Below, in pieces: positions 1 to 64,000 of a stretch of 64,000 bases of DNA. The position numbers and the translations under genes are program-made. The notes under the pieces are model-generated. The model searched no databases, was not told the DNA's origin, and saw nothing but the letters and a program-made list of their open reading frames with translations. How positions within the stretch are numbered: the stretch's first letter is position 1; every line of letters starts with the position of its first letter. This DNA is from Acidihalobacter ferrooxydans (GTDB lineage Bacteria; Pseudomonadota; Gammaproteobacteria; DSM-5130; Acidihalobacteraceae), in the NCBI RefSeq assembly GCF_001975725.1, contig NZ_CP019434.1, positions 682,001 to 746,000 on the forward strand, read 5' to 3'.

Positions 1-83
1 TGGGCGAGGTGAGCCGCATTGAACTCGGGCGCTGGATGGGCGGCAGCCGGGACGGCTGGGAGAGCGTCGACGATGCGGCCTGA
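1..83 (+). CDS. ABC transporter ATP-binding protein, C-terminal end (partial)
   Basis: Only the last 26 codons are present, read in the frame starting at base 3 and stopping at 81-83. The ending (VSRIELGRWMGG) resembles the C-terminus of the duplicated ATPases of BMP-type nucleoside importers, which usually close with a 'iG.lM.G' stretch. It overlaps the start of the next permease by 11 bases, as expected for a translationally coupled ATPase-permease-permease-binding protein operon. The assignment rests mainly on context, since the catalytic motifs lie outside the window. Confidence 0.6.
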   Translation, partial: GEVSRIELGRWMGGSRDGWESVDDAA

Positions 84-1146
84 GGTGCTGCGGATGCGTC
101 TGGTGCGCCGTGAGCGTCCTTCGGCGGCCATGCGTATTGTGGCGCCGTTGTTGGCGGCGCTGGCGGCGGCGTTGATAACGTTTGCCTTGCTGGGGCTATC
201 GGGCAAGGCGCCGTTTGGCGGATTCTACGCGTTGTTCCTTGCTCCGCTGGGCAGCGCGTCGGGCTGGGCGGATGTACTGGTGAAAAGTGCACCACTGGCG
301 CTGATCGGCGCCGGACTGGTGGTCGCCTTTCGCGCGCGGGTGTGGAACATAGGCGCGCAGGGGCAGTACATTGCCGGCGCAGTGCTGGGCAGTGCAGTGG
401 TGGTGTATCACCCGCAGATTGCCAGCGCATGGGCGCTGCCGGCGATGGTGGCGCTCGGGCTTGTCGGCGGCATGCTGTACGCGGCAATTCCGGCCTTTTT
501 ATACACGCGCTTCAATGCCAATGTGATCCTGACCAGCCTGATGCTGGACTATGTCGCACTGGCCGGCCTGCATTACCTGACCTTTGGCCCGTGGCGCGAT
601 CCGGCCAACTTCGGTTTTCCCGGCTCGGTGAGTTTCCCCGCAGCCGCGTCACTGCCGGTGCTCTGGCCGGGTACGCAGTTCGACCTCGGCGCGCTGGCCG
701 CCTTTGGCGCCGCACCGCTGATCTGGCTGCTGCTGCGCGGTACGCTGTTCGGTTTTCAGGTGCGGGTGTCGGCCAGCGATGCGGCATCGACCTATGCCGG
801 CTTCAGCCGGGCGCGGGTGATCTGGTCAGCGCTGCTGCTCAGTGGTGGGCTGGCGGGGTTGGCCGGGCTGTTGCAGGTGGCCGGACCGATCGGTCAGTTG
901 CAGACGAGTATCGCCTCCGAACTCGGTTTCGCGGCGATCATCGTCGCCTATCTCGGTCAGCTCAATCCGCTTGGCGTGCTGCCGGCCTCGCTGCTGGTCG
1001 GGTTGTTCTATGTGGGCGCCAACAACGCGCAGATCAGCTTCGGTCTGTCATCCTCGCTGGGTGAGCTGCTGCAGGGTGTGCTGTTGTTTACACTGCTGGC
1101 GAGCAATGTGCTGGTGAACTACCGCATCGCACGAGGACGCCTATGA
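73..1146 (+). CDS. Nucleoside-type ABC transporter permease 1 (NupP/YufP-like)
   Basis: A 357-residue inner-membrane permease of the BPD_transp_2 family (branched-chain amino acid/ribose/nucleoside type). Many hydrophobic segments follow a short basic N-terminus, and the family's central stretch 'RARVWNIGAQGQ' is present near residue 85. The start at 73 is preferred over the upstream in-frame ATG at 19 because it overlaps the ATPase stop and gives the usual family length. The next gene begins in an ATGA overlap at 1143, so the two permeases are made together and probably form a heterodimer. With the BMP-type binding protein and adenosine deaminase downstream, nucleoside uptake is the likely job. 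Confidence 0.85.
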   Translation: MRPEVLRMRLVRRERPSAAMRIVAPLLAALAAALITFALLGLSGKAPFGGFYALFLAPLGSASGWADVLVKSAPLALIGAGLVVAFRARVWNIGAQGQYIAGAVLGSAVVVYHPQIASAWALPAMVALGLVGGMLYAAIPAFLYTRFNANVILTSLMLDYVALAGLHYLTFGPWRDPANFGFPGSVSFPAAASLPVLWPGTQFDLGALAAFGAAPLIWLLLRGTLFGFQVRVSASDAASTYAGFSRARVIWSALLLSGGLAGLAGLLQVAGPIGQLQTSIASELGFAAIIVAYLGQLNPLGVLPASLLVGLFYVGANNAQISFGLSSSLGELLQGVLLFTLLASNVLVNYRIARGRL

Positions 1147-2069
1147 ACACAGCGATCTGGATTTCCCTGCTGGCCAGCGTGGTGGTCGCTGCCACGCCGC
1201 TGCTGTTGGCCGCGACGGGCGAACTCGTCTGCGAGCGCGCCGGCCTGCTGAATCTTGGTGTCGAGGGGATGATGGCTGTTGGCGCGGTGTGCGGCTTCAT
1301 CGGCGCCTTCCACACCGGCAATGCCTATGTCGGCTTGCTGGTCGGTGTCGCGGCGGGCGCGGTCTGCGGGCTATTGTTCGCCTGGCTGACGGTGCAACTG
1401 GTGGCCGATCAGGTGGCGACCGGACTGGCCCTGACCATTCTCGGTCATGGTCTGAGCGGTTTCATTGGCCACGGTTACGCTGGCGCGTCCATCGCCGGGC
1501 TCAAGCCGCTGGCGCTGCCGGGCCTGGCGCAGATTCCTCTGCTCGGGCCGATTCTGTTCGATCACACCTTGCCGGTCTATGCGGCACTGCTGTTGGTTGC
1601 GGGCGTGCATTGGTTCCTCACGCGCAGCCGGGCGGGGCTGACGCTACGCAGCGTCGGTGAGGATCCGAAGGTCTCCTATAGCCTGGGTTTGCGGGTCTAC
1701 GCGGTGCGCTATGCTGCCGCAATCTTCGGCGGCGCGATGGCCGGATTCGCCGGCGCATTCCTCTCGACCGCTTACACGCCGATGTGGGCCGAGGGCATGG
1801 TCGCCGGGCAGGGCTGGATCGCCGTCGGGCTGGTGGTGTTCGCCACCTGGCGGCCGCTGCGCCTGCTGGCCGGTGCGTGGCTGTTCGCCGGGGTTGGTAT
1901 CGGTCAGTTGTTTTCCCAGGCTGTCGGTTTTGCGCTCAATACCTATCTGCTGTCGGCGCTGCCGTATCTTGCAGTGCTGCTTGCGTTGGTATTGATCTCG
2001 CGCGATCCACTGCGCATCCGCCTGAATACCCCTGCGTCTCTGGGTCGGCCGTTCCGGGCCGAGACGTAA
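1143..2069 (+). CDS. Nucleoside-type ABC transporter permease 2 (NupQ/YufQ-like)
   Basis: A 308-residue inner-membrane permease, the partner of the preceding gene, starting in a 4-base ATGA overlap. It carries the family stretch 'ERAGLLNLGVEGMM' near residue 30, typical of the second permease of BMP/nucleoside systems, and about eight to nine hydrophobic segments. A 42-base gap with a purine-rich ribosome binding site (AAGGAGC) separates it from the substrate-binding protein. The exact substrate cannot be read from the sequence; purine nucleosides are inferred from the neighbouring adenosine deaminase. Confidence 0.87.
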   Translation: MNTAIWISLLASVVVAATPLLLAATGELVCERAGLLNLGVEGMMAVGAVCGFIGAFHTGNAYVGLLVGVAAGAVCGLLFAWLTVQLVADQVATGLALTILGHGLSGFIGHGYAGASIAGLKPLALPGLAQIPLLGPILFDHTLPVYAALLLVAGVHWFLTRSRAGLTLRSVGEDPKVSYSLGLRVYAVRYAAAIFGGAMAGFAGAFLSTAYTPMWAEGMVAGQGWIAVGLVVFATWRPLRLLAGAWLFAGVGIGQLFSQAVGFALNTYLLSALPYLAVLLALVLISRDPLRIRLNTPASLGRPFRAET

Positions 2070-2111
2070 GGACCTTGTGTCATCCACTCTCAGATCAAGG
2101 AGCAACACAGC

Positions 2112-4263
<2,152 letters not shown>

Positions 4264-4555
4264 TCCGGTGAAATTCCATCAAAACACAGGAGGTCGTAGT
4301 GTGTCCGAGGGCGCACTATGAACAGTAAACCAGGTTAATTATTCCAAGAGGCGTCTTTGCTTGATCTTGAACCGACAGATTGTTCCTTTGTGCGGGCTTA
4401 GCGTAACTATGCCGTTCACCTAAGAACAGTCACTACGAATGGACTCGGTAAGCGCTGCATGTAGAGCTATATAATTGGCACAGAAAGCCTGTCAGGGTTA
4501 GAACTAAATGGTTGTGGATGATTAATAAGTAGGCGGTAACTCACACTGTGGCCGG
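4264..4555. other. Gap between add and the FHA gene; contains a degenerate repeat
   Basis: No gene is seen in these 292 bases between convergent genes. Bases about 4330-4432 hold a copy of the degenerate repeat also found near 61233 and 62525; shared words include AGAGGCG, TTGATC.TTGAAC and ATGCCGTTCAC. Base composition becomes AT-richer towards 4555, entering the signalling-gene block. Confidence 0.6.
4330..4432 (+). repeat. Degenerate REP-like repeat, family C (copy 1)
   Basis: This stretch aligns by eye to 62525-62620: AGAGGCG, then TTG(C)(G)TGATC.TTGAACC, a variable middle, and ATGCCGTTCAC..AAGAA. A more diverged relative is at 61233-61310. It lies 3' of add in a convergent gap. Function is unknown; transcription termination or a dead MITE are both possible. 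Confidence 0.5.
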
Positions 4556-5290
4556 CTACGATTCTCTCAACTTGGCAGGCGAACTGTCTTCAGATTGAAA
4601 AATCATTCGTACTCCATTCAACTGAATGATGTCGCCATGCGAAAGGTACATTGATTTTGTGCTGATTGGGGTATCGTTGACAGTTGGGTAGCGGTTTGCC
4701 ACGTCTTTCTCAACACCGATAATTGCATAGCCGTCGCTGCGCTTTGTTATAGCCGCGACTTGCTGTCCGGGTTTGCCGAGTGTGGTCATTGCTCTGGTGA
4801 GTTGAAACACTTTGTCCTTGTGTGTTCCATTTAAAATTTGCAGACTGTGAATTTGCTCTGAAAGGGCGTTTTTCTTATTTTTTTCTGGTGGGTATGATGC
4901 TCCATGATAAACCGGATGCGGATTATTTTTCTCTCCCTTTGTGATGGTTTGTCCGGGTTTTATTAGCAGCGTTTTGTCGCCATCACTGTCATCTGCTTTG
5001 GCGAATCCATTTTCATATGTTAGCTGGTGCGTGCCGATCAAGATCAAATCTCCATTGCGCAGTGCATGCTTGGAAACTTTTTTATTGTTGATGAGCGTTC
5101 CATTGGTGCTATTCAGGTCTTCCACGAAAGAGTCATTCAGAATAGTCAGGATCTGGCAGTGATGGCTACTTATCGCGCGATCGTTTATGCATATGTCATT
5201 ATCGGCATGCCGCCCGATAGTTATGCAGTTTTTGTCTAAAGCGAATTCTCCAAGAATCCGCATATTCTCAGATAAGATTAATTTTGCCAC
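4556..5290 (-). CDS. FHA-domain protein with two FHA-like modules
   Basis: A 244-residue cytoplasmic protein. Residues about 5-90 form a canonical forkhead-associated domain, with 'TIGRHADNDICINDRAISSHHC' near 25 and 'DLNSTNGTLINN' near 59; these are the Gly-Arg, Ser-x-x-His and Asn residues that bind phosphothreonine. A second, weaker FHA-like fold spans about 150-235 ('TTLGKPGQQVAAI', 'HGDIIQLNGVRMIF'). It is the third gene of a minus-strand set with a Ser/Thr kinase and a PP2C phosphatase, so it likely reads out the kinase's threonine phosphorylation. A 319-base AT-rich gap separates it from the phosphatase gene, so it may also have its own promoter. Confidence 0.82.
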   Translation of the reverse strand: MAKLILSENMRILGEFALDKNCITIGRHADNDICINDRAISSHHCQILTILNDSFVEDLNSTNGTLINNKKVSKHALRNGDLILIGTHQLTYENGFAKADDSDGDKTLLIKPGQTITKGEKNNPHPVYHGASYPPEKNKKNALSEQIHSLQILNGTHKDKVFQLTRAMTTLGKPGQQVAAITKRSDGYAIIGVEKDVANRYPTVNDTPISTKSMYLSHGDIIQLNGVRMIFQSEDSSPAKLRES

Positions 5291-5609
5291 AAGGTGCCTC
5301 CAAGATTATATTCCTGATCTGTTCATGCGGTTGTACGGTGCGTGACGGAAGTCGAGTTGTAGTTTAAGTCGGACAAATCGATGATGCCATTAACTTAATA
5401 AAGGAATTAAATTATAAAGCATTTATTTTAAATTAAAATTTGTAGATTGGCTGGTTATTATGGATAACATAACTTGTACTTATCTCGGCGTCTGGGCGCG
5501 GTTGAATGCTATAACGTGCATTGCGTTGGTTGATTATGTGAGGCGGTTCAGGGGTCTTAATGTCTTTCGTATGTCTTTTTTACCGGCAATAATTCGAATT
5601 TATAGCAGA
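5291..5609. other. AT-rich intergenic region between FHA and PP2C genes
   Basis: No ORF of note lies in these 319 bases. The region is strikingly AT-rich for this chromosome (runs such as TTTATTTTAAATTAAAATTT near 5420-5440). It lies upstream of the FHA gene on the minus strand and could hold a promoter for it, but no clear -35/-10 pair is certain. Confidence 0.5.
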
Positions 5610-6434
5610 TCATCTATTTCGCCTCAATAATCGATGTATCCAATTATTATTATGTGTTCGATGACCGGATTTCTTACGTATGCAGATGACTGAGATATTA
5701 TCTTTGCCGCCGCTACTGTTTGCCATATTGACAAGTTTATGTGCGCAGTTCTCGGTTGAATTCTCTTCTTTGATGACGGCGGCAATCATTTCGTCATCAA
5801 GCATGTCGTAAAGTCCATCAGAACACATAAGGTAAAAATCGTCTGGCAAGACCAGATCCTCACGAACATCAACCGCAACACTGGTGTCCACCCCTAGGGC
5901 TCTGGTTACCAGGTTGCGCTGGATCATGTTGCCGGCTTCGTTCTCAGTATAAAAGCCACGGTCGATCAGCTCCTGGCGCATGGTGTGGTCACTTGTCAAC
6001 TGCGCTAACTGGCCTTGCCTGAAACGGTACAGTCGGGAATCTCCGACATGCGCGACACTCATTCTGTCGAGATAGAATGCAACAACCACGAGGGTAGTTC
6101 CCATGCCTTCATATTGTGGTTGTGTCTGTGCGGTTTGATAGATTTCCTGGTTTGCCTTGATGACTGCCTCACGCGCGGCAACGCTTTCGCCTGTGTAACC
6201 GACCCGTTCATCTAATTCACCAGGTAATAGTTCTGGAACTTTCGATTGAAGATGCTTGAGTACTGTTTTCGCCGCAATTTCACTCGCGACTTCGCCACCG
6301 CGGTGTCCACCCATCCCGTCGGCCAGAACGAATACACCAATTTTTCCATCAGCTACTACATAGTCTTCATTTTTTTGCCGCACAAGTCCGCGGTCGGATA
6401 CAGCATGCCATTCATATTCACTCGGGTCTGTCAT
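5610..6434 (-). CDS. PP2C-family Ser/Thr protein phosphatase (Stp1/PppA-like)
   Basis: A 274-residue metal-dependent phosphatase that would reverse phosphorylation by the neighbouring kinase. All PP2C signature motifs are visible: 'DRGLVRQKNEDY' near residue 14, 'VLADGMGGHRGGE' near 36, 'VAHVGDSRLYRFR' near 130, 'LMCSDGLYDML' near 205 and 'GGKDNISVI' near 242, which supply the metal-binding aspartates. Its ATG overlaps the TGA of the kinase gene by four bases, so the two are translationally coupled. The first ~245 residues are a complete bacterial PP2C domain; the basic C-terminal tail is not a known domain. Confidence 0.9.
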   Translation of the reverse strand: MTDPSEYEWHAVSDRGLVRQKNEDYVVADGKIGVFVLADGMGGHRGGEVASEIAAKTVLKHLQSKVPELLPGELDERVGYTGESVAAREAVIKANQEIYQTAQTQPQYEGMGTTLVVVAFYLDRMSVAHVGDSRLYRFRQGQLAQLTSDHTMRQELIDRGFYTENEAGNMIQRNLVTRALGVDTSVAVDVREDLVLPDDFYLMCSDGLYDMLDDEMIAAVIKEENSTENCAHKLVNMANSSGGKDNISVICIRKKSGHRTHNNNWIHRLLRRNR

Positions 6435-9088
6435 GAGTTGTGTTTCCTTATTTCATGTGCGCAGCGCAAGAGAGACTGGCCCATTTGACGGCCGGATTGA
6501 AAACGCTTGTCGGGGTTTTTTTGTAGCACCTTATTGATGATAGGGCTGACGCAAGGCTCGAGGTCTTCGCACAAGCTGTTCAGCGCCGGGTGTGCTTCGT
6601 TGGTTATTTTATACATCAGTGAGGCCATGGTGTCTGCGCAAAAGGGTAGTTGGCCTGTCAGTAACTGAAAGCATGTAATACCAAGTGAAAACAGGTCGGA
6701 CCTGCCGTCTAGCTGATGGCCGGCCAGTTGCTCTGGCGACATGTACGAGGGGGTACCCATGACTGAGCCGGTTTTTGTGCGGCTTGAATCGGTGATTCTG
6801 GCGATACCAAAGTCCGTAATTTTCACAGTATTCTTGTCGATATCGTACATGATGTTGGCGGGTTTGATGTCGCGATGAATGACTTTCTGGCGATGGGCGT
6901 AGTCGAGCGCAAATGCGCATTTCGCGATTATTTCGAGAATCGTGACAGTAGGCAGTAGTTGTTTGCGGTGCAGGAAGTGCGTCAAATTTCTGCCTTGCAG
7001 GTATTCCATTGCGATGTAAGCCAGATCATGCTCTTCACCGGCGTCATAGATGGTCACGATATTCGGATGACTCAAACGGCCAGCCGTTTCTGCTTCACGA
7101 TAGAAGCGTTTTTTCACTTTTTCCAGTTCATCCTGGTCAAAAGATGCGTTAAGAGGGAGTGTTTTAATGGCAACGATCCGTCCTATTTTCGGATCGCGGC
7201 CTTGGTAGACGACGCTCATGGCCCCACGGCCGATTTCCTTGTCGACTACGTAACGCCCGATAACTGGTTTTTGCAGACCTGCGGCTCCGAGCATGAGTGC
7301 CGCATTGTCATCCGTGTCATCACTGATTTCCGAGCGCTTGGTTTTCGATTTAAGGATTGCTTCTATTTGCTGCAATCTTTCTTTGATATCGCGATAGTTC
7401 CGATTATGACGCTGTATGTCATGATAAATATCGAGAGCCTTGTCAAAGCGCCGGCGACGCTCGTAATCAAGTGCCAGGTTGTATAGTAACTCGTGAGTTC
7501 CGTCATTGATCGGCAGTTGCTTCAGGCGATCCAGTGCTAGATCAAGTTGCCCTTGTTCCTGAAACGCAAGGGCCAGTATCCGTGTATTTTCTATGCTTTG
7601 TGTCGATAAATGGATAAGGCGGTTGCCGGTAATGACCTTGCGCTTGGATACTACAACAAGGTAGCTGAATAGCAACAAACCGAGCGGACCCGTTAACGGT
7701 ATCCAGATATTCATGTTCGTTATCGGATAAAAAATACTAATGAGTATTGTGCTGGCAAGCAGTAAGCTTATTATCGTGAGTGATCGGTTGCTTAGGTATT
7801 GTGTGACAAATATTATAAAAATAATAATCAATGCCCATGTGGCAGCAACTACCCATGTGGCCCATGCTGGCGTGTAGATGGCATCCTGGTTCAGGATGCT
7901 TGATATTTCATCAGCCAGTATGAATATCGGAGGCTCCTTCACGCCCGAAACAGTAGCAAGCGGCGTTACTGTACTCGGTGCAGTTAGTCCGAGTAAAACA
8001 ATTTTATCGTGCAGAGCGTCGGGTGAAATATTGCCTTTGAGTATGTCGACGAAACTATATGTTATGGGGCCACTGTTGTGGCCAGGTGCATAAAAATGCG
8101 GACGAATTTGCAATTTATTGTTGGTATGAATGACTAATGAGCCTGCAATAAGACCGGTGTTGGGTTTGTACGTAACACTGCTGGCCGGTATGTTGAGGCT
8201 TTGCAATGCGGTCAGTAGGCCGAGGCTAGGCAGGTAGTGCTGATAATATTTTATTACAAGCGGTACGTGTCGGATTGCTCCGTACTGGTTGGCAGCAGGA
8301 GAAAAAAAACCAATTGTGCTGGCGCTCTTTCCGAACAGGGCCATGGGAGCTTGAATCGAATACGCGGTCGGTGGATTTATCTGTGCATGTTGTTGGCCCA
8401 GGTCGCTTAACAAATTGCGTGTTATCGTCGCCGGTAGCGGTTTTGCAGGACGACCTTGGGTTATTCCGGGAGCATAAGTCATCGCTAAGGCTACGTTATG
8501 TGAACGATTTAGTGCCTGACTCAGAGTTTTGTCGGTATCCAACGAGTCGGAAAGCTTGTTCAGTGCCGCATCCATCATGCGTATGCTTTGCGACAGTTTT
8601 CGCAAGGGCGCCTGCGCCGCCAGTTCCTGGCCCAAGGCTTTCAGCGGCGGAGGCGTTTGGTTTCCTAAGAGGCGAATACTTGAGTGAATTTTCTGCTGGA
8701 CTCCATTGAGTATGCTTGGGCCTTCATGGAGTGTTGATTGTGCGTATAAGTTCTGTAATTTCCTGATACCAAGCAAGCCCGGCCCTGTCTGTGGCTCAGT
8801 TAGATCAAGTGTCGTTGCAATTACTTTTGGGTGGCCTGGGCGGATCACACGAAACAGTTCAGCGATGCGGCTCCGCGGCCATGGCCAGGGTCCCAGCGAT
8901 TCCAGGCTCTTGGTGTCTATGGAGATGATGGCGATGCGCTGGGTCGGGGCGGCAACGGTGAAATGCGTGGCTGCGCCATAAAGCGCATGATCAAGATATT
9001 TGAATTGCCCGAGTGCCGCTGCAATGATAGCCGCCAGGCTCAGTATCAACCCCAGGAACCATTCTCTGGTCCAAAAGGATTCGCGCAT
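6431..9088 (-). CDS. CHASE2-TPR transmembrane Ser/Thr protein kinase
   Basis: An 885-residue membrane kinase. An N-terminal membrane segment (about 10-29) is followed by a large extracytoplasmic CHASE2-type sensor ('SIDTKSLESLGPWPWPR' near 55 and 'DALHDKIVLLGLTAPS' near 360), then three membrane segments (about 415-490). A short TPR-like region (about 510-590) precedes the kinase domain (about 608-875): glycine loop 'IGRGAMSVVYQG', Lys in 'VAIKTL', catalytic 'HRDIKPANIMYD' near 738, 'DFG' near 757, and an activation loop with 'GTPSYMSPEQ'. It heads an operon with a PP2C phosphatase and an FHA protein, the classic bacterial Thr-phosphorylation triad. The block is visibly AT-richer than its neighbours, hinting at transfer. 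The ligand sensed is unknown. Confidence 0.9.
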   Translation of the reverse strand: MRESFWTREWFLGLILSLAAIIAAALGQFKYLDHALYGAATHFTVAAPTQRIAIISIDTKSLESLGPWPWPRSRIAELFRVIRPGHPKVIATTLDLTEPQTGPGLLGIRKLQNLYAQSTLHEGPSILNGVQQKIHSSIRLLGNQTPPPLKALGQELAAQAPLRKLSQSIRMMDAALNKLSDSLDTDKTLSQALNRSHNVALAMTYAPGITQGRPAKPLPATITRNLLSDLGQQHAQINPPTAYSIQAPMALFGKSASTIGFFSPAANQYGAIRHVPLVIKYYQHYLPSLGLLTALQSLNIPASSVTYKPNTGLIAGSLVIHTNNKLQIRPHFYAPGHNSGPITYSFVDILKGNISPDALHDKIVLLGLTAPSTVTPLATVSGVKEPPIFILADEISSILNQDAIYTPAWATWVVAATWALIIIFIIFVTQYLSNRSLTIISLLLASTILISIFYPITNMNIWIPLTGPLGLLLFSYLVVVSKRKVITGNRLIHLSTQSIENTRILALAFQEQGQLDLALDRLKQLPINDGTHELLYNLALDYERRRRFDKALDIYHDIQRHNRNYRDIKERLQQIEAILKSKTKRSEISDDTDDNAALMLGAAGLQKPVIGRYVVDKEIGRGAMSVVYQGRDPKIGRIVAIKTLPLNASFDQDELEKVKKRFYREAETAGRLSHPNIVTIYDAGEEHDLAYIAMEYLQGRNLTHFLHRKQLLPTVTILEIIAKCAFALDYAHRQKVIHRDIKPANIMYDIDKNTVKITDFGIARITDSSRTKTGSVMGTPSYMSPEQLAGHQLDGRSDLFSLGITCFQLLTGQLPFCADTMASLMYKITNEAHPALNSLCEDLEPCVSPIINKVLQKNPDKRFQSGRQMGQSLLRCAHEIRKHNS

Positions 9089-9378
9089 AATGAATGGGTC
9101 TTCCTCTGTTCGTTCTTAGTCGTTTCATGCGTCCGTAGCTTAACGATGACGTAAGAGCGGAACAAGGCTTGTGGCTTGTCACGACCACCAGCATAAGCGT
9201 ATGTATTCTGAACTCGGCGTGCAGAGCAGCACGGCGGGGGTGACAGGCAGCTTACGACGAGCGGATGCGCTGAACCGCCCCTCTAAGCACGATGTAATAT
9301 GCCGGGACTGCTGTAAATGGCATGTGGCAGGCATGCTGGCTGGATAGTCGAGTGGCGAAATCTGTATGCTTTGCGCAC

Positions 9379-10155
9379 ATGGCCAAGATCAGTGACACGT
9401 CGGATGAGTTGCGCGAAAAGCGCCTTGTGGACTGGTATGCAAGCCCTCAGGGTGAAAAGACGCTCGCATTGTTGCGGGAAGTGCTTGCCGAATTGCTGTC
9501 AACGCGATTCGGTTATCTTGGGATACAGGTCGGGGGAGGGGCGATCAATCCATCACTTGCCGAGCTGAGCCGGGTGCGTGAGCATGTTTTGGTCAGCACC
9601 TTGCCCGATCGTGGGGATATACGGGCCAGTCCACTGGCCCTTCCTGTGGCCTCGGAATGCGCTGATCTGTTGCTGTTGCTGCATACGGTTGAAAATGCGT
9701 CGGATCCTTATCAGGTATTGCGTGAGTTGGAGCGAGTGTTGGTGCCGGAGGGCGACGCGGTGATGGTGAGCTTCAATCCATGGAGTATCTGGGGAATGTC
9801 GTCCTGGTTTGTCGGGCGGCTCCGGGGTGATGTTTATGCGCCGTGGCAGGGGCGCTTTTACACGCAACGCAGGCTGAAGGACTGGTTTAGATTGCTGGGC
9901 TTTGAGCTGGTTACAGTGCGGCGATTTGGTTTTCGGTCACCATCGTGGCATGGCTGGTTTGAGCACCGTTGCGCGTGGATGGAGAAGGTTGGTCCGCGAT
10001 GGTTTCCAGCCTTGGGTGGAGTGCAGATAATTATTGCCCGCAAGCGCCGCACGCGCCTGACGCTGATCAAGTCGCGTTGGCGACCACTGTCTGTCAGGGT
10101 TGGGGGTCGGGTTGCGGGTGCTGCGTCGAGGAGTGTTTTGCGTGTCGAGGACTGA
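9379..10155 (+). CDS. Class I SAM-dependent methyltransferase (YafS-like)
   Basis: A 258-residue protein placed directly upstream of rnhA, the position of yafS in E. coli. The protein has the Methyltransf_11 order of features, but the glycine-rich SAM loop is weak ('[11 protein letters not shown]' near 45). '[48 protein letters not shown]' spans post-motif regions. The internal ATG at 9379 is preferred to 9322 because it gives the usual YafS N-terminus. It overlaps rnhA by 14 bases, which argues for co-expression. The substrate is unknown. Confidence 0.75.
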
Positions 10156-10594
10156 TGTTGAAATATTCACGGATGGCGCATGCCGTGGGAACCCCGGCCC
10201 GGGCGGCTGGGGTGCGTTGTTGCAGTATCAGGGGGCAAGGCGCGAGCTGTCCGGCGCCGAGGCTGATACAACGAACAATCGTATGGAGTTGCTGGCAGCG
10301 ATCAGCGCACTTGAGGCGCTAAAGCGCCCATGCCATGTGGTTTTGACGACTGATTCCACGTATGTTCGTGACGGTATCACACGGTGGCTGCCGGGATGGA
10401 AGCGCAAGAACTGGCGTACGTCTTCAGGGTCGGCGGTGAAAAATCAGGATCTGTGGCAGCGCCTGGATGCTGCCTCGGCGCGTCATGAAGTTCGCTGGGA
10501 GTGGGTCAAAGGGCATGCCGGACATCCAGGAAACGAAGCGGCGGATCAACTCGCCACGCGGGCTATCGATCGTCTGTTGGGCGGTGCCGACTGA
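10142..10594 (+). CDS. rnhA: Ribonuclease HI
   Basis: A 150-residue enzyme that cuts the RNA strand of RNA-DNA hybrids. The four acidic active-site residues are present in order: Asp in '[16 protein letters not shown]' (near 10), Glu in 'NNRMELLAA' (near 48), Asp in 'TTDSTYV' (near 69) and Asp/Glu in '[11 protein letters not shown]' (near 130). The GTG at 10142 gives a length matching the family (about 150-155); upstream in-frame codons lie within the methyltransferase gene. The stop overlaps the next start in TGATG at 10592-10596. Confidence 0.92.
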
Positions 10595-11226
10595 TGCCTG
10601 ATGGTCAGGTATGGTGGGTGTTCATTCCAGCATCCCTGGCTTTGATCATCGTGCCCGGCCCGGATTTGCTGTTCCTGCTGAGTCAGGGAATCCAGCGCGG
10701 CCGTGCCGCAGGTTTAGCCACTGCGCTGGGTTTGGCAAGTGGCAATCTGGTGCATACATTGGGCGCGACGCTGGGTGTTTCGATCATATTTCGTACGTCC
10801 GCAGTCGCTTTTGCAACGCTCAAGTTTGCCGGGGTGGCTTATCTGCTGTATCTGGCCTGGCAGGTCTGGAAGAGTGCCGGGAAATCTTTGGGCGATTCTC
10901 CAGTCGTAGCCGTTCCGGGTCATGCGAAATTGTTCCGGCGGGGATTTCTGATGAATGTTCTCAATCCGAAAGTTGCGCTATTTTTTCTGGCATTTTTGCC
11001 CCAGTTCGCAAAACCCGAAGCAGGGTCGATTGCCATACAGATGGCGCTGCTTGGGGGTGTCTTTACGCTGTTGGTTGTGGTCGTTTTCGGGATGGCCGGT
11101 TGGTTTGCGGGAACGTTGAGGCCGTGGTTGTTGCGCAGAGGTAAGCGAATGCGTCGAGTCGGTGCCTGGTTCCTGGTTGGTGTTTATTGCGCGCTGGCTG
11201 TGCGCCTGGCACTGGCCACGCGTTGA
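10594..11226 (+). CDS. LysE/RhtB-family amino acid exporter
   Basis: A 210-residue inner-membrane protein of the LysE superfamily. The family signature near the N-terminus, 'IIVPGPDLLFLLSQGIQRGRAAGLATALGLASGN', is clear, as is 'GFLMNVLNPKVALFFLAFLPQF' near residue 118, with about six membrane segments. It starts in a TGATG overlap with rnhA and sits between rnhA and dnaQ, which are usually adjacent or divergent, so this is a local insertion into that neighbourhood. Family members export amino acids such as homoserine, threonine or leucine; the substrate here is not known. Confidence 0.87.
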   Translation: MPDGQVWWVFIPASLALIIVPGPDLLFLLSQGIQRGRAAGLATALGLASGNLVHTLGATLGVSIIFRTSAVAFATLKFAGVAYLLYLAWQVWKSAGKSLGDSPVVAVPGHAKLFRRGFLMNVLNPKVALFFLAFLPQFAKPEAGSIAIQMALLGGVFTLLVVVVFGMAGWFAGTLRPWLLRRGKRMRRVGAWFLVGVYCALAVRLALATR

Positions 11227-11245
11227 CGTTGATGGGAGAAATGTG

Positions 11246-11965
11246 ATGCGCCAGATTGTGCTGGATACTGAAACGACGGGCCTGGAGCACCAACAGGGCC
11301 ACAGGATAATCGAGATCGGCTGTGTTGAGCTGGAGAGGCGTCGCGCGACCGGTCGGTATTTTCATCACTATATTCAGCCTGATCGCGAAGTGGATGAGGG
11401 CGCGCTTGCCGTACATGGAATCAGCAATGAATTTCTGGCCGACAAACCGCGTTTCGATCAGGTTGTTGACGAGTTTCTTGAGTTTGTTTGTGGCGCGGAA
11501 CTGATTATTCACAACGCGCCCTTCGATATGGGGTTTTTGAATGCCGAACTGAAACGACTCGGTGAGCGCTATCCGGCGATGGAAACGCAATGCAGCGTGA
11601 TCGATTCGCTGGCTCTGGCCAGGCAGATGCATCCGGGGCAACGCAATAGTCTGGATGCCCTGTGCAAACGCTATGGCGTGAACAACGAACATCGTGAGTT
11701 GCATGGAGCGCTGCTCGACGCTCGGATTCTGGCCGATGTTTATCTGGTGATGACCGGTGGGCAGACGAGCTTGTCGCTCGGCGCGCATGAAAGCTCTGGG
11801 GATCAAGCGCAGGATGGGGCAGGAGAAGTCGTCCGACGCCTAGCTGATGATCGGCCGCGACTGCGGGTGATTTCGGCGACGAAAGAGGAACTCGACCACC
11901 ATGCGGTGTTTCTTGATGCCTTGTCGGAATCGGCCGGCGGGGCATGCATCTGGAGCCGGGATTGA
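11246..11965 (+). CDS. dnaQ: DNA polymerase III epsilon subunit (3'-5' proofreading exonuclease)
   Basis: A 239-residue DnaQ of the DEDDh exonuclease family. Exo I 'LDTETTGLE' is at residue 6, Exo II 'HNAPFDMGFLN' near 92, and Exo III 'HGALLDARILADVYL' near 152, with the catalytic His and Asp residues in place. The C-terminal ~60 residues form the tether that binds the alpha subunit. The ATG at 11246 is chosen because it gives the canonical MRQIVLDTETTG start. It converges on smpB with 14 bases between the stops. Confidence 0.93.
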   Translation: MRQIVLDTETTGLEHQQGHRIIEIGCVELERRRATGRYFHHYIQPDREVDEGALAVHGISNEFLADKPRFDQVVDEFLEFVCGAELIIHNAPFDMGFLNAELKRLGERYPAMETQCSVIDSLALARQMHPGQRNSLDALCKRYGVNNEHRELHGALLDARILADVYLVMTGGQTSLSLGAHESSGDQAQDGAGEVVRRLADDRPRLRVISATKEELDHHAVFLDALSESAGGACIWSRD

Positions 11966-11979
11966 TCGGGTGCGATTGC

Positions 11980-12456
11980 TCAGCGCGCGTGTTTCAGCAA
12001 ACGTTCGCGGTCACGACCCCATTCGCGTTCGCGCTCGGTGGCGCGTTTGTCGTGCTGTTTCTTGCCTTTTGCCAGACCGAGTTCCAGTTTCGCGCGCCCG
12101 CGTTTCCAATATAGCGACAGCGGCACCAGCGCATAGCCTTTGCGCTCGACCGCGCCGATCAGACGGTTTATTTCTTCGCGGTGCAGCAGAAGCTTTCGAG
12201 TACGGGTAGCGTCAGGTTTGACGTGTGTCGAGGCACTGTTGAGCGGAGACAGATGCGCGCCGAACAGCCAGATTTCTCCGTGGCGCACGAAAGCATAACT
12301 TTCGTTCATCTGTACCCGGCCCGCGCGCAGGCTTTTGACTTCCCAGCCTTCCAGTGCGATACCGGCCTCGAAGGAGTCTTCGATGAAGTAATCGTGGCGT
12401 GCGGGGCGATTGACGGCGATCGTTGCCGATCCGGTGGTGGTTTTTTTCCTGCTCAT
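11980..12456 (-). CDS. smpB: SsrA-binding protein SmpB
   Basis: A 158-residue partner of tmRNA that brings it to stalled ribosomes for trans-translation. The conserved core '[24 protein letters not shown]' region near residue 25, '[13 protein letters not shown]' and '[13 protein letters not shown]' are visible, ending with a Lys/Arg-rich tail that inserts into the decoding site ('[14 protein letters not shown]'). The start is placed at 12456 (MSRKKTTTG), nine codons inside the longest frame. No tmRNA gene was seen nearby. Confidence 0.94.
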
Positions 12457-13005
12457 CGGGACATTATAAAGAATAGCTGGCATAGACTGTTGAACACATT
12501 GCAGGTCATTGGCTTTTCAATCTCGTTTTGTGCCTGTTGCACGGTGCCGTGCGGTGTCTACTCAGCCAACCATGCAAGCCCGGCATACAATGGGTGCCGG
12601 TGCGCTCATTTGGAGGCAAGGCGGTTTACGTACTGTGGATTCATACGGATGATCCGTCAGGCAGGGCGGCGAGTGCGCAGCGTTTGATTTCGCGGGGGCT
12701 CTTCTTCAGGAAGCAGTATAGTGGCGCGATGCCCGAGCGAAGAAACGGGCTGTGGACCCAAAGATCTAGCAAGGGTGCCGCTCTAAATGGATTTTCCGGG
12801 TTCAATCAGCAGGCAAGGCTCCGCTGCCGGGCGACTTCTTTGAAAAAATCTATGAAATCGAACGACGAGCAACATTCAATGACGGTCAATCACGAGCCTT
12901 CCATCCGAGCCGGGATGCGTTTCGCGCTGTCAGGCGGGTTCCGCACAAGGCTTTCGGCAGCATGGTGGGACCGGATTGCAAACAGACCTTCAATGGAATT
13001 GACCG
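12457..13005. other. Non-coding region upstream of smpB and the NSS transporter
   Basis: This 549-base divergent region contains a 161-codon open frame (12528-13013), but its composition (many Arg, Ser, Cys, no recognisable motif) looks non-coding, so it is not annotated. Bases 12753-12806 (GTGGACCCA...ATGGATTTTCCGGGTTCAA) resemble the tail of the degenerate repeat family C. No tmRNA or tRNA was recognised. Confidence 0.5.
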
Positions 13006-14370
13006 GTGAGTGAACGCAAATCGATACATGGTGAATGGTCATCCGGGATGGCGTTTTTTCTGGCCGCTACTGGTTCCGCGATAGGGCTGGGCAATATTTG
13101 GCGGTTCCCCTACCTGGCAGGTGAAAATGGCGGTGGTGCGTTCATATTGGTCTATCTGGCCTGTATCGTGCTGATTGCGCTACCCATATTGATCGCGGAG
13201 ATTACCCTTGGGCGGCGTGGACGCGAAAGCCCACTCAACACCTTCCGTCGCTTGGCGCTGGATGAGGGGCGCAGTCGTGCCTGGGCGGGTGTTGGGTTTA
13301 TCGGCATGCTCTCTGGCATCATTATTTTGTCGTTCTACAGCGTTGTTGCCGGCTGGAGCCTGGAATATATCTGGCTGAGTTTGCGCGGAGCCTATCAGGG
13401 CGCCTCTGCGGATCGGACCGATCAATTGTTCTCGATGTTGACTTCCAGCCCCTGGCAACAGATGTTCTGGTATACCCTTTTCCTCGCGTTGACCCTGATA
13501 ATCGTCGCGCGCGGTGTCCGCAAGGGTCTCGAAAGAGCCGTGTGGATCATGGTGCCGTTGTTGTTCGTTTTGCTCGCGGTGCTAGTGGCGTACGCGTTGG
13601 TGGTGGGTGATGCGCATGCGGCAATCGTTTATCTCTACTCGGTGGATTTTTCCAGACTCAGCGGACACGCTGTGCTGCTCGCCATGGGGCATTCTTTTTT
13701 CACGTTGAGTCTCGGCATCGGCGCAATGATAGTCTACGGTGCCTATATGCCGAACAGACTTTCGATCATGCGTGCGGCGATTAGCGTCGCGGTCGCCGAT
13801 ACGGTGGTCGCGGTATTGGCCGGACTGGCGATTTTCCCGTTGTTGTTCGCCAGGCATCTGCCTGTTGCGCAGGGACCGAAACTGATTTTTGCATCGTTGC
13901 CCGCTGCCTTTGGCAGTTTGCCGTTTGGTTTTCTGTTCGGTGCAGCATTTTTCGCCTTGCTCACGCTTGCGGCCTGGACATCGGCGATATCGATCATCGA
14001 GCCGGTCGTGAGTTGGCTGGTGGAGCTGGGGTGGAGCCGGCCACGCAGCGTGCTGGCGGTCGGTTCGGTGGTCTGGATGAGCAGCATGCTGATCGATTTT
14101 TCGCTCAATGTTTGGTCCGGCATAACCTGGCAGGGGCGCACGTTATTCGACCTGTTCAACTTCGTTAGCTCGGATATCATGTTGCCCCTCGGCGGACTGC
14201 TGATCGCATTGTTCGCCGGTTGGGTGATCTCCGAGCGCTCGTTGCGCCAGGAGTTACGGATGAATCGTGGCGCGTTGCGCCTCTGGTTGTGGGTCCTGCG
14301 TTATGTGACGCCGGTTGGTGTATTACTGATTTTTTTGAATGCCCTGGGGCTGATACGGGGAGCTTTATGA
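13006..14370 (+). CDS. Sodium-dependent transporter, NSS/SNF family
   Basis: A 454-residue inner-membrane symporter. The LeuT-fold signature 'FFLAATGSAIGLGNIWRFPYLAGENGGGAF' near residue 18 supplies the unwound TM1 that binds Na+ and substrate, and about 11 membrane segments follow. The start is GTG at 13006. The stop overlaps ratA in ATGA, linking expression although the functions look unrelated. Bacterial members carry amino acids or other amines; the substrate is not predictable here. Confidence 0.9.
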   Translation: MSERKSIHGEWSSGMAFFLAATGSAIGLGNIWRFPYLAGENGGGAFILVYLACIVLIALPILIAEITLGRRGRESPLNTFRRLALDEGRSRAWAGVGFIGMLSGIIILSFYSVVAGWSLEYIWLSLRGAYQGASADRTDQLFSMLTSSPWQQMFWYTLFLALTLIIVARGVRKGLERAVWIMVPLLFVLLAVLVAYALVVGDAHAAIVYLYSVDFSRLSGHAVLLAMGHSFFTLSLGIGAMIVYGAYMPNRLSIMRAAISVAVADTVVAVLAGLAIFPLLFARHLPVAQGPKLIFASLPAAFGSLPFGFLFGAAFFALLTLAAWTSAISIIEPVVSWLVELGWSRPRSVLAVGSVVWMSSMLIDFSLNVWSGITWQGRTLFDLFNFVSSDIMLPLGGLLIALFAGWVISERSLRQELRMNRGALRLWLWVLRYVTPVGVLLIFLNALGLIRGAL

Positions 14371-14804
14371 CAACGTTGAGTCGAAGTGCGCTGGTCGCTT
14401 ACGAACCGCAGGAAATGTATGCGCTGGTTAACGACATCGAACACTATCCCGAGTTTCTGCCGTGGTGCAGATCGACGCAAGTGCACGCGCGAAGCGATGA
14501 CGAGGTTCGCGCGACGATAGAAATCGCCAAGGGCAGCGTGCGCAAGAGCTTCACTACGCGCAATCATATGCAGACTGGCAAGATGATCGAGGTAGGGCTG
14601 GTCGATGGGCCATTCAGTCATTTGCATGGTTTCTGGCGCTTCGATCGGTTAGGCGACACGGCATGCAAGGTGTCGCTCGACATGGAGTTCGATTTTTCGA
14701 ACCGGTTGCTGGGCCTGGCGATCGGACCCGTGTTCAGTCAGATCGTCATCTCGTTGGTCGATGCGTTCGTCAAGCGCGCGCGGGATGTGTACGGGCCGCG
14801 GTGA
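14367..14804 (+). CDS. ratA: RatA-type START-domain protein (ribosome association toxin / CoQ-binding family)
   Basis: A 145-residue protein of the polyketide cyclase/START (Coq10/RatA) family, with 'NDIEHYPEFLPWCRSTQV' near residue 25 and 'DGPFSHLHGFWRF' near 80. In E. coli RatA was described as inhibiting 70S assembly, while the Coq10 relatives bind ubiquinone, so the physiological role is debated. It starts in an ATGA overlap with the transporter and overlaps ratB by four bases (GTGA). The ratA-ratB-bamE-fur order is the usual gammaproteobacterial one. Confidence 0.9.
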   Translation: MTTLSRSALVAYEPQEMYALVNDIEHYPEFLPWCRSTQVHARSDDEVRATIEIAKGSVRKSFTTRNHMQTGKMIEVGLVDGPFSHLHGFWRFDRLGDTACKVSLDMEFDFSNRLLGLAIGPVFSQIVISLVDAFVKRARDVYGPR

Positions 14805-15127
14805 TTGGCGTGAACGAAGGGCCTCCGGCGCCACGCGCGGAACTTGCTGTCGAAGTGGCATATGCGCGGCCCGATCAACAAGTCGTGCTGTCGCTCAAGG
14901 TTCGCCAGGGCATGCGTCTTGGCGAAATCATCCGTAGTTCAGGGTTGCTCGAACGTTTTCCAGAGATCGACCTGACGGTGGCCAAAATCGGTGTATTCGG
15001 CAGACGCCGGACGCTGGATGAACTTGCCCGGGCGGGCGACCGCATCGAGGTGTACCGGCCGCTCCAGGCCGACCCGAAGGAGAGCCGTCGACGGCGGGCA
15101 GCCGCAAGGGACGGGCTTGAGTCCTAG
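14801..15127 (+). CDS. ratB: RatB / UPF0125 family protein
   Basis: A 108-residue ubiquitin-like (beta-grasp) protein of the RnfH/RatB family. Typical features are 'ELAVEVAYARPDQQVVLSLKV', 'VAKIGVFGRRRTLDELARAGDRIEVYRPL' and a basic tail 'DPKESRRRRAA'. The GTG start at 14801 overlaps the ratA stop as GTGA; a second GTG at 14810 is possible. It ends four bases before a 163-bp palindromic element that separates it from the convergent bamE. Confidence 0.87.
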   Translation: MIGVNEGPPAPRAELAVEVAYARPDQQVVLSLKVRQGMRLGEIIRSSGLLERFPEIDLTVAKIGVFGRRRTLDELARAGDRIEVYRPLQADPKESRRRRAAARDGLES

Positions 15128-15130
15128 TCT

Positions 15131-15293
15131 AGGAGCCTGTCGGAACTTGGAAAGAATCGGCGGCGGTGATGGGATAACGGGCCCACACCCCACTTTTTTC
15201 CGTCGAATAGAACCACTCGTCCTCAAAAGACCGTGAAACTGGCCTCCATTTCCCACTCGCCTCGCGACGATCCTCCAAGTCCGACAGACTCCT
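15131..15293. repeat. 163-bp palindromic MITE-like element (family D)
   Basis: The ends are inverted repeats: AGGAGCCTGTCGGAACTTGG at the left matches the reverse complement of the right end, AGGAGTCTGTCGGACTTGG, with one substitution and one extra base; similarity continues inward. It exactly fills the gap between the convergent ratB and bamE genes. No ORF is inside. It could fold into a long hairpin serving as a bidirectional terminator, or be a miniature transposable element. Confidence 0.65.
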
Positions 15294-15297
15294 GTAG

Positions 15298-15633
15298 TTA
15301 TTTGCGGGTCACGGTGGTTGCGCCTTTTCCGACGATACGTGCGAGCTGGCCGTGACTGAAGTAAAGCGTCAGGTGATGCGTGGTGGTCTTGCCGAAGCTC
15401 GGCTGGTCGTAATACGTGTAATCCCAGCGATTGGGATCGAACGGATCAACGAGCATGGGGTCGCCGATGATAAAGCGAACCTGTTCTTTGCTCATGCCGG
15501 GTTGCAAACGGGCGACTTGCTGGCTGCTGACGACATTGCCCTGCTGAATCGGCGGGCGATACCCCTCGAACCAGCTGCAGCCGCTGAGTGATAGAATCAT
15601 AGCCGCCATCGAGGCGATGAGTAGTCGTTTCAT
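15298..15633 (-). CDS. bamE: Outer membrane assembly lipoprotein BamE
   Basis: A 111-residue lipoprotein of the BAM complex, which inserts beta-barrel proteins in the outer membrane. The signal peptide MKRLLIASMAAMILSLSGC ends in a lipobox with Cys at residue 19. The SmpA/OmlA domain follows: 'QQVARLQPGMSKEQVRFIIGDPML' and 'WDYTYYDQP'. The start is set at 15633, 40 codons inside the longest frame, because only this gives a proper signal peptide. It is divergent from fur, with a 107-base shared upstream region. Confidence 0.92.
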   Translation of the reverse strand: MKRLLIASMAAMILSLSGCSWFEGYRPPIQQGNVVSSQQVARLQPGMSKEQVRFIIGDPMLVDPFDPNRWDYTYYDQPSFGKTTTHHLTLYFSHGQLARIVGKGATTVTRK

Positions 15634-15740
15634 TCGTATTCGTGCGATCCACTGTGGGCGCACATCATAACAGGTTGTCATTCCGTGCAGGTGCTCCAGG
15701 GCACTCGGCGGAGATGCTGCCGGGGCATGGAGAACAAGGT

Positions 15741-16187
15741 ATGCCGACTGCATCCGAAGGACAGGAACTCAAGCGCGCGGGGCTCAAGATCACGTTGCCA
15801 CGCATGAAGATACTCGAAATTCTCGAAACGGCGGAGCCCAGCCATATGACGGCCGAAGACATCTACCGCCGTTTGCTCGATTCGGGAGAGGAAATCGGGT
15901 TGGCGACGGTCTACCGCGTGTTGACACAGTTCGAGGCTGCCGGTTTGGTGCACCGACTGCATTTTGAAGGCGGGCAGGCGGTGTTCGAACTGGATCGTGG
16001 TCATCACCATGATCACATCGTCTGCGTCGAGTGTGGCCATGTCGAGGAGTTCTTCGACAGCGTTATTGAGGCGCGCCAAAAGGCCATCGCGTCCGAAAAC
16101 GGTTTTGATATCCGCGATCATTCGTTGATTCTTTACGGCGAATGTATGCGGGCTGAATGCCCGAATCGCATGGCGCGAGGCGCTTAG
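15741..16187 (+). CDS. fur: Ferric uptake regulator Fur
   Basis: A 148-residue metal-dependent repressor. An N-terminal winged helix (about 10-90) includes 'GLATVYRVLTQFEAAGLVHRLHFEGGQAVFEL'. The dimerisation domain has the His cluster 'HHHDHIVCVECGHVEEF' and a second Cys pair 'CMRAECPN' for structural zinc. The start at 15741 gives the standard length. It is divergent from bamE and converges on recN with a 4-base overlap of the stops. In an iron-rich setting it would be the main regulator of iron uptake. Confidence 0.94.
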   Translation: MPTASEGQELKRAGLKITLPRMKILEILETAEPSHMTAEDIYRRLLDSGEEIGLATVYRVLTQFEAAGLVHRLHFEGGQAVFELDRGHHHDHIVCVECGHVEEFFDSVIEARQKAIASENGFDIRDHSLILYGECMRAECPNRMARGA

Positions 16188-17863
16188 CCGCCGTTTTGGG
16201 CGATTCTTAGCATCTCTGCGGCATGCGCGCGCGTTTGTTCGGTGATGCGTACGCCGCCGAGCATGCGTGCAATTTCGTCGATGCGCGCATGCTCGGCGTC
16301 CAGTTTTTGTATGCGCGTTCGGGTTGAGTCCTTTCCCTTGGCCTTGCTGACCGCAAATTGCTGGTGCGCCTGCGCGGCAACCTGAGCCAGATGCGTGACG
16401 CAGAGCACCTGATGGCGTGCGCCTAGCGCTCGCAGCATGCGTCCGACGACCTCGGCCACACCGCCACCGATACCGCTGTCGACCTCGTCGAAGATCAGCG
16501 TGGGGATGTGGCGATCATGCGTCGCGGCCAGTTGCACGGCCAGGCTGATGCGCGCCAGTTCACCGCCGGAGGCGACTTTGGTCAGGGCTTGCAAGGCCTG
16601 ACCGGGGTTGGCGCTGACGGTGAATTCGATGCGGTCGTAACCGTGTTGGGATGGCGGCGAATCCGGGTTCGATTCCACCACGACGAGAAATCGGCCACCT
16701 TCCATACCGAGTGTCTGCATCGCTTCGGTGACGGCGTCGGATAACGTCGCGGCACTGCGCTGGCGCGCGTGGCTGACGGCAGCGGCGGCTGTGCGCCAGG
16801 TGCGTTCCAGTGCGGTGATTTCGCGCTGTAGCATCTCGCGTTGCTCGCCGGCATCGCTGAGTTCGCTGCGCTCGGATTCAAGTTCGGCGAGTCGTTTGGG
16901 CAGTTCCTCGGGTTGGCAGCGGTGTTTGCGTGCCTGGGACTGCAACAGCGCGATGCGCGACTCCACGGTGTCGAGTCGCTCCGGGTCGAGTTCGAGGGTG
17001 TCGAGGTAACGGCGTAATGCGTTGGCAGCCTCGTCGAGTTCGATCTGTGCATTGCGGGTCAATTCCAGCGCGTCATGCAGCGCTGCGTCATGACAGGCGG
17101 CTTCTTCCAGGGCGCTCAGTGCCTGCGTGAGCAGCGCATGCACATCGGGGTCGGCATCGAACAGCAGGGTATGCGCCTGTTGGGCGTTTGCGATGAGTTG
17201 CCCGGCGTGCGCGAGGCGGGCGTGCTGCTCTTCGAGTTCGGCGTATTCACCGGGGAGCGGGGCTACCGCGCGCAGTTCGTCGATCTGGAAGTTGAGAAAA
17301 TCGAGCCGCTCCTCGCGCCGCTCGTGCGCCTGGGTCAACGCGGCAAGGCGGGTGTGGGTCGCCTGCCACTGCCGATAGTGCGCGGCGAGCGAATTGAGCG
17401 CATCGTCGTTGCCGGCCTGCAGATCGACGATGCTGCGCTGATAGTCACGCCGGTTGAGGGCCTGATGCGCATGTTGTCCGTGAATGCTGACCAGTTGCTC
17501 ACCCAGTTCGCGCAACATGGCCAGCGTTGCGTTGGAGCCGTTGATATAGGCGCGTGAACGTCCGTCAAGGGCGATGACGCGGCGGATGATGCATTCGTGC
17601 GCAGCATCGAGGTCTTGTTCGCGCAGCCAGTTTTGCGCCTGCGCGTTGTCTTGCAGATCAAAGGTGGCGCTGATCTGGGCGCGTTCGCTGCCGCTGCGCA
17701 CGGCATTGGCATCGGCGCGGTCGCCGAGTACCAGTCCGATGGCGTCGACCAGGATCGATTTGCCGGCCCCGGTCTCGCCGGTCAGGGCGCACAGTCCCTT
17801 GTCGAGATCGAGTTCGAGCCGTTCGATGATAGCGAAATCGTGAATCAGGATATGCGTGAGCAT
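16184..17863 (-). CDS. recN: DNA repair protein RecN
   Basis: A 559-residue SMC-like ATPase for double-strand break repair. The N-terminus has 'LTHILIHDFAIIERLELDLDKGLCALTGETGAGKS' with Walker A at about residues 30-37; the middle is a coiled coil (about 150-380) rich in Leu, Glu and Arg; the C-terminus has 'VASGGELARISLAVQLA' (signature) and 'LIFDEVDSGIGGGVAEVVG' (Walker B). Length matches the family. It lies directly downstream of nadK on the same strand (58-base gap), the usual pairing. Confidence 0.95.
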   Translation of the reverse strand: MLTHILIHDFAIIERLELDLDKGLCALTGETGAGKSILVDAIGLVLGDRADANAVRSGSERAQISATFDLQDNAQAQNWLREQDLDAAHECIIRRVIALDGRSRAYINGSNATLAMLRELGEQLVSIHGQHAHQALNRRDYQRSIVDLQAGNDDALNSLAAHYRQWQATHTRLAALTQAHERREERLDFLNFQIDELRAVAPLPGEYAELEEQHARLAHAGQLIANAQQAHTLLFDADPDVHALLTQALSALEEAACHDAALHDALELTRNAQIELDEAANALRRYLDTLELDPERLDTVESRIALLQSQARKHRCQPEELPKRLAELESERSELSDAGEQREMLQREITALERTWRTAAAAVSHARQRSAATLSDAVTEAMQTLGMEGGRFLVVVESNPDSPPSQHGYDRIEFTVSANPGQALQALTKVASGGELARISLAVQLAATHDRHIPTLIFDEVDSGIGGGVAEVVGRMLRALGARHQVLCVTHLAQVAAQAHQQFAVSKAKGKDSTRTRIQKLDAEHARIDEIARMLGGVRITEQTRAHAAEMLRIAQNGG

Positions 17864-17920
17864 GATGGTCTGGCCTCATTGCGACCTTGTCCCGGCAGTA
17901 TCGCGCGGAACAAAGGCCGT

Positions 17921-18790
17921 TCAGGGCGTTTCACTCCAGTGCAGTTTGGCGCGCAGAATCTCGAAGTGATCGTAGTCGGGCGGGTGCAGCAGCCGCAACA
18001 TGGCCGATTTACCCCTGATTCGAATGCGATCGCCCGGATGCAGGCTGGTGGTCGCCTGGCCGTCGAAGGCGACCTGCGCTGCGGTTTGGTTGTGTTCGCA
18101 GAGCACGATTTCGATGGTGGACGGGGCGCCGACAACGAGCGGGCGGTTGCTCAGCGTATGCGGGCAGATCGGCACCAACAGAATCGCCGGCAGCGCGGGA
18201 CTGACGATCGGACCACCGGCCGACAGCGCGTATGCGGTCGAGCCGGTGGGCGTTGCGACGACGAGCCCGTCCGCCCGTTGGCTGTTCACGAAGCGCTCGT
18301 CGATGAAGGTGTCGAATTCGATCATGCGCACGACATCGTTGTTGTGCAGGACGACGTCGTTGAGCGAGTCCTGGCGGGTGATGGTGGTCTGGTCGCGGAT
18401 GACTTCCGTGTGCAGCAAGGCGCGTGATTCTTCCACGTAATGTCCCGCAAGGACGGTGTCGATGGAAGGCAGCATGCGCGCAGGGGAAACGTCGACCAGG
18501 AAGCCCAGGCGGCCAAGGTTGATACCGAGCAGCGCCACTCCGTGTTCGGCCAGAGAGCGCCCGGCATTGAGCAGGGTGCCGTCGCCGCCGAGCACGATGG
18601 CCAGATCGCAGCGCTGCGCGAGTGTTTCGCGCGCCAGCAGCGCTTCGGTCGGCAGCAGACCTTCGGCGCTTTCATCGAGCAGCACGGTGTAATCCCGCTC
18701 GCGCAGGTGCTGGAGGATTTGCCTGATGTGAGTTGCCAGGCGCGTGTCGCCGCGCTTGGCGATGATACCGATAGTCTGGAAAGGCTTCAT
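17921..18790 (-). CDS. nadK: NAD kinase
   Basis: A 289-residue enzyme making NADP+ from NAD+ and ATP. The family motif 'VLGGDGTLLNAGR' lies near residue 63, and 'GLVVATPTGSTAYALSAGGPIVSP' near 170 supplies the NAD-binding 'GSTAY' signature. The start at 18790 (MKPFQTIGII) is chosen over a frame extending 39 codons upstream, because it matches the family N-terminus. It is divergent from hrcA with 92 bases between the starts. Confidence 0.95.
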   Translation of the reverse strand: MKPFQTIGIIAKRGDTRLATHIRQILQHLRERDYTVLLDESAEGLLPTEALLARETLAQRCDLAIVLGGDGTLLNAGRSLAEHGVALLGINLGRLGFLVDVSPARMLPSIDTVLAGHYVEESRALLHTEVIRDQTTITRQDSLNDVVLHNNDVVRMIEFDTFIDERFVNSQRADGLVVATPTGSTAYALSAGGPIVSPALPAILLVPICPHTLSNRPLVVGAPSTIEIVLCEHNQTAAQVAFDGQATTSLHPGDRIRIRGKSAMLRLLHPPDYDHFEILRAKLHWSETP

Positions 18791-18882
18791 GGATGGCCTG
18801 TAGTTCGCGCCCGGACAGTTGGCTTGACAGTATGATGTCCTATTGTAATGATCGGCGTCGGCTTCTTGCACGTATCGCCGCA

Positions 18883-19950
18883 ATGGCGCATAAGAAACGC
18901 AATCCATCCAATGACAATGCGTTGAATGACCGTTCGCTGCGCATTCTGAAGGTTCTCGTCGAAGAGTACATCAGTTGTGGGCAGCCCGTCGGTTCAAGCG
19001 TCCTGTCGCGCACCTCCGGTCTGCAGCTGAGCTCGGCAACCGTGCGCAATATCGTTGCTGACCTTGAAAACATGGGTTTCGTGCGCTCGCCACACACGTC
19101 GGCCGGGCGGGTGCCAACCGCGCAGGGTTACCGCCTTTTCGTGGATACGTTGCTGCAGCAGAGGCCGCCGGTTGCTGCTGATCTGAAGCGTTTGCGCGTG
19201 CATCTGGACCCTGATCTCGGCGCGGGTGGCCTGGTCGAATCGGCATCCGACGTGCTCTCCGGGATCACGCGTCTGGCCGGTGTCGTCACATTGCCTCGCG
19301 GCAGCCAGGCGGCCTTGCGGCAGGTCGAGTTTCTGCCCTTGTCCGGGCAGCGCGTGCTGGCGATTCTGGTGATGAACCAGCGGGATGTGCAAAACCGCAT
19401 CATCCAACTCGATCGGGAGTACACGCAGTCGGAGCTGGAGCAGATCGCCAATTATCTGAACGAACACTATGCGGGCCGTGATTTGCGCACAATCCGGCAT
19501 GAGCTGCTGCGTGACCTGGAGGCCATGCGTATCGATATGGACCGGCTCATGCGCAGCGCCATCGAACTCGGTGGCAAGGCGCTCGCCGACGATGAACAAA
19601 GCGAAAGCGGCTATGTGATGGCCGGGCAGGGCAATCTGCTCGATTATGAGGAACTGGCTGATCTGGATCGTTTGCGCGCCTTGTTCTCAGCGTTTGCAGA
19701 ACGCAGCAAGATCCTGCATTTGCTGGACAAGAGCGCGCATGCCGAAGATGTACAGATTTTCATTGGCCACGAATCGGGTTATGACATTTTCGATTACCTG
19801 AGCGTGGTTGCCGCGCCGTATGCGGTCAACGGCGAGGTGATCGGTGTGCTCGGCGTGATAGGCCCGACGCGCATGCCCTATGACCGGGTCATCCCGGTGG
19901 TGGATGTCACCGCGCGAATGCTTGGCGAGGCGCTCGACGCGCGGGCCTGA
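18883..19950 (+). CDS. hrcA: Heat-inducible transcription repressor HrcA
   Basis: A 355-residue repressor whose known target is the CIRCE operator. The N-terminal winged helix reads 'DRSLRILKVLVEEYISCGQPVGSSVLSR' and 'LSSATVRNIVADLENMGFV'; the GAF-like and dimerisation regions follow ('SAGRVPTAQGYRLFVD', 'GVIGPTRMPYDRVIPVVD' near the end). The start at 18883 is preferred because the longer frame overlaps nadK's upstream region. It lies 137 bases upstream of grpE, yet no CIRCE-like TTAGCACTC inverted repeat was found between hrcA, grpE and dnaK. Confidence 0.94.
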   Translation: MAHKKRNPSNDNALNDRSLRILKVLVEEYISCGQPVGSSVLSRTSGLQLSSATVRNIVADLENMGFVRSPHTSAGRVPTAQGYRLFVDTLLQQRPPVAADLKRLRVHLDPDLGAGGLVESASDVLSGITRLAGVVTLPRGSQAALRQVEFLPLSGQRVLAILVMNQRDVQNRIIQLDREYTQSELEQIANYLNEHYAGRDLRTIRHELLRDLEAMRIDMDRLMRSAIELGGKALADDEQSESGYVMAGQGNLLDYEELADLDRLRALFSAFAERSKILHLLDKSAHAEDVQIFIGHESGYDIFDYLSVVAAPYAVNGEVIGVLGVIGPTRMPYDRVIPVVDVTARMLGEALDARA

Positions 19951-19986
19951 AAGGATCGCCCGGCACCATGTCACGTCATCCTGCCC

Positions 19987-20015
19987 CTTGAAGTTTTTTC
20001 AGACAGCCCCAGTTA
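19987..20015 (+). promoter_or_regulatory. Sigma32-like heat-shock promoter for grpE
   Basis: CTTGAA (19987-19992), a 14-base spacer and CCCCAGTTA (20007-20015) match the sigma32 consensus CTTGAA-N13/14-CCCCAT-T closely. It sits about 70 bases before the grpE start. Combined with the absence of a CIRCE site, this suggests sigma32 control of the chaperone genes. Confidence 0.65.
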
Positions 20016-20087
20016 GTGCCCGGATCGCGGGATTTCGGTTGAAATCCGCGCGGCGTCAATCGATTAAGGGTTTTGGAGCGATCGCTG

Positions 20088-20636
20088 ATGAGTGAAAAGA
20101 ATATGCACGAGTCTGAGCCGCCGGCTGAGGGAGTGGTTGAGGAAGCCTCGACTGCGGACGAGGATACGCTCGACGCGGTTCGGCGTGATCTGGAGGCCAT
20201 GGAAACCAAGGCGAAGGAGCACTGGGACCAGTTTCTGCGCACCCAGGCCGAGTTGGAGAACTTGCGGCGGCGTGCCGAGCGCGACCTGGAAAACGCCCAT
20301 AAGTACGCGCTGGAACGGTTCGCTGGCGAGTTGCTGCCGGTGAAGGACAGCCTGGAGATGGGCCTGGATGCAGCGGCCGGCGCGGAGGCGGAAAAGATTC
20401 ACGAAGGCATGGAGATGACCCTGCGGATGTTGACGCAGGTGATGCAGAAGTTTGGCGTGCAGGAAATCGAGGCGATGGGCGCGCGTTTCGATCCGGAGCG
20501 GCATCAGGCGATGTCGGCACAGCCCACGGCTGAGTACCCGCCGAATACTGTCGTGGCCGTGATGCAGAAAGGATACCTCCTGAATGATCGCCTGTTGCGT
20601 CCGGCGATGGTGATGGTGTCGAAAGCGCCCGAGTGA
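20088..20636 (+). CDS. grpE: Nucleotide exchange factor GrpE
   Basis: A 182-residue co-chaperone that releases ADP from DnaK. An acidic, disordered N-terminus is followed by a long coiled coil (about 35-100, 'RTQAELENLRRRAERDLENAHKYALERFAGELLPVKDSLE') and a C-terminal beta domain ('MGARFDPERHQAMSAQPT', 'VMQKGYLLNDRLLRPAMVMVSK'). The ATG at 20088 follows GGAGCGATC; an in-frame ATG five codons earlier is less likely. It is followed by dnaK, which has its own promoter. Confidence 0.95.
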   Translation: MSEKNMHESEPPAEGVVEEASTADEDTLDAVRRDLEAMETKAKEHWDQFLRTQAELENLRRRAERDLENAHKYALERFAGELLPVKDSLEMGLDAAAGAEAEKIHEGMEMTLRMLTQVMQKFGVQEIEAMGARFDPERHQAMSAQPTAEYPPNTVVAVMQKGYLLNDRLLRPAMVMVSKAPE

Positions 20637-20652
20637 GTCAGCTAAGGTCTGG

Positions 20653-20680
20653 CTTGAATTTTTCGGCCCCGCCCCAACGT
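20653..20680 (+). promoter_or_regulatory. Sigma32-like heat-shock promoter for dnaK
   Basis: CTTGAA (20653-20658), a 13-base spacer and CCCCAACGT (20672-20680) form a good sigma32-type promoter about 55 bases ahead of the dnaK start. A near-direct repeat CCAACGTAAC / CCAACGTTAC lies across 20674-20697, just after the -10, and is of unknown significance. Confidence 0.62.
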
Positions 20681-20734
20681 AACATCCCAACGTTACACCG
20701 TACATTCTGAATTCAAGGTTGGAGATCACATAAC

Positions 20735-22666
20735 ATGGGTAAGATCATTGGTATTGACCTCGGCACCACCAACTCCTGCGTGGCAGTGATGGAAGGCGGT
20801 AAGGCCAAGGTCATCGAAAACAGCGAAGGCGACCGCACCACACCTTCGGTTATCGCCTTTACGGATGACGAAGTGCTGGTCGGCCAGTCGGCCAAGCGTC
20901 AGGCGGTGACCAATCCCGCCAACACGCTATTTGCAGTCAAGCGACTGATCGGCCGGCGCTTCGACGAGAAGGAAGTGCAGAAGGACATCAAGCTGGTGCC
21001 CTTCAAGATCATCAAGGCCGACAACGGCGATGCCTGGGTTGAAGCCAAGGGCAAGAAAATGGCGCCGCCGGAAGTTTCGGCGCGCGTGCTGATGAAGATG
21101 AAAAAAACCGCCGAAGATTATCTCGGCGAGCCGGTCACCGAAGCGGTGATTACCGTGCCGGCCTATTTCAACGATTCGCAGCGCCAGGCGACCAAAGACG
21201 CCGGCAAGATCGCCGGCCTTGAGGTCAAACGCATCATCAACGAACCGACCGCGGCGGCGTTGGCCTTCGGCATGGACAAGCGCGGTGGAGATCGCAAGAT
21301 CGCCGTCTACGATCTCGGCGGCGGCACGTTCGATATCTCCATTATCGAAATCGCTGACGTCGATGGCGAAATGCAGTTCGAGGTGCTGGCGACCAATGGC
21401 GATACGTTCCTCGGTGGCGAAGATTTTGATACGCGCCTGATCGACTACCTCGCCGATGAGTTCAAGAAGGAACAGGGCATTGATCTGCGCGGCGACCCGC
21501 TGGCCATGCAGCGCCTGAAGGAGGCGGCGGAGAAGGCGAAGATCGAATTGTCCTCCGCGCAGCAGACCGAGGTGAACCTGCCGTATGTCACGGCCGACAA
21601 TACCGGCCCGAAGCATCTGAACGTCAAAGTGACCCGGGCCAAGCTGGAATCGCTGGTCGAGGAGTTGATTACGCGCTCCATCGAGCCCTGCAAACTGGCG
21701 CTGAAGGATGCCGGCCTGTCAACTGGCGAGGTCGACGACGTGATCCTGGTCGGCGGCCAGACGCGTATGCCGAAGGTGCAGGAAGCGGTGAAGAGTTTCT
21801 TCGGCAAGGAACCGCGCAGGGACGTCAACCCGGATGAGGCCGTAGCCATTGGTGCGGCAATCCAGGGCGGCGTGCTCGGCGGCGACGTCAAGGATGTGCT
21901 GTTGCTCGACGTGACGCCGTTGTCGCTGGGTATCGAGACGCTGGGCGGTGTGATGACCAAGCTGATCGAGCGCAACACCACGATTCCCACGAAGGCGAAT
22001 CAGGTGTTCTCGACGGCCGATGACAATCAGACCGCGGTGACGGTGCATGTGCTCCAGGGCGAGCGCGAGCGCGCCGCCAACAACAAGTCATTGGGGCGTT
22101 TCGATTTGAGCGATATTCCGCCGGCACCGCGTGGTGTACCGCAGATCGAGGTCACGTTCGACATCGATGCGAACGGCATTCTCAACGTGTCTGCCAAGGA
22201 CAAGGCAACCGGCAAGCAGCAGTCGATCGTTATCAAAGCCTCGTCCGGTCTGTCTGACGACGAGATCGACAAGATGGTCAAGGACGCCGAGGCGCACCGC
22301 GACGACGACAAGAAGTTCCAGGAGCTGGTCGGGGCACGGAACCAGGCCGATAACCTGATCCACGCTGCCGAGAAGTCGCTCAAGGAAAGCGCGGACAAGA
22401 TCACGGACGAGGAAAAGGCCGAGGTGGAGCGTGCCGTCAGCGAACTGAAGGATGCGCTCAAGGGCGACGATAAGGACGCCATCGAAGCAAAGACGCAGGC
22501 GCTGGGCGAGGCAAGCGGCAAGATCGCCGAGAAGCTGTACAGCCAAGACGCAACGCAGGGCGCGGCCGACGCTGCAGCCCAGGGTGCGGCCGCTGGTGCC
22601 GATGCGCGCAAGGACGACGATGTCGTCGATGCCGAGTTCGAGGAAGTGAAGGAAAACAAGAAGTAA
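20735..22666 (+). CDS. dnaK: Chaperone DnaK (Hsp70)
   Basis: A 643-residue Hsp70. The ATPase domain (about 1-385) begins '[18 protein letters not shown]' and has '[18 protein letters not shown]' near 190 and '[17 protein letters not shown]' near 340. The linker '[19 protein letters not shown]' and the substrate-binding domain follow, and the tail ends in '[17 protein letters not shown]', a typical EEVK-like acidic end. It works with GrpE and DnaJ, encoded on either side. A strong hairpin follows the stop. Confidence 0.97.
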
Positions 22667-22671
22667 GCGGT

Positions 22672-22703
22672 GCGCAAAAGCAGCCGGTTGGCTGCTTTTG
22701 CGC
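22672..22703 (+). terminator. Strong hairpin after dnaK (terminator or attenuator)
   Basis: GCGCAAAAGCAGCC (22672-22685), loop GGTT, and GGCTGCTTTTGCGC (22690-22703) form a perfect 14-bp stem five bases after the dnaK stop. No T-run follows the stem, so it may act as an mRNA stabiliser or partial terminator between dnaK and dnaJ. Confidence 0.6.
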
Positions 22704-22772
22704 GATCGGACGGGGGTGGCGATTCGCAGCCGCGATAGGCGGCGTCCGAGTCCCGCCCCCGTCGTTTGACGG

Positions 22773-22793
22773 CCGCCCGATCCTGTCGGGCGG
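22773..22793 (+). promoter_or_regulatory. Second hairpin upstream of dnaJ
   Basis: CCGCCCGA / TCCTG / TCGGGCGG is a perfect 8-bp stem with a 5-base loop, 32 bases before the dnaJ start. It may modulate read-through or translation of dnaJ. Confidence 0.45.
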
Positions 22794-22825
22794 TGTTTGC
22801 TCTCCCGGATTTTTGAAGCACGCTT

Positions 22826-23959
22826 ATGTCTAAACGCGATTACTATGAAGTGCTGGGCGTCGAGCGCACGGCGACCGATGCGGAGCTGAAGAAAGCTTAT
22901 CGACGCCTCGCCATGAAATACCATCCTGATCGGAATCAGGAAGACGAAGATGCGATGGAGCATTTCAAGGAAGCCAAAGAGGCCTACGAAGTGCTTGCCG
23001 ATGCACAAAAGCGGGCAGCTTACGATCAATTCGGCCACGCGGGTGTCGACCCGAGCGCGGGTGCGGGCGGCGCCGGTTTTGGCGGTGCGGGTTTCGGTGA
23101 TATTTTCGGTGATATTTTCGGTGATATTTTTGGTGGTGGTCGGGGTGGGCGCGCCTATCGCGGCACCGACCTGCAGTACAACCTCGACCTGACTCTCGAA
23201 GAAGCGGTGTTCGGCACCGAGGTGCAGATTCGCGTGCCGACGATCGTGGCATGCCAAACCTGCGCGGGTAGCGGCGCCAAGCCCGGCACCAGCCCTGAAA
23301 CCTGTTCGACCTGCGGCGGTGTCGGTCAGGTGCGAATGCAGCAGGGATTTTTTTCCGTACAGCAGACCTGCCCGCGTTGTCACGGCAGCGGCAGCATGAT
23401 TTCGGATCCCTGCAACACGTGCCACGGCGAGGGCCGCGTGCGCGACAATAAAACGCTGTCCGTCAAGGTGCCGGCCGGCGTCGACACCGGCGACCGCATC
23501 CGTCTTGCGGGCGAGGGTGAGGCCGGAATGCAGGGCGGTACGCCAGGCGATCTGTACGTGCAGATTCGCGTCAAGCCGCACAAGATTTTCACCCGTCAGG
23601 GCGACGACCTGCATTGCGAGGTGCCGATCAGTTTCGCCACCGCGACGCTGGGTGGCGAGATTGAAGTGCCGACCCTGGGCGGTCGGGCCAAACTCAAAAT
23701 ACCGGCCGAGACCCAGAGTAATCGAATGTTTCGTTTGCGCGGTAAGGGTATCAAGCCGGTTCGGGGTGGCGCTGAGGGCGATCTGATCTGTCGGGTCAGC
23801 GTTGAAACGCCGGTGAATCTGACGCGTGAGCAAAAGGACATGCTGCACGCATTCGATGAGTCGCTCAAAGGCGGCGGCAAGCGGCACAATCCGCAGACGC
23901 ACGGCTGGCTCGATGGGGTCAGAGGCTTTTTTGATGATCTAAAATCCTGGTTGCATTGA
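22826..23959 (+). CDS. dnaJ: Chaperone DnaJ (Hsp40)
   Basis: A 377-residue type I Hsp40. The J domain (1-70) has '[33 protein letters not shown]' with the HPD motif that triggers DnaK. A Gly/Phe-rich linker (about 75-110) contains a threefold GDIF repeat made from a 12-bp tandem repeat. Four CxxCxGxG zinc motifs lie at about 140-215 ('CQTCAGSG', 'CSTCGGVG', 'CPRCHGSG', 'CNTCHGEG'), followed by the client-binding C-terminal domains. It lies downstream of dnaK, with hairpins in the 159-base gap. Confidence 0.97.
23096..23131 (+). repeat. 12-bp tandem repeat inside dnaJ
   Basis: GGTGATATTTTC occurs three times in a row (23096-23107, 23108-23119, and 23120-23131 with a final T), encoding [12 protein letters not shown] in the Gly/Phe linker. 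Copy number may vary between strains. Confidence 0.85.
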
Positions 23960-23971
23960 GCAGGGATATGA

Positions 23972-25211
<1,240 letters not shown>

Positions 25212-25418
25212 ATCCGGATAATCCACCAGGCGAGACGTTCTCGTCGGGGCGCGCGATTGGCGTTCGGTGTGACCCCGTGCGTGAATCCAGATAGCAGCGG
25301 CATGCAGATGCCGGTCTGCATGCTCAGCATCCGTCGAAGCGGCGCATTGTGGTATTGACGTGTCATCGCGACAGGTGTGCAATGCGCCGAATTCCTCATT
25401 GCACTTGACAGGTTTCCC

Positions 25419-26471
25419 TTGCAACGTCGCCAGTTTCTCAAGACCGCCGCGCTCGCCGCGCTGACACCCGCCTTGCTGCGTGTTGACCTCGCCCAAGCTG
25501 CTGTGCGCGGCGAGAATGTGATTATTCTCGATTCGGCCGGCGCCAGCATCACCCTCATCGATCAGGCCGCGCGCCGGGTGAGCGGCCGCGTGCCGGTCGG
25601 CAAGGAACCCCATCACCTGATGCTGTTGCCCGATGGCCAGCAGTTGATCGTGGCCGATGCCGTGGGGGGCGAACTGAATTTCGTCGACCCGATCAGCGGC
25701 GCCTACGAGGGCCGGCTGCCCGGCATCGAGGACCCCTACCAGATCGGCTTTTCGCCGGACCGGAAATGGTTCGTGTCCAACTGCCTGCGCTTGAACCGCG
25801 TGGATATCTACCGTTATCACGGCGGCCATGCGTTCGAGCTGGCCCGCCGCGTGCCGCTGGCGCGTACGCCCAGTCACATGGCGTTCACCGCCGACAGCCG
25901 CACGGTGTTCATCAGCGTGCAGGACAGCGACACGGTAGCCGCGCTCGATCTGGCCTCGCAGACCGTGCGCTGGCAGATGCCCATCGGCCGGGCCACGGCG
26001 GGGGTGTGGATGACGCCGGGCGACGCATACCTGCTGGTAGCGCTCACCGGCGAAGATGCCGTGGTGGCCGTGGACTGGCGGCGCCGGCGCATCGTCAAAC
26101 GCATCGTCACCGGCCGCGCCGCGCACAATTTCCGTTCGCTCGCCGATCATCGCCACGTGATCGTCAGCAATCGCATGTCCAACACCTTGAGCATCGTGGA
26201 CATGCAGGCGCTGCGTAAGGTGGGCGACATCCGCGGGCTGCGCCCCGGGCCGGACGATTGCGAACTCTCGGCCGATGGCCGCTGGCTATGGGTGACGTTC
26301 CGTTTCGCGCGCGAAGTGGGCGTGATCGACATGCGCACGCATAAGCTGGTGGACGTGATCGGCGTCGGCCGCTCGCCGCATGGCATCTATTTTCACGACC
26401 GCGCACCGTTCTACGATAACCTGCCGTATGCCGATCAGCAGCCCATTGCCGTGCGGAGCGCCAAAGCATGA
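25419..26471 (+). CDS. Tat-exported YVTN/YncE-like beta-propeller protein
   Basis: A protein of about 350 residues with a twin-arginine signal (QRRQFLKTAALAALTPALL...AQA) and then repeated beta-propeller blades of the 40-residue YVTN type: 'GKEPHHLMLLPDGQQLIVAD', 'RTPSHMAFTADSRTVFISVQDSDTVAALDLAS' and 'GRSPHGIYF'. A TTG start at 25419 puts the RR motif two residues from the N-terminus; a GTG at 25377 in the same frame would add 14 residues. It overlaps the next gene by four bases (ATGA), so the two act together in the envelope. The ligand or activity is unknown. Confidence 0.78.
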   Translation: MQRRQFLKTAALAALTPALLRVDLAQAAVRGENVIILDSAGASITLIDQAARRVSGRVPVGKEPHHLMLLPDGQQLIVADAVGGELNFVDPISGAYEGRLPGIEDPYQIGFSPDRKWFVSNCLRLNRVDIYRYHGGHAFELARRVPLARTPSHMAFTADSRTVFISVQDSDTVAALDLASQTVRWQMPIGRATAGVWMTPGDAYLLVALTGEDAVVAVDWRRRRIVKRIVTGRAAHNFRSLADHRHVIVSNRMSNTLSIVDMQALRKVGDIRGLRPGPDDCELSADGRWLWVTFRFAREVGVIDMRTHKLVDVIGVGRSPHGIYFHDRAPFYDNLPYADQQPIAVRSAKA

Positions 26472-27490
26472 TCGCCGCCTGGTTCGACGGCCTGTGGCAG
26501 AATTTCTTCGCCCTGATCGGCGAGGCCCAGACCTGGCTGTTCGTCACCCTCGTGCAGCCGGCCCTGTACCGCCTGAACATGATGTCCTACGCCGATCAGG
26601 CCTACGACGCGACTTTCTGGTTCCTCGCCGGCGCGGCGCAGATCGCCGTGGTATGGGCGTTGCTGCGTCCGCTGGAAGCCTGGCGCCCCCTGGAGCGCTG
26701 GCCGGACCGCAAGGTGGTGCGGGTGGACGTGCTGTACACGCTGATCTCTCGCCTGGGCCTGATCGGCCTCGTGTTCTTCTTCACCGTGCAGCCGTTGTTC
26801 GATGCGCTGCAAGCCTGGCTGCAACTGCACGGCCTGTTCAATCTCAACCTCGACCAATACATCCCTGGCGCGTTCGATCACCCTGTCATCGGGTTTATCG
26901 TCTATTTCATCGTGCTGGATTTCGCCGGCTACTGGTACCACCGGTGGCAGCATCAGTTCCAGTGGTGGTGGGAGTTGCACGCCGTGCATCACAGCCAGCG
27001 CCGGCTCAGCCTGTGGGCGGACGACCGCAACCATCTGCTCGACACTTTTCTGCTCCAGTCCTATCTGGCCACCCTGGCGCTGCTGATCGGCGTCGAACCG
27101 CACCAGTTCGTCTTGCTCACCCTGCTCAGCGGCGCCTTGCAAAGCCTGCAGCATGCCAATACGCGCATCGGCTTCGGCTGGCTGGGCGAGCGCTTGCTGG
27201 TCAGCCCGCGCTTTCACCGCCTGCACCATGCCATCGGCTACGGTCATGAACTGAACCACCACAACCGCGCGCGGATCTACGGCTGCAACTTCGGCGTGCT
27301 GCTGCCCTGGTGGGACATACTCTTCGGCAGCGCCGACTTCGACACCCCCTTGCAGCCGACCGGCGTGCGCGCCGAGGTCGAAGGCGAGAACTATGGGCGC
27401 GGCTTCTGGGCGCAGCAGTGGCGAGGGCTGGCACGCATGGGGCGGCAGTTGCGGCGCGTGCTGCATCGGTCGGCAGCCGCTGGCGGTTGA
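26468..27490 (+). CDS. Sterol desaturase / fatty acid hydroxylase superfamily membrane protein
   Basis: A 340-residue integral membrane protein with the eight-histidine di-iron signature: 'YHRWQHQFQWWWELHAVHHSQ' (HxxxH and HxxHH) near residue 160 and 'HRLHHAIGYGHELNHHN' near 250, followed by 'LPWWDILFGS', the family's usual ending. Membrane segments occur near 15-35, 55-75, 95-115 and 135-160. Members hydroxylate or desaturate lipids with O2. It starts in an ATGA overlap with the Tat-exported propeller. The lipid substrate is unknown. Confidence 0.87.
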   Translation: MIAAWFDGLWQNFFALIGEAQTWLFVTLVQPALYRLNMMSYADQAYDATFWFLAGAAQIAVVWALLRPLEAWRPLERWPDRKVVRVDVLYTLISRLGLIGLVFFFTVQPLFDALQAWLQLHGLFNLNLDQYIPGAFDHPVIGFIVYFIVLDFAGYWYHRWQHQFQWWWELHAVHHSQRRLSLWADDRNHLLDTFLLQSYLATLALLIGVEPHQFVLLTLLSGALQSLQHANTRIGFGWLGERLLVSPRFHRLHHAIGYGHELNHHNRARIYGCNFGVLLPWWDILFGSADFDTPLQPTGVRAEVEGENYGRGFWAQQWRGLARMGRQLRRVLHRSAAAGG

Positions 27491-27727
27491 TCGGAAACCG
27501 GCCGTTGCCAGCGCGGCGATGCCTCGGCTTCCGCCTTTCGGCGAGACAAGCCTCTTGACACGTCAGCGAGCGACAATACGGCGATAGCCGTTAGAACTGC
27601 CGTCGCAACGGGTGGCGCCGGTGAATCAATCGGTGTGTCCCCACGTGGGGTATCCTGATCGTTGAAGCCACAGATTGCATCTTCGCCCGGGCACCACGCT
27701 GCGATGCCGCGCGCCGAAGAAATTCCG

Positions 27728-27780
27728 GCGAATCCAGATCGCTGGGCAATCATCATCCCGTCAAATGGACTCTCTTAACC
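27728..27780 (+). repeat. Degenerate REP-like repeat, family C tail
   Basis: The pattern GCGAATCCAGATCGCTGGGCAATCAT...AATGG..T matches tails at 30313-30369, 58171-58226 and 61312-61366, all reading (G)TGAATCCA...GCAATCAT...TAATGGAATATCTGGGTT with changes. Here it runs into the left inverted repeat of the family A element. Confidence 0.45.
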
Positions 27781-27943
27781 CGAATGTTTCATAAGTTTGT
27801 GCCGGTATCGCGCCGGATAGTGTTTTCACAAGGGGATTTCAGAAGGAGCGGCGTATCGGTGATGACGGCCGACAGAGGAAATATCCCTTGTGGAATCAAG
27901 AGACCCGTGAGATCGGCGGGAATATGTGAAACATTCGGGTTAA
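27775..27943 (-). repeat. Palindromic intergenic element, family A (copy 2, inverted)
   Basis: A 169-bp element with perfect 17-bp terminal inverted repeats: TTAACCCGAATGTTTCA at 27775-27791 and its complement at 27927-27943. The body, read on the minus strand, contains CTTGATTCCACAAGGGATAT and GCCGTCATCACCGATACGCC, as in the other two copies. It contains no ORF, so it is MITE-like, or a long terminator hairpin. Confidence 0.8.
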
Positions 27944-28026
27944 GTTGAAGGACAAGGACTTTGCTGGCAGGGGCTGTCTTTCGCGCACTGTAGCCGGTTT
28001 TGTCAAACGCACCGAGGAATGTCGAC

Positions 28027-28917
28027 ATGCTTACCGTGCCTGAGTTGGTTCGTTCATTGCCAGCCCAATCGACCCATCGGGCGATGACGGGCGCCGAGAT
28101 TCGAAAACGACTTGTCGCGTTGCATTATCTGCCCTTTCATCTGATCGGACGGAGTTGCCGTGACAAGCATGTGGTTTATCACTACCGTTGGGCATTCAAG
28201 ATACCCCCCGTCCTGCGGCGGCTCGTATCTCAATATGCCTGGACCGATCCGTACAACCCTTGGGTGCTGGGTGCGTTGTATCAATTCGAGGCGACCCATG
28301 GGCTTGCGATTCGGTCCGGGCGGGAGGGAATTCTGGGGCTGCCCAAGCCGGTTGTTCGTGCCTTGCGCCAAGCCCGGCGTCCCGACCCGCAACGTTGGAC
28401 GTGGGTATTGGTCAGTCAGCGTCCACAGCCCGAGACCGTGCGTCTGTTCGTGGCCGGCAGGGGCTGGGTTTTGCACAGCCCCTGCAATACGGGCGTACTG
28501 AATTCCACGCCCATCGGCACCTGGCCCATTTACGCCAGGGCCCGGCACACCCGCATGACAGGGCAGTTTCCTATACCGGTATCGGCGCGTTTTGTACGGC
28601 TTTATGATCACGCCGTCCGGGCGGATATTGCGGTGAAACCGCTGAGCTTTCACCGCTACCACCAAGCATGGGTATGGTATCAGCCCTATGACGACCCGGA
28701 TGTGCAGTGGGTGAATTATTTTTTTGCGGGTCGCGCCGTACATTTTTTCCCGCGCGCTGCGTATGGTTTTCCGCAAAGTGCCGGCTGCGTGGAATTGCCG
28801 CGCGCAGCGGCCCGGCATGCGTTTGCCCTGCTGCATATTGGGGTGCCGGTGAGCGTGATCGCTGATCTGCCGAAAGGGCTGCTTGGGATGTCGCCCGACA
28901 GCGGCCGGCGCGTTTAA
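28027..28917 (+). CDS. L,D-transpeptidase (YkuD) family protein
   Basis: A 296-residue protein. The N-terminal ~110 residues look like a peptidoglycan-binding-type helical region ('YQFEATHGLAIRSGREGILG'), and the C-terminal half is a YkuD catalytic domain ending in 'VHFFPRAAYGFPQSAGCVELPRAAARHAF', where the Cys of SxGCV is the nucleophile that forms 3-3 cross-links or anchors proteins. The ATG at 28027 follows GAGGAA by seven bases; the longer TTG frame from 28000 is less likely. No clear signal peptide is seen with this start, which is unusual for a periplasmic enzyme. Confidence 0.82.
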   Translation: MLTVPELVRSLPAQSTHRAMTGAEIRKRLVALHYLPFHLIGRSCRDKHVVYHYRWAFKIPPVLRRLVSQYAWTDPYNPWVLGALYQFEATHGLAIRSGREGILGLPKPVVRALRQARRPDPQRWTWVLVSQRPQPETVRLFVAGRGWVLHSPCNTGVLNSTPIGTWPIYARARHTRMTGQFPIPVSARFVRLYDHAVRADIAVKPLSFHRYHQAWVWYQPYDDPDVQWVNYFFAGRAVHFFPRAAYGFPQSAGCVELPRAAARHAFALLHIGVPVSVIADLPKGLLGMSPDSGRRV

Positions 28918-29048
28918 CGCAGGATTCGGTGGGGCCGATGCTCCGGCCATGTTCCAGGCATCGGCCGTTTTTCGTCCGGGTCTTCCCCGATCTTGCGCAG
29001 GGCGTGATTTGGGTATAGCGCAGATTGCTCGTTATGTGGAGAAATACA

Positions 29049-29543
29049 GTGGAAACCGATAGTGAACTGGTGCGTGTGCTGGGTGATTTGTTGGTGGAGC
29101 GCGGTATCCGCATTACGACTGCCGAGTCATGCACAGGGGGTTGGATTGCCAAACTGCTGACGGACTTACCGGGGAGTTCGGCCTGGTTTTCCCACGGCTT
29201 CGTGACCTACAGCAATGCGGCGAAGCAGGAAATGTTGGGAGTACCGGCGGAGGTGTTCGCGCGTTTCGGTGCGGTGAGCAGTGAATGCGTCAGAGCGATG
29301 GCTGAAGGTGCCCTGCGCTTTGCTGCCAATGGGCTGGCCATTGCGGTCAGCGGTATTGCCGGTCCGGATGGGGGAACGCTGGATAAGCCGGTCGGTACCG
29401 TCTGGTTTGCGCTCAGTGGCGCAGGCGGGAGTACGGTGACGAAGCGTTGTCAGTTGCCCGGCGACCGGGAGGCGGTCAGACACGCCGCGGCCCGCATCGC
29501 TTTGCAAATGGCGATCGACCGGGTGCGCGAAGCTGCTTCCTGA
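29049..29543 (+). CDS. pncC: Nicotinamide-nucleotide amidase (CinA C-terminal domain, PncC)
   Basis: A 164-residue stand-alone CinA C-terminal domain that converts NMN to nicotinate mononucleotide. Motifs are 'TTAESCTGGWIAKLLTDLPGSS' near residue 20, 'VTYSNAAKQEMLGV' near 50 and 'AVSGIAGPDGGTLDKPVGTVWFA' near 100. The GTG at 29049 is preferred because TGGAGAAA lies at the right distance upstream; an ATG at 29034 is also in frame. It is in the usual place upstream of recA. Confidence 0.92.
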   Translation: METDSELVRVLGDLLVERGIRITTAESCTGGWIAKLLTDLPGSSAWFSHGFVTYSNAAKQEMLGVPAEVFARFGAVSSECVRAMAEGALRFAANGLAIAVSGIAGPDGGTLDKPVGTVWFALSGAGGSTVTKRCQLPGDREAVRHAAARIALQMAIDRVREAAS

Positions 29544-29576
29544 CTGGCTCTGTTCGTATCGGGATGATCGAAACCC

Positions 29577-30113
29577 ATGAAGACCGTTGAACCGAGAGTG
29601 CGCCGACTGTTTTTCGCCGCTTTGCCCGATCGTGAAACGCGGGCCGGACTCGCCACTGTCCTGCGTGCTTTGCCGGATGGGATCGGCCGCCCGGTGGCGG
29701 TGGAAAATCTGCATATGACCCTGGTATTCGTCGGCGCAGTGAACGAACGCTGCGCATACTGCGTGCGCGACAGGGCTGACCAGGTGCCCCGGTTCCATGT
29801 CGATGTGTCGCTGGATCGTCTCGGCTGCTTTCGCGAGGCGGGCGCGCTGTGGCTCGGCCCGACGGCGACTCCGCAGCGGTTGTTGGAGATGGCCGGCGGG
29901 TTGAATTTGCTCCTGAAACATTGCGGTATCGCGCTTGATCGAGACGATTTCAGGCCGCATGTGACGCTTGCAAGAAAGGTGTATGACGTGCCTGCGCACG
30001 ACTCTTTCAGGCCTGTTGTCTGGCGCTCGTCCGGTTTCTCGCTGATGGAGTCAATCAGTAGCCCGCGCGGCGTGCGTTATCGATCTGTACAGTATTACGG
30101 CGTACCTCGATAA
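29577..30113 (+). CDS. thpR: RNA 2',3'-cyclic phosphodiesterase
   Basis: A 178-residue 2H phosphoesterase. The two catalytic HxTL motifs are 'ENLHMTLVFVG' (near 46) and 'FRPHVTLARK' (near 129), with the typical 'RLFFAALPD' start. The family opens 2',3'-cyclic phosphates on RNA ends. It follows pncC after 33 bases and precedes recA, an order common in gammaproteobacteria. Confidence 0.92.
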   Translation: MKTVEPRVRRLFFAALPDRETRAGLATVLRALPDGIGRPVAVENLHMTLVFVGAVNERCAYCVRDRADQVPRFHVDVSLDRLGCFREAGALWLGPTATPQRLLEMAGGLNLLLKHCGIALDRDDFRPHVTLARKVYDVPAHDSFRPVVWRSSGFSLMESISSPRGVRYRSVQYYGVPR

Positions 30114-30312
30114 GCCGATACGAGCCTGTTCGAGTACAGGGAATTGCACGCAAAGAGATTCATCCAGCAGATAGGCGAGGCCGAACGCACACACGGCGCC
30201 ACAAAGGGACAACGCAGGCGGCTATCCGAGGCGCTGTTGCCCGATTTTGAATCCACACGATATCTTCCTCGCTCAAGCATCGTGCAACGAGGCTGCTCCC
30301 TGAAGAAATTTC

Positions 30313-30369
30313 CCTGTTAAACCAGATCGCTGTGCAATCATTGCTGCCCCAATGGAATATCTGGGTTAA
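30313..30369 (+). repeat. Degenerate REP-like repeat, family C tail
   Basis: TGTTAAACCAGATCGC..TGCAATCATTGC...CAATGGAATATCTGGGTTAAC aligns with 58171-58226 and 61312-61366. Its last bases overlap the left end of the family B element. Confidence 0.5.
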
Positions 30370-30511
30370 CAAGGCTGTTGTTGTCAACTCATGCGGCACG
30401 CCAGAGCGTCAAAATCGGGCTCTTGTACTCATTTGCGCGCTGTAAACTGCGCTTTTTCGCCCGACAATCCTTCTCTCGCACTCGCCTGAGCGACAACAAC
30501 AGCCTTGTTAA
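30366..30511 (+). repeat. MITE-like element, family B (copy 1)
   Basis: A 146-bp element bounded by perfect 20-bp inverted repeats, TTAACAAGGCTGTTGTTGTC at 30366-30385 and its complement at 30492-30511. A second copy is at 39944-40088. The inner sequence also matches: CTCATGCG.CACG, GCGCTGTAAAC.GCGCTTTT and ACTCGCCTGAGCGACAACAA. There is no ORF, consistent with a miniature inverted-repeat element. Confidence 0.82.
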
Positions 30512-30527
30512 TGGTGCTTGTTCGGTT

Positions 30528-30556
30528 TTGCAGGCATCGGAAGTGTGAAATAATCA
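30528..30556 (+). promoter_or_regulatory. Possible sigma70 promoter of recA
   Basis: TTGCAG (30528-30533), a 17-base spacer and TAATCA (30551-30556) lie 40 bases before the recA start. The -35 is good and the -10 weak. Confidence 0.35.
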
Positions 30557-30595
30557 TCTGTCTTTTGGGCTGATGAAATGCCGGGAGGCTACACG

Positions 30596-31630
30596 GTGGA
30601 TGAGAATCGCAAGAAAGCTCTTGCTGCTGCCCTGGGGCAGATCGAGAAGCAGTTTGGCAAGGGATCGGTCATGCGCATGGGCGATTCTGCCGCTGCCCGC
30701 GATGTCTCCGTGATCTCTACCGGATCCCTCGCGCTGGACGTGGCGTTGGGTGTTGGAGGTTTGCCGCGCGGCCGCGTGGTCGAGATTTATGGGCCTGAGT
30801 CCTCAGGCAAAACCACGCTGACCTTACAGGCGATCGCGGAGTGTCAGCGCGAGGGTGGGACGTGCGCGTTCATCGATGCCGAGCATGCGCTCGATCCGGG
30901 GTACGCTGAGAAGCTGGGCGTCCAGGTTGACGATCTGCTCGTTTCTCAGCCGGATACGGGCGAACAGGCGCTTGAGATTGCCGACATGTTGGTGCGTTCC
31001 AGTGCGATTGATCTGGTCGTGGTCGACTCGGTTGCGGCGCTGACGCCAAAAGCTGAAATCGAAGGTGAAATGGGTGATTCGCATGTCGGGCTACAAGCCA
31101 GATTGATGTCGCAGGCACTGCGCAAGCTGACGGCGAACATCAAACGGTCAAACACGCTGGTTATCTTCATCAACCAGATCCGTATGAAAATCGGCGTGAT
31201 GTTCGGGAGTCCCGAGACCACGACCGGTGGTAATGCACTCAAGTTTTATGCGTCTGTTCGTTTGGATATCCGCCGTATCGGCGCGATTAAGCGAGGTGAC
31301 GAAGTGGTCGGCAACGAAACGCGCGTAAAAGTGGTCAAGAATAAGATCGCCCCGCCATTCCGGCAGGCCGAATTCGAAATCCTCTACGGCGAGGGTATCT
31401 CGCGCGAAGGTGAGTTGATCGAACTGGGTGTCCGGGAAGGGCTGGTGGACAAAGCCGGAGCCTGGTACAGCTATAACGGCGAGAGGATCGGCCAGGGCAA
31501 GGACAACGTGCGCGGATTTCTCAAGGAACATCCCGAAATGGCTGCGGAAATAGACCGTGCGTTGCGTGAAAAACTATTGCCCAGACAAAATCCTGCGCAG
31601 GCTCAGGCAGGGCAGGAAGTAGACGCTTGA
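30596..31630 (+). CDS. recA: Recombinase RecA
   Basis: A 344-residue RecA for homologous recombination and SOS induction. Walker A is '[10 protein letters not shown]' near residue 65, followed by '[16 protein letters not shown]', Walker B '[19 protein letters not shown]', and the L2/ATP region '[35 protein letters not shown]'. The GTG at 30596 is chosen because GGGAGG lies eight bases upstream; the in-frame ATG at 30578 would place this ribosome binding site inside the coding region. recX follows after 19 bases. Confidence 0.96.
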
Positions 31631-31649
31631 TCGGGCGTGGAGGGTCGCT

Positions 31650-32111
31650 TTGGGCTCGGATTCTTCGCCGCGCGACGTTGCGCTGAGGCTGCTTGCACAG
31701 CGCGAACATTCGTTCGCCGAGCTGCGCGTCAAGCTGGCGGGCCGGGGGTTTTCGGAAACTGAAACGATGGCTACGTTGGCGGCGTTGGCGGATGCCGGGT
31801 TGCAGAGTGACGCGCGCTATGCCGAGGTCTACGTGCGTAGCCGGGCCGGACGCAGTTATGGCCCGTTGCGCATACGTGCTGAATTGCGCCAGCGCGGTGT
31901 CGATGCGCAGTGCATCGACACCGCACTGGCGGATCATGACGAAGATTGGGATGCGATTGCACGGGCGCATTACCGGCGCCATTTCGGTGGCCGACCGCCA
32001 AGGGATTACACGGAGCGAGCGAAGCGGCTGCGGCATATGCAGCAGCGCGGCTTTGACATGCAAACGCTGCGTACGCTGACGGATATCGGCGATGCGGCTG
32101 AAGATGATTGA
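31650..32111 (+). CDS. recX: Regulatory protein RecX
   Basis: A 153-residue all-helical inhibitor of RecA filaments. The three-helix repeats are visible: 'ALRLLAQREHSFAELRVKLAGRGF', 'DARYAEVYVRSRAGRSYGPLRIRAELRQRGV' and 'RAKRLRHMQQRGFDMQTLRTL'. The start is TTG at 31650 with GGAGGG upstream. It follows recA as in most gammaproteobacteria and ends nine bases before alaS. Confidence 0.9.
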   Translation: MGSDSSPRDVALRLLAQREHSFAELRVKLAGRGFSETETMATLAALADAGLQSDARYAEVYVRSRAGRSYGPLRIRAELRQRGVDAQCIDTALADHDEDWDAIARAHYRRHFGGRPPRDYTERAKRLRHMQQRGFDMQTLRTLTDIGDAAEDD

Positions 32112-32120
32112 TGGAATAAC

Positions 32121-34757
32121 ATGATTACGAGTGCAGAACTGCGCAGCAAATTCCTGGAATTTTTCCATGCCAACGGCCACGAAATCGTGCCGTCGAGTTC
32201 GCTGGTGCCGAGTAATGACCCGACCTTGCTGTTCACCAATGCGGGCATGGTGCAGTTCAAGGATGTTTTTCTCGGCGAGGATACGCGCCCCTATTCCCGC
32301 GCGACCACGGCGCAGCGCTGCGTACGCGCCGGCGGCAAGCATAATGACTTGGAGAATGTGGGTTACACCGCGCGACACCACACCTTTTTCGAGATGTTGG
32401 GCAACTTCAGCTTTGGCGATTATTTCAAGGCCGAAGCGATCGACTTCGCCTGGCGTTTTCTGACCGAGGAACTTGGTCTTGCGGCAGAAAAACTCTGGGT
32501 GACGGTCTATGTCGAAGACGACGAAGCGGCCGATCTCTGGCTGAACAAAATCGGCGTCGACCCGGCGCGGTTCACCCGCATCGGCGATAAGGCCGGCGGC
32601 AAACGTTACGAGAGCGACAATTTCTGGACCATGGGCGACACGGGGCCGTGTGGGCCGTGTACGGAAATCTTCTACGACCACGGTCCCGCGGTGGCGGGTG
32701 GTCCGCCGGGGTCGCCGGAAGAAGATGGCGATCGTTACATCGAGATATGGAACCTCGTGTTCATGCAGTACAACCGTGACCGCGCGGGCACGCTCACGCC
32801 GCTGCCGAAGCCTTCCGTCGATACCGGCATGGGCCTGGAGCGTCTCGCCGCAGTTCTGCAAGGCGTGCACAGTAACTATGACATCGACCTGTTCCAGAAT
32901 CTGATGCGCGCAGTTGCGCGGTTGGCCGGTCTGGATACCCTGGATAACCCGTCGCTGCGCGTGATTGCCGATCACATCCGCTCGTGCAGTTTTCTGATCG
33001 TGGACGGGGTCGTGCCGTCGAACGAAGGACGCGGCTACGTCCTGCGCCGCATCATTCGCCGTGCCGCACGGCACGGGCATCGACTCGGTTTGCGCGAACC
33101 CTTTTTCTATCGTCTCGTCGTTCCGCTGGTGGCCGAAATGGGGCAGGCATACCCTGAGCTGGCAGCCGCGGAGGCGCGCATCGAACAGGTTCTGGCGCAG
33201 GAAGAAGAACGTTTTGCCGAAACCCTGGAAAATGGCCTGCGGCTATTGGCCGAGGCGGTGCGTAGTCTGCCTGGGCACCGCTTGCCAGGCGAGCTAATTT
33301 TCCGGCTTTACGATACGTATGGGTTTCCCGTTGACCTCACGGCGGACATCGCGCGCGAGCAGCAGCTCGAACTCGATATGGATGGATTCGAGCGCGAAAT
33401 GGCCGCGCAGCGCGCCAAGGCGCGTGCCGCCAGCCGGTTCGATGCCGATTATGGCGCCGGGGTTAAGGTCGACGGCAAGACCCGGTTCGTCGGTTACGAC
33501 CGACTTGAGGATACAGGTCAAATCGTCGCGTTATTCAAGGACGGCATGGCGGTCGATACACTGCAATCCGGCGAACAAGGCATCGTGGTGCTCGATCAAA
33601 CGCCGTTCTATGCAGAATCGGGTGGTCAGGTGGGCGATACCGGCGAACTGCGGAGCGAAGGCCGGCTGTTTGCCGTCAGCGACACGCGCAAGTTCGGCGA
33701 TGCGCACGGCCATCTGGGTAAACTCGAAGCAGGCGAGCTGCGACGGGGAGATCGCCTCGATGCGCACGTCGATGGCGCGCGGCGCCAGGCGGTCGTGCTC
33801 AACCATTCGGCGACGCACCTGATGCATGAAGCGCTTCGTCGCGTACTCGGCGAGCATGTCGAACAGAAAGGCTCATTGGTCGCAGCGGATCGTTTGCGTT
33901 TCGATTTCGCGCATTATCAGGCGGTCACGCCAGAGCAGCTGCGCGAAATCGAGCGCATCGTCAACGCCCAGATTCGGATGAATCTTGATGCGCAAGCTCA
34001 TGTGATGTCGCTCGAACAAGCGCGACAGACGGGCGCGCGGGCATTGTTCGGCGAGAAATACGGTGATGAGGTCCGTGTCCTCGAAATCGGTTTTTCTACC
34101 GAATTGTGCGGCGGGACGCACGTGCGCCGTGTCGGCGATATCGGACTGTTCAAAATCATTTCCGAGAGTGGTGTGGCGGCTGGTGTGCGCCGTATCGAAG
34201 CCGTTACCGGGGACAATGCCTTACGGTTGATCGAAGAAAATGAAACGCGCCTAGGCTTGGTTGCGGATCTGCTCAAATCGGGCCGGGACGATGTGGACGA
34301 CAAACTTCGTCAATTACTCGAACGCACGCGTCAGCTTGAGCGGGCGCTTGAAGACGCGCGCGGCAAGCTGGCGGCTCAGGCAGGCGCAGAGCTTGTCGAT
34401 GCGGCGCAGACCGTGGGCGAGATCAAGGTGCTCGCGGCACGACTCGACGGCATGGACGCGAAAGCCCTGCGGGAAACGCTTGATCGGCTTAAGGATCAGC
34501 TCGGCCGCGCTGTCGTCGTGCTCGGGGCAGCCGATGAGGCTGGCAAGATCACGCTGGTCGCCGGGGTGACGAAGAACGAAACGTCCCTCATCCGCGCCGG
34601 CGATGCCGTCAATCAGGTCGCGCGGCAGGTTGGCGGCAAGGGCGGAGGACGCCCGGATATGGCGCAGGCAGGCGGCAACAAACCCGAGAAGCTGGACGCC
34701 GCGCTGGCCTCCCTGACCGATTGGGTGGCAGAGCAGCTCGCGTACAACGTAGCCTGA
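32121..34757 (+). CDS. alaS: Alanyl-tRNA synthetase
   Basis: An 878-residue synthetase. The class II catalytic core (about 1-250) has '[22 protein letters not shown]' and '[13 protein letters not shown]'. The editing domain has the metal-binding '[20 protein letters not shown]' near 560 and '[15 protein letters not shown]' near 665, and the C-terminal C-Ala domain ends near '[15 protein letters not shown]'. Its length matches E. coli AlaS (876). It follows recX and precedes lysC, the standard order. Confidence 0.97.
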
Positions 34758-34806
34758 GTCAGACGCAGCTTCCCCCGATGGGGATGCGTTAATTGATGGG
34801 AATTAT

Positions 34807-36054
34807 ATGGCACTGATTGTTCAGAAATACGGTGGTACATCAGTTGGAACGGTCGATCGAATCGAAAAAATAGCGCATAAGATCGATGCGTTTCGCGACA
34901 AAGGCGACGATCTGGTGGTGGTGGTTTCTGCTATGTCCGGCGAAACCAATCGCTTGCTCGAACTGGCCGAAGCCGTGCACCCGCATGTGCGGGGGCGCGA
35001 ACTCGATGTGCTGCTCTCCACTGGCGAGCAAGTCACTATCGCACTGCTCAGCATGGCCCTCAACCGCCTCGGATGTCCGGCGCGTTCCTACACGGGTTCG
35101 CAGGTACACATCCTGACCGATAACGTATTCAACAAGGCTCGCATTCGCACCATCGAACAGGAAAAAATACGGGCCGACATCGAACGGGGCTGCGTCGTGG
35201 TTGTGGCCGGTTTTCAGGGGGTCGACGAACAAGGCAATATCACCACGCTCGGTCGCGGTGGTTCCGACACGACAGCCGTCGCCTTGGCCGCTGCACTCAA
35301 GGCCGATGAATGCCAGATATACACCGACGTCGAAGGCGTTTACACGACCGACCCGCGGGTGGTCGGAGAAGCGCGCCGCCTGGATCGAATCACCTTCGAA
35401 GAGATGCTGGAAATGGCCAGCCTCGGCTCCAAGGTGCTGCAGATTCGTTCGGTCGAGTTCGCTGGAAAATACAACGTACCCCTGCGAGTGCTGTCGAGTT
35501 TTGTCGAAGGCCCTGGCACGCTGATCACCCTTGAGGATGAACATATGGAAGACGCGCTGATATCGGGCATTGCCTTCAGCCGTGACGAAGCCCAACTCAC
35601 CATCACGGGCGTCCCGGATCATCCAGGCGTGGCATACAGGATAATCGGCGCGGTTTCCGATTTGAACGTAGAAGTCGATATGATCGTGCAGAACGTAGGC
35701 GCTGACGATACAACGGACTTTACATTCACGGTACACCGCAACGACTACGAGCGTTCGCTAGCGGGCCTGCAAACGGCCGCAACCGAGCTGAATGCGCGCG
35801 AAGTGCGTGGTGATACAAAAATAGCCAAAGTGTCGCTAGTGGGCGTCGGCATGCGCTCGCATGCCGGCATTGCAAGCAAAATGTTCGGCGCATTGGGGAA
35901 AGAAGGCATCAATATCCTGATGATTTCCACATCGGAGATTAAAATATCTGTCATTATCCAAGAGAAATATCTCGAACTCGCAGTCCGCGCACTCCACGAT
36001 GCATTTGAACTTGCGAGACATCCGAAAGACCGGGTCGATACCGCCAACCCCTGA
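34807..36054 (+). CDS. lysC: Aspartate kinase
   Basis: A 415-residue enzyme making aspartyl phosphate for lysine, threonine and methionine. The kinase domain starts 'LIVQKYGGTSVGT' and contains 'GRGGSDTTAVALAAAL' and 'DVEGVYTTDPR'. Two C-terminal ACT domains (about 265-410, 'GVPDHPGVAYRIIGAVSD' and 'GVGMRSHAGIASKMFGALG') give feedback control by amino acids. As is usual, csrA and tRNA-Ser follow. Confidence 0.96.
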   Translation: MALIVQKYGGTSVGTVDRIEKIAHKIDAFRDKGDDLVVVVSAMSGETNRLLELAEAVHPHVRGRELDVLLSTGEQVTIALLSMALNRLGCPARSYTGSQVHILTDNVFNKARIRTIEQEKIRADIERGCVVVVAGFQGVDEQGNITTLGRGGSDTTAVALAAALKADECQIYTDVEGVYTTDPRVVGEARRLDRITFEEMLEMASLGSKVLQIRSVEFAGKYNVPLRVLSSFVEGPGTLITLEDEHMEDALISGIAFSRDEAQLTITGVPDHPGVAYRIIGAVSDLNVEVDMIVQNVGADDTTDFTFTVHRNDYERSLAGLQTAATELNAREVRGDTKIAKVSLVGVGMRSHAGIASKMFGALGKEGINILMISTSEIKISVIIQEKYLELAVRALHDAFELARHPKDRVDTANP

Positions 36055-36102
36055 AGATGGGCTCCATGGGCATGGCGAATCGGAACAGGCAGGAGGCTTA
36101 GA

Positions 36103-36297
36103 ATGCTGATTCTGACGCGTCGTGTAGAAGAAACACTCATCATCGGTGATGACATAGCAATCACGGTATTGGGTGTAAAGGGGAATCAAGTGCGCTTGGG
36201 CATAAAGGCCCCGCGGGATGTTGCTGTACATCGCGAAGAGGTCTATCAACGCATTCAGAAAGCGGTTCATCAGGCGGGTGAAGATGAAGCCAACTGA
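36103..36297 (+). CDS. csrA: Carbon storage regulator CsrA
   Basis: A 64-residue RNA-binding protein that blocks or stabilises mRNAs at GGA sites. The sequence '[51 protein letters not shown]' is the full CsrA fold, with Arg near 44 for RNA binding. It lies between lysC and tRNA-Ser as in many gammaproteobacteria, after a GGAGGC ribosome binding site. Confidence 0.96.
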
Positions 36298-36437
36298 CGA
36301 CGAGGCAACCGATTACGGGTTTACCAATTGGGAAAGGCCGGTTATCCTTACGCCCCTCATCCGATGGCGGTAAAGATCCGTTGATCTCGGCAGCCTGGAG
36401 TGTGAAGGGTCAGTTCAACAGCAGCACAGCATACCCC

Positions 36438-36530
36438 GGAGAGATGGCCGAGCGGCTGAAGGCGCTCCCCTGCTAAGGGAGTATGGGGTCAAAAGCTCCA
36501 TCGAGGGTTCGAATCCCTCTCTCTCCGCCA
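36438..36530 (+). tRNA. tRNA-Ser(GCU)
   Basis: GGAGAGA (36438-36444) pairs with TCTCTCC near the end. The anticodon loop CTGCTAA carries GCT. A long variable arm (class II, typical of serine), a T-loop GGTTCGAATCC and an encoded CCA are present. Position after csrA is standard. Confidence 0.95.
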
Positions 36531-36594
36531 TATTTATTTATTATGTCCGCTCTTGACGATGCGGTAAGGCATCAGGAAGATTACGCAGCTCAAA

Positions 36595-36669
36595 GCGCCC
36601 GTAGCTCAGTTGGATAGAGTGTCTGGCTACGAACTAAGGTGGGACGGGGGGTCGAATTCTTCCGGGTAT
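36595..36669 (+). pseudogene. Decayed tRNA-Arg(ACG)
   Basis: The stretch starts GCGCCCGTAGCTCAGTTGGA and has the Arg anticodon loop CTACGAA (ACG), in the position where tRNA-Arg(ACG) normally follows tRNA-Ser. But the acceptor 3' strand is CGGGTAT (one mismatch and two G-T pairs), the anticodon stem TCTGG/CTAAG has a C-A mismatch, the T-stem is mostly G-T pairs, the T-loop reads GTCGAAT, and no CCA follows. It borders a dead integrase, so it was probably the attachment site of a lost element. Confidence 0.7.
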
Positions 36670-36687
36670 GCAAATAGAATCAAATGG

Positions 36688-36715
36688 TTAGCGAATGTTC
36701 ACCGCTAGCTTTTTT
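36688..36715 (+). terminator. Rho-independent terminator after the tRNA genes
   Basis: TTAGCG (36688-36693), a 9-base loop and CGCTAG (36703-36708) form a short stem with one G-T pair, followed by C and six Ts. It overlaps the 3' end of the integrase remnant on the other strand. Confidence 0.5.
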
Positions 36716-37000
36716 GTTTCCGACACCTTTCCGACCCGCCTTTGAGAGGCGGTTCGTGCAATCACATGCAGGGCTGGCGTCTGAACGATGCTACGGTCAG
36801 TCAATGCTTCGGCTGCTTGCATGAGTTCCCACAATTCCACCGCCGAACAGTGTGTCGTGATGTCGCCATTGGCATGTCCGACCAGTGCCTTTCGGGTTTC
36901 CACCGGCACCTTGGCAGCTCGCAATCTGCGACCGCAGGTATGGCACAGGTTGTGTACGCCTTTCTGAATGCACTTCTCGGCAGCTGAATCGCCCCGGATT
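36688..37000 (-). pseudogene. Tyrosine recombinase (phage-type integrase) C-terminal remnant
   Basis: Only the C-terminal part of an integrase is left. Read from about 37000 down, it gives 'VHNLCHTCGRRLRAAKVPVETRKALVGHANGDITTHCSAVELW'. In the family this is 'VHDLRHTFGRRLRAAGV...LLGHK...ITTHYSA': the catalytic Arg of HxLRHT is Cys here (codon TGC) and the catalytic Tyr of HYSA is also Cys (TGT). There is no in-frame ATG start and no N-terminal domain. It abuts the decayed tRNA-Arg, as integrases of tRNA-targeting islands do. Confidence 0.75.
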
Positions 37001-37186
37001 TCGCGGCACGGGGTACAGAGCGTGCCTTGGGCACCAGAAAACAGCTGTTCAACCGTGCTGCGGATGTAAAAGTAACCCCAATGCCCCTGCCTGCGATTCC
37101 GTCAAACGGTGAAGCGGATGATTCGATTGTTCTGGCCGCGGACCGCTATGAAAAGGGCAAGTCAGAAAATCGGTAGGCGATGCGGG
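37001..37186. other. Residual DNA between integrase remnant and ATP-grasp gene
   Basis: No gene is recognised in this stretch. It is probably what remains of the lost integrative element, but nothing specific supports that beyond position. Confidence 0.35.
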
Positions 37187-38401
37187 CTAATTTTCGGCGG
37201 CAGCTTTCGCCAGCAGCGCACGAAAGGCATCGAATACCTTATGCATGGCCGGTAATTTGTAGGGGAAGAGGTCGGGAGGGTCCATCGAATGAACGACCGC
37301 TCCCGTGTCGACTTCGAAGATCAGCAACTCGCCTGTGGTGGTCTCCGCGCAGTCTATCACCAGGTAATCGAGCGCCAGTCGCTGGTTGATCGCCTCGAAG
37401 GCGGCGGCATGGCGGCGGGCAAAATCCGTTTCGAAATTTTGCATGAAGCGCGCCTCTTCCGTGCGTTTTTCCGCGCTCTCACGCATGCCCGCATTCAGAT
37501 AGTGAATCATCCAGTGACTCGAGATGGCCATATGGCCGGCGTAGGCCCGGCCATCGATCAACACCACGCGGTATTTGCGAAACTGACCGTCGGCATCGCG
37601 GTAGTCAACGAAGGGGGACAGAAAGAAGCGCGTCTCTTTCAACGGCTCCAGATAGGCGGCAATTTCTTCGGCACTATGGAGTTTCGCCAGGTCATGGCCG
37701 GCGTGGGAGTCTACGGGGCGCACGAGGACCGGGAAACGCTCGCCGGGCAGCAGTGTTTCCAGGGTGAGTTCACTGCGCCCGAGGCACTCGAGATCGGCCC
37801 GTTCCAGCCGTCGCGAAGGCGGCATGATGATGCCCGGTGCATCGTGCAGCAATGCATGAGCGCCGTCGCGCGAGGTACGCATGACCCGTTCGGGCGGATT
37901 GAGCACCGGTCGTGGCCAGGTGTCCATGATTGGTTTCAGTCGGTCCAGCAGCGGATGAGTCGCTTCCGATTCACCAATCGCGCAGAACAGGACATCGTGT
38001 TCCGGCAGAGACGCGACCGGGGCAACGCCTTCGCCGACGAACAGCATGTCGAGTGCCACATCACTGTCCTCCAGCAGGAAGGCCAGCGGCGCGTTGGTGG
38101 ACAGATCACCGGGAGCCATGAGGCAGAGCACCCGCAGCCTCGCATTGGCGGGCTTGAGCACGCAGTAGTGTGCGCACATCTGCAGAGCCTGGGCCTGAAC
38201 GCCGAGCCCGACTTCGGGCTGCAGGTTGAGTTCCAGCGTGGTGGCCAGATCCATCAGCGCGTTGGCGTCCGTGGGATCGTCCTGCGCGCGTTGCAGAAAA
38301 CGCTTCGCCAACGGCCTCAGATCCTGCCCTTCGAAGGACAAGCGGATCAGGGCGGCGAGTCCCATCAGCGGTGGGTGAGCAGTTGAGTCCGGTTGATTCA
38401 T
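37187..38401 (-). CDS. TPR and ATP-grasp domain protein
   Basis: A 404-residue protein of uncertain role. The N-terminal ~90 residues resemble a TPR-like helical repeat ('FLQRAQDDPTDANALMDLATTLELN'). The C-terminal ~220 resemble an ATP-grasp ligase: 'FPVLVRPVDSHAGHDLAKL' near 222, 'FVDYRDADGQFRKYRVVLIDGRAYAGHMA' near 265, and 'LIFEVDTGAVVHSMD' near 370, where acidic and polar residues would bind Mg-ATP. Its ATG overlaps the stop of an upstream group II decarboxylase by four bases. Together they suggest amine formation followed by ATP-driven ligation; no substrate is known. Confidence 0.72.
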   Translation of the reverse strand: MNQPDSTAHPPLMGLAALIRLSFEGQDLRPLAKRFLQRAQDDPTDANALMDLATTLELNLQPEVGLGVQAQALQMCAHYCVLKPANARLRVLCLMAPGDLSTNAPLAFLLEDSDVALDMLFVGEGVAPVASLPEHDVLFCAIGESEATHPLLDRLKPIMDTWPRPVLNPPERVMRTSRDGAHALLHDAPGIIMPPSRRLERADLECLGRSELTLETLLPGERFPVLVRPVDSHAGHDLAKLHSAEEIAAYLEPLKETRFFLSPFVDYRDADGQFRKYRVVLIDGRAYAGHMAISSHWMIHYLNAGMRESAEKRTEEARFMQNFETDFARRHAAAFEAINQRLALDYLVIDCAETTTGELLIFEVDTGAVVHSMDPPDLFPYKLPAMHKVFDAFRALLAKAAAEN

Positions 38402-39858
38402 TTCGACGCGTGGACCGTTGGATGGGTATCGGTGGCCCCCAGGGCGAGCACCGCTTCCAGTAAAGCATCGATGTCGCGGCGCTCGGTGCGATGGTTGACG
38501 ATGGCGCAGCGAATGGCCAAGCGGTTATCAAGCACCGTCGTGGATGGCGCGGCGACGCCAGATTCGTGTAATCCGACAACGATGTCCCGGTTAAGCCGGT
38601 CGGGATCATCGCCACGGTGGCGGAAGCAGACGATATTGAGCGATGGCCGGACCAGCAGTTCCAGTCGCTCTTCGGCCGCGACGCGTTCGCCGAGGTAGCG
38701 GGCGAGCGCGCATGTGCCGGCGATCACGCGCCCCAGCCTGTCGGCACCATAGACCTGGAGCGTGAACCAGGTTTTGAGCGCCCGGAAGCCGCGGGAAAGG
38801 TCGGGGCCGAAATCGCAGGGCCAGGGAGAACCTGCGGCCAGCCCCCGGGCCTCGCGACTCAGATAGGCTGCGGGGCTGCTGAAGGTCTCCTGGTGACGGT
38901 CGCCATCGCGCACCAGGATGAAACCGGCATCGTAGGGCACTTGCAGCCACTTGTGGAAATCGCAGGCGATGGAGTCCGCACGCTCGATCCCCGCAAGACG
39001 AGGCGCCAGTTCGGGCGCGAGCATGCCCAGTGCGCCAAAGGCGCCATCGACGTGAAACCACAGCCCCTCGCGTCTGGCAATGGTCTCGATGGCCGATAGA
39101 TCGTCGATAGCGCCCACGTCCACCGTACCTGCCGTGGCGACGACGAAGAACGGCTTCAGCCCGGCCGCGCGGTCGGCCGCAATGGCCGACTCGAGTTTGC
39201 CAAGATCCATGCGATGCCCGTCGTCAACGGGAATGATGCGCAGGGCATCGGTGCCCAGTCCCGCGAGGTCCAGCGCTTGCCGGATACAACCATGGGCGCT
39301 GGCCGAGGTATAGGCCACCAGGCTTGTCTCGGCGGAGGTCACACCCTCGCGGCGTACCGAGGTACCGAGGGCGGCGGTGCGCGCCACCAGGAGCGCGATG
39401 AAGTTGGCCATCGACGTGCCGGTCACGAACAGGCCGCTGGCGGATGCGGGGAAACCAAACAGCTCGCGCATCCAGCGCACGATCTGTCGTTCCACTTCCA
39501 CCGGCATCTGGTTGCGGCCACCCAGGTTGGCGTTCAAGCCGGCTGCCAACATCTCGGCCAGCATGCCGACCGGCGTTCCGCCGCCGTGCACCCAGCCCAT
39601 GAAACCGGGGTGGGCGTTCCCCACCGCGTAGGGCAGGATTTCGTGCATGAAACGCTCATGCACCTCCGCCAGCTCCAGCCCCTCGCGCGGCAACGGTTCG
39701 GCATAGCGGTCACGCACCTCATTGGGAATGGGCTGCCACAAGGGCCGTTCACGCAGGCGTTCGAGATAGTCGAAGATGTCGTCGAGCATGCGATGACCCT
39801 GGTGGCGCAAAGCCGGCCAGTCTGCGGGATCGAGATTCTCTTGCGTGGTTTCGTTCAT
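38398..39858 (-). CDS. PLP-dependent group II decarboxylase (aromatic-L-amino-acid decarboxylase type)
   Basis: A 486-residue fold-type I PLP enzyme. 'NAHPGFMGWVHGGGTPVGMLAEML' lies near 85, 'GLFVTGTSMANFIAL' near 140, 'HVDGAFGALGMLAPE' near 275 (Asp that holds the pyridine ring), and the Schiff-base Lys in 'DFHKWLQVPYDAG' near 312. The start at 39858 (MNETTQEN) gives a family-like length. It is coupled by an ATGA overlap to the ATP-grasp protein. Family members decarboxylate tyrosine, tryptophan, DOPA, aspartate or other amino acids, so the substrate is open. Confidence 0.85.
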   Translation of the reverse strand: MNETTQENLDPADWPALRHQGHRMLDDIFDYLERLRERPLWQPIPNEVRDRYAEPLPREGLELAEVHERFMHEILPYAVGNAHPGFMGWVHGGGTPVGMLAEMLAAGLNANLGGRNQMPVEVERQIVRWMRELFGFPASASGLFVTGTSMANFIALLVARTAALGTSVRREGVTSAETSLVAYTSASAHGCIRQALDLAGLGTDALRIIPVDDGHRMDLGKLESAIAADRAAGLKPFFVVATAGTVDVGAIDDLSAIETIARREGLWFHVDGAFGALGMLAPELAPRLAGIERADSIACDFHKWLQVPYDAGFILVRDGDRHQETFSSPAAYLSREARGLAAGSPWPCDFGPDLSRGFRALKTWFTLQVYGADRLGRVIAGTCALARYLGERVAAEERLELLVRPSLNIVCFRHRGDDPDRLNRDIVVGLHESGVAAPSTTVLDNRLAIRCAIVNHRTERRDIDALLEAVLALGATDTHPTVHASK

Positions 39859-39943
39859 GCTTTTTTGTCGGCCCCGGAGCTCAAGCAAGGATCAGGCGGG
39901 ATGCTAACGCCACACACACGGCATCAACGGCACACCGGCCATA

Positions 39944-40088
39944 TTAACAAGGCTGTTGTTGTCTGCTCATGCGACACGACAGGGCGTCAAAGTCGCGCGC
40001 TTGTGCTCACTTTACGCGCTGTAAACGGCGCTTTTCGTCCGACAATTCTTCTCTCGTACTCGCCTGAGCGACAACAATAGCCTTGTAA
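39944..40088 (+). repeat. MITE-like element, family B (copy 2)
   Basis: A 145-bp copy of the element at 30366-30511. The left end TTAACAAGGCTGTTGTTGTC is identical; the right end has a substitution and lost one T (AATAGCCTTGTAA). The two copies are clearly homologous over their full length by eye. It lies upstream of the decarboxylase gene and downstream of cbbR. Confidence 0.8.
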
Positions 40089-40292
40089 CGTGCAGTAATC
40101 CTGTCGCCGCCGCAAGTTCGACCGACATCCCGGCGGCGCCGCACCCGGCGGACGAAACCCGTGCAGCCCCGTCTACAATCAGGGCGCAGCGATGCACTTT
40201 TGTGGCCTCACTGCGGCTCTGTTCCGAAGCGTTTACCCGACTCCCGATGTAACCCACGTTCTTCGAGCTTGGGCAGGTTCAACTCGGATGCC

Positions 40293-40320
40293 CCATCAGG
40301 TGAGGGCTCTTGCCTGATGG
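40293..40320 (-). terminator. Hairpin 3' of cbbR
   Basis: CCATCAGG (40293-40300) and CCTGATGG (40313-40320) form an 8-bp stem with a 12-base loop, one base past the stop codon of the minus-strand cbbR gene. No T-run is seen on the minus strand, so termination is only likely. Confidence 0.4.
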
Positions 40321-40321
40321 A

Positions 40322-41266
40322 TTATCCGGGTTCATCGCGGCAAGGCCGGGCCGGACGGGTGGAGTGACTCAATACCTGCGCCGCCCGGGTGAGCACCAGT
40401 TCGGCAAATGCCTGGGCGGCCGGGCTGAGGCGCTTGCCTTCACGTTGCACCAGAAACCATTGCCGCTGCAAGGGCAGGCCTTCGACATCAAGTACGCACA
40501 ATTGCCCGGAAGCCAGCTCGGCCTGCACCGTGTGCAGCGACACCAGACCCACGCCAAGCCCGGCCTCGGCTGCCTGTTTGATGGCCTCGTTCTTGTTCAT
40601 TTCCATCGCCGGTTTGAACGCCAGCCGGTGTTCGATGAAAAAATTCTCCAGGGCGATACGCGTGCCGGAAGCCGGTTCGCGCACGACCAGCGGTTCGTCG
40701 AGCAGACGCTCGAGCGGGATAGGGCGTGTCTTGCTCAATGGATGCCCGGCGGCGGCGATAATCACCAGCGGATTATCCATGAAGGGCTGTGCGACCAGCG
40801 CAAGCCCTTCCGGTGGTGTGCCCATCAGTGCCAGATCGCAGGCATTTTCGAACAGATGGCGCAGCGAGGTTTCGCGGTTGACTACATTCAGGCTGACCTG
40901 CACGTCGGGGTGGAGCGTACGGAACATCGCCATCAGCCGGGCGGCGAACACGCTGGCCGTACTCACCGCCGCGACGGTGAGTGTGCCGCCCTGCAAGCCT
41001 TTCAGGCTCGCCAGCGACTGTTCAAGATTATTGAGTTCGCGAATCACGGCCTCGGCGCTGCGCAGCGTTGCGTCGCCGGCCTGGGTCAGGGAGATGCGCT
41101 TGCCGGCATACTCGAACAACGGCATGCCGAGCAGATTTTCCAACTGCTTCATCTGCATGGAGACGGCCGGCTGGGTGAGGTGCAGCGCCTCGCTGGCGCG
41201 GGAGAAATTGCCGTGGCGTGCAACAGCCTGGAGGATTTCGAGTTGGCGCAGGGAGATTTTTATCAT
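40322..41266 (-). CDS. cbbR: LysR-type regulator of CO2 fixation, CbbR
   Basis: A 314-residue LysR-family regulator. The N-terminal helix-turn-helix (about 5-65) reads '[48 protein letters not shown]', and the substrate-binding-like effector domain (about 90-295) includes '[16 protein letters not shown]'. It is divergent from cbbM, the standard arrangement, with TTA-N7-TAA type sites in the 138-base gap. CbbR proteins sense metabolites such as RuBP, PEP or NADPH in other bacteria; the effector here is not known. Confidence 0.92.
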
Positions 41267-41285
41267 CGGCTCAATGTATCAGTAT

Positions 41286-41319
41286 TTATTTCATATAGAC
41301 CAATAATTACTGAGTTTAA
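41286..41319 (+). promoter_or_regulatory. Putative CbbR-binding sites upstream of cbbM
   Basis: TTA-N7-TAA at 41307-41319 fits the CbbR half-site pattern TNA-N7-TNA, and a second, weaker TTA-N7-TAG lies at 41286-41298. Both are in the AT-rich divergent region between cbbR and cbbM. Confidence 0.5.
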
Positions 41320-41404
41320 CTTATGCATTTGGGCGTCTATAGTCCCGGCTCTGTTCGATGACATCGAAACGACACAACCGGCAAATACCCACAGGAGGCC
41401 AGTC

Positions 41405-42790
41405 ATGGCAAACGATCAATCCAATCGCTACGCCAATTTGGACTTGAATGAAGCGGAACTCATGGCGGGTGGCAAGCACATTCTCGTCGCGTACAAGATG
41501 AAGCCCAAGGCGGGTTACGACTATCTGGCGACCGCCGCTCACTTCGCGGCCGAATCGTCCACCGGCACCAACGTCGAGGTCAGCACCACCGACGACTTCA
41601 CCAAGGGCGTTGACGCGCTGGTCTACCACATCGACGAAGCCACCGAGGATATGCGCATCGCATATCCGATCGAGCTGTTCGACCGCAACGTCACCGACGG
41701 CCGTTTCATGATCGTCTCCTTCCTGACGCTGGCAATCGGCAATAACCAGGGTATGGGCGACGTCGAATACGGCAAGATGATCGACTTCTACGTGCCCGAC
41801 CGCGCGATCCAGATGTTCGACGGCCCGGCCACTGACATCTCCAAGCTGTGGCGCATTCTTGGTCGCCCGGTCAAGGACGGCGGCTACATCGCCGGCACCA
41901 TCATCAAGCCCAAGCTGGGTCTGCGTCCGGAACCCTTTGCGCAGGCGGCCTACCAGTTCTGGCTCGGCGGCGACTTCATCAAAAATGACGAGCCGCAGGG
42001 CAACCAGGTGTTCGCGCCGGTCAAGAAGACCATCCCGCTGGTCTACGACGCCATGAAGCGTGCGCAGGACGAGACCGGCGAAGCCAAGCTGTTTTCCATG
42101 AACATCACCGCCGACGACCATTACGAAATGATGGCCCGTGCCGACTTCGCGCTGGAAGTGTTCGGCCCCGATGCCGACAAGCTGGCCTTCCTGGTCGATG
42201 GTTACGTCGGCGGCCCGGGCATGATCACCACGGCCCGCCGTCAATACCCGGATCAATACCTGCACTATCACCGGGCCGGCCACGGAGCCGTGACCTCGCC
42301 CAGCGCCAACCGGGGCTATTCCGCCTTCGTGCTGGCCAAGATGAGCCGTCTGCAGGGCGCCTCCGGCATCCATGTCGGCACCATGGGCTACGGCAAGATG
42401 GAAGGCGAGGCGGACGACCGCAACATCGCGTACATGATAGAGAGAGACGAAGCGCAGGGCCCGGTCTACTACCAGAAATGGTATGGCATGAAGCCCACCA
42501 CGCCGATCATCTCCGGCGGCATGAACGCGCTGCGCCTGCCCGGTTTCTTCGAGAATCTGGGCCACGGCAACGTGATCAACACCGCAGGCGGCGGCGCCTA
42601 TGGCCACATCGATTCCCCGGCGGCCGGCGCCACCTCGCTGCGCCAGGCCTACGAGTGCTGGAAGGCAGGCGCCGATCCGATCGAGTACGCCAGGGAACAC
42701 CGCGAGTTTGCTCGCGCGTTCGAGTCCTTCCCTGGTGACGCAGACCAGCTCTACCCTGGCTGGCGCGACAAACTGGGCGTGCACAAGTAA
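41405..42790 (+). CDS. cbbM: Ribulose-1,5-bisphosphate carboxylase, form II
   Basis: A 461-residue form II RuBisCO, which works without small subunits. The catalytic '[10 protein letters not shown]' has Lys near 168; '[14 protein letters not shown]' holds the Lys (about 193) that becomes carbamylated and the Asp-Glu pair binding Mg2+; '[13 protein letters not shown]' forms loop 6 with the mobile Lys; '[10 protein letters not shown]' and '[11 protein letters not shown]' complete the phosphate sites. The start at 41405 has AGGAGG ahead of it. A good terminator separates it from cbbQ. Form II enzymes favour high CO2 and low O2. Confidence 0.98.
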
Positions 42791-42806
42791 GCTCGCCATG
42801 CAGTAC

Positions 42807-42834
42807 ACGCCCCCGTGAACCGGGGGCGTTTTTT
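42807..42834 (+). terminator. Rho-independent terminator after cbbM
   Basis: ACGCCCCCG (42807-42815), loop TGAAC, and CGGGGGCGT (42821-42829) make a perfect 9-bp GC-rich stem running into six Ts (42829-42834). It lies 17 bases after the cbbM stop, so cbbQ-cbbO probably receive less transcript than cbbM. Confidence 0.88.
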
Positions 42835-42874
42835 GTGGATTTACGAATCCCTGATGTCAATGAGGTTGTGGAGC

Positions 42875-43681
42875 ATGACGAGCGACATTGAGCAATATCG
42901 AGTTCAGGCGGAACCCTACTATCAGGCGCAGGGCCGGGAAATCGCGCTGTACGAGGCGGCCTATCGCAAGCGCCTGCCGGTGATGGTCAAGGGGCCGACC
43001 GGTTGCGGCAAGTCGCGCTTCGTCGAATACATGGCCTGGAAACTCGGCAAGCCGCTGATCACCGTAGCCTGTAACGAGGATATGACCGCCAGCGACCTGG
43101 TCGGGCGCTATCTGCTTGAAGCCGGTGGTACACGCTGGCTCGACGGACCGTTGACCACCGCCGCGCGCATCGGCGCCATCTGCTATCTGGACGAGATCGT
43201 CGAGGCCCGCCAGGATACCACCGTCGTCATCCATCCGCTGACCGATCACCGCCGGACCCTGCCGCTCGACAAGAAGGGCGAGCTGATCCGGGCGCATCCC
43301 GATTTCCAGCTGGTGATTTCCTACAATCCCGGCTACCAGTCGCTGATGAAGGACCTGAAACAGTCCACCAAGCAGCGCTTTACTGCCTTCGATTTCGACT
43401 ACCCCGAGGCCGCGCTCGAAACCGTCATTCTGGCCAATGAGACCGGCCTCGGCGAGGACATGGCCGGCAAGCTGGTCAAGATTGCCCAGACCGCGCGCAA
43501 CCTCAAGGGGCATGGCCTGGACGAAGGCATTTCCACGCGTCTGATGGTCTATGCTGCGCTGTTGATCCAGGACGGCATCGAAGCGACCGAGGCCTGCCGC
43601 ATGGCGTTGGTGCGCCCGATCACCGACGATCCCGATATCCGCGAAACCCTGGATCACGCCATCGACGCGACCTTCGGGTGA
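42875..43681 (+). CDS. cbbQ: RuBisCO activase AAA+ subunit CbbQ
   Basis: A 268-residue MoxR-type AAA+ ATPase. Walker A '[11 protein letters not shown]' is near residue 45, Walker B '[10 protein letters not shown]' near 105, and sensor 1 lies in '[11 protein letters not shown]' near 150. CbbQ hexamers with CbbO remove inhibitory sugar phosphates from RuBisCO. The ATG at 42875 is preferred because GTGGAGC precedes it; the frame extends 20 codons upstream into the terminator. It overlaps cbbO by four bases (GTGA). Confidence 0.94.
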
Positions 43682-45936
43682 GCACGCCGACGATGGACGA
43701 GTCAATGAGCGCCTACTGGGCGCGGCTCGATACCCGTTTCCCGCAGGTGGAAGAGGTGTTCGAGGCGTGCATGGCAGACGCCTTGAACAGACTGTCGCCC
43801 GAGGGCATCGACGACTTTCTCGAAGCCGGCCGTGCGCTTGGCAAGCTGGGCCGTGGCGCGGACCCACTGCTGGCGTTCCTGGAAGCATGGCCGTCCACCG
43901 CGCAAACCGTCGGCGAGCGTCTGCTGCCCGCCGTGATGGCGCTCGTGCGCCGCTTGCAGAAATCGCCCAACGGCAAGGCCATCGCACCGTTCCTGCAGAC
44001 GCTCGCGCCGGTGGCCCAGCGCCTTCAGTCCGACGCGCAACTGCAACACTACCTCGAGATCGTGCTGGAACTCATGGAGCGCACCACCCGCTCCATCCAC
44101 GGTTTTCATACCACCTATCCCAGTCCTGGTCTGCCGGATTTCTTCGCCCAGGCCCCGGCTCTGCTGGCCCGGCTCGACATCGGTGGCTTGCGCAAGTGGG
44201 TTGACTACGGCGTGCGCAACTACGCTACCCATCCCGAACGCCAGAAGGACTATTTCAGCCTGCAATCGGCCGACGCCCGCGCCGTGCTGCAACGGGAACG
44301 CCACGGCACATTGCTGATCGACGTGGAGCGCAAGCTCGACCTCTATCTGCGTGGCCTGTGGCAGGACGCGGATCTGCTGATCCCGTACTCCAGCGCCTTT
44401 GACGAGTTGCGCAAACCCGTTCCCTATTACGACCCGCTCGGCATCCGCCTGCCCGACGTGCAAGACGACAGCCGCGGCGTGACCGGTCTCGACCGCTACC
44501 GCGCGACACTGGCGCACATCGTCGGCCACCGCCGCTGGTCCACGCCGCAAATCGCCGACAACTGGAGTCCGTTTCAGCGCATGGCGGTAGAGTTTATCGA
44601 GGACTGCCGCATCGAGACCCTGCTGATCCGAGAATATCCCGGCCTGCGGCGGCTGTTTCTCGCGCTGCATCCCCGGCCCGTCGAAGACGCCTGCGACCCC
44701 GCGACGACCTCCTGTCTGCGGCATCGGCTCGCAATGCTGTCGCGCGCCTTGCTCGACCCCGACCACGACTATCGCGATGCCGACCTCAACGACTTCGTCG
44801 CCCGCTTTCACGCCCTGCTCGGGCGTGCCGAAACCTGCACCGCCGACAGTGCAGCGCTGGCCATCGCCTATGTCGCCAGGACCCGCCGCGCCAGCGATCA
44901 GTTCGCCAGGGTGCATTTCGACGACACCGTGATCGACTACCGGGATGACAACCGCCACCTCTGGCGCTTTATCGAAGACGGTGACGAGGAAGAGCAATTC
45001 GACGACAACCGTCGGACACAGACCGAAGACCCGCTGCAGGGCCTGCCGCCGCGTCACTATCCGGAGTGGGATTACACCAGCCAGACCTATCGTCCCGACT
45101 GGGCCTGCGTATACGAGGCGCTGCACCCGACCGGTCAGGCCGCCGACATCGACCGGCTGCTGCAAAAGCACGCCATGCTCGCCAAGCGCTTGAAGAAACT
45201 GCTCGACCTGCTCAAACCGCAGGACAAGGTGCGCATCCGCTACCAGGAAGAGGGCAGCGAGCTGGATCTCGACGTCGCCATCCGCTCACTGATCGATTTC
45301 AAGGGCGGCGCCGCGCCCGACCCGCGCATCAACATGAGCCATACCACCGCCGGGCGTGACATCGCCGTGACCCTGCTGCTCGACCTGTCCGCCTCGCTCA
45401 ACGAACAGGTGCCGGGCGGCGAGCAGACCATCCTCGAACTCTCGCAGGAGGCCGTCTCGCTGCTCGCCTGGGCCATCGACCGGCTGGGCGACCCATTGGC
45501 TATCTCGGGCTTCCACTCCAACACGCGCCACGACGTGCGCTACCTGCACATCAAAGGCTTCGGCGAACACTGGGACGACACGGTCAAGGCGCGCCTGGCC
45601 GCGATGCAGGCCGGTTACTCGACCCGCATGGGCGCCGCCCTGCGCCATGCGGCGCATTACCTGGGCGCGCGCCGGAGCGACAAGCGACTGCTGCTGATTC
45701 TCACCGACGGAGAGCCGTCTGACGTGGATGTGCAGGACGCACGGCTACTGATCGAAGACGCCCGACAAGCGGTCAAGGAACTCGACCGCGAAGGGATTTT
45801 TACCTACTGCATCAGCCTCGATCCGCGCGCGGATGAGTATGTGTCGGACATCTTCGGGCGCCGTTACACCGTCATCGACAACATCCGGCGTCTGCCCGAA
45901 AAGCTGCCGGAGCTTTTCATGGCGCTGACCCGATAG
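43678..45936 (+). CDS. cbbO: RuBisCO activase VWA subunit CbbO
   Basis: A 752-residue adaptor of the CbbQO activase. The long N-terminal part is alpha-helical. The C-terminal ~200 residues are a von Willebrand A domain with the MIDAS motif '[12 protein letters not shown]' (D-x-S-x-S) near 560, plus '[14 protein letters not shown]' near 675, which binds the metal used to dock on RuBisCO. The start is GTG at 43678, overlapping cbbQ. Its length fits the family. It converges on the next LysR gene with only 13 bases between. Confidence 0.93.
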
Positions 45937-45949
45937 CCGCGCGCTGTCT

Positions 45950-46825
45950 TCAGCGTCGTTCGCGCAGATAGGTCAGCAGACGCGTGCTGGCGGCGCTCGG
46001 ATTGCCCGGAACGAGCAGCGTGAGCTGGCGGCGCAGGGGCGGGTCGAGCGCAATGCCGAGCAGCGGCCCCCGGTCGTGGCGCACGGCGAGCCGCGAGGCG
46101 AAGCCGACCCCGAGTCCCTGCCGGACCGCCTCCTTGACGGCGGCGACCCCGGCCAGGCGCATGTCGACGCGCGGCGTCAGGCCGGCGTCCCGGAATGCCT
46201 GTTCGACCTGTTCGCGCAGGCTCGAGCCCCGTTCGCGCAAGATCAGCGGTTCGGCACTCAGGCGTTGCAGAGTCACGCTGCGACTGCCGGCCAGCACATG
46301 ATCGCGGCGCACCAGCGCCACGATTTCGTCCTCGTCCAGCGTTTGCGCATGCCAGCCGGCAGGCAGGGCGGGAACCCGCGGCCCTTCGACGAAGGCAAGA
46401 TCGCAGTCCGCCATGCGCTGCGTCACCTCGTGGCTGTTGTAGCTGGCAAGCTCGATATCGATGCCCGGCGCGCGCTGGCGGAAGCCGGCGATCACGGCGG
46501 GCAGCAGGTAAGCGCCTGGAGTCTGGCTCGCGGCAATCCGAATCTGCCCGGTTTCCACCGTCGCCAGCGAGTCTGCCAGCGCCTGCGCTGCCGCGAGTGC
46601 ATCGGCGACGCGCTGCGCTTGTGCGTACAGTCGCTGCCCCACGCCGGTCAGGGCGATACCGCGGCCGGCGCGCCGGTAGAGCGGTTCGCCGAGGCTGTCC
46701 TGCAGTTTCCTGAGCTGGTTGGAGACGGCAGGCTGGCTGAGATGCAGGCGCTGCGCAGCGCTGCTGACGCCGCCCTCGCGGACGACCGTGGCGAACGTCA
46801 GTAGCTGATCGGGATTGAGACGCAT
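45950..46825 (-). CDS. Second CbbR-like LysR-family regulator
   Basis: A 291-residue LysR-type regulator with an N-terminal helix-turn-helix ('LLTFATVVREGGVSSAAQRLHLSQPAVSNQLRKLQDSLGEPLYRR') and an effector domain ('GLGVGFASRLAVRHD'). It is divergent from the TDT transporter gene, and the 105-base AT-rich gap contains LysR-type palindromes, so it most likely controls the transporter and perhaps the complex genes downstream. The overall pattern is CbbR/CysB-like, but target and effector are inferred from position. Confidence 0.85.
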   Translation of the reverse strand: MRLNPDQLLTFATVVREGGVSSAAQRLHLSQPAVSNQLRKLQDSLGEPLYRRAGRGIALTGVGQRLYAQAQRVADALAAAQALADSLATVETGQIRIAASQTPGAYLLPAVIAGFRQRAPGIDIELASYNSHEVTQRMADCDLAFVEGPRVPALPAGWHAQTLDEDEIVALVRRDHVLAGSRSVTLQRLSAEPLILRERGSSLREQVEQAFRDAGLTPRVDMRLAGVAAVKEAVRQGLGVGFASRLAVRHDRGPLLGIALDPPLRRQLTLLVPGNPSAASTRLLTYLRERR

Positions 46826-46845
46826 GTTTTATGCATTCAAATAAA

Positions 46846-46860
46846 TGATTATTTAAATCA
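46846..46860 (+). promoter_or_regulatory. Putative LysR-type operator between LysR and TDT genes
   Basis: TGATTATTTAAATCA is a 15-base palindrome with 5-base arms, followed by a partial repeat (AAATCATAAATCAT). It lies in the divergent AT-rich gap, where a LysR regulator would bind both promoters. Confidence 0.45.
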
Positions 46861-46930
46861 TAAATCATAATTTGTTGTGATGTCACTTCGTGCCTAGACT
46901 GAGCTTCTCGACGATCGAAGGAGCGATTCC

Positions 46931-48052
46931 ATGAACTGGCGTCCACTGACATACAAGCAACATCCGGCGGAGGTGATCCGCCACTTCACGCCCAACTGGT
47001 TCACCATGACCATGGGCACCGGCATTCTCCTGCTGATGATTCATGCCTTCCCTTACCCGTTCCCCGGTCAGGACATGACGGCACGGGTGCTGTGGTGGAT
47101 CGATAGCGCGTTTTACGGGTTGTTTACCCTGCTGTTCAGCGCGCGTTTAGTGCTCGAAACCGACTCGGTGCGCAACTTGCTCGAACATCCGGTGCAATCG
47201 ATGTTTCTGGGCGCGATACCGATGGGTCTGGTGCCGATCATCAACGGCGGCTTGTTGTTCGGCATGCCGGTCTGGCTGGCGCAGGATCTGTGGTGGCTCG
47301 ACGCCGCGCTGGCGGCGGGTTGCGGCTGGCTGGTGCCGTATCTGATGTTCACGCGCCAACAGCACAGCCTCGAAGGAATGACGGCGGTCTGGCTGCTGCC
47401 CATCGTGGCATCCGAGGTGACGGCGTCGTCCGGTGGCTATCTCGCGCCGCATCTGCCGTTGGCGGCGGCGCGTACGGTGATTGCCCTGAGCTATGCGCTA
47501 TGGGCATTTTCGGTGCCGCTCGCGCTGGGTATCGTCGCCGTGGTGTTCCTGCGCCTGGTGTTGCACAAACTGCCGGATCGGGCGATGGCGGCGTCGAGCT
47601 GGCTGGTGCTGGGGCCGCTTGGCACGGGCGCGCTGGCGCTGCTGGTGCTCGGCGAGGCGGCCGGGCCGGTGTTCGCCGGCACACCGCTGGCCGCGGCGGC
47701 GAGCTTCGCCCGTCCCTTCGGCGTCATCGCCGGCGCCATGCTGTGGGCTTACGGCGCGTGGTGGTGGGCAATGGCCTGGTTGTTCACGCTGCGTTATATC
47801 CGCCGGGGTCTGCCGTTCAACATGGGCTGGTGGGGTTTCACTTTTCCCCTGGGCGTGTATACGGCGGCCACGCTGGTGTTGGCGCAGCAGAGCGCGATGG
47901 TGGCGCTCAAGGTCTACGGCGCCTTGCTGGTCGTGCAGCTGGTGGGGTTCTGGGGCGTGGTGGCCGCGCGTACCTTGCATGGCATGTGGCATGGCTATTT
48001 GTTCAACGCGCCGTGCCTGGCCACCGAACAGCCTGAGCCTCATAACGCCTGA
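46931..48052 (+). CDS. TDT-family (TehA/SLAC1-like) transporter
   Basis: A 373-residue membrane protein with about ten transmembrane segments. The family features 'HFTPNWFTMTMGTGILLLM' near 18, 'GAIPMGLVPIINGG' near 95, and 'FNMGWWGFTFPLGVYTAATLVLA' near 295 are typical of tellurite-resistance/dicarboxylate (TDT) channels. TDT members encoded beside cbb genes in sulfur-oxidising bacteria have been proposed as dissolved inorganic carbon transporters. Here it lies between a CbbR-like regulator and the complex genes, so bicarbonate/CO2 uptake is a reasonable inference; sulfite, malate or another anion is also possible. Confidence 0.85.
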   Translation: MNWRPLTYKQHPAEVIRHFTPNWFTMTMGTGILLLMIHAFPYPFPGQDMTARVLWWIDSAFYGLFTLLFSARLVLETDSVRNLLEHPVQSMFLGAIPMGLVPIINGGLLFGMPVWLAQDLWWLDAALAAGCGWLVPYLMFTRQQHSLEGMTAVWLLPIVASEVTASSGGYLAPHLPLAAARTVIALSYALWAFSVPLALGIVAVVFLRLVLHKLPDRAMAASSWLVLGPLGTGALALLVLGEAAGPVFAGTPLAAAASFARPFGVIAGAMLWAYGAWWWAMAWLFTLRYIRRGLPFNMGWWGFTFPLGVYTAATLVLAQQSAMVALKVYGALLVVQLVGFWGVVAARTLHGMWHGYLFNAPCLATEQPEPHNA

Positions 48053-48279
48053 CCGCGTGACGCGCATTCGGGGTATCGGGATTTGAGCCTATTGCGCTGC
48101 TGTGCCGACCCTTGCCGGTCGGTGTTCACGATGGCGCGGAGGGTCATGAACGTGTCTTTCTCGCATGGGAACCAATGCGCTCAATCTCTAACGCTTATCG
48201 ATAGCATGGATTTGTTTAAAACGGCATTAGTGATGTTTGATACTTGACTGTAGATGTTTAAAGCGGCATAGTTCGCCGC

Positions 48280-48555
48280 ATGATTACAGCCGGACAAATG
48301 CGCGCGGCGCGCGCCCTGCTCGGTCTCGACCAGCGTCAGCTTGCCGAGGCTGCCGGGCTATCACTGCCTACCATTCAGCGCATGGAGGGCAGTGAAGGCC
48401 AGGTGCGCGGCAACGTTGAGTCTTTGGTCAAAGTGGTGGATGCGCTGGATCGCGCCGGCGTGGAGCTGATCGGGGAGGGCGCGCTCAGTACTGCGTCTGG
48501 ACGCGGCGTCCGGCTCAAGGCAGAACCCGATCCCGGTAGCGGGGAGACCGTCTGA
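48280..48555 (+). CDS. Small XRE-family transcriptional regulator
   Basis: A 91-residue protein, mostly one Cro/C1-type helix-turn-helix: 'MRAARALLGLDQRQLAEAAGLSLPTIQRMEGSEGQVRGNVESLVKVVDALDRAGVEL'. The last 25 residues look disordered. It ends seven bases before the HyfB homologue, so it is probably the first gene of that operon and may control it. The target is unknown. Confidence 0.82.
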   Translation: MITAGQMRAARALLGLDQRQLAEAAGLSLPTIQRMEGSEGQVRGNVESLVKVVDALDRAGVELIGEGALSTASGRGVRLKAEPDPGSGETV

Positions 48556-48562
48556 CGCGGCT

Positions 48563-50575
48563 ATGAACATCGTGTGGACATTGGCAATGGCAGCGCTTGG
48601 ACTGGCTTTGGCTTCGTCCCTGGCCGGCCTGTTCGCCACCGCGCGCCGGCCTGCGCTGTTGCGCGGTCTGTCGTTGCCGCTGTTCGCGCTGTCGGGGCTG
48701 GCTGCGTTGGCCTGTGGTCTGCTGGCGCTGGCCAACGGCGGCAGTACCACTTTGCAGCTTCCGCTCGGCCTGCCGTGGCTGCCCTGGCAGCTTCGGCTGG
48801 ATGCGCTGTCCGGCTTTTTCCTTGTGCTGCTCGGCGCGCTGACTCTGGCCGTCGGCATCTATGGCGTGGGCTATGTGCGCGATTTCGAGCGCGGGCGCGA
48901 CCAGTTGCCCCCGCTCGGCGCGTTTTCCGGGCTGTTCCTGCTCGGCATGGAACTGGTGCTGATGGCCGACGGCGCCTATCTGTTCATGGTCGCCTGGGAG
49001 CTGATGACGCTGTCGAGCTATTTCCTCGTCGCCTTCCAGCACGACAATGCCGCCAACCGTCGCGCCGCCTTCCTCTATCTGCTGATGGGGCATATCAGCG
49101 GCCTGTGCATTCTGCTCGCCTTCGGCGTGCTGGCGAGTTTCAGCGGCAGTCTCGCCTTCGCCGCCATGCGTGCCGCGCATCCGGATTTTCTGTGGGCCAG
49201 CGTGGCTTTCGCCCTGGCTTTCACCGGCTTCGGCATCAAGGCCGGACTGGTGCCGGTGCATGCCTGGCTGCCCGAGGCGCACCCGGCCGCCCCCTCGCAC
49301 ATTTCCGCGCTGATGTCCGGGGCCATGCTCAAGGTGGCGGTGTACGGCTTTCTGCGCGTGGTGTTCGATCTCATCGGGCCGCTGCACTGGCAGTGGGGCG
49401 TGGTAGTGCTGACGGTCGGGAGCCTGTCGGCCCTGCTCGGCGTGTTGCTCGCGCTGATGCAGACCGATCTGAAGCGCCTGCTCGCCTATTCCTCGGTGGA
49501 GAATCTCGGCATCGTGTTCATCGGCCTCGGCCTGTCGCTGATTTTCCTCGGCACCGATCATCGCCTGCTCGGCGCGCTGGCGCTGGTCGCCGCGCTCTAT
49601 CACGCGCTCAATCACGCCTTGTTCAAGGGGCTGTTGTTCATGGGCGCGGGAGCCATTTTGCACAGCGCGCATGAGCGCGATCTGGACCGCATGGGCGGGC
49701 TGCTGCGGCGCATGCCCTGGACCGGCACATTCTTCCTGATCGGCAGTCTGGCGATTTCCGGCCTGCCTCCGCTCAACGGCTTCGTCTCCGAATGGCTCAC
49801 CTTTCAGGCAGCGTTGCAGACCTGGCAGCTGCACAGCGGCCTGTTGCGCACGCTGATTCCGGCCGCGGCGGCGGTGCTTGCGCTGAGCGCAGCGCTGGCC
49901 GCGGCGGCTTTCGTCAAGGCCTACGGCGTGGCTTTCCTCGGCCGGGCGCGCACGCGCCACGTGCGCCGTGCGCGGCAGGTGCCGGTGAGCATGCGCGTGG
50001 GGCAGGGCCTGCTGGCGCTTGGGTGTCTGGCTGCTGGCGTGTTTCCGAGTACGGTTATCGCCTGGATCGCGCGGGTGCCGCAGTCCCTGCTCGGCACCGG
50101 TCTGCCGCAGGCGGGCGCGCAGGGCTGGCTGTGGCTGACGCCCGTTTCGCCGACGACCGCGAGCTACAGCGCACCCGGCGTGCTCTTCGCGCTGCTGGTG
50201 CTCGCGGGCCTGACTGCGTGGCTGGTGCACCGGGGCGCGGTGCGCCGGGTGCGCCGCAGTGACGCCTGGGACTGTGGCCTGACGCCGCCGACGCCGCGCA
50301 TGCAATACACCGCGACCGGTTTCGCCCAGCCGCTGCGACGCGTGTTTGGCGCTTGGCTGCGGGTGGATGAGGGCGTGGACGCGGGCGAAGGCGCCACGCC
50401 GCGGCATCGCCTGCAAATCACCGACCGCAGCTGGGCACTGTTCTACGCGCCCGTGGTGCGCGTGCTCGACCGTTTGACGCGGCTGGTGACGCGCATGCAG
50501 GCGGGCCACCTGCGCGTGTATCTGGCCTGGACGCTGGGCACGCTGCTCCTACTGCTATGGGTGGTGACGCTGTGA
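48563..50575 (+). CDS. HyfB-like proton-pumping subunit of an Ehr-type complex
   Basis: A 670-residue antiporter-like (NuoL/HyfB family) membrane protein with about 16 hydrophobic segments. Key stretches are 'MVAWELMTLSSYFLVAFQHDN' near 155 (Glu on the proton path), 'GFGIKAGLVPVHAWLPEAHPAAPSHISALMSG' near 220 (Lys), and 'LLAYSSVENLGIVFIGLGLSL' near 310. It begins a run of six genes, each overlapping the next by one to four bases. By family knowledge such subunits translocate H+ or Na+, driven by redox chemistry in the peripheral arm. Confidence 0.88.
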   Translation: MNIVWTLAMAALGLALASSLAGLFATARRPALLRGLSLPLFALSGLAALACGLLALANGGSTTLQLPLGLPWLPWQLRLDALSGFFLVLLGALTLAVGIYGVGYVRDFERGRDQLPPLGAFSGLFLLGMELVLMADGAYLFMVAWELMTLSSYFLVAFQHDNAANRRAAFLYLLMGHISGLCILLAFGVLASFSGSLAFAAMRAAHPDFLWASVAFALAFTGFGIKAGLVPVHAWLPEAHPAAPSHISALMSGAMLKVAVYGFLRVVFDLIGPLHWQWGVVVLTVGSLSALLGVLLALMQTDLKRLLAYSSVENLGIVFIGLGLSLIFLGTDHRLLGALALVAALYHALNHALFKGLLFMGAGAILHSAHERDLDRMGGLLRRMPWTGTFFLIGSLAISGLPPLNGFVSEWLTFQAALQTWQLHSGLLRTLIPAAAAVLALSAALAAAAFVKAYGVAFLGRARTRHVRRARQVPVSMRVGQGLLALGCLAAGVFPSTVIAWIARVPQSLLGTGLPQAGAQGWLWLTPVSPTTASYSAPGVLFALLVLAGLTAWLVHRGAVRRVRRSDAWDCGLTPPTPRMQYTATGFAQPLRRVFGAWLRVDEGVDAGEGATPRHRLQITDRSWALFYAPVVRVLDRLTRLVTRMQAGHLRVYLAWTLGTLLLLLWVVTL

Positions 50576-51522
50576 ACGCCGCCGATACGGTGCTGGCCGT
50601 GGCGCAGGCGCTGCTGTGGCCGCTCGCGGCGCCGCTGCTGGTCGGCTGGGTGCGCAAGGCCAAGGCGATGCTGCAGAACCGGCGCGGGGCTTCGGTGCTG
50701 CAACCGGCACGCAACCTCGGCAAGCTGTTCGCCAAGGAGACGCGCGTGGCGCACACCGCCTCGCCGCTGTTCAGGGTCACGCCCTACATCGTGTTCACCG
50801 CCACCTGGCTGGCGGCCGCCGCGGTGCCGCTGCTTTCGACCCGGCTGCCCACCTCGGCGCTGGCCGACGTCATCGTCGTCGCCGGGCTGCTGGGGTTGGC
50901 GCGTTTCTTTCTGGCCCTGGCCGGCATGGATGTCGGCACCGCCTTCGGCGGCATGGGCGCGAGCCGCGAGATGATGGTGTCCGGGCTGGCCGAGCCGGCG
51001 CTGCTGATGGCGGTGTTCACCCTGGCCATGAGCGCGCACAGCACGAATCTGTCCAGCGTGGTCGATCACCAGCTCACCGGCGGCACCTTGCTGCCCTCCA
51101 TGCTGTTCGCGCTGGGCAGTCTGATCCTGGTGGCAGTGGCCGAAACCGGCCGCATTCCCATCGACAATCCGACGACCCATCTCGAACTGACCATGATCCA
51201 CGAGGCCATGATCCTTGAATACTCGGGCCGTCATCTGGCGCTGCTCGAATGTGCCGCGCAGATCCGCCTGTTGCTCTATGGCGCGCTCATCGCCAACGTG
51301 TTCTTTCCCTGGGGGATCGCGACGTCGGCACAGCCCACCGCACTGGGTATCGCCCTCGGCGCGCTTGCCGGCAAGTTGCTGGTGCTTGGCGCGGCGCTGG
51401 CGGCGGGCGAAACCGTGTTGGTAAAAAAACGTCTTTTTCAGGCCCCGGCTTTTCTTAATCTGGCCTTTCTGTTCGCGCTGATCGGCCTGCTCAGTCATGT
51501 GATTCTGGAGCAGGGAATGTGA
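50572..51522 (+). CDS. HyfC/NuoH-like membrane anchor subunit
   Basis: A 316-residue membrane protein of the NuoH/HycD/HyfC family, which joins the peripheral arm to the ion-pumping arm. The signature 'AETGRIPIDNPTTHLELTMIHEAMILEYSGRHLALLE' near 195 is complete with its charged residues, and 'GRKAKAML' style loops occur at the start ('VRKAKAMLQNRRG'). The start is GTG at 50572 within GTGA. About eight membrane segments are present. Its presence marks this as a full complex, not a lone antiporter. Confidence 0.9.
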   Translation: MNAADTVLAVAQALLWPLAAPLLVGWVRKAKAMLQNRRGASVLQPARNLGKLFAKETRVAHTASPLFRVTPYIVFTATWLAAAAVPLLSTRLPTSALADVIVVAGLLGLARFFLALAGMDVGTAFGGMGASREMMVSGLAEPALLMAVFTLAMSAHSTNLSSVVDHQLTGGTLLPSMLFALGSLILVAVAETGRIPIDNPTTHLELTMIHEAMILEYSGRHLALLECAAQIRLLLYGALIANVFFPWGIATSAQPTALGIALGALAGKLLVLGAALAAGETVLVKKRLFQAPAFLNLAFLFALIGLLSHVILEQGM

Positions 51523-52196
51523 GCGCCTCGCTGTTGCATTCGGTGGTGCTGGTGCTGGCCGCGATGGCCTTGTTCGCTTCGTTCGCCGTGCTCGGTCAGG
51601 CGCGGCTGCTGTCGGCTATCCACGCCTTCGCTTGGCAGGGCGCGCTGGTGGCCGCGGTGACGCTGACGGTGGCCGTCGCCGAGTCGGCGCCGGAGCTGTA
51701 TTTCTCCGCCGTGCTGACGTTTTCGCTCAAGGCACTGTTGATTCCCTGGATGCTGCACCGGCTGGTGCGCCGGCTGGGGCTGTCACGGCATCTCGACCGG
51801 CCGCGCCATCCCATGCTGGCCACGGTGCTCGCCGTGGGCATGGTGATGTTCGCCTACTGGCTGGTGCTGCCGCTGGTACAAAGCAGCCTGGCGTTTACCC
51901 GCAACATCGTCGCCATCAGTCTGGCAGTGGTGCTGATCGGCCTGCTGACGCTGGTGGTGCGGCGGCAGGCGGTGGCCCAGGTGCTCGGCTTCATGGCAAT
52001 GGAAAACGGCCTGTTCCTCGCCGCGGTGAGCGCCACCCACGGTATGCCGCTGGTGGTCGAGCTGGGCGTGGCCTTCGACGTGCTGGTGGCCGCGGTGTTG
52101 TTCGGCGTGTTCTTCTTCCAGTTGCGCGAGAGCATCGACTCGCTGGACGTGGACCGCCTCGACCGGCTCAACGAAGCCCGCGAGGATCAACCGTGA
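51519..52196 (+). CDS. HyfE-like membrane subunit
   Basis: A 225-residue membrane protein of the HyfE family (NuoK-like C-terminal half). It has six to seven hydrophobic segments, 'ESAPELYFSAVLTFSLKALLIPWMLHRLV' near 50, and 'QVLGFMAMENGLFLAAVSATHGMPLVVELGVAFDVLVAAVLFGVFFFQLRE' near 155, with membrane-embedded Glu residues as in NuoK. The start is GTG at 51519, overlapping the previous stop. The C-terminal tail 'SLDVDRLDRLNEARED' is charged and cytoplasmic. Confidence 0.88.
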   Translation: MSASLLHSVVLVLAAMALFASFAVLGQARLLSAIHAFAWQGALVAAVTLTVAVAESAPELYFSAVLTFSLKALLIPWMLHRLVRRLGLSRHLDRPRHPMLATVLAVGMVMFAYWLVLPLVQSSLAFTRNIVAISLAVVLIGLLTLVVRRQAVAQVLGFMAMENGLFLAAVSATHGMPLVVELGVAFDVLVAAVLFGVFFFQLRESIDSLDVDRLDRLNEAREDQP

Positions 52197-53668
52197 GCGC
52201 CGCGCTGCCCCTGGTCACCTACACTCCGCTGGCCGGTGCGCTGCTGCTCGGGTCGTTGCGCCGCGACCGTCTGGCCGGCTGGCTGAACGTGGCACTGGGC
52301 GCGGTCTCCTTCGGCGCTTCGGTGGTACTCGCCTGGGAGGTAGCGCGCTCTGGCGTGGTGACCGGCTTCGGCCTGCGGGTGGACGATTTCAGCGTGTTTC
52401 TGGTGGTGCTCACGGCCTTCGTCGGACTGACGACCTCGATCTTCTCGCGTCCCTACATGCAGCATGTGCTGCACACCCGCCTGACCGGGCCGTACGGGCT
52501 GCGCCTGTATCACGCCATGTATCAGAGTTTTTTGTTCACCATGCTGCTCGCGCTGACCACCAACAACCTCGGCGTGCTGTGGGTGGCGGTGGAGGGCGCC
52601 ACGCTGAGCACCGTCATGCTGGTGTCGCTGTACCGCACGCCGGAGGCGGTGGAAGCCGCGTGGAAGTATTTCATCCTGTGCGGTGTCGGCATCGCGCTGG
52701 CCTTGTTCGGCACCGTGCTGGTCTATTTCGCTGCGCAGCATGTGTTACCCGATCCGGCGCAGGGTCTGAACTGGAGCGTGCTGAATGCCCACCGCGCCCA
52801 GTTGCAACCGGCGGTGATGAGCATCGCCTTCGTGTTTCTGTTGATCGGCTACGGCACCAAGGTCGGGCTGGTGCCCATGCATCAGTGGCTTCCGGATGCG
52901 CATTCCGAAGGCCCGACGCCGATCTCGGCGATACTCTCCGGCTTGCTGCTCAACGTGGCCCTGTACGCCGTGGTGCGCTTCAAAATGCTGGTCGACGGCT
53001 CGCTCGCGCACACCTCGCATCCGTACCTGGCCGGTCAGTTGATGATGGGCTTCGGGCTGGTGTCGTTTCTCGTCGCCGGGTTGTTCCTGCACCGCCAGCG
53101 CGACGTCAAGCGCCTGTTCAGCTATTCCTCCATCGAACACATGGGGCTGATGACCTTCGGCTTCGGGCTCGGCGGCCCGTTGGCGACTTTCGCCGCCTTG
53201 CTGCACATGCTGGTGCATTCGCTGACCAAGTCCGCGATCTTCGTCACCGTCGGCCATGCCACGCATCTGGCGGGCACCCAATCCATCGAACACATCAGGG
53301 GGCTGCTACGCGCCCAGCCCGGCATCGGCTGGCCGTTTCTGCTCGGCGTCGCCGCCATCGCCGGCTTCCCGCCCTTTGGCATCTTCACCAGCGAATTTCT
53401 GCTGCTCAGCGCCACCATGCACGCCGAGCCTGCCTTGACCATCCTGCTACTGCTCGGGCTGGTGATCGCCTTCGCCGGCCTGTTTCGCCACCTCCAGCCG
53501 ATGGTCTACGGCGCTGCGCCGGAGGGGTTGGAGCCGGTCAAGGTCAACATGCTGCCGGTGGTGCTGCATCTCGTGCTGGTGTTGTGGCTGGGTCTGGCGA
53601 TTCCGGCGGTGCTGGTCGCCTGGCTGAATCATGCGACCGTGTTGATTGCGGGGGCGCCGGTGTTATGA
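52193..53668 (+). CDS. HyfF-like proton-pumping subunit (NuoN/NuoM family)
   Basis: A 491-residue antiporter-like membrane protein with about 14 segments. 'LWVAVEGATLSTVMLVSLYR' near 128 holds the conserved Glu, 'GYGTKVGLVPMHQWLPDAHSEGPTPISAILSG' near 218 the Lys, and 'LFSYSSIEHMGLMTFGFGLGG' near 305 the next. It is the second ion-pumping subunit of the set (HyfB being the first); a HyfD equivalent is absent. The start is GTG at 52193. It overlaps the large subunit gene by four bases. Confidence 0.88.
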   Translation: MSAALPLVTYTPLAGALLLGSLRRDRLAGWLNVALGAVSFGASVVLAWEVARSGVVTGFGLRVDDFSVFLVVLTAFVGLTTSIFSRPYMQHVLHTRLTGPYGLRLYHAMYQSFLFTMLLALTTNNLGVLWVAVEGATLSTVMLVSLYRTPEAVEAAWKYFILCGVGIALALFGTVLVYFAAQHVLPDPAQGLNWSVLNAHRAQLQPAVMSIAFVFLLIGYGTKVGLVPMHQWLPDAHSEGPTPISAILSGLLLNVALYAVVRFKMLVDGSLAHTSHPYLAGQLMMGFGLVSFLVAGLFLHRQRDVKRLFSYSSIEHMGLMTFGFGLGGPLATFAALLHMLVHSLTKSAIFVTVGHATHLAGTQSIEHIRGLLRAQPGIGWPFLLGVAAIAGFPPFGIFTSEFLLLSATMHAEPALTILLLLGLVIAFAGLFRHLQPMVYGAAPEGLEPVKVNMLPVVLHLVLVLWLGLAIPAVLVAWLNHATVLIAGAPVL

Positions 53669-55245
53669 GCCGAGCTATATGGTTGCCCAAGTTCGAAGCG
53701 CGTCTTCAGGAAGCCGGTATTGCACTGGGTGCCGACTGTGGGATTTCATCGGTTTGCACGCGCAGCATTGCCGCTTCGGACTGGGGGCCTGCAGCTGCAG
53801 TCGCGATGACGTTCGGTTGCCGCTGGGCGGGCATGTGGGCCGAGGCCGACGAAGCGCGCATGCGCCTGTACTGCGTGCTGGATTACGCCGGCGACTCCCT
53901 GCTGCTGAGCGCCGAAGCGCCGCTCGAAACCACCGAATTCACCTCGCAGACGCCGCATTTCCCGGCCGCCGACCGCATGGAGCGCCACGCCCGCGACCTG
54001 TTCGGCGTGATCTTCGTCGACCATCCCGATCCGCGTCGATGGACGCGACACTGCGCCTGGCCGGAGAACTGGCATCCTCTGCACCCCGCGCAGGCAGGCG
54101 ATCCGCCCACGCCCGGACGTACCCCGGCGGATGTCGATTACCCGTTCGCCGCCGTCCACGGCAACGGCGTGTTCGAGATACCGGTCGGCCCGGTGCATGC
54201 CGGCATCATCGAGCCGGGGCATTTTCGCTTTCATGCCGCGGGCGAGCCGGTCTTGAAGCTGGAGGAGCGGCTCGGCTATGTGCACAAGGGCATCGAGCGC
54301 CTCGCCGTGGGCCGCGATCCGGCGGGGCTCGCGCGCCTGGCCGCGCGGGTTTCCGGCGACAGCGCGGTGGCGCACGCCTGGGCTGCCTGCCAGGCCATGG
54401 AACGTGCCGCCGGCATCGAAGCGCCGCCGCGCGCGCTGGCCTTGCGCGGCCTGCTCGCCGAACGCGAACGGGTGGCCAATCACCTCGGCGACATCGGCGC
54501 TATCTGCAACGATGTGGGCTTTGCCTTCGCCCATGTGCAGACCGCGCGCCTGCGCGAACGCTGGCAACGCCGCAATCGTGAATGTTTCGGCCATCGCCTG
54601 TTGATGGATACGCTCGTCCCCGGCGGCGTGGCGCGTGACCTGCCGGTAGGCGCAGCCGAGAACCTGTGCGCCGATCACGCCGCGCTGCGGCGCGAAGTCG
54701 AGCCGCTGTTCGACATCATCGACGACCACCCGCCGCTGGACGACCGCCTAGTCGGCACCGGCGTACTCAGTCTGGAGAACGCCCGCGCGCTGGGCTGCAC
54801 GGGCTATCTCGGCAAGGCCAGCGGCTGCGGATTCGACCTGCGTCGCGATGCCCCGTATGCGCCTTACGACGCGCTGGAGGTGCCGCTCGTCACCGATAGC
54901 GAGGGCGACACCGCCGCCCGCGTGCGCGTGCGCATGGCGGAAGTGCGCGCCAGCCTCGATCTCATGGATCAATTACTGGACGCTATGCCGTCCGGTGAGA
55001 CCACCGCGCCGTTGCCCACGCCGCTACCTGGCGCCATCGGTTTCGGTCAGGTGGAAGGCTGGCGCGGGGAAACGCTGGCCTGGGTGCGCTTCGATAACGC
55101 CGGGCGCATTGCGCGCTACTTCCCGCGCGATCCGAGCTGGTTCTACTGGCCGGCGTTGGAGCGCCTGATCATGGGCGAAATCGTGCCGGATTTTCCGGTG
55201 TGCAACAAATCGGTCAATGGTTCCTATTCGGGTGTGGATCTCTAA
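53665..55245 (+). CDS. HyfG-like large subunit lacking all NiFe-binding cysteines
   Basis: A 526-residue fusion of a NuoC-type domain (about 1-165, 'ERHARDLFGVIFVDHPDPRRW') and a NuoD/hydrogenase large-subunit domain. In true hydrogenases, two CxxC pairs bind NiFe, in 'RxCGxC' and near the C-terminal 'DPCxxC'. Here the first is 'RVSGDS' (Ser230 and Ser233), and the end is 'NKSVNGSYSGVDL' (Ser520 and Gly523), so all four ligands are gone. The protein stops three residues later, with no maturation peptide. By established classification this is the Ehr (energy-converting hydrogenase related) type, whose substrate is unknown. The start is ATG in an ATGA overlap. Confidence 0.88.
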   Translation: MSRAIWLPKFEARLQEAGIALGADCGISSVCTRSIAASDWGPAAAVAMTFGCRWAGMWAEADEARMRLYCVLDYAGDSLLLSAEAPLETTEFTSQTPHFPAADRMERHARDLFGVIFVDHPDPRRWTRHCAWPENWHPLHPAQAGDPPTPGRTPADVDYPFAAVHGNGVFEIPVGPVHAGIIEPGHFRFHAAGEPVLKLEERLGYVHKGIERLAVGRDPAGLARLAARVSGDSAVAHAWAACQAMERAAGIEAPPRALALRGLLAERERVANHLGDIGAICNDVGFAFAHVQTARLRERWQRRNRECFGHRLLMDTLVPGGVARDLPVGAAENLCADHAALRREVEPLFDIIDDHPPLDDRLVGTGVLSLENARALGCTGYLGKASGCGFDLRRDAPYAPYDALEVPLVTDSEGDTAARVRVRMAEVRASLDLMDQLLDAMPSGETTAPLPTPLPGAIGFGQVEGWRGETLAWVRFDNAGRIARYFPRDPSWFYWPALERLIMGEIVPDFPVCNKSVNGSYSGVDL

Positions 55246-55793
55246 TGCTCCGCATACTCGCCCATATTCTGCGTACCGGCATCGTCACCGAGCCGCCGCC
55301 GGCCACCGACGACGCGACGCTGGAGGCGCTCGGACTGGAGCTGCGCCGCGCCATCGATGCCCGCTTCGGCCGCAGCCTGGCGTTGCGGTTTATCGATGCC
55401 GGCTCCTGCAACGGCTGCGAACTTGAAGTCCATGCCCTCGCCAATCCCTATTACGATCTGGAGCGCTTCGGCGTAGGCTTCGTCGCCTCCCCGCGTCACG
55501 CCGATGCTCTGCTGATCACTGGCCCCGTGTCGCGGCACATGGAAACCGCGCTGCGCCGCACCTGGCGGGCGATGCCCTCGCCCAAGTTCGTCATCGCCGC
55601 CGGCCAATGCGCCTGCGACGGCGGCGAGTTCGGCGTGTCCTACGCCAGCTGCGGCGCGGTCGAGAACGTCCTGCCGGTGGATGTGAAAATTCCCGGCTGC
55701 CCGCCTGCGCCTGATGACATCATCCGCGGCTTGCTGGCGGCGCTGAATCTTACTGCGGAAAACCCACACATCCGCGTATCCCGCATCGGTTAA
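55245..55793 (+). CDS. HyfI/NuoB-like Fe-S small subunit
   Basis: A 182-residue NuoB/HyfI-family protein. The [4Fe-4S] ligands are retained: Cys55 and Cys58 in 'CNGCELE', Cys122 in 'GQCACDGG', and Cys152 in 'PGCPPAPDDI'. This corresponds to the N2 cluster of complex I. Its start shares one base with the large-subunit stop, and it ends the operon. Electrons must reach this cluster from an unidentified donor, as no ferredoxin-like (HyfA/HyfH) gene is present nearby. Confidence 0.9.
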   Translation: MLRILAHILRTGIVTEPPPATDDATLEALGLELRRAIDARFGRSLALRFIDAGSCNGCELEVHALANPYYDLERFGVGFVASPRHADALLITGPVSRHMETALRRTWRAMPSPKFVIAAGQCACDGGEFGVSYASCGAVENVLPVDVKIPGCPPAPDDIIRGLLAALNLTAENPHIRVSRIG

Positions 55794-56099
55794 AATTTTG
55801 CGGTGAAGACGCGGTCGGTGGGCTGTCAGCCGCTGCATTCGGTTTCTCAAGCGGCCCGGCCTGCCGAGTATTCAATTATTTTTCGATGGCCCTTCGATTA
55901 TCTGCTGCTATCTTCTGCAGCATGATTTTTCCTTGTGATTTTATCCATGCGCGGGTATTAGGCGCGTATTAAGTCGTCAACAATAAAACTCTGCGATAGG
56001 GCGGCTATGTCGCCAACTGACGACAAGTTCTATCGATAAAATATTCTTGTAAAGTGTGTCTCATCACAGTAAATCATCCAACTGATGGGGAGGTTTAAT
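55794..56099. other. Intergenic region before the small envelope genes
   Basis: This 306-base stretch is AT-richer than its surroundings. No gene or clear terminator was seen. A ribosome binding site GGGGAGG lies just before 56100. Confidence 0.45.
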
Positions 56100-56261
56100 A
56101 TGTTGTATTGGGCTGCGGTATTTCTGATTATTGCCATAGTGGCGGCGGTTTTCGGCTTTGTCGGCATTGCCGGCCTTGCCAGTCATATCGCATGGATATT
56201 GTTTGTGGTCGGCATTGTTCTTGCGGTGATCTTCATGATTGTAGGGCGAAGGCCCTTATGA
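56100..56261 (+). CDS. Small membrane protein of the UPF0391 / YtjA (DUF1328) family
   Basis: A 53-residue protein with two transmembrane helices: '[20 protein letters not shown]' and '[20 protein letters not shown]', ending RRPL. Both the length and the pattern '[23 protein letters not shown]' are those of YtjA/UPF0391. GGGGAGG lies five bases before the start. Members are common near stress-response genes in proteobacteria; the function is unknown. Confidence 0.88.
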
Positions 56262-56345
56262 GTTGTTGGCCGTTGAATAAGGCCGTAAGAACGCTGATTC
56301 CTTAGTGATTCTCAGCGTAATTAATCGATGTGACGGAGGGTTTCA

Positions 56346-56555
56346 ATGAAAAGCAAAATGCGTTTTACTGTTCTTGCAATGCTTTTGGTTTCTGCTTCTC
56401 TTGCGGGTTGTCAGCAGCATGAGGGACCTGCGCAAAAAGCAGGGAAAAATATCGATCAGGCAGCAAACAAGGCCGCTAAAGCGACTGGGAATGCAGTCAA
56501 CGAAGCCGGTAAAAAAATACAGCAGGCCGGTAACAACATCAAAAATGGTGGCTAA
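56346..56555 (+). CDS. Entericidin-like small lipoprotein
   Basis: A 69-residue lipoprotein. The signal peptide (MKSKMRFTVLAMLLVSASLAGC) ends in a lipobox with Cys at 22. The mature part is a short amphipathic, Ala/Lys/Asn-rich helix ('KAGKNIDQAANKAAKATGNAVNEAGKKIQQAG'). Similar small proteins are linked to envelope or osmotic stress. GGAGGG lies upstream. Confidence 0.72.
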   Translation: MKSKMRFTVLAMLLVSASLAGCQQHEGPAQKAGKNIDQAANKAAKATGNAVNEAGKKIQQAGNNIKNGG

Positions 56556-56660
56556 CGATCTTGATGCGTTTCGCCTATACTGATGTCAAGTGGTCATGCA
56601 AGGTGCCCTTTCGTACTGATGCTTCATCTTCTTCTTTTTTCCTTCACAGGAGGTCAATAG

Positions 56661-56846
56661 ATGATTCGCAAAATGAGATGGCTTCTGGTTGGCGTTTTTC
56701 TCGCGCTCCAGTTGGGTGGATGTGCAGCGCTTCTGGTGGGCGCAGCCGGCGGTGCGGCGGGATACGAGGCGGCCAAGCACGGTTATTCAGTTCAGTCCCC
56801 GATCAAGAAAACCGATTCGAGCCCAGCCCAAACCCAGAATCAATGA
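56661..56846 (+). CDS. Small glycine-rich lipoprotein
   Basis: A 61-residue lipoprotein with signal peptide 'MIRKMRWLLVGVFLALQLGGC' and Cys at 21, followed by 'AALLVGAAGGAAGYEAAKHGYS', a glycine-rich segment that may lie in a membrane, and a short polar tail. AGGAGG lies eight bases before the start. It is the third tiny envelope gene in a row. The function is unknown. Confidence 0.68.
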   Translation: MIRKMRWLLVGVFLALQLGGCAALLVGAAGGAAGYEAAKHGYSVQSPIKKTDSSPAQTQNQ

Positions 56847-57115
56847 CGTTTGTCGCCGAATCCAACCGCAAATGCGACGGGTCAGAAACCTGTTCGCAGG
56901 ATCGGATCTGGCGTAAACGAAGTCTGTATGTGGATGGGTGAAGTGATTGATGTCCCTGCTTGTACCGTGTCGCCTTCTTCATTCCGGCCAGCGTGCGTCG
57001 GGACTCCTTGGGTGACAAACTCAGGGCGGCAAGGTACAGGGCGACAAAGTTTACCGGTCATCATGTTCGGCGGTGGCAAAAGGCATGGATGGAACAGGGA
57101 GCGTGAGCGAGTAGC

Positions 57116-58078
57116 TCAGCGTCTGGCGCCGTCGTGCTCCCAGACTTCCACTGCTGCCGCCAGGTCTTCGAGTGAGGCGCCGACCGATTTGAACACGGTG
57201 ATGGCGTCCGGGCTGCTGCGCCTTGGACGCAGCCCACGAATCAGTTCGGCCAATTCGGCGCGGATATCCTCGAAGCGGAAAGTGCCCTCGGCTGCGGCAC
57301 AGAGCAGGTCACCGGCCTCGCCGCGTGCCCCGGCATAGGTGTCGACGAAGACCTCACTGCGGCTCAGGCAGGCCGCATCTGTTTCGCGCATGTCAGGGCG
57401 AAACGCACCGACCAGATCAAGGTGCGTGCCCGGCGTCAGCCAATTACCGTGAATCAGTGGTTCGTGCGCGAGCGTGGCGCAGCTGATCACCTGCGCGTCG
57501 GCCACTGCGGCGGCCAGATCGTCAACCGCCGCGACGGATTCGAACGCAGTTCGACCGCCACGATAAGTACGATAGCGCTCTGCCAGCGCACATGCTTTTT
57601 CGGGGCTGCGGCCCCATATGTGCAGATGACGAATGGGGTGCACCGCGGCATGGGCTTCTATCAGCATGGGTGCAAGTCTGCCGGTGCCAATTACCAGTAA
57701 GGTCGATGCATCTTCCACGGCCAGCAGCCTGGCGGCCAACGCGGAGGCGGCCGCAGTGCGTCTGCGGGTCAGTTCGCTACCGTCGATACAGGCCAGAGGC
57801 TGGCCGTTGGCGCCGTCGCACAGAATATAGATGCCGGAGATTGCAGGTAGGCCATGCGTCGCGTTCTGCGGGAACACGTTGACCATTTTCATGCCGATAT
57901 AGCCGCTTTTCTGCCAGGCTGGCATGAGGAGCATGGTGGCCTCGCCGTCATGCCGGATAAGAGCGTGATGGTGTCGGGGAGGTGATTCCACCCCATCGCG
58001 AAAGGCCTGTTCCAGGCGGTCGATCAATGCCATCCAGGGCAGGGCTGCGGCGACTTGCGCTGCTGTTATGACTTGCAT
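57116..58078 (-). CDS. Ornithine cyclodeaminase / mu-crystallin family protein
   Basis: A 320-residue NAD(P)-dependent enzyme. The Rossmann loop 'TLLVIGTGRLAPMLIEAH' lies near 125, 'IDGSELTRRRTAAASALAARLLA' near 98 (Arg-Thr-Ala-Ala signature), 'GYIGMKMVNVFPQN' near 60 (substrate Lys), and 'LDLVGAFRPDMRETDAACLSRSEVFVDT' near 220. Members are ornithine cyclodeaminases, alanine dehydrogenases or pyrroline-2-carboxylate reductases; the sequence alone does not decide. It stands alone, with non-coding DNA on both sides. Confidence 0.85.
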   Translation of the reverse strand: MQVITAAQVAAALPWMALIDRLEQAFRDGVESPPRHHHALIRHDGEATMLLMPAWQKSGYIGMKMVNVFPQNATHGLPAISGIYILCDGANGQPLACIDGSELTRRRTAAASALAARLLAVEDASTLLVIGTGRLAPMLIEAHAAVHPIRHLHIWGRSPEKACALAERYRTYRGGRTAFESVAAVDDLAAAVADAQVISCATLAHEPLIHGNWLTPGTHLDLVGAFRPDMRETDAACLSRSEVFVDTYAGARGEAGDLLCAAAEGTFRFEDIRAELAELIRGLRPRRSSPDAITVFKSVGASLEDLAAAVEVWEHDGARR

Positions 58079-58110
58079 GAGCTTATTTTTCCATCGCTTG
58101 AGTTACACAT

Positions 58111-58149
58111 CGTATGGATTATCCGGGTTGGAGCCGGATAATCCATACG
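58111..58149. repeat. Perfect 16-bp inverted repeat
   Basis: CGTATGGATTATCCGG (58111-58126), loop GTTGGAG, and its exact complement (58134-58149). The core GGATTATCCGGGTT also occurs at 40319-40332 next to cbbR. There is no T-run, so it is a structural or protein-binding site rather than a classical terminator. Confidence 0.65.
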
Positions 58150-58170
58150 ATCCTCACTCAGAAGATCCCC

Positions 58171-58226
58171 TGTGAATCCAGGTTTCTGCGCAATCATCAC
58201 CTCGCCTAATAGAATAACTGGGTTGA
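58171..58226 (+). repeat. Degenerate REP-like repeat, family C tail
   Basis: TGTGAATCCAGGTTTCTGCGCAATCATCACCTCGCCTAAT..AATAACTGGGTTGA matches tails at 30313, 61312 and, more weakly, 27728. Confidence 0.55.
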
Positions 58227-58381
58227 ATCGAGCATGCGTTAATCAAAGGGGGGCGCCGGTCCCTGGTTCAGATGCCTGTAGAATGCTTGCAGCCCGCTGT
58301 AAGCGTATGGCCATTCATGACGACTATCTTCGGCATGCAACGGGAAAATACGGCTAAGCTTAGATGATGGAGACGTGAGCC

Positions 58382-59026
58382 ATGATGGGAGGGGTTTTGC
58401 AACGCGAGCGGTACGATGAGGACGGCGAGGGCGATGAACACAACTGCGCTGCCGATCCGCAGGTCTGGTTGCAGAAGCATGGTGATGCCTTGTATCGCTA
58501 TGCCTGGCGACGAACTGGGCGGGGGGAGGTTGCCGAAGATCTGGTGCAGGAAACGCTGCTTGCTGCGTGGCAGGCACGCGGCAGTTTTCATGGGCGAGCG
58601 CAGGAGCGTACATGGCTGACCGGCATTCTCCGCCACAAACTGGCCGATCACCTGCGGCGTGAAGCGCGCGAGAACGCGCGGCGGGTCGGGGGTCAGGGTG
58701 CCGAGACGGATTACGAAGGCGACGAGATCGAAGCGTTGTGTTTCGCCGAGGATGGACACTGGCGCGAACGGTTACAGCGTTGGGACCATGACCCGTCCGC
58801 AGTGTACCAATCCGATGCGTTTCGGGCCGTTCTGGCACGTTGCACCGACGGCATGAGCGCGCATCAGCGCGAGGCTTTTCGGCTATGCCTGATCGGTGAA
58901 CTGACGGTCGCCGAGGCCAGCGTGATCATGGAGGTGAAGCGTAACCATCTGCATGTGCTGCTGCATCGCGCGCGACTGGCGCTGCGTCAGTGTCTGGAAC
59001 TGCACTGGTTGGGAGGTGCGCCATGA
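58382..59026 (+). CDS. ECF-type RNA polymerase sigma factor
   Basis: A 214-residue sigma-70 family protein. Region 2 (about 30-95) has 'YRYAWRRTGRGEVAEDLVQETLLAAWQA' and 'TWLTGILRHKLADHLRRE', and region 4 (about 150-205) has 'MSAHQREAFRLCLIGELTVAEASVIMEVKRNHLHVLLHRARLALRQCL'. The spacer between them is long and charged. The next gene, in an ATGA overlap, encodes a zinc-finger anti-sigma, so the pair forms one regulatory switch. An in-frame ATG at 58385 is also possible. Confidence 0.88.
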   Translation: MMGGVLQRERYDEDGEGDEHNCAADPQVWLQKHGDALYRYAWRRTGRGEVAEDLVQETLLAAWQARGSFHGRAQERTWLTGILRHKLADHLRREARENARRVGGQGAETDYEGDEIEALCFAEDGHWRERLQRWDHDPSAVYQSDAFRAVLARCTDGMSAHQREAFRLCLIGELTVAEASVIMEVKRNHLHVLLHRARLALRQCLELHWLGGAP

Positions 59027-59289
59027 TCGCCAATACGTGCCGGCACGCCGCGGCGCTGCTGTCGCGTTCGCGCGAGGAGTCGTTGGGTGTTTTCGAGCGC
59101 GTGAGTCTGTACGTGCATCTGATGGTTTGCCCGAACTGCCGGACCTATTCCAGGCAGTTGCACTGGATTGACCAGGCGCTGGCGGAGGCGTATCGCAAGA
59201 CGCCGGTGGTGCTGAGCATCGAGGCTCGGTTGCGGATCGCGCAGGCGCTGTCTCAACCCGGCCGCGGCGAACCGCGCGACAGTGAGTGA
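59023..59289 (+). CDS. Zinc-finger (zf-HC2) anti-sigma factor
   Basis: An 88-residue soluble protein with the pattern 'CRHAAALLSRSREESLGVFERVSLYVHLMVCPNCRTYSRQL', i.e. Cys...HxxxCxxC, the zinc-binding anti-sigma motif. It starts in an ATGA overlap with the sigma gene. There is no membrane segment, so it is probably a cytoplasmic sensor of redox or metal stress. Its end overlaps the convergent ABC transporter gene by 37 bases. Confidence 0.83.
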   Translation: MIANTCRHAAALLSRSREESLGVFERVSLYVHLMVCPNCRTYSRQLHWIDQALAEAYRKTPVVLSIEARLRIAQALSQPGRGEPRDSE

Positions 59290-60311
59290 TCGGCGCGCTC
59301 AGGCGCGGGGAGGATGCGAATGGCCTCTGGCGCCAGGTGTAATGTGATGCGCGCGTTCGACGCGAGTTGGGCCTCCCGCGCGACTTGATGCGCAATCATG
59401 GCTTCCAGCGCCGGTGGTCCGGTCGTCGTGATGCGCACACCGCTGCCTTCGCGGCGCAGCGTGGCGATGCGGGTCTGCCATGCATGCGGCGGTTCGGTTA
59501 CGGCGCTGTGTACGATGGTGATGTCTTCGGCGCGGATCGCCAAGAGAACGGCGCTGCCCGGCACGATCCCGGAATCCGGACGCACGGCCAGGGCGAGCCC
59601 CTCGACATCCACGTAGGCCGTCTGCCCGTCTATCTCGCGCACGATGCCCGGCAGCAGGTTGCGATAGCCGACCAGACGCGCGACGTCGACGTTGCCGGGT
59701 GCGGCGAAGACCTCATGCGGTGGGCCTTGCTGCACGATGCGCCCGCCCGCGAGTACGGCCATGCGGTCGGCCATGCCAGCGAGATGTGGATCGTGCGTGA
59801 CCGCCAACGCGGGGATGCCGAGACGATCAATCAGCTCGATGAGTTCGACCAGCAGCGTGTCGCGGGTGGCGGCATCGAGTGCCGAGGTCGGCTCGTCGAG
59901 CAGCAGCAGCGCCGGTTTGCGCGCCAGTGCGCGGGCCAGTGCGACGCGCTGTTGCTGGCCGCCGGATAAGTGTTCCGGCAGCGCTTCTGCATGTTGCGCG
60001 AGCCCCACGCGGGCCAGCAGTTCGCAGGCTCCCGCGCGTTGCTGCGCGCGCGGGAGGTTCAGGCCGAAGGCGACATTGCGCCAGGCGTTCAGGTGCGGAA
60101 ACAAGGCATAGCCTTGCGGCAGATAGCCGATCGGGCGGCGTTCGGGCGGCAATTCGCCGAACGGTATGCCATGCGCCGGCAGCAGGCCGGCAATGGCTTT
60201 GAGCAGCGTGCTCTTGCCTGCGCCGCTCAGCCCGAGCAGCGCGGTGAAGCCTTCTACGTCGAGGTCGATATCGAGCGCAACCGGGCGTTCGGTGTGGTAA
60301 CGCAGGTGCAT
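59253..60311 (-). CDS. Molybdate/tungstate-type ABC transporter ATP-binding protein
   Basis: A 352-residue ATPase. Walker A 'LLGLSGAGKSTLL' is near 28, Q-loop 'IGYLPQGYALFPHL' near 60, ABC signature 'LSGGQQQRVALARALA' near 115, Walker B 'ALLLLDEPTSALD' near 135, and H-loop 'LAVTHD'. A C-terminal TOBE-like domain (about 245-340, 'LLAIRAEDITIVHS') resembles ModC. It shares one base with the upstream permease stop (TGATG). The substrate is inferred from the binding protein and the ModE-like regulator. Confidence 0.87.
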   Translation of the reverse strand: MHLRYHTERPVALDIDLDVEGFTALLGLSGAGKSTLLKAIAGLLPAHGIPFGELPPERRPIGYLPQGYALFPHLNAWRNVAFGLNLPRAQQRAGACELLARVGLAQHAEALPEHLSGGQQQRVALARALARKPALLLLDEPTSALDAATRDTLLVELIELIDRLGIPALAVTHDPHLAGMADRMAVLAGGRIVQQGPPHEVFAAPGNVDVARLVGYRNLLPGIVREIDGQTAYVDVEGLALAVRPDSGIVPGSAVLLAIRAEDITIVHSAVTEPPHAWQTRIATLRREGSGVRITTTGPPALEAMIAHQVAREAQLASNARITLHLAPEAIRILPAPERADHSLSRGSPRPG

Positions 60312-61105
60312 CAGAGGAGGGCCGCGCGACGGCGTGAGAGCAGGCCGAGCAGCAAGGGCAGCGGCATCGCGATCAGGAAAAACAACCAGAGTAGCGGATA
60401 GACCGCGCTCAGCCCCATATCCTGCAGGTTGACCCAGAGCTTCACCGGGATGCCCTGGGGGTAATAAGCGACGATCAGTACGATGCCGAACTCGCCAAGT
60501 GCGCGCACCCAGGCCAGCGCCAGGCCGGCGGCAAGGCCGAGTCGCGCCAGCGGCAGGGTGACGAGCAGGAAACTCTGCCAGCGGGTTTTACCCAGGGTCA
60601 GCGCGACTTGTTCGAGTTCACCCGGTACGCCTTCGAATGCGGCTCGTGCGGCGACGATGTAGTACGGCGCGGCGCCGTAGAACTGCGCGAGGATGAAGGC
60701 GGCGGCGCTATTGGTGAGTATCAGACCGATTCTTTCCAGTGGTTGACCGGCCCAGCCGTAGGGGCCATACAGCGTGGCGAGCAGGATGCCCATGGCGAGT
60801 GGTGGCGTCAGCAACGGCAGCAGGAGCAACAGTTCGATGAGCCATTTGCCGGTGAAATGGCTGCGCGCGAGCCAGTAGGCCGTGGGGGTGCCGAGCACGA
60901 CGATCAGCACGAGTGCGGCGGCGGTGTAGAGCACCGAAATGCGCATGGCTGCGAAGTCGCCAGGCGAGAGATGAAAACCGCTCCAGGCTGTCGCGCCAGT
61001 GAGTCCGGCGAAGGGCAGCGCCAGCAGTAGCATGCCGAAGATGCCTGCCGTGCTCAGTGCGTAGCGGCCGAAACGGGGGCGCGCGGTGGTGTGTGGGGTT
61101 GGCAT
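60311..61105 (-). CDS. Molybdate/tungstate-type ABC transporter permease
   Basis: A 264-residue ModB/CysT-like permease with six membrane segments and the EAA-type loop 'AARAAFEGVPGELEQVALTLGKTRWQSFLLVTLPLA' near 155, which contacts the ATPase. It is followed directly by the ATPase gene. A 296-base gap containing a repeat separates it from the upstream binding-protein gene. Confidence 0.87.
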   Translation of the reverse strand: MPTPHTTARPRFGRYALSTAGIFGMLLLALPFAGLTGATAWSGFHLSPGDFAAMRISVLYTAAALVLIVVLGTPTAYWLARSHFTGKWLIELLLLLPLLTPPLAMGILLATLYGPYGWAGQPLERIGLILTNSAAAFILAQFYGAAPYYIVAARAAFEGVPGELEQVALTLGKTRWQSFLLVTLPLARLGLAAGLALAWVRALGEFGIVLIVAYYPQGIPVKLWVNLQDMGLSAVYPLLWLFFLIAMPLPLLLGLLSRRRAALL

Positions 61106-61401
61106 GGATGTTCAGCTCAGGATTGATTCGATATAGGCCTGCGCGGAATCCCGCTGCGGGTAATGCGGCGGGAGCCGCGTTACCCGCTCGGTCAGCAGCG
61201 CGTTGAATCCGGATGCGCCATTCGGCGAGACTCCTTGCCTGATCCTTGAATTCACGAAGAATTATTTCGCCTGGACATGGCGTAACGAAGCCGCTCGCAC
61301 AGAATCTTCCCCGTGAATCCAATATTGCGCAAACAGTGCCTCGCTTAATGAAGTATCCGGGTTGAAAACATCTCCACGAGTGGCGCAATTCACGAGCCTT
61401 G
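61106..61401. other. Gap between binding protein and permease genes, with repeat
   Basis: This gap lies inside what should be one transporter operon on the minus strand. Most of it (61233-61366) is a family C repeat. No gene was seen. Confidence 0.5.
61233..61366 (+). repeat. Degenerate REP-like repeat, family C (longest copy)
   Basis: The head CTTGCCTGATCCTTGAATTC...CATGGCGTAAC.AAGCCG matches 4330-4432 and 62525-62620. The tail CCGTGAATCCA...GCGCAA...CTCGCTTAATGAAGTATCCGGGTTGAA matches 58171 and 30313. It thus links the head and tail parts of the family in one copy of about 134 bp. Confidence 0.55.
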
Positions 61402-62316
61402 TTAACCCAGTGGTGCGCCCCTGGGCGCGCTGTAGCCTTTTTCCCGCAGCAGGCGCTGGCCTTGGGGGCTTTGTAAATACGCAAGAAAGTGTCGTGCCAG
61501 TATGGGGTGACGCGCATTTGTCAGCACGCCGGCATAGAACACCAGCGGCTGCGTGCCGAGCGTTTCGGTTTTGCCGTTCGGTAGGCGGATGTTGAAGTGT
61601 GCCTTGCTGTACCACGTGTCGGCCAACGCTGGATCGCTCAGGTTGATCGCCGTCGGCAGCTTGATGTAGGGCAAATGACGGGAGACGACAGCGCTTAGAT
61701 AGCCCGATGTGGCGTCAATCTGTCCGGCTTCGAGCCGGCTCAGTAGCGAGGCTTCGGAGAATATCTGCTGCGGATTCTGGAAGCCGTGCAGAATGTTGTT
61801 TGCGAGATTTTGGCGATGGTAGTAACGCTGGGCCAACAGCAGCGTGAAAATGATGTTGCGGCCCTGCGGGTCGACGGCCGGGTTAGTACGGCCGAAATGC
61901 ACGCCGGGCTGTTCAAGGATTTTATACCAGGATTTTTTGCCTTCGGCGGCGGCCTTGAACTGCGCGGCATAGCGCGATTTGGGGCTGTACGCGATGACCA
62001 TTTGCGTACTGGCGATTGGCACGGCGCGTTTGATCAGGCCGTCGCTGATCAGCAGGTCTATCGGACCGGGTGTGATCGAAATGAATACATCCGCACGCAT
62101 CTGTTTGCCGGCCAGCAAGCGCGCCAGCCCCCAGGCGCCACGCCCGATACCTTGATAAGTGACGTCGTTTGTCCTGGCGAATGCCGGACCGAGCGCGCGA
62201 TCCATGACGACGCCCATCGACCCGGCATAGGCGATGGTCAAGGTGTCTTTGGCATATGCAGTTACGCTGAGGCCAACGAGCAAAGTGGCGAGAAGAGCGG
62301 TAAGGGGTTTGCGCAT
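61402..62316 (-). CDS. Molybdate/tungstate-type ABC transporter substrate-binding protein (ModA/WtpA-like)
   Basis: A 304-residue periplasmic protein with a Sec signal peptide (MRKPLTALLATLLVGLSVTAYA, cut near 22). The mature start 'DTLTIAYAGSMGVVMDRALGPAF' and 'ADVFISITPGPIDLLISDGLIKRAVPIASTQMVIAYSPKS' fit the ModA/WtpA oxyanion-binding family. It lies upstream of the permease and ATPase genes on the same strand. Molybdate, tungstate or sulfate-like anions are the usual ligands. Confidence 0.83.
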   Translation of the reverse strand: MRKPLTALLATLLVGLSVTAYAKDTLTIAYAGSMGVVMDRALGPAFARTNDVTYQGIGRGAWGLARLLAGKQMRADVFISITPGPIDLLISDGLIKRAVPIASTQMVIAYSPKSRYAAQFKAAAEGKKSWYKILEQPGVHFGRTNPAVDPQGRNIIFTLLLAQRYYHRQNLANNILHGFQNPQQIFSEASLLSRLEAGQIDATSGYLSAVVSRHLPYIKLPTAINLSDPALADTWYSKAHFNIRLPNGKTETLGTQPLVFYAGVLTNARHPILARHFLAYLQSPQGQRLLREKGYSAPRGAPLG

Positions 62317-62524
62317 GGGATCGTCTGTCGATTCGTGAAGTGTTGTGTATGGACTGGCATAACGACACGTAATATATCACCGGATATAACGGGTTGTCTG
62401 TGGGCGGGCGTTCTGATGCTGTTGTGCGGTGTTCGCGGGTTCGGTGATCTGCCGAACACGCTATCCGGGTTTGGGGTGGGCCAATGAGTCGGGGATGACA
62501 GTCCTGTCTGCTTAATCCGGCTCA

Positions 62525-62620
62525 TCCAGTTAGAAGAGGCGCTCTTGCGTGATCGTTGAACCCACGGTCGCTTCTCCGCTCGGGCATGGCGGAACAATGC
62601 CGTTCACGGAAGAAAACATC
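62525..62620 (+). repeat. Degenerate REP-like repeat, family C head
   Basis: TCCAGTTAGAAGAGGCG..CTTGCGTGATCGTTGAACCCACGG...GCATGGCGGAACAATGCCGTTCAC.GAAGAAAAC aligns with 4330-4432 and with the first half of 61233-61366. Confidence 0.5.
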
Positions 62621-62666
62621 CTTTTAATACAAGTATTTGTGCTGTCATCACCGCGCCTGATGAATG

Positions 62667-62830
62667 AACCCGAATGGTGCACAAATTCCCACCGATCTCA
62701 CCGGTCTCTTGATTCCACAAGGGATATTTTCTCAGTCAGCCGTCATCACCGGTACGCCGCTCCTTCGGTGTCTTTTGTGAAACTCAGATCCGGCGCAATG
62801 TCGGCACTCGTGATGAAACACCCGGGTTAA
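62667..62830 (+). repeat. Palindromic intergenic element, family A (copy 3)
   Basis: This has the ends AACCCGAATGGTGCAC and GATGAAACACCCGGGTTAA, and the inner words TCTTGATTCCACAAGGGATATT, AGCCGTCATCACCGGTACGC and TTTTGTGAAACTC. It is the same element as 23972-24128 and the inverted 27775-27943. It ends six bases before the stop of the minus-strand modE-like gene. Confidence 0.78.
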
Positions 62831-62836
62831 CGGGGT

Positions 62837-63193
62837 TCAATGATCAACCGAATCCACCAGAAATTCGCCGAATTCGCTGATTTCATCGGCAATGGCCAGC
62901 TGCGCTCTGGTTTCCATTTTGCGATACCGCGCCAGCATATCGCGCCCGAACTCGGTCACGTTTGCACCACCACCGCCTTTCCCGCCCGCCGCGGTCGTCA
63001 CCAGAGGTTCGCGGAAGCTCTGGTTCATGGTGTCGACGAGCAGCCATGCGCGGCGGTAGGACATATTCATCCGCCGCGCCGCGGCGGAGATTGATCCGGT
63101 TTGCTGGATGGCGTCGAGCAGGTCGGCCTTGCCTGGCCCCATCGCGATGATGGAGCCGAGCAGAATACGGATGCGTGGCTCGGTTCTGCCCAC
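62837..63193 (-). CDS. ModE N-terminal domain-type regulator
   Basis: A 118-residue winged-helix protein: 'GKADLLDAIQQTGSISAAARRMNMSYRRAWLLVDTMNQSFREPLVTTAAGGKGGGGANVTEFGRDMLARYRKMETRA' is the DNA-binding part of ModE, including the glycine-rich wing. The C-terminal molybdate-binding (Mop/TOBE) domains of full ModE are missing, so sensing must be indirect or absent. The start is GTG at 63193, five bases after the argF stop on the same strand, suggesting co-transcription. It probably controls the transporter genes nearby. Confidence 0.85.
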   Translation of the reverse strand: MGRTEPRIRILLGSIIAMGPGKADLLDAIQQTGSISAAARRMNMSYRRAWLLVDTMNQSFREPLVTTAAGGKGGGGANVTEFGRDMLARYRKMETRAQLAIADEISEFGEFLVDSVDH

Positions 63194-63198
63194 GGGGT

Positions 63199-64000
63199 TC
63201 AGCGGTATGCGTCGAGCAGAAATTCGAGCAGCGCTTTTTGTGCGTGCAGGCGGTTTTCAGCCTCATCCCAGACGACGCTTTGCGGCCCGTCGATGACCTC
63301 GGCGGAGACTTCTTCACCGCGGTGCGCCGGCAGGCAATGCATGAACACGGCATCCTTGGATGCCTTGGCCATCAGGGTGGCATCGACCTGATAGTCGGCG
63401 AAGGCGGCGGCGCGTTTGGCTTGTTCGTCCTCTTGCCCCATGCTCGCCCACACGTCGGTCGTGATAAGGTCGGCATCCGTCGCGGCGGCGAGTCGATCCC
63501 GGACGATTTCGACGTGACCGGCGGCGGCTTCGACAAAGCGTGCGTCCGGGTCGTAGCCTTCGGGGCAGGCCACACGCAGCTTGAAGTCGAGCTGCGCGGC
63601 GGCATTGATCCAGGAGTGGCACATGTTGTTGCCGTCACCGATCCAGGCCACGGTGCGGCCACGGATGTCGCCGCGATGTTCCTGATAGGTCTGTAGGTCG
63701 GCGAGTAGTTGGCAGGGGTGGATGTCGTCACTCAGGCCGTTGATCACGGGCACCCTAGAGTGTGCGGCAAATCGCTCCAGCGTGGTATGCGCGAAGGTGC
63801 GAATCATGACCGCGTCGACCATGCGTGAGAGCACGCGCGCGGTGTCCTCGATCGGTTCGCCGCGCCCGAGTTGGGTGTCGCGCGGCGAAAGGAATAGCGC
63901 GTGACCGCCGAGCTGGGCCATGCCGACCTCAAAGGATACGCGCGTGCGGGTCGAGGATTTCTCGAAGATCATGCCGAGGGTTTTGCCTGGCAGCGGAGTA
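63199..64000 (-). CDS. argF: Ornithine carbamoyltransferase (N-terminus outside window)
   Basis: The C-terminal ~266 residues of the arginine-pathway enzyme that joins carbamoyl phosphate to ornithine. The frame is open to the window edge. '[15 protein letters not shown]' carries the carbamoyl-phosphate site (STRTR), then '[18 protein letters not shown]', '[14 protein letters not shown]', and '[13 protein letters not shown]' (HCLPA, ornithine site). Its stop is five bases before the ModE-like start. Confidence 0.96.

Follow-up and report, generated by a model that had tools for sequence, protein, structure and literature searches.

Ehr complexes consist of group-4-like hydrogenase subunits combined with antiporter subunits and do not contain the ligands of the NiFe center (PMC6349859, PMC10284858; a passage of the latter cites Marreiros 2013 on these complexes). 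In Acidithiobacillus, the "cluster III" hydrogenase-like complex carries the motifs SGD[TS] and NLSYSGHDL, whose departure from the NiFe motifs was remarked upon in 2018; it was described for that genus only and interpreted as formate hydrogenlyase-like (PMC6002666). The authors of the genome studies on At. ferrooxidans and At. caldus interpret the hyf complexes as hydrogenases (PMC2621215; PMC3826726), and the At. ferrooxidans subunit was assigned to the non-hydrogenases by HydDB (PMC7735108). The MBS complex of P. furiosus is also derived from a hydrogenase with loss of NiFe ligands, keeping two of the four NiFe Cys residues together with a three-Cys catalytic cluster (PMC7684303). The DAB/DAC complexes for CO2 uptake, finally, contain NuoL-like proton-path subunits and are linked to inorganic carbon (PMC13144422).

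The window analyzed here is a stretch of 64,000 nucleotides from the genome of Acidihalobacter ferrooxydans, a single contig of 3.45 Mb; all window features given below lie on the forward strand. The operon at 48563-55793 almost certainly encodes a six-subunit Ehr complex of the HyfBCEFGI type, with the gene order hyfB, hyfC, hyfE, hyfF, large subunit, small subunit, and overlaps of 1 to 19 nt between successive genes. It starts with a HyfB-like antiporter subunit of the NuoL type (48563..50575, 670 aa; NCBIfam hydrogenase 4 subunit B, 821 bits), followed by a HyfC-like membrane anchor of the NuoH type (50557..51522, 321 aa; Pfam NADHdh, E 2.6e-36), a HyfE-like membrane subunit (51519..52196, 225 aa; NCBIfam hydrogenase 4 membrane subunit, E 3.7e-26, which is below the family cut-off), and a HyfF-like antiporter subunit (52193..53668, 491 aa; NCBIfam hydrogenase 4 subunit F, 698 bits). 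The large subunit and a small subunit of the HyfI/HycG/NuoB type (55245..55793, 182 aa; Pfam Oxidored_q6, E 7.3e-33) complete the operon. Directly upstream of hyfB, at a distance of 7 nt, lies a small gene of the XRE/HTH type (48280..48555, 91 aa; Pfam HTH_3, E 2.2e-6), whose family is present in 29 of the compared loci.

The group-4-like subunits without NiFe ligands by which Ehr complexes are defined (PMC6349859, PMC10284858) are thus present in the operon. The complex differs from other Ehr complexes in its fixed six-subunit make-up without NuoI/HyfA parts, in its signature motifs RVSGD[ST] and N[GA]SYSGxDL, which match those of the Acidithiobacillus complex, and in its linkage to inorganic-carbon genes. 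With formate hydrogenlyase-1/hydrogenase-4 of E. coli it shares the fold and the order of the shared hyf genes, whereas HyfA, HyfD, HyfH, the four Cys ligands, and the C-terminal peptide are absent. A formate link has been proposed for Acidithiobacillus (PMC2621215; PMC6002666) as well as for other Ehr complexes (PMC6349859), and the gene order is indeed like that of formate hydrogenlyase. A formate dehydrogenase-linked complex, in which formate electrons would enter via HyfI and be passed on to an acceptor other than H2, is nevertheless improbable, given that the HyfA/HyfH wiring is absent from the operon and that no formate dehydrogenase family is found among the commonest nearest neighbors.

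The large subunit (53665..55245, 526 aa) is of the HyfG/HycE type; its Pfam matches are Complex1_30kDa, Complex1_49kDa, and NiFeSe_Hases, and it combines the 30-kDa and 49-kDa domains of the complex I families. The initial annotation had claimed the loss of all four NiFe Cys ligands and had called for an alignment with known large subunits. In the alignment with HycE and HyfG of E. coli, Ser230, Ser233, Ser520, and Gly523 fall on the positions of the NiFe ligands Cys241, Cys244, Cys531, and Cys534 of HycE, which bears out the claim. The former L1 motif is RVSGDS (residues 228-233, 54346..54363; RVCGIC in HycE) and the former C-terminal motif is NGSYSG (residues 518-523, 55216..55233; DPCYSC in HycE). 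The stop codon follows right after VDL, three residues past NGSYSG, and a C-terminal maturation peptide, which the annotation had likewise reported missing, was not found in the large subunit, HycE and HyfG being 32 residues longer. Of the features of a group 4 [NiFe]-hydrogenase, the HycE-type fold and the HyfB/C/E/F membrane arm are thus present, while the large subunit lacks both the four Cys residues of the L1 and C-terminal motifs and the maturation peptide.

The replacements extend throughout the family. Among 114 aligned rows, in which a few genomes are present twice, position 230 is Ser in 107, Cys in four, Val in two, and Ala in one; position 233 is Ser in 84, Thr in 28, and Cys and Ala in one each; position 520 is Ser in 107 and Ala in four, and position 523 is Gly in 111, three rows being truncated. 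With few exceptions, the L1 motif reads R-V/I-S-G-D-S/T, and the C-terminal sequence is V-C-N-K-S-V/I-N-G/A-S-Y-S/A-G-x-D-L. One ligand Cys is kept in 5/114 rows, two or more in none, and these scattered single Cys residues indicate that the ligand positions no longer hold a NiFe center, as the annotation had concluded. Two objections that it had raised against itself were checked. Cys ligands elsewhere in the protein are ruled out, since only two Cys residues, too few for a NiFe site, are conserved family-wide: Cys281, which HycE and HyfG have as well, and Cys513. Sequencing errors at both motifs are excluded by about 110 orthologues with the same pattern; two independent errors are not tenable because RVSGDS and NGSYSG recur in relatives at 93% identity (the match in a MAG named Acidihalobacter) and at 86-87% identity. 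The ligand loss is ancient, family-wide, and not due to chance. From sequence, the usual NiFe ligation would be impossible for this subunit, and the complex would represent a membrane machine akin to complex I in which H2 chemistry has been abandoned for good. The loss had been presented as novel, but absence of the NiFe ligands is already on record for Ehr complexes (PMC6349859, PMC10284858), and the corresponding Acidithiobacillus motifs have been published (PMC6002666).

The rest of the fold is kept, as had been supposed. An AlphaFold2 model of the large subunit (pLDDT 83, pTM 0.88) matches HycE best among PDB entries (7z0s_E; Z 42.1 over 515 residues at 26% identity, VIA-align); HycE ranks ahead of NuoCD, in agreement with phmmer. 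Values of pLDDT below 50 occur at residues 175-184, 282-285, 508-511, and 513-526, the former metal-bearing loops being low-confidence parts of the model. Across 37 diverse orthologues of 50-93% identity, about 100 positions do not vary, and the large subunit is therefore under strong constraint; Asp232, Cys513, Lys515, and Asn518 are conserved residues specific to the family. A decayed hydrogenase without function would account for the lost metal site, yet it is scarcely credible in view of this conservation, which includes the family-specific residues, and of the completeness of the operons. Fold, intact partner subunit, and conservation agree with the earlier view that the protein has been kept for another role. 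The suggestion that this role may be quinone-linked fared less well. When the His/Tyr pair of NuoD that binds the quinone headgroup was looked for in the alignment, it was not found; a canonical quinone site is absent because the His is replaced by Ile182 in 114/114 rows and the Tyr by Gly231 in 113/114, and a site of the complex I type is not supported.

The partner small subunit is intact, as had been stated before: Cys55, Cys58, Cys122, and Cys152 are invariant in 85 sequences and show the hydrogenase-type CxxC...C...C spacing. Sulfur chemistry of the kind carried out by the Pyrococcus sulfane sulfur reductase MBS, with catalysis at the proximal cluster, might be considered, since MBS is a polysulfide-reducing, group-4-like complex in which NiFe ligands have been lost (PMC7684303); many hosts of the present family are sulfur bacteria, and some operons have rhodanese or DsrE neighbors. 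This is highly improbable, however. All four NiFe Cys residues are lost here, unlike in MBS, and the three-Cys proximal cluster with shortened loop is absent, the CxxC and the two further Cys residues being invariant; furthermore, methanotrophs and rhizobia carry the operon, too.

HyfA, HyfD, HyfH/NuoI, and NuoEFG are not encoded in the operon, and as a possible ferredoxin-type partner only one ORF with a 4Fe-4S motif was found near 101 loci. With these subunits and the four Cys ligands gone and the HyfI cluster kept, the operon is predicted to encode a single relay cluster, with neither a wire leading in nor a NiFe site. If the complex has an electron donor at all, a soluble carrier that docks on the HyfI cluster would fill this role. 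In the membrane arm, the pump residues Glu146, Lys226, Lys304, Lys355, and Glu410 of HyfB, residues Glu134, Lys158, Lys223, Lys306, and Glu401 of HyfF, and the acidic channel residues of HyfC are conserved, and the charged residues of HyfB, HyfF, HyfC, and HyfE align with those of the E. coli Hyf and Nuo subunits. The complex probably pumps ions, and H+ or Na+ would move through HyfB/HyfF. It is possible that it does so as a general redox-driven H+/Na+ pump, for instance with electrons passing from a reduced carrier to a quinone or some other small acceptor, in the service of many metabolisms, with any carbon-related neighbors being incidental or derived from shared autotrophic islands. The invariant proximal cluster and the intact ion path are in line with such a pump, whereas the lack of an electron-input subunit and the missing NuoD pair speak against it.

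What is new here is a recurrent linkage of the Cys-less complex to inorganic-carbon genes, which is seen in the gene neighborhoods; a proposal linking such a complex to SulP, DAB, and RubisCO was not found in the open-licence papers searched. In the window, the operon is preceded by cbbM for form II RubisCO (41405..42790; PF00016, E 3e-126 at 41837-42730), cbbQ (42815..43681; Pfam CbbQ_C, E 1.7e-32), and cbbO, encoding a VWA protein (43678..45936; Pfam VWA, directly after cbbQ); a SLAC1/TDT-family anion channel (46931..48052; Pfam SLAC1, E 6e-81) lies between cbbO and the hyf operon. In a survey of 101 loci using a codon-usage gene caller, SulP (PF00916) was the commonest nearest-gene family upstream (9/71; DsrE, 2/71) and, tied with rhodanese, reached 3/77 downstream. 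Altogether, 12 SulP genes are found at 11/101 loci, each within 0.5 kb of the operon, where about 0.4 would be expected from 76 matches in about 135 Mb (bases summed by hand) applied to 704 kb of flank. SulP is a broad anion transporter family. The genes occur in four arrangements (divergent upstream, tandem upstream, tandem downstream, and convergent downstream), and the adjacency requires at least eight changes on the large-subunit tree, although 80 loci of the set are close relatives of the query and phylogenetically clustered. In an evenly drawn genome sample, SulP is located beside the operon in 1/44 hyf-positive genomes, and any of SulP, DabA, and cbb within about 6 kb in 4/44, with less than one expected by chance according to a hand estimate. 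In a Thiomargarita MAG (L123 6282-11590, corresponding to the L158 region), SulP is found directly upstream of hyfF-hyfG, in the place expected for hyfB-C-E. At another locus (L139 16263-17882, G284), the gene upstream of the operon resembles, by eye, that for the alpha subunit of a formylmethanofuran dehydrogenase/formyltransferase-hydrolase.

Other inorganic-carbon genes adjoin the operon as well. A beta-carbonic anhydrase gene is its neighbor at L048 and L107, the latter showing the series SulP-CA-NuoL-like-DabA; a DabB-DabA pair lies 2.4 kb from the operon in a member of the window's own family (G358); and the cbbM-Q-O cluster of the window has a counterpart in cbbX-cbbS-cbbL of G311. In At. 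ferrooxidans, hyf (AFE2149-54) adjoins cbbM (AFE2155) (PMC2621215; PMC8759370), the transcripts of which rise, rather than fall, with CO2 (PMC6458275), a point against a carbon-supply role of the complex. In At. caldus, hyfBCEFG is immediately adjacent to a beta-carbonic anhydrase gene, a neighborhood that was noted under the hydrogenase reading (PMC3826726).

The neighborhoods suggest, tentatively but as a real possibility, that the Ehr complex serves CO2/bicarbonate supply in many of its hosts. It would energize bicarbonate uptake by the putative bicarbonate carrier SulP or, as an alternative step, drive CO2 towards bicarbonate, in a manner like that of the cyanobacterial NDH-1MS or of DAB, albeit with different parts. 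NuoL-like proton-path subunits and linkage to inorganic carbon are shared with DAB/DAC, whereas the soluble arm differs and no DabA (PF10070) was found in the window operon, the only match in the genome being at C1:877868-880819; a CupA/CupB family, as in NDH-1MS, is not among the Pfam matches of the operon genes. It is unlikely, though conceivable, that the ion-pumping arm drives a vectorial hydration of CO2, or the handling of bicarbonate, in the emptied hydrogenase pocket itself, which would make the complex a third complex-I-derived inorganic-carbon pump beside NDH-1MS and DAB, in sulfur oxidizers, purple sulfur bacteria, and methanotrophs.

The distribution of the family bears on these readings. 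At or above about 42% identity, matches are found in 45/369 sampled gammaproteobacterial genomes; the family spans many Gammaproteobacteria in addition to beta- and alphaproteobacteria, and in Cupriavidus, Azospirillum, Rhizobium, and Burkholderia it is carried by plasmids or chromids. In the 369 genomes, an association with RubisCO is absent for the whole family (23/45 versus 151/324, p 0.63) and weak for the close branch (21/31, p 0.023), and DabA shows none. A strict tie to autotrophy is ruled out by the RubisCO counts. Inorganic-carbon neighbors were not found beside the same operon in Rhizobium, Azospirillum, and Burkholderia, and neighborhoods vary between species within the window's own family. 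Both points, like the RubisCO and DabA counts and the 1/44 genomes with adjacent SulP, speak against the carbon-supply reading. A general redox-driven pump agrees with the lack of an overall RubisCO link and with hosts that include heterotrophs, methanotrophs, and rhizobia, but it leaves the recurrent SulP adjacency without explanation.

On a large-subunit tree calculated by a quick method and left unrooted, the family forms one clade (84 rows, SH-aLRT 99), with a second Cys-less type next to it and HycE/HyfG outside. This second Hyf-like complex is encoded in the same genome (L005 6098-13726; G000:C1 about 1741100-1748730), has the L1 motif RVSGVG, the order C-E-F-G-I-B, and a small subunit to which two 4Fe-4S motifs are fused, and is adjoined by MutS-like genes. 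Together with two Nuo-type clusters containing NuoD-like proteins (L003 and L006), the genome has at least four complex-I-like loci. A third Cys-less type (L150, L151, L155, and L153 11627-19153) carries RFSGNA, RFSGAA, or RLSGSS as L1 and, in some loci, two HyfB copies; by eye, neighbors in L151 and L155 resemble DUF190 (PII-like), and a CrcB-like gene is present in L151. In L153 (G234), two different Cys-less complexes are arranged back to back. The NuoD-like proteins of L039 and L040 (G048 and G015), with RICVPD and DACPPEVDR, keep a single Cys in each of the motif regions and in this resemble a form midway between hydrogenase and NuoD.

Summarizing, Ehr complexes are widespread and most of them have no assigned function. 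For the present family, a concrete, testable lead comes from its recurrent linkage to genes for SulP, carbonic anhydrase, DAB, and RubisCO. Annotations naming these operons hydrogenases or formate hydrogenlyases would be corrected, as would published models in which H2 production is inferred from them. Should the carbon link prove wrong, the inventory of ligands, comprising one cluster, no NiFe center, and neither quinone pair nor input module, still narrows the possible functions. If it is true, the complex would be an unrecognized component of CO2 supply in chemolithoautotrophs.
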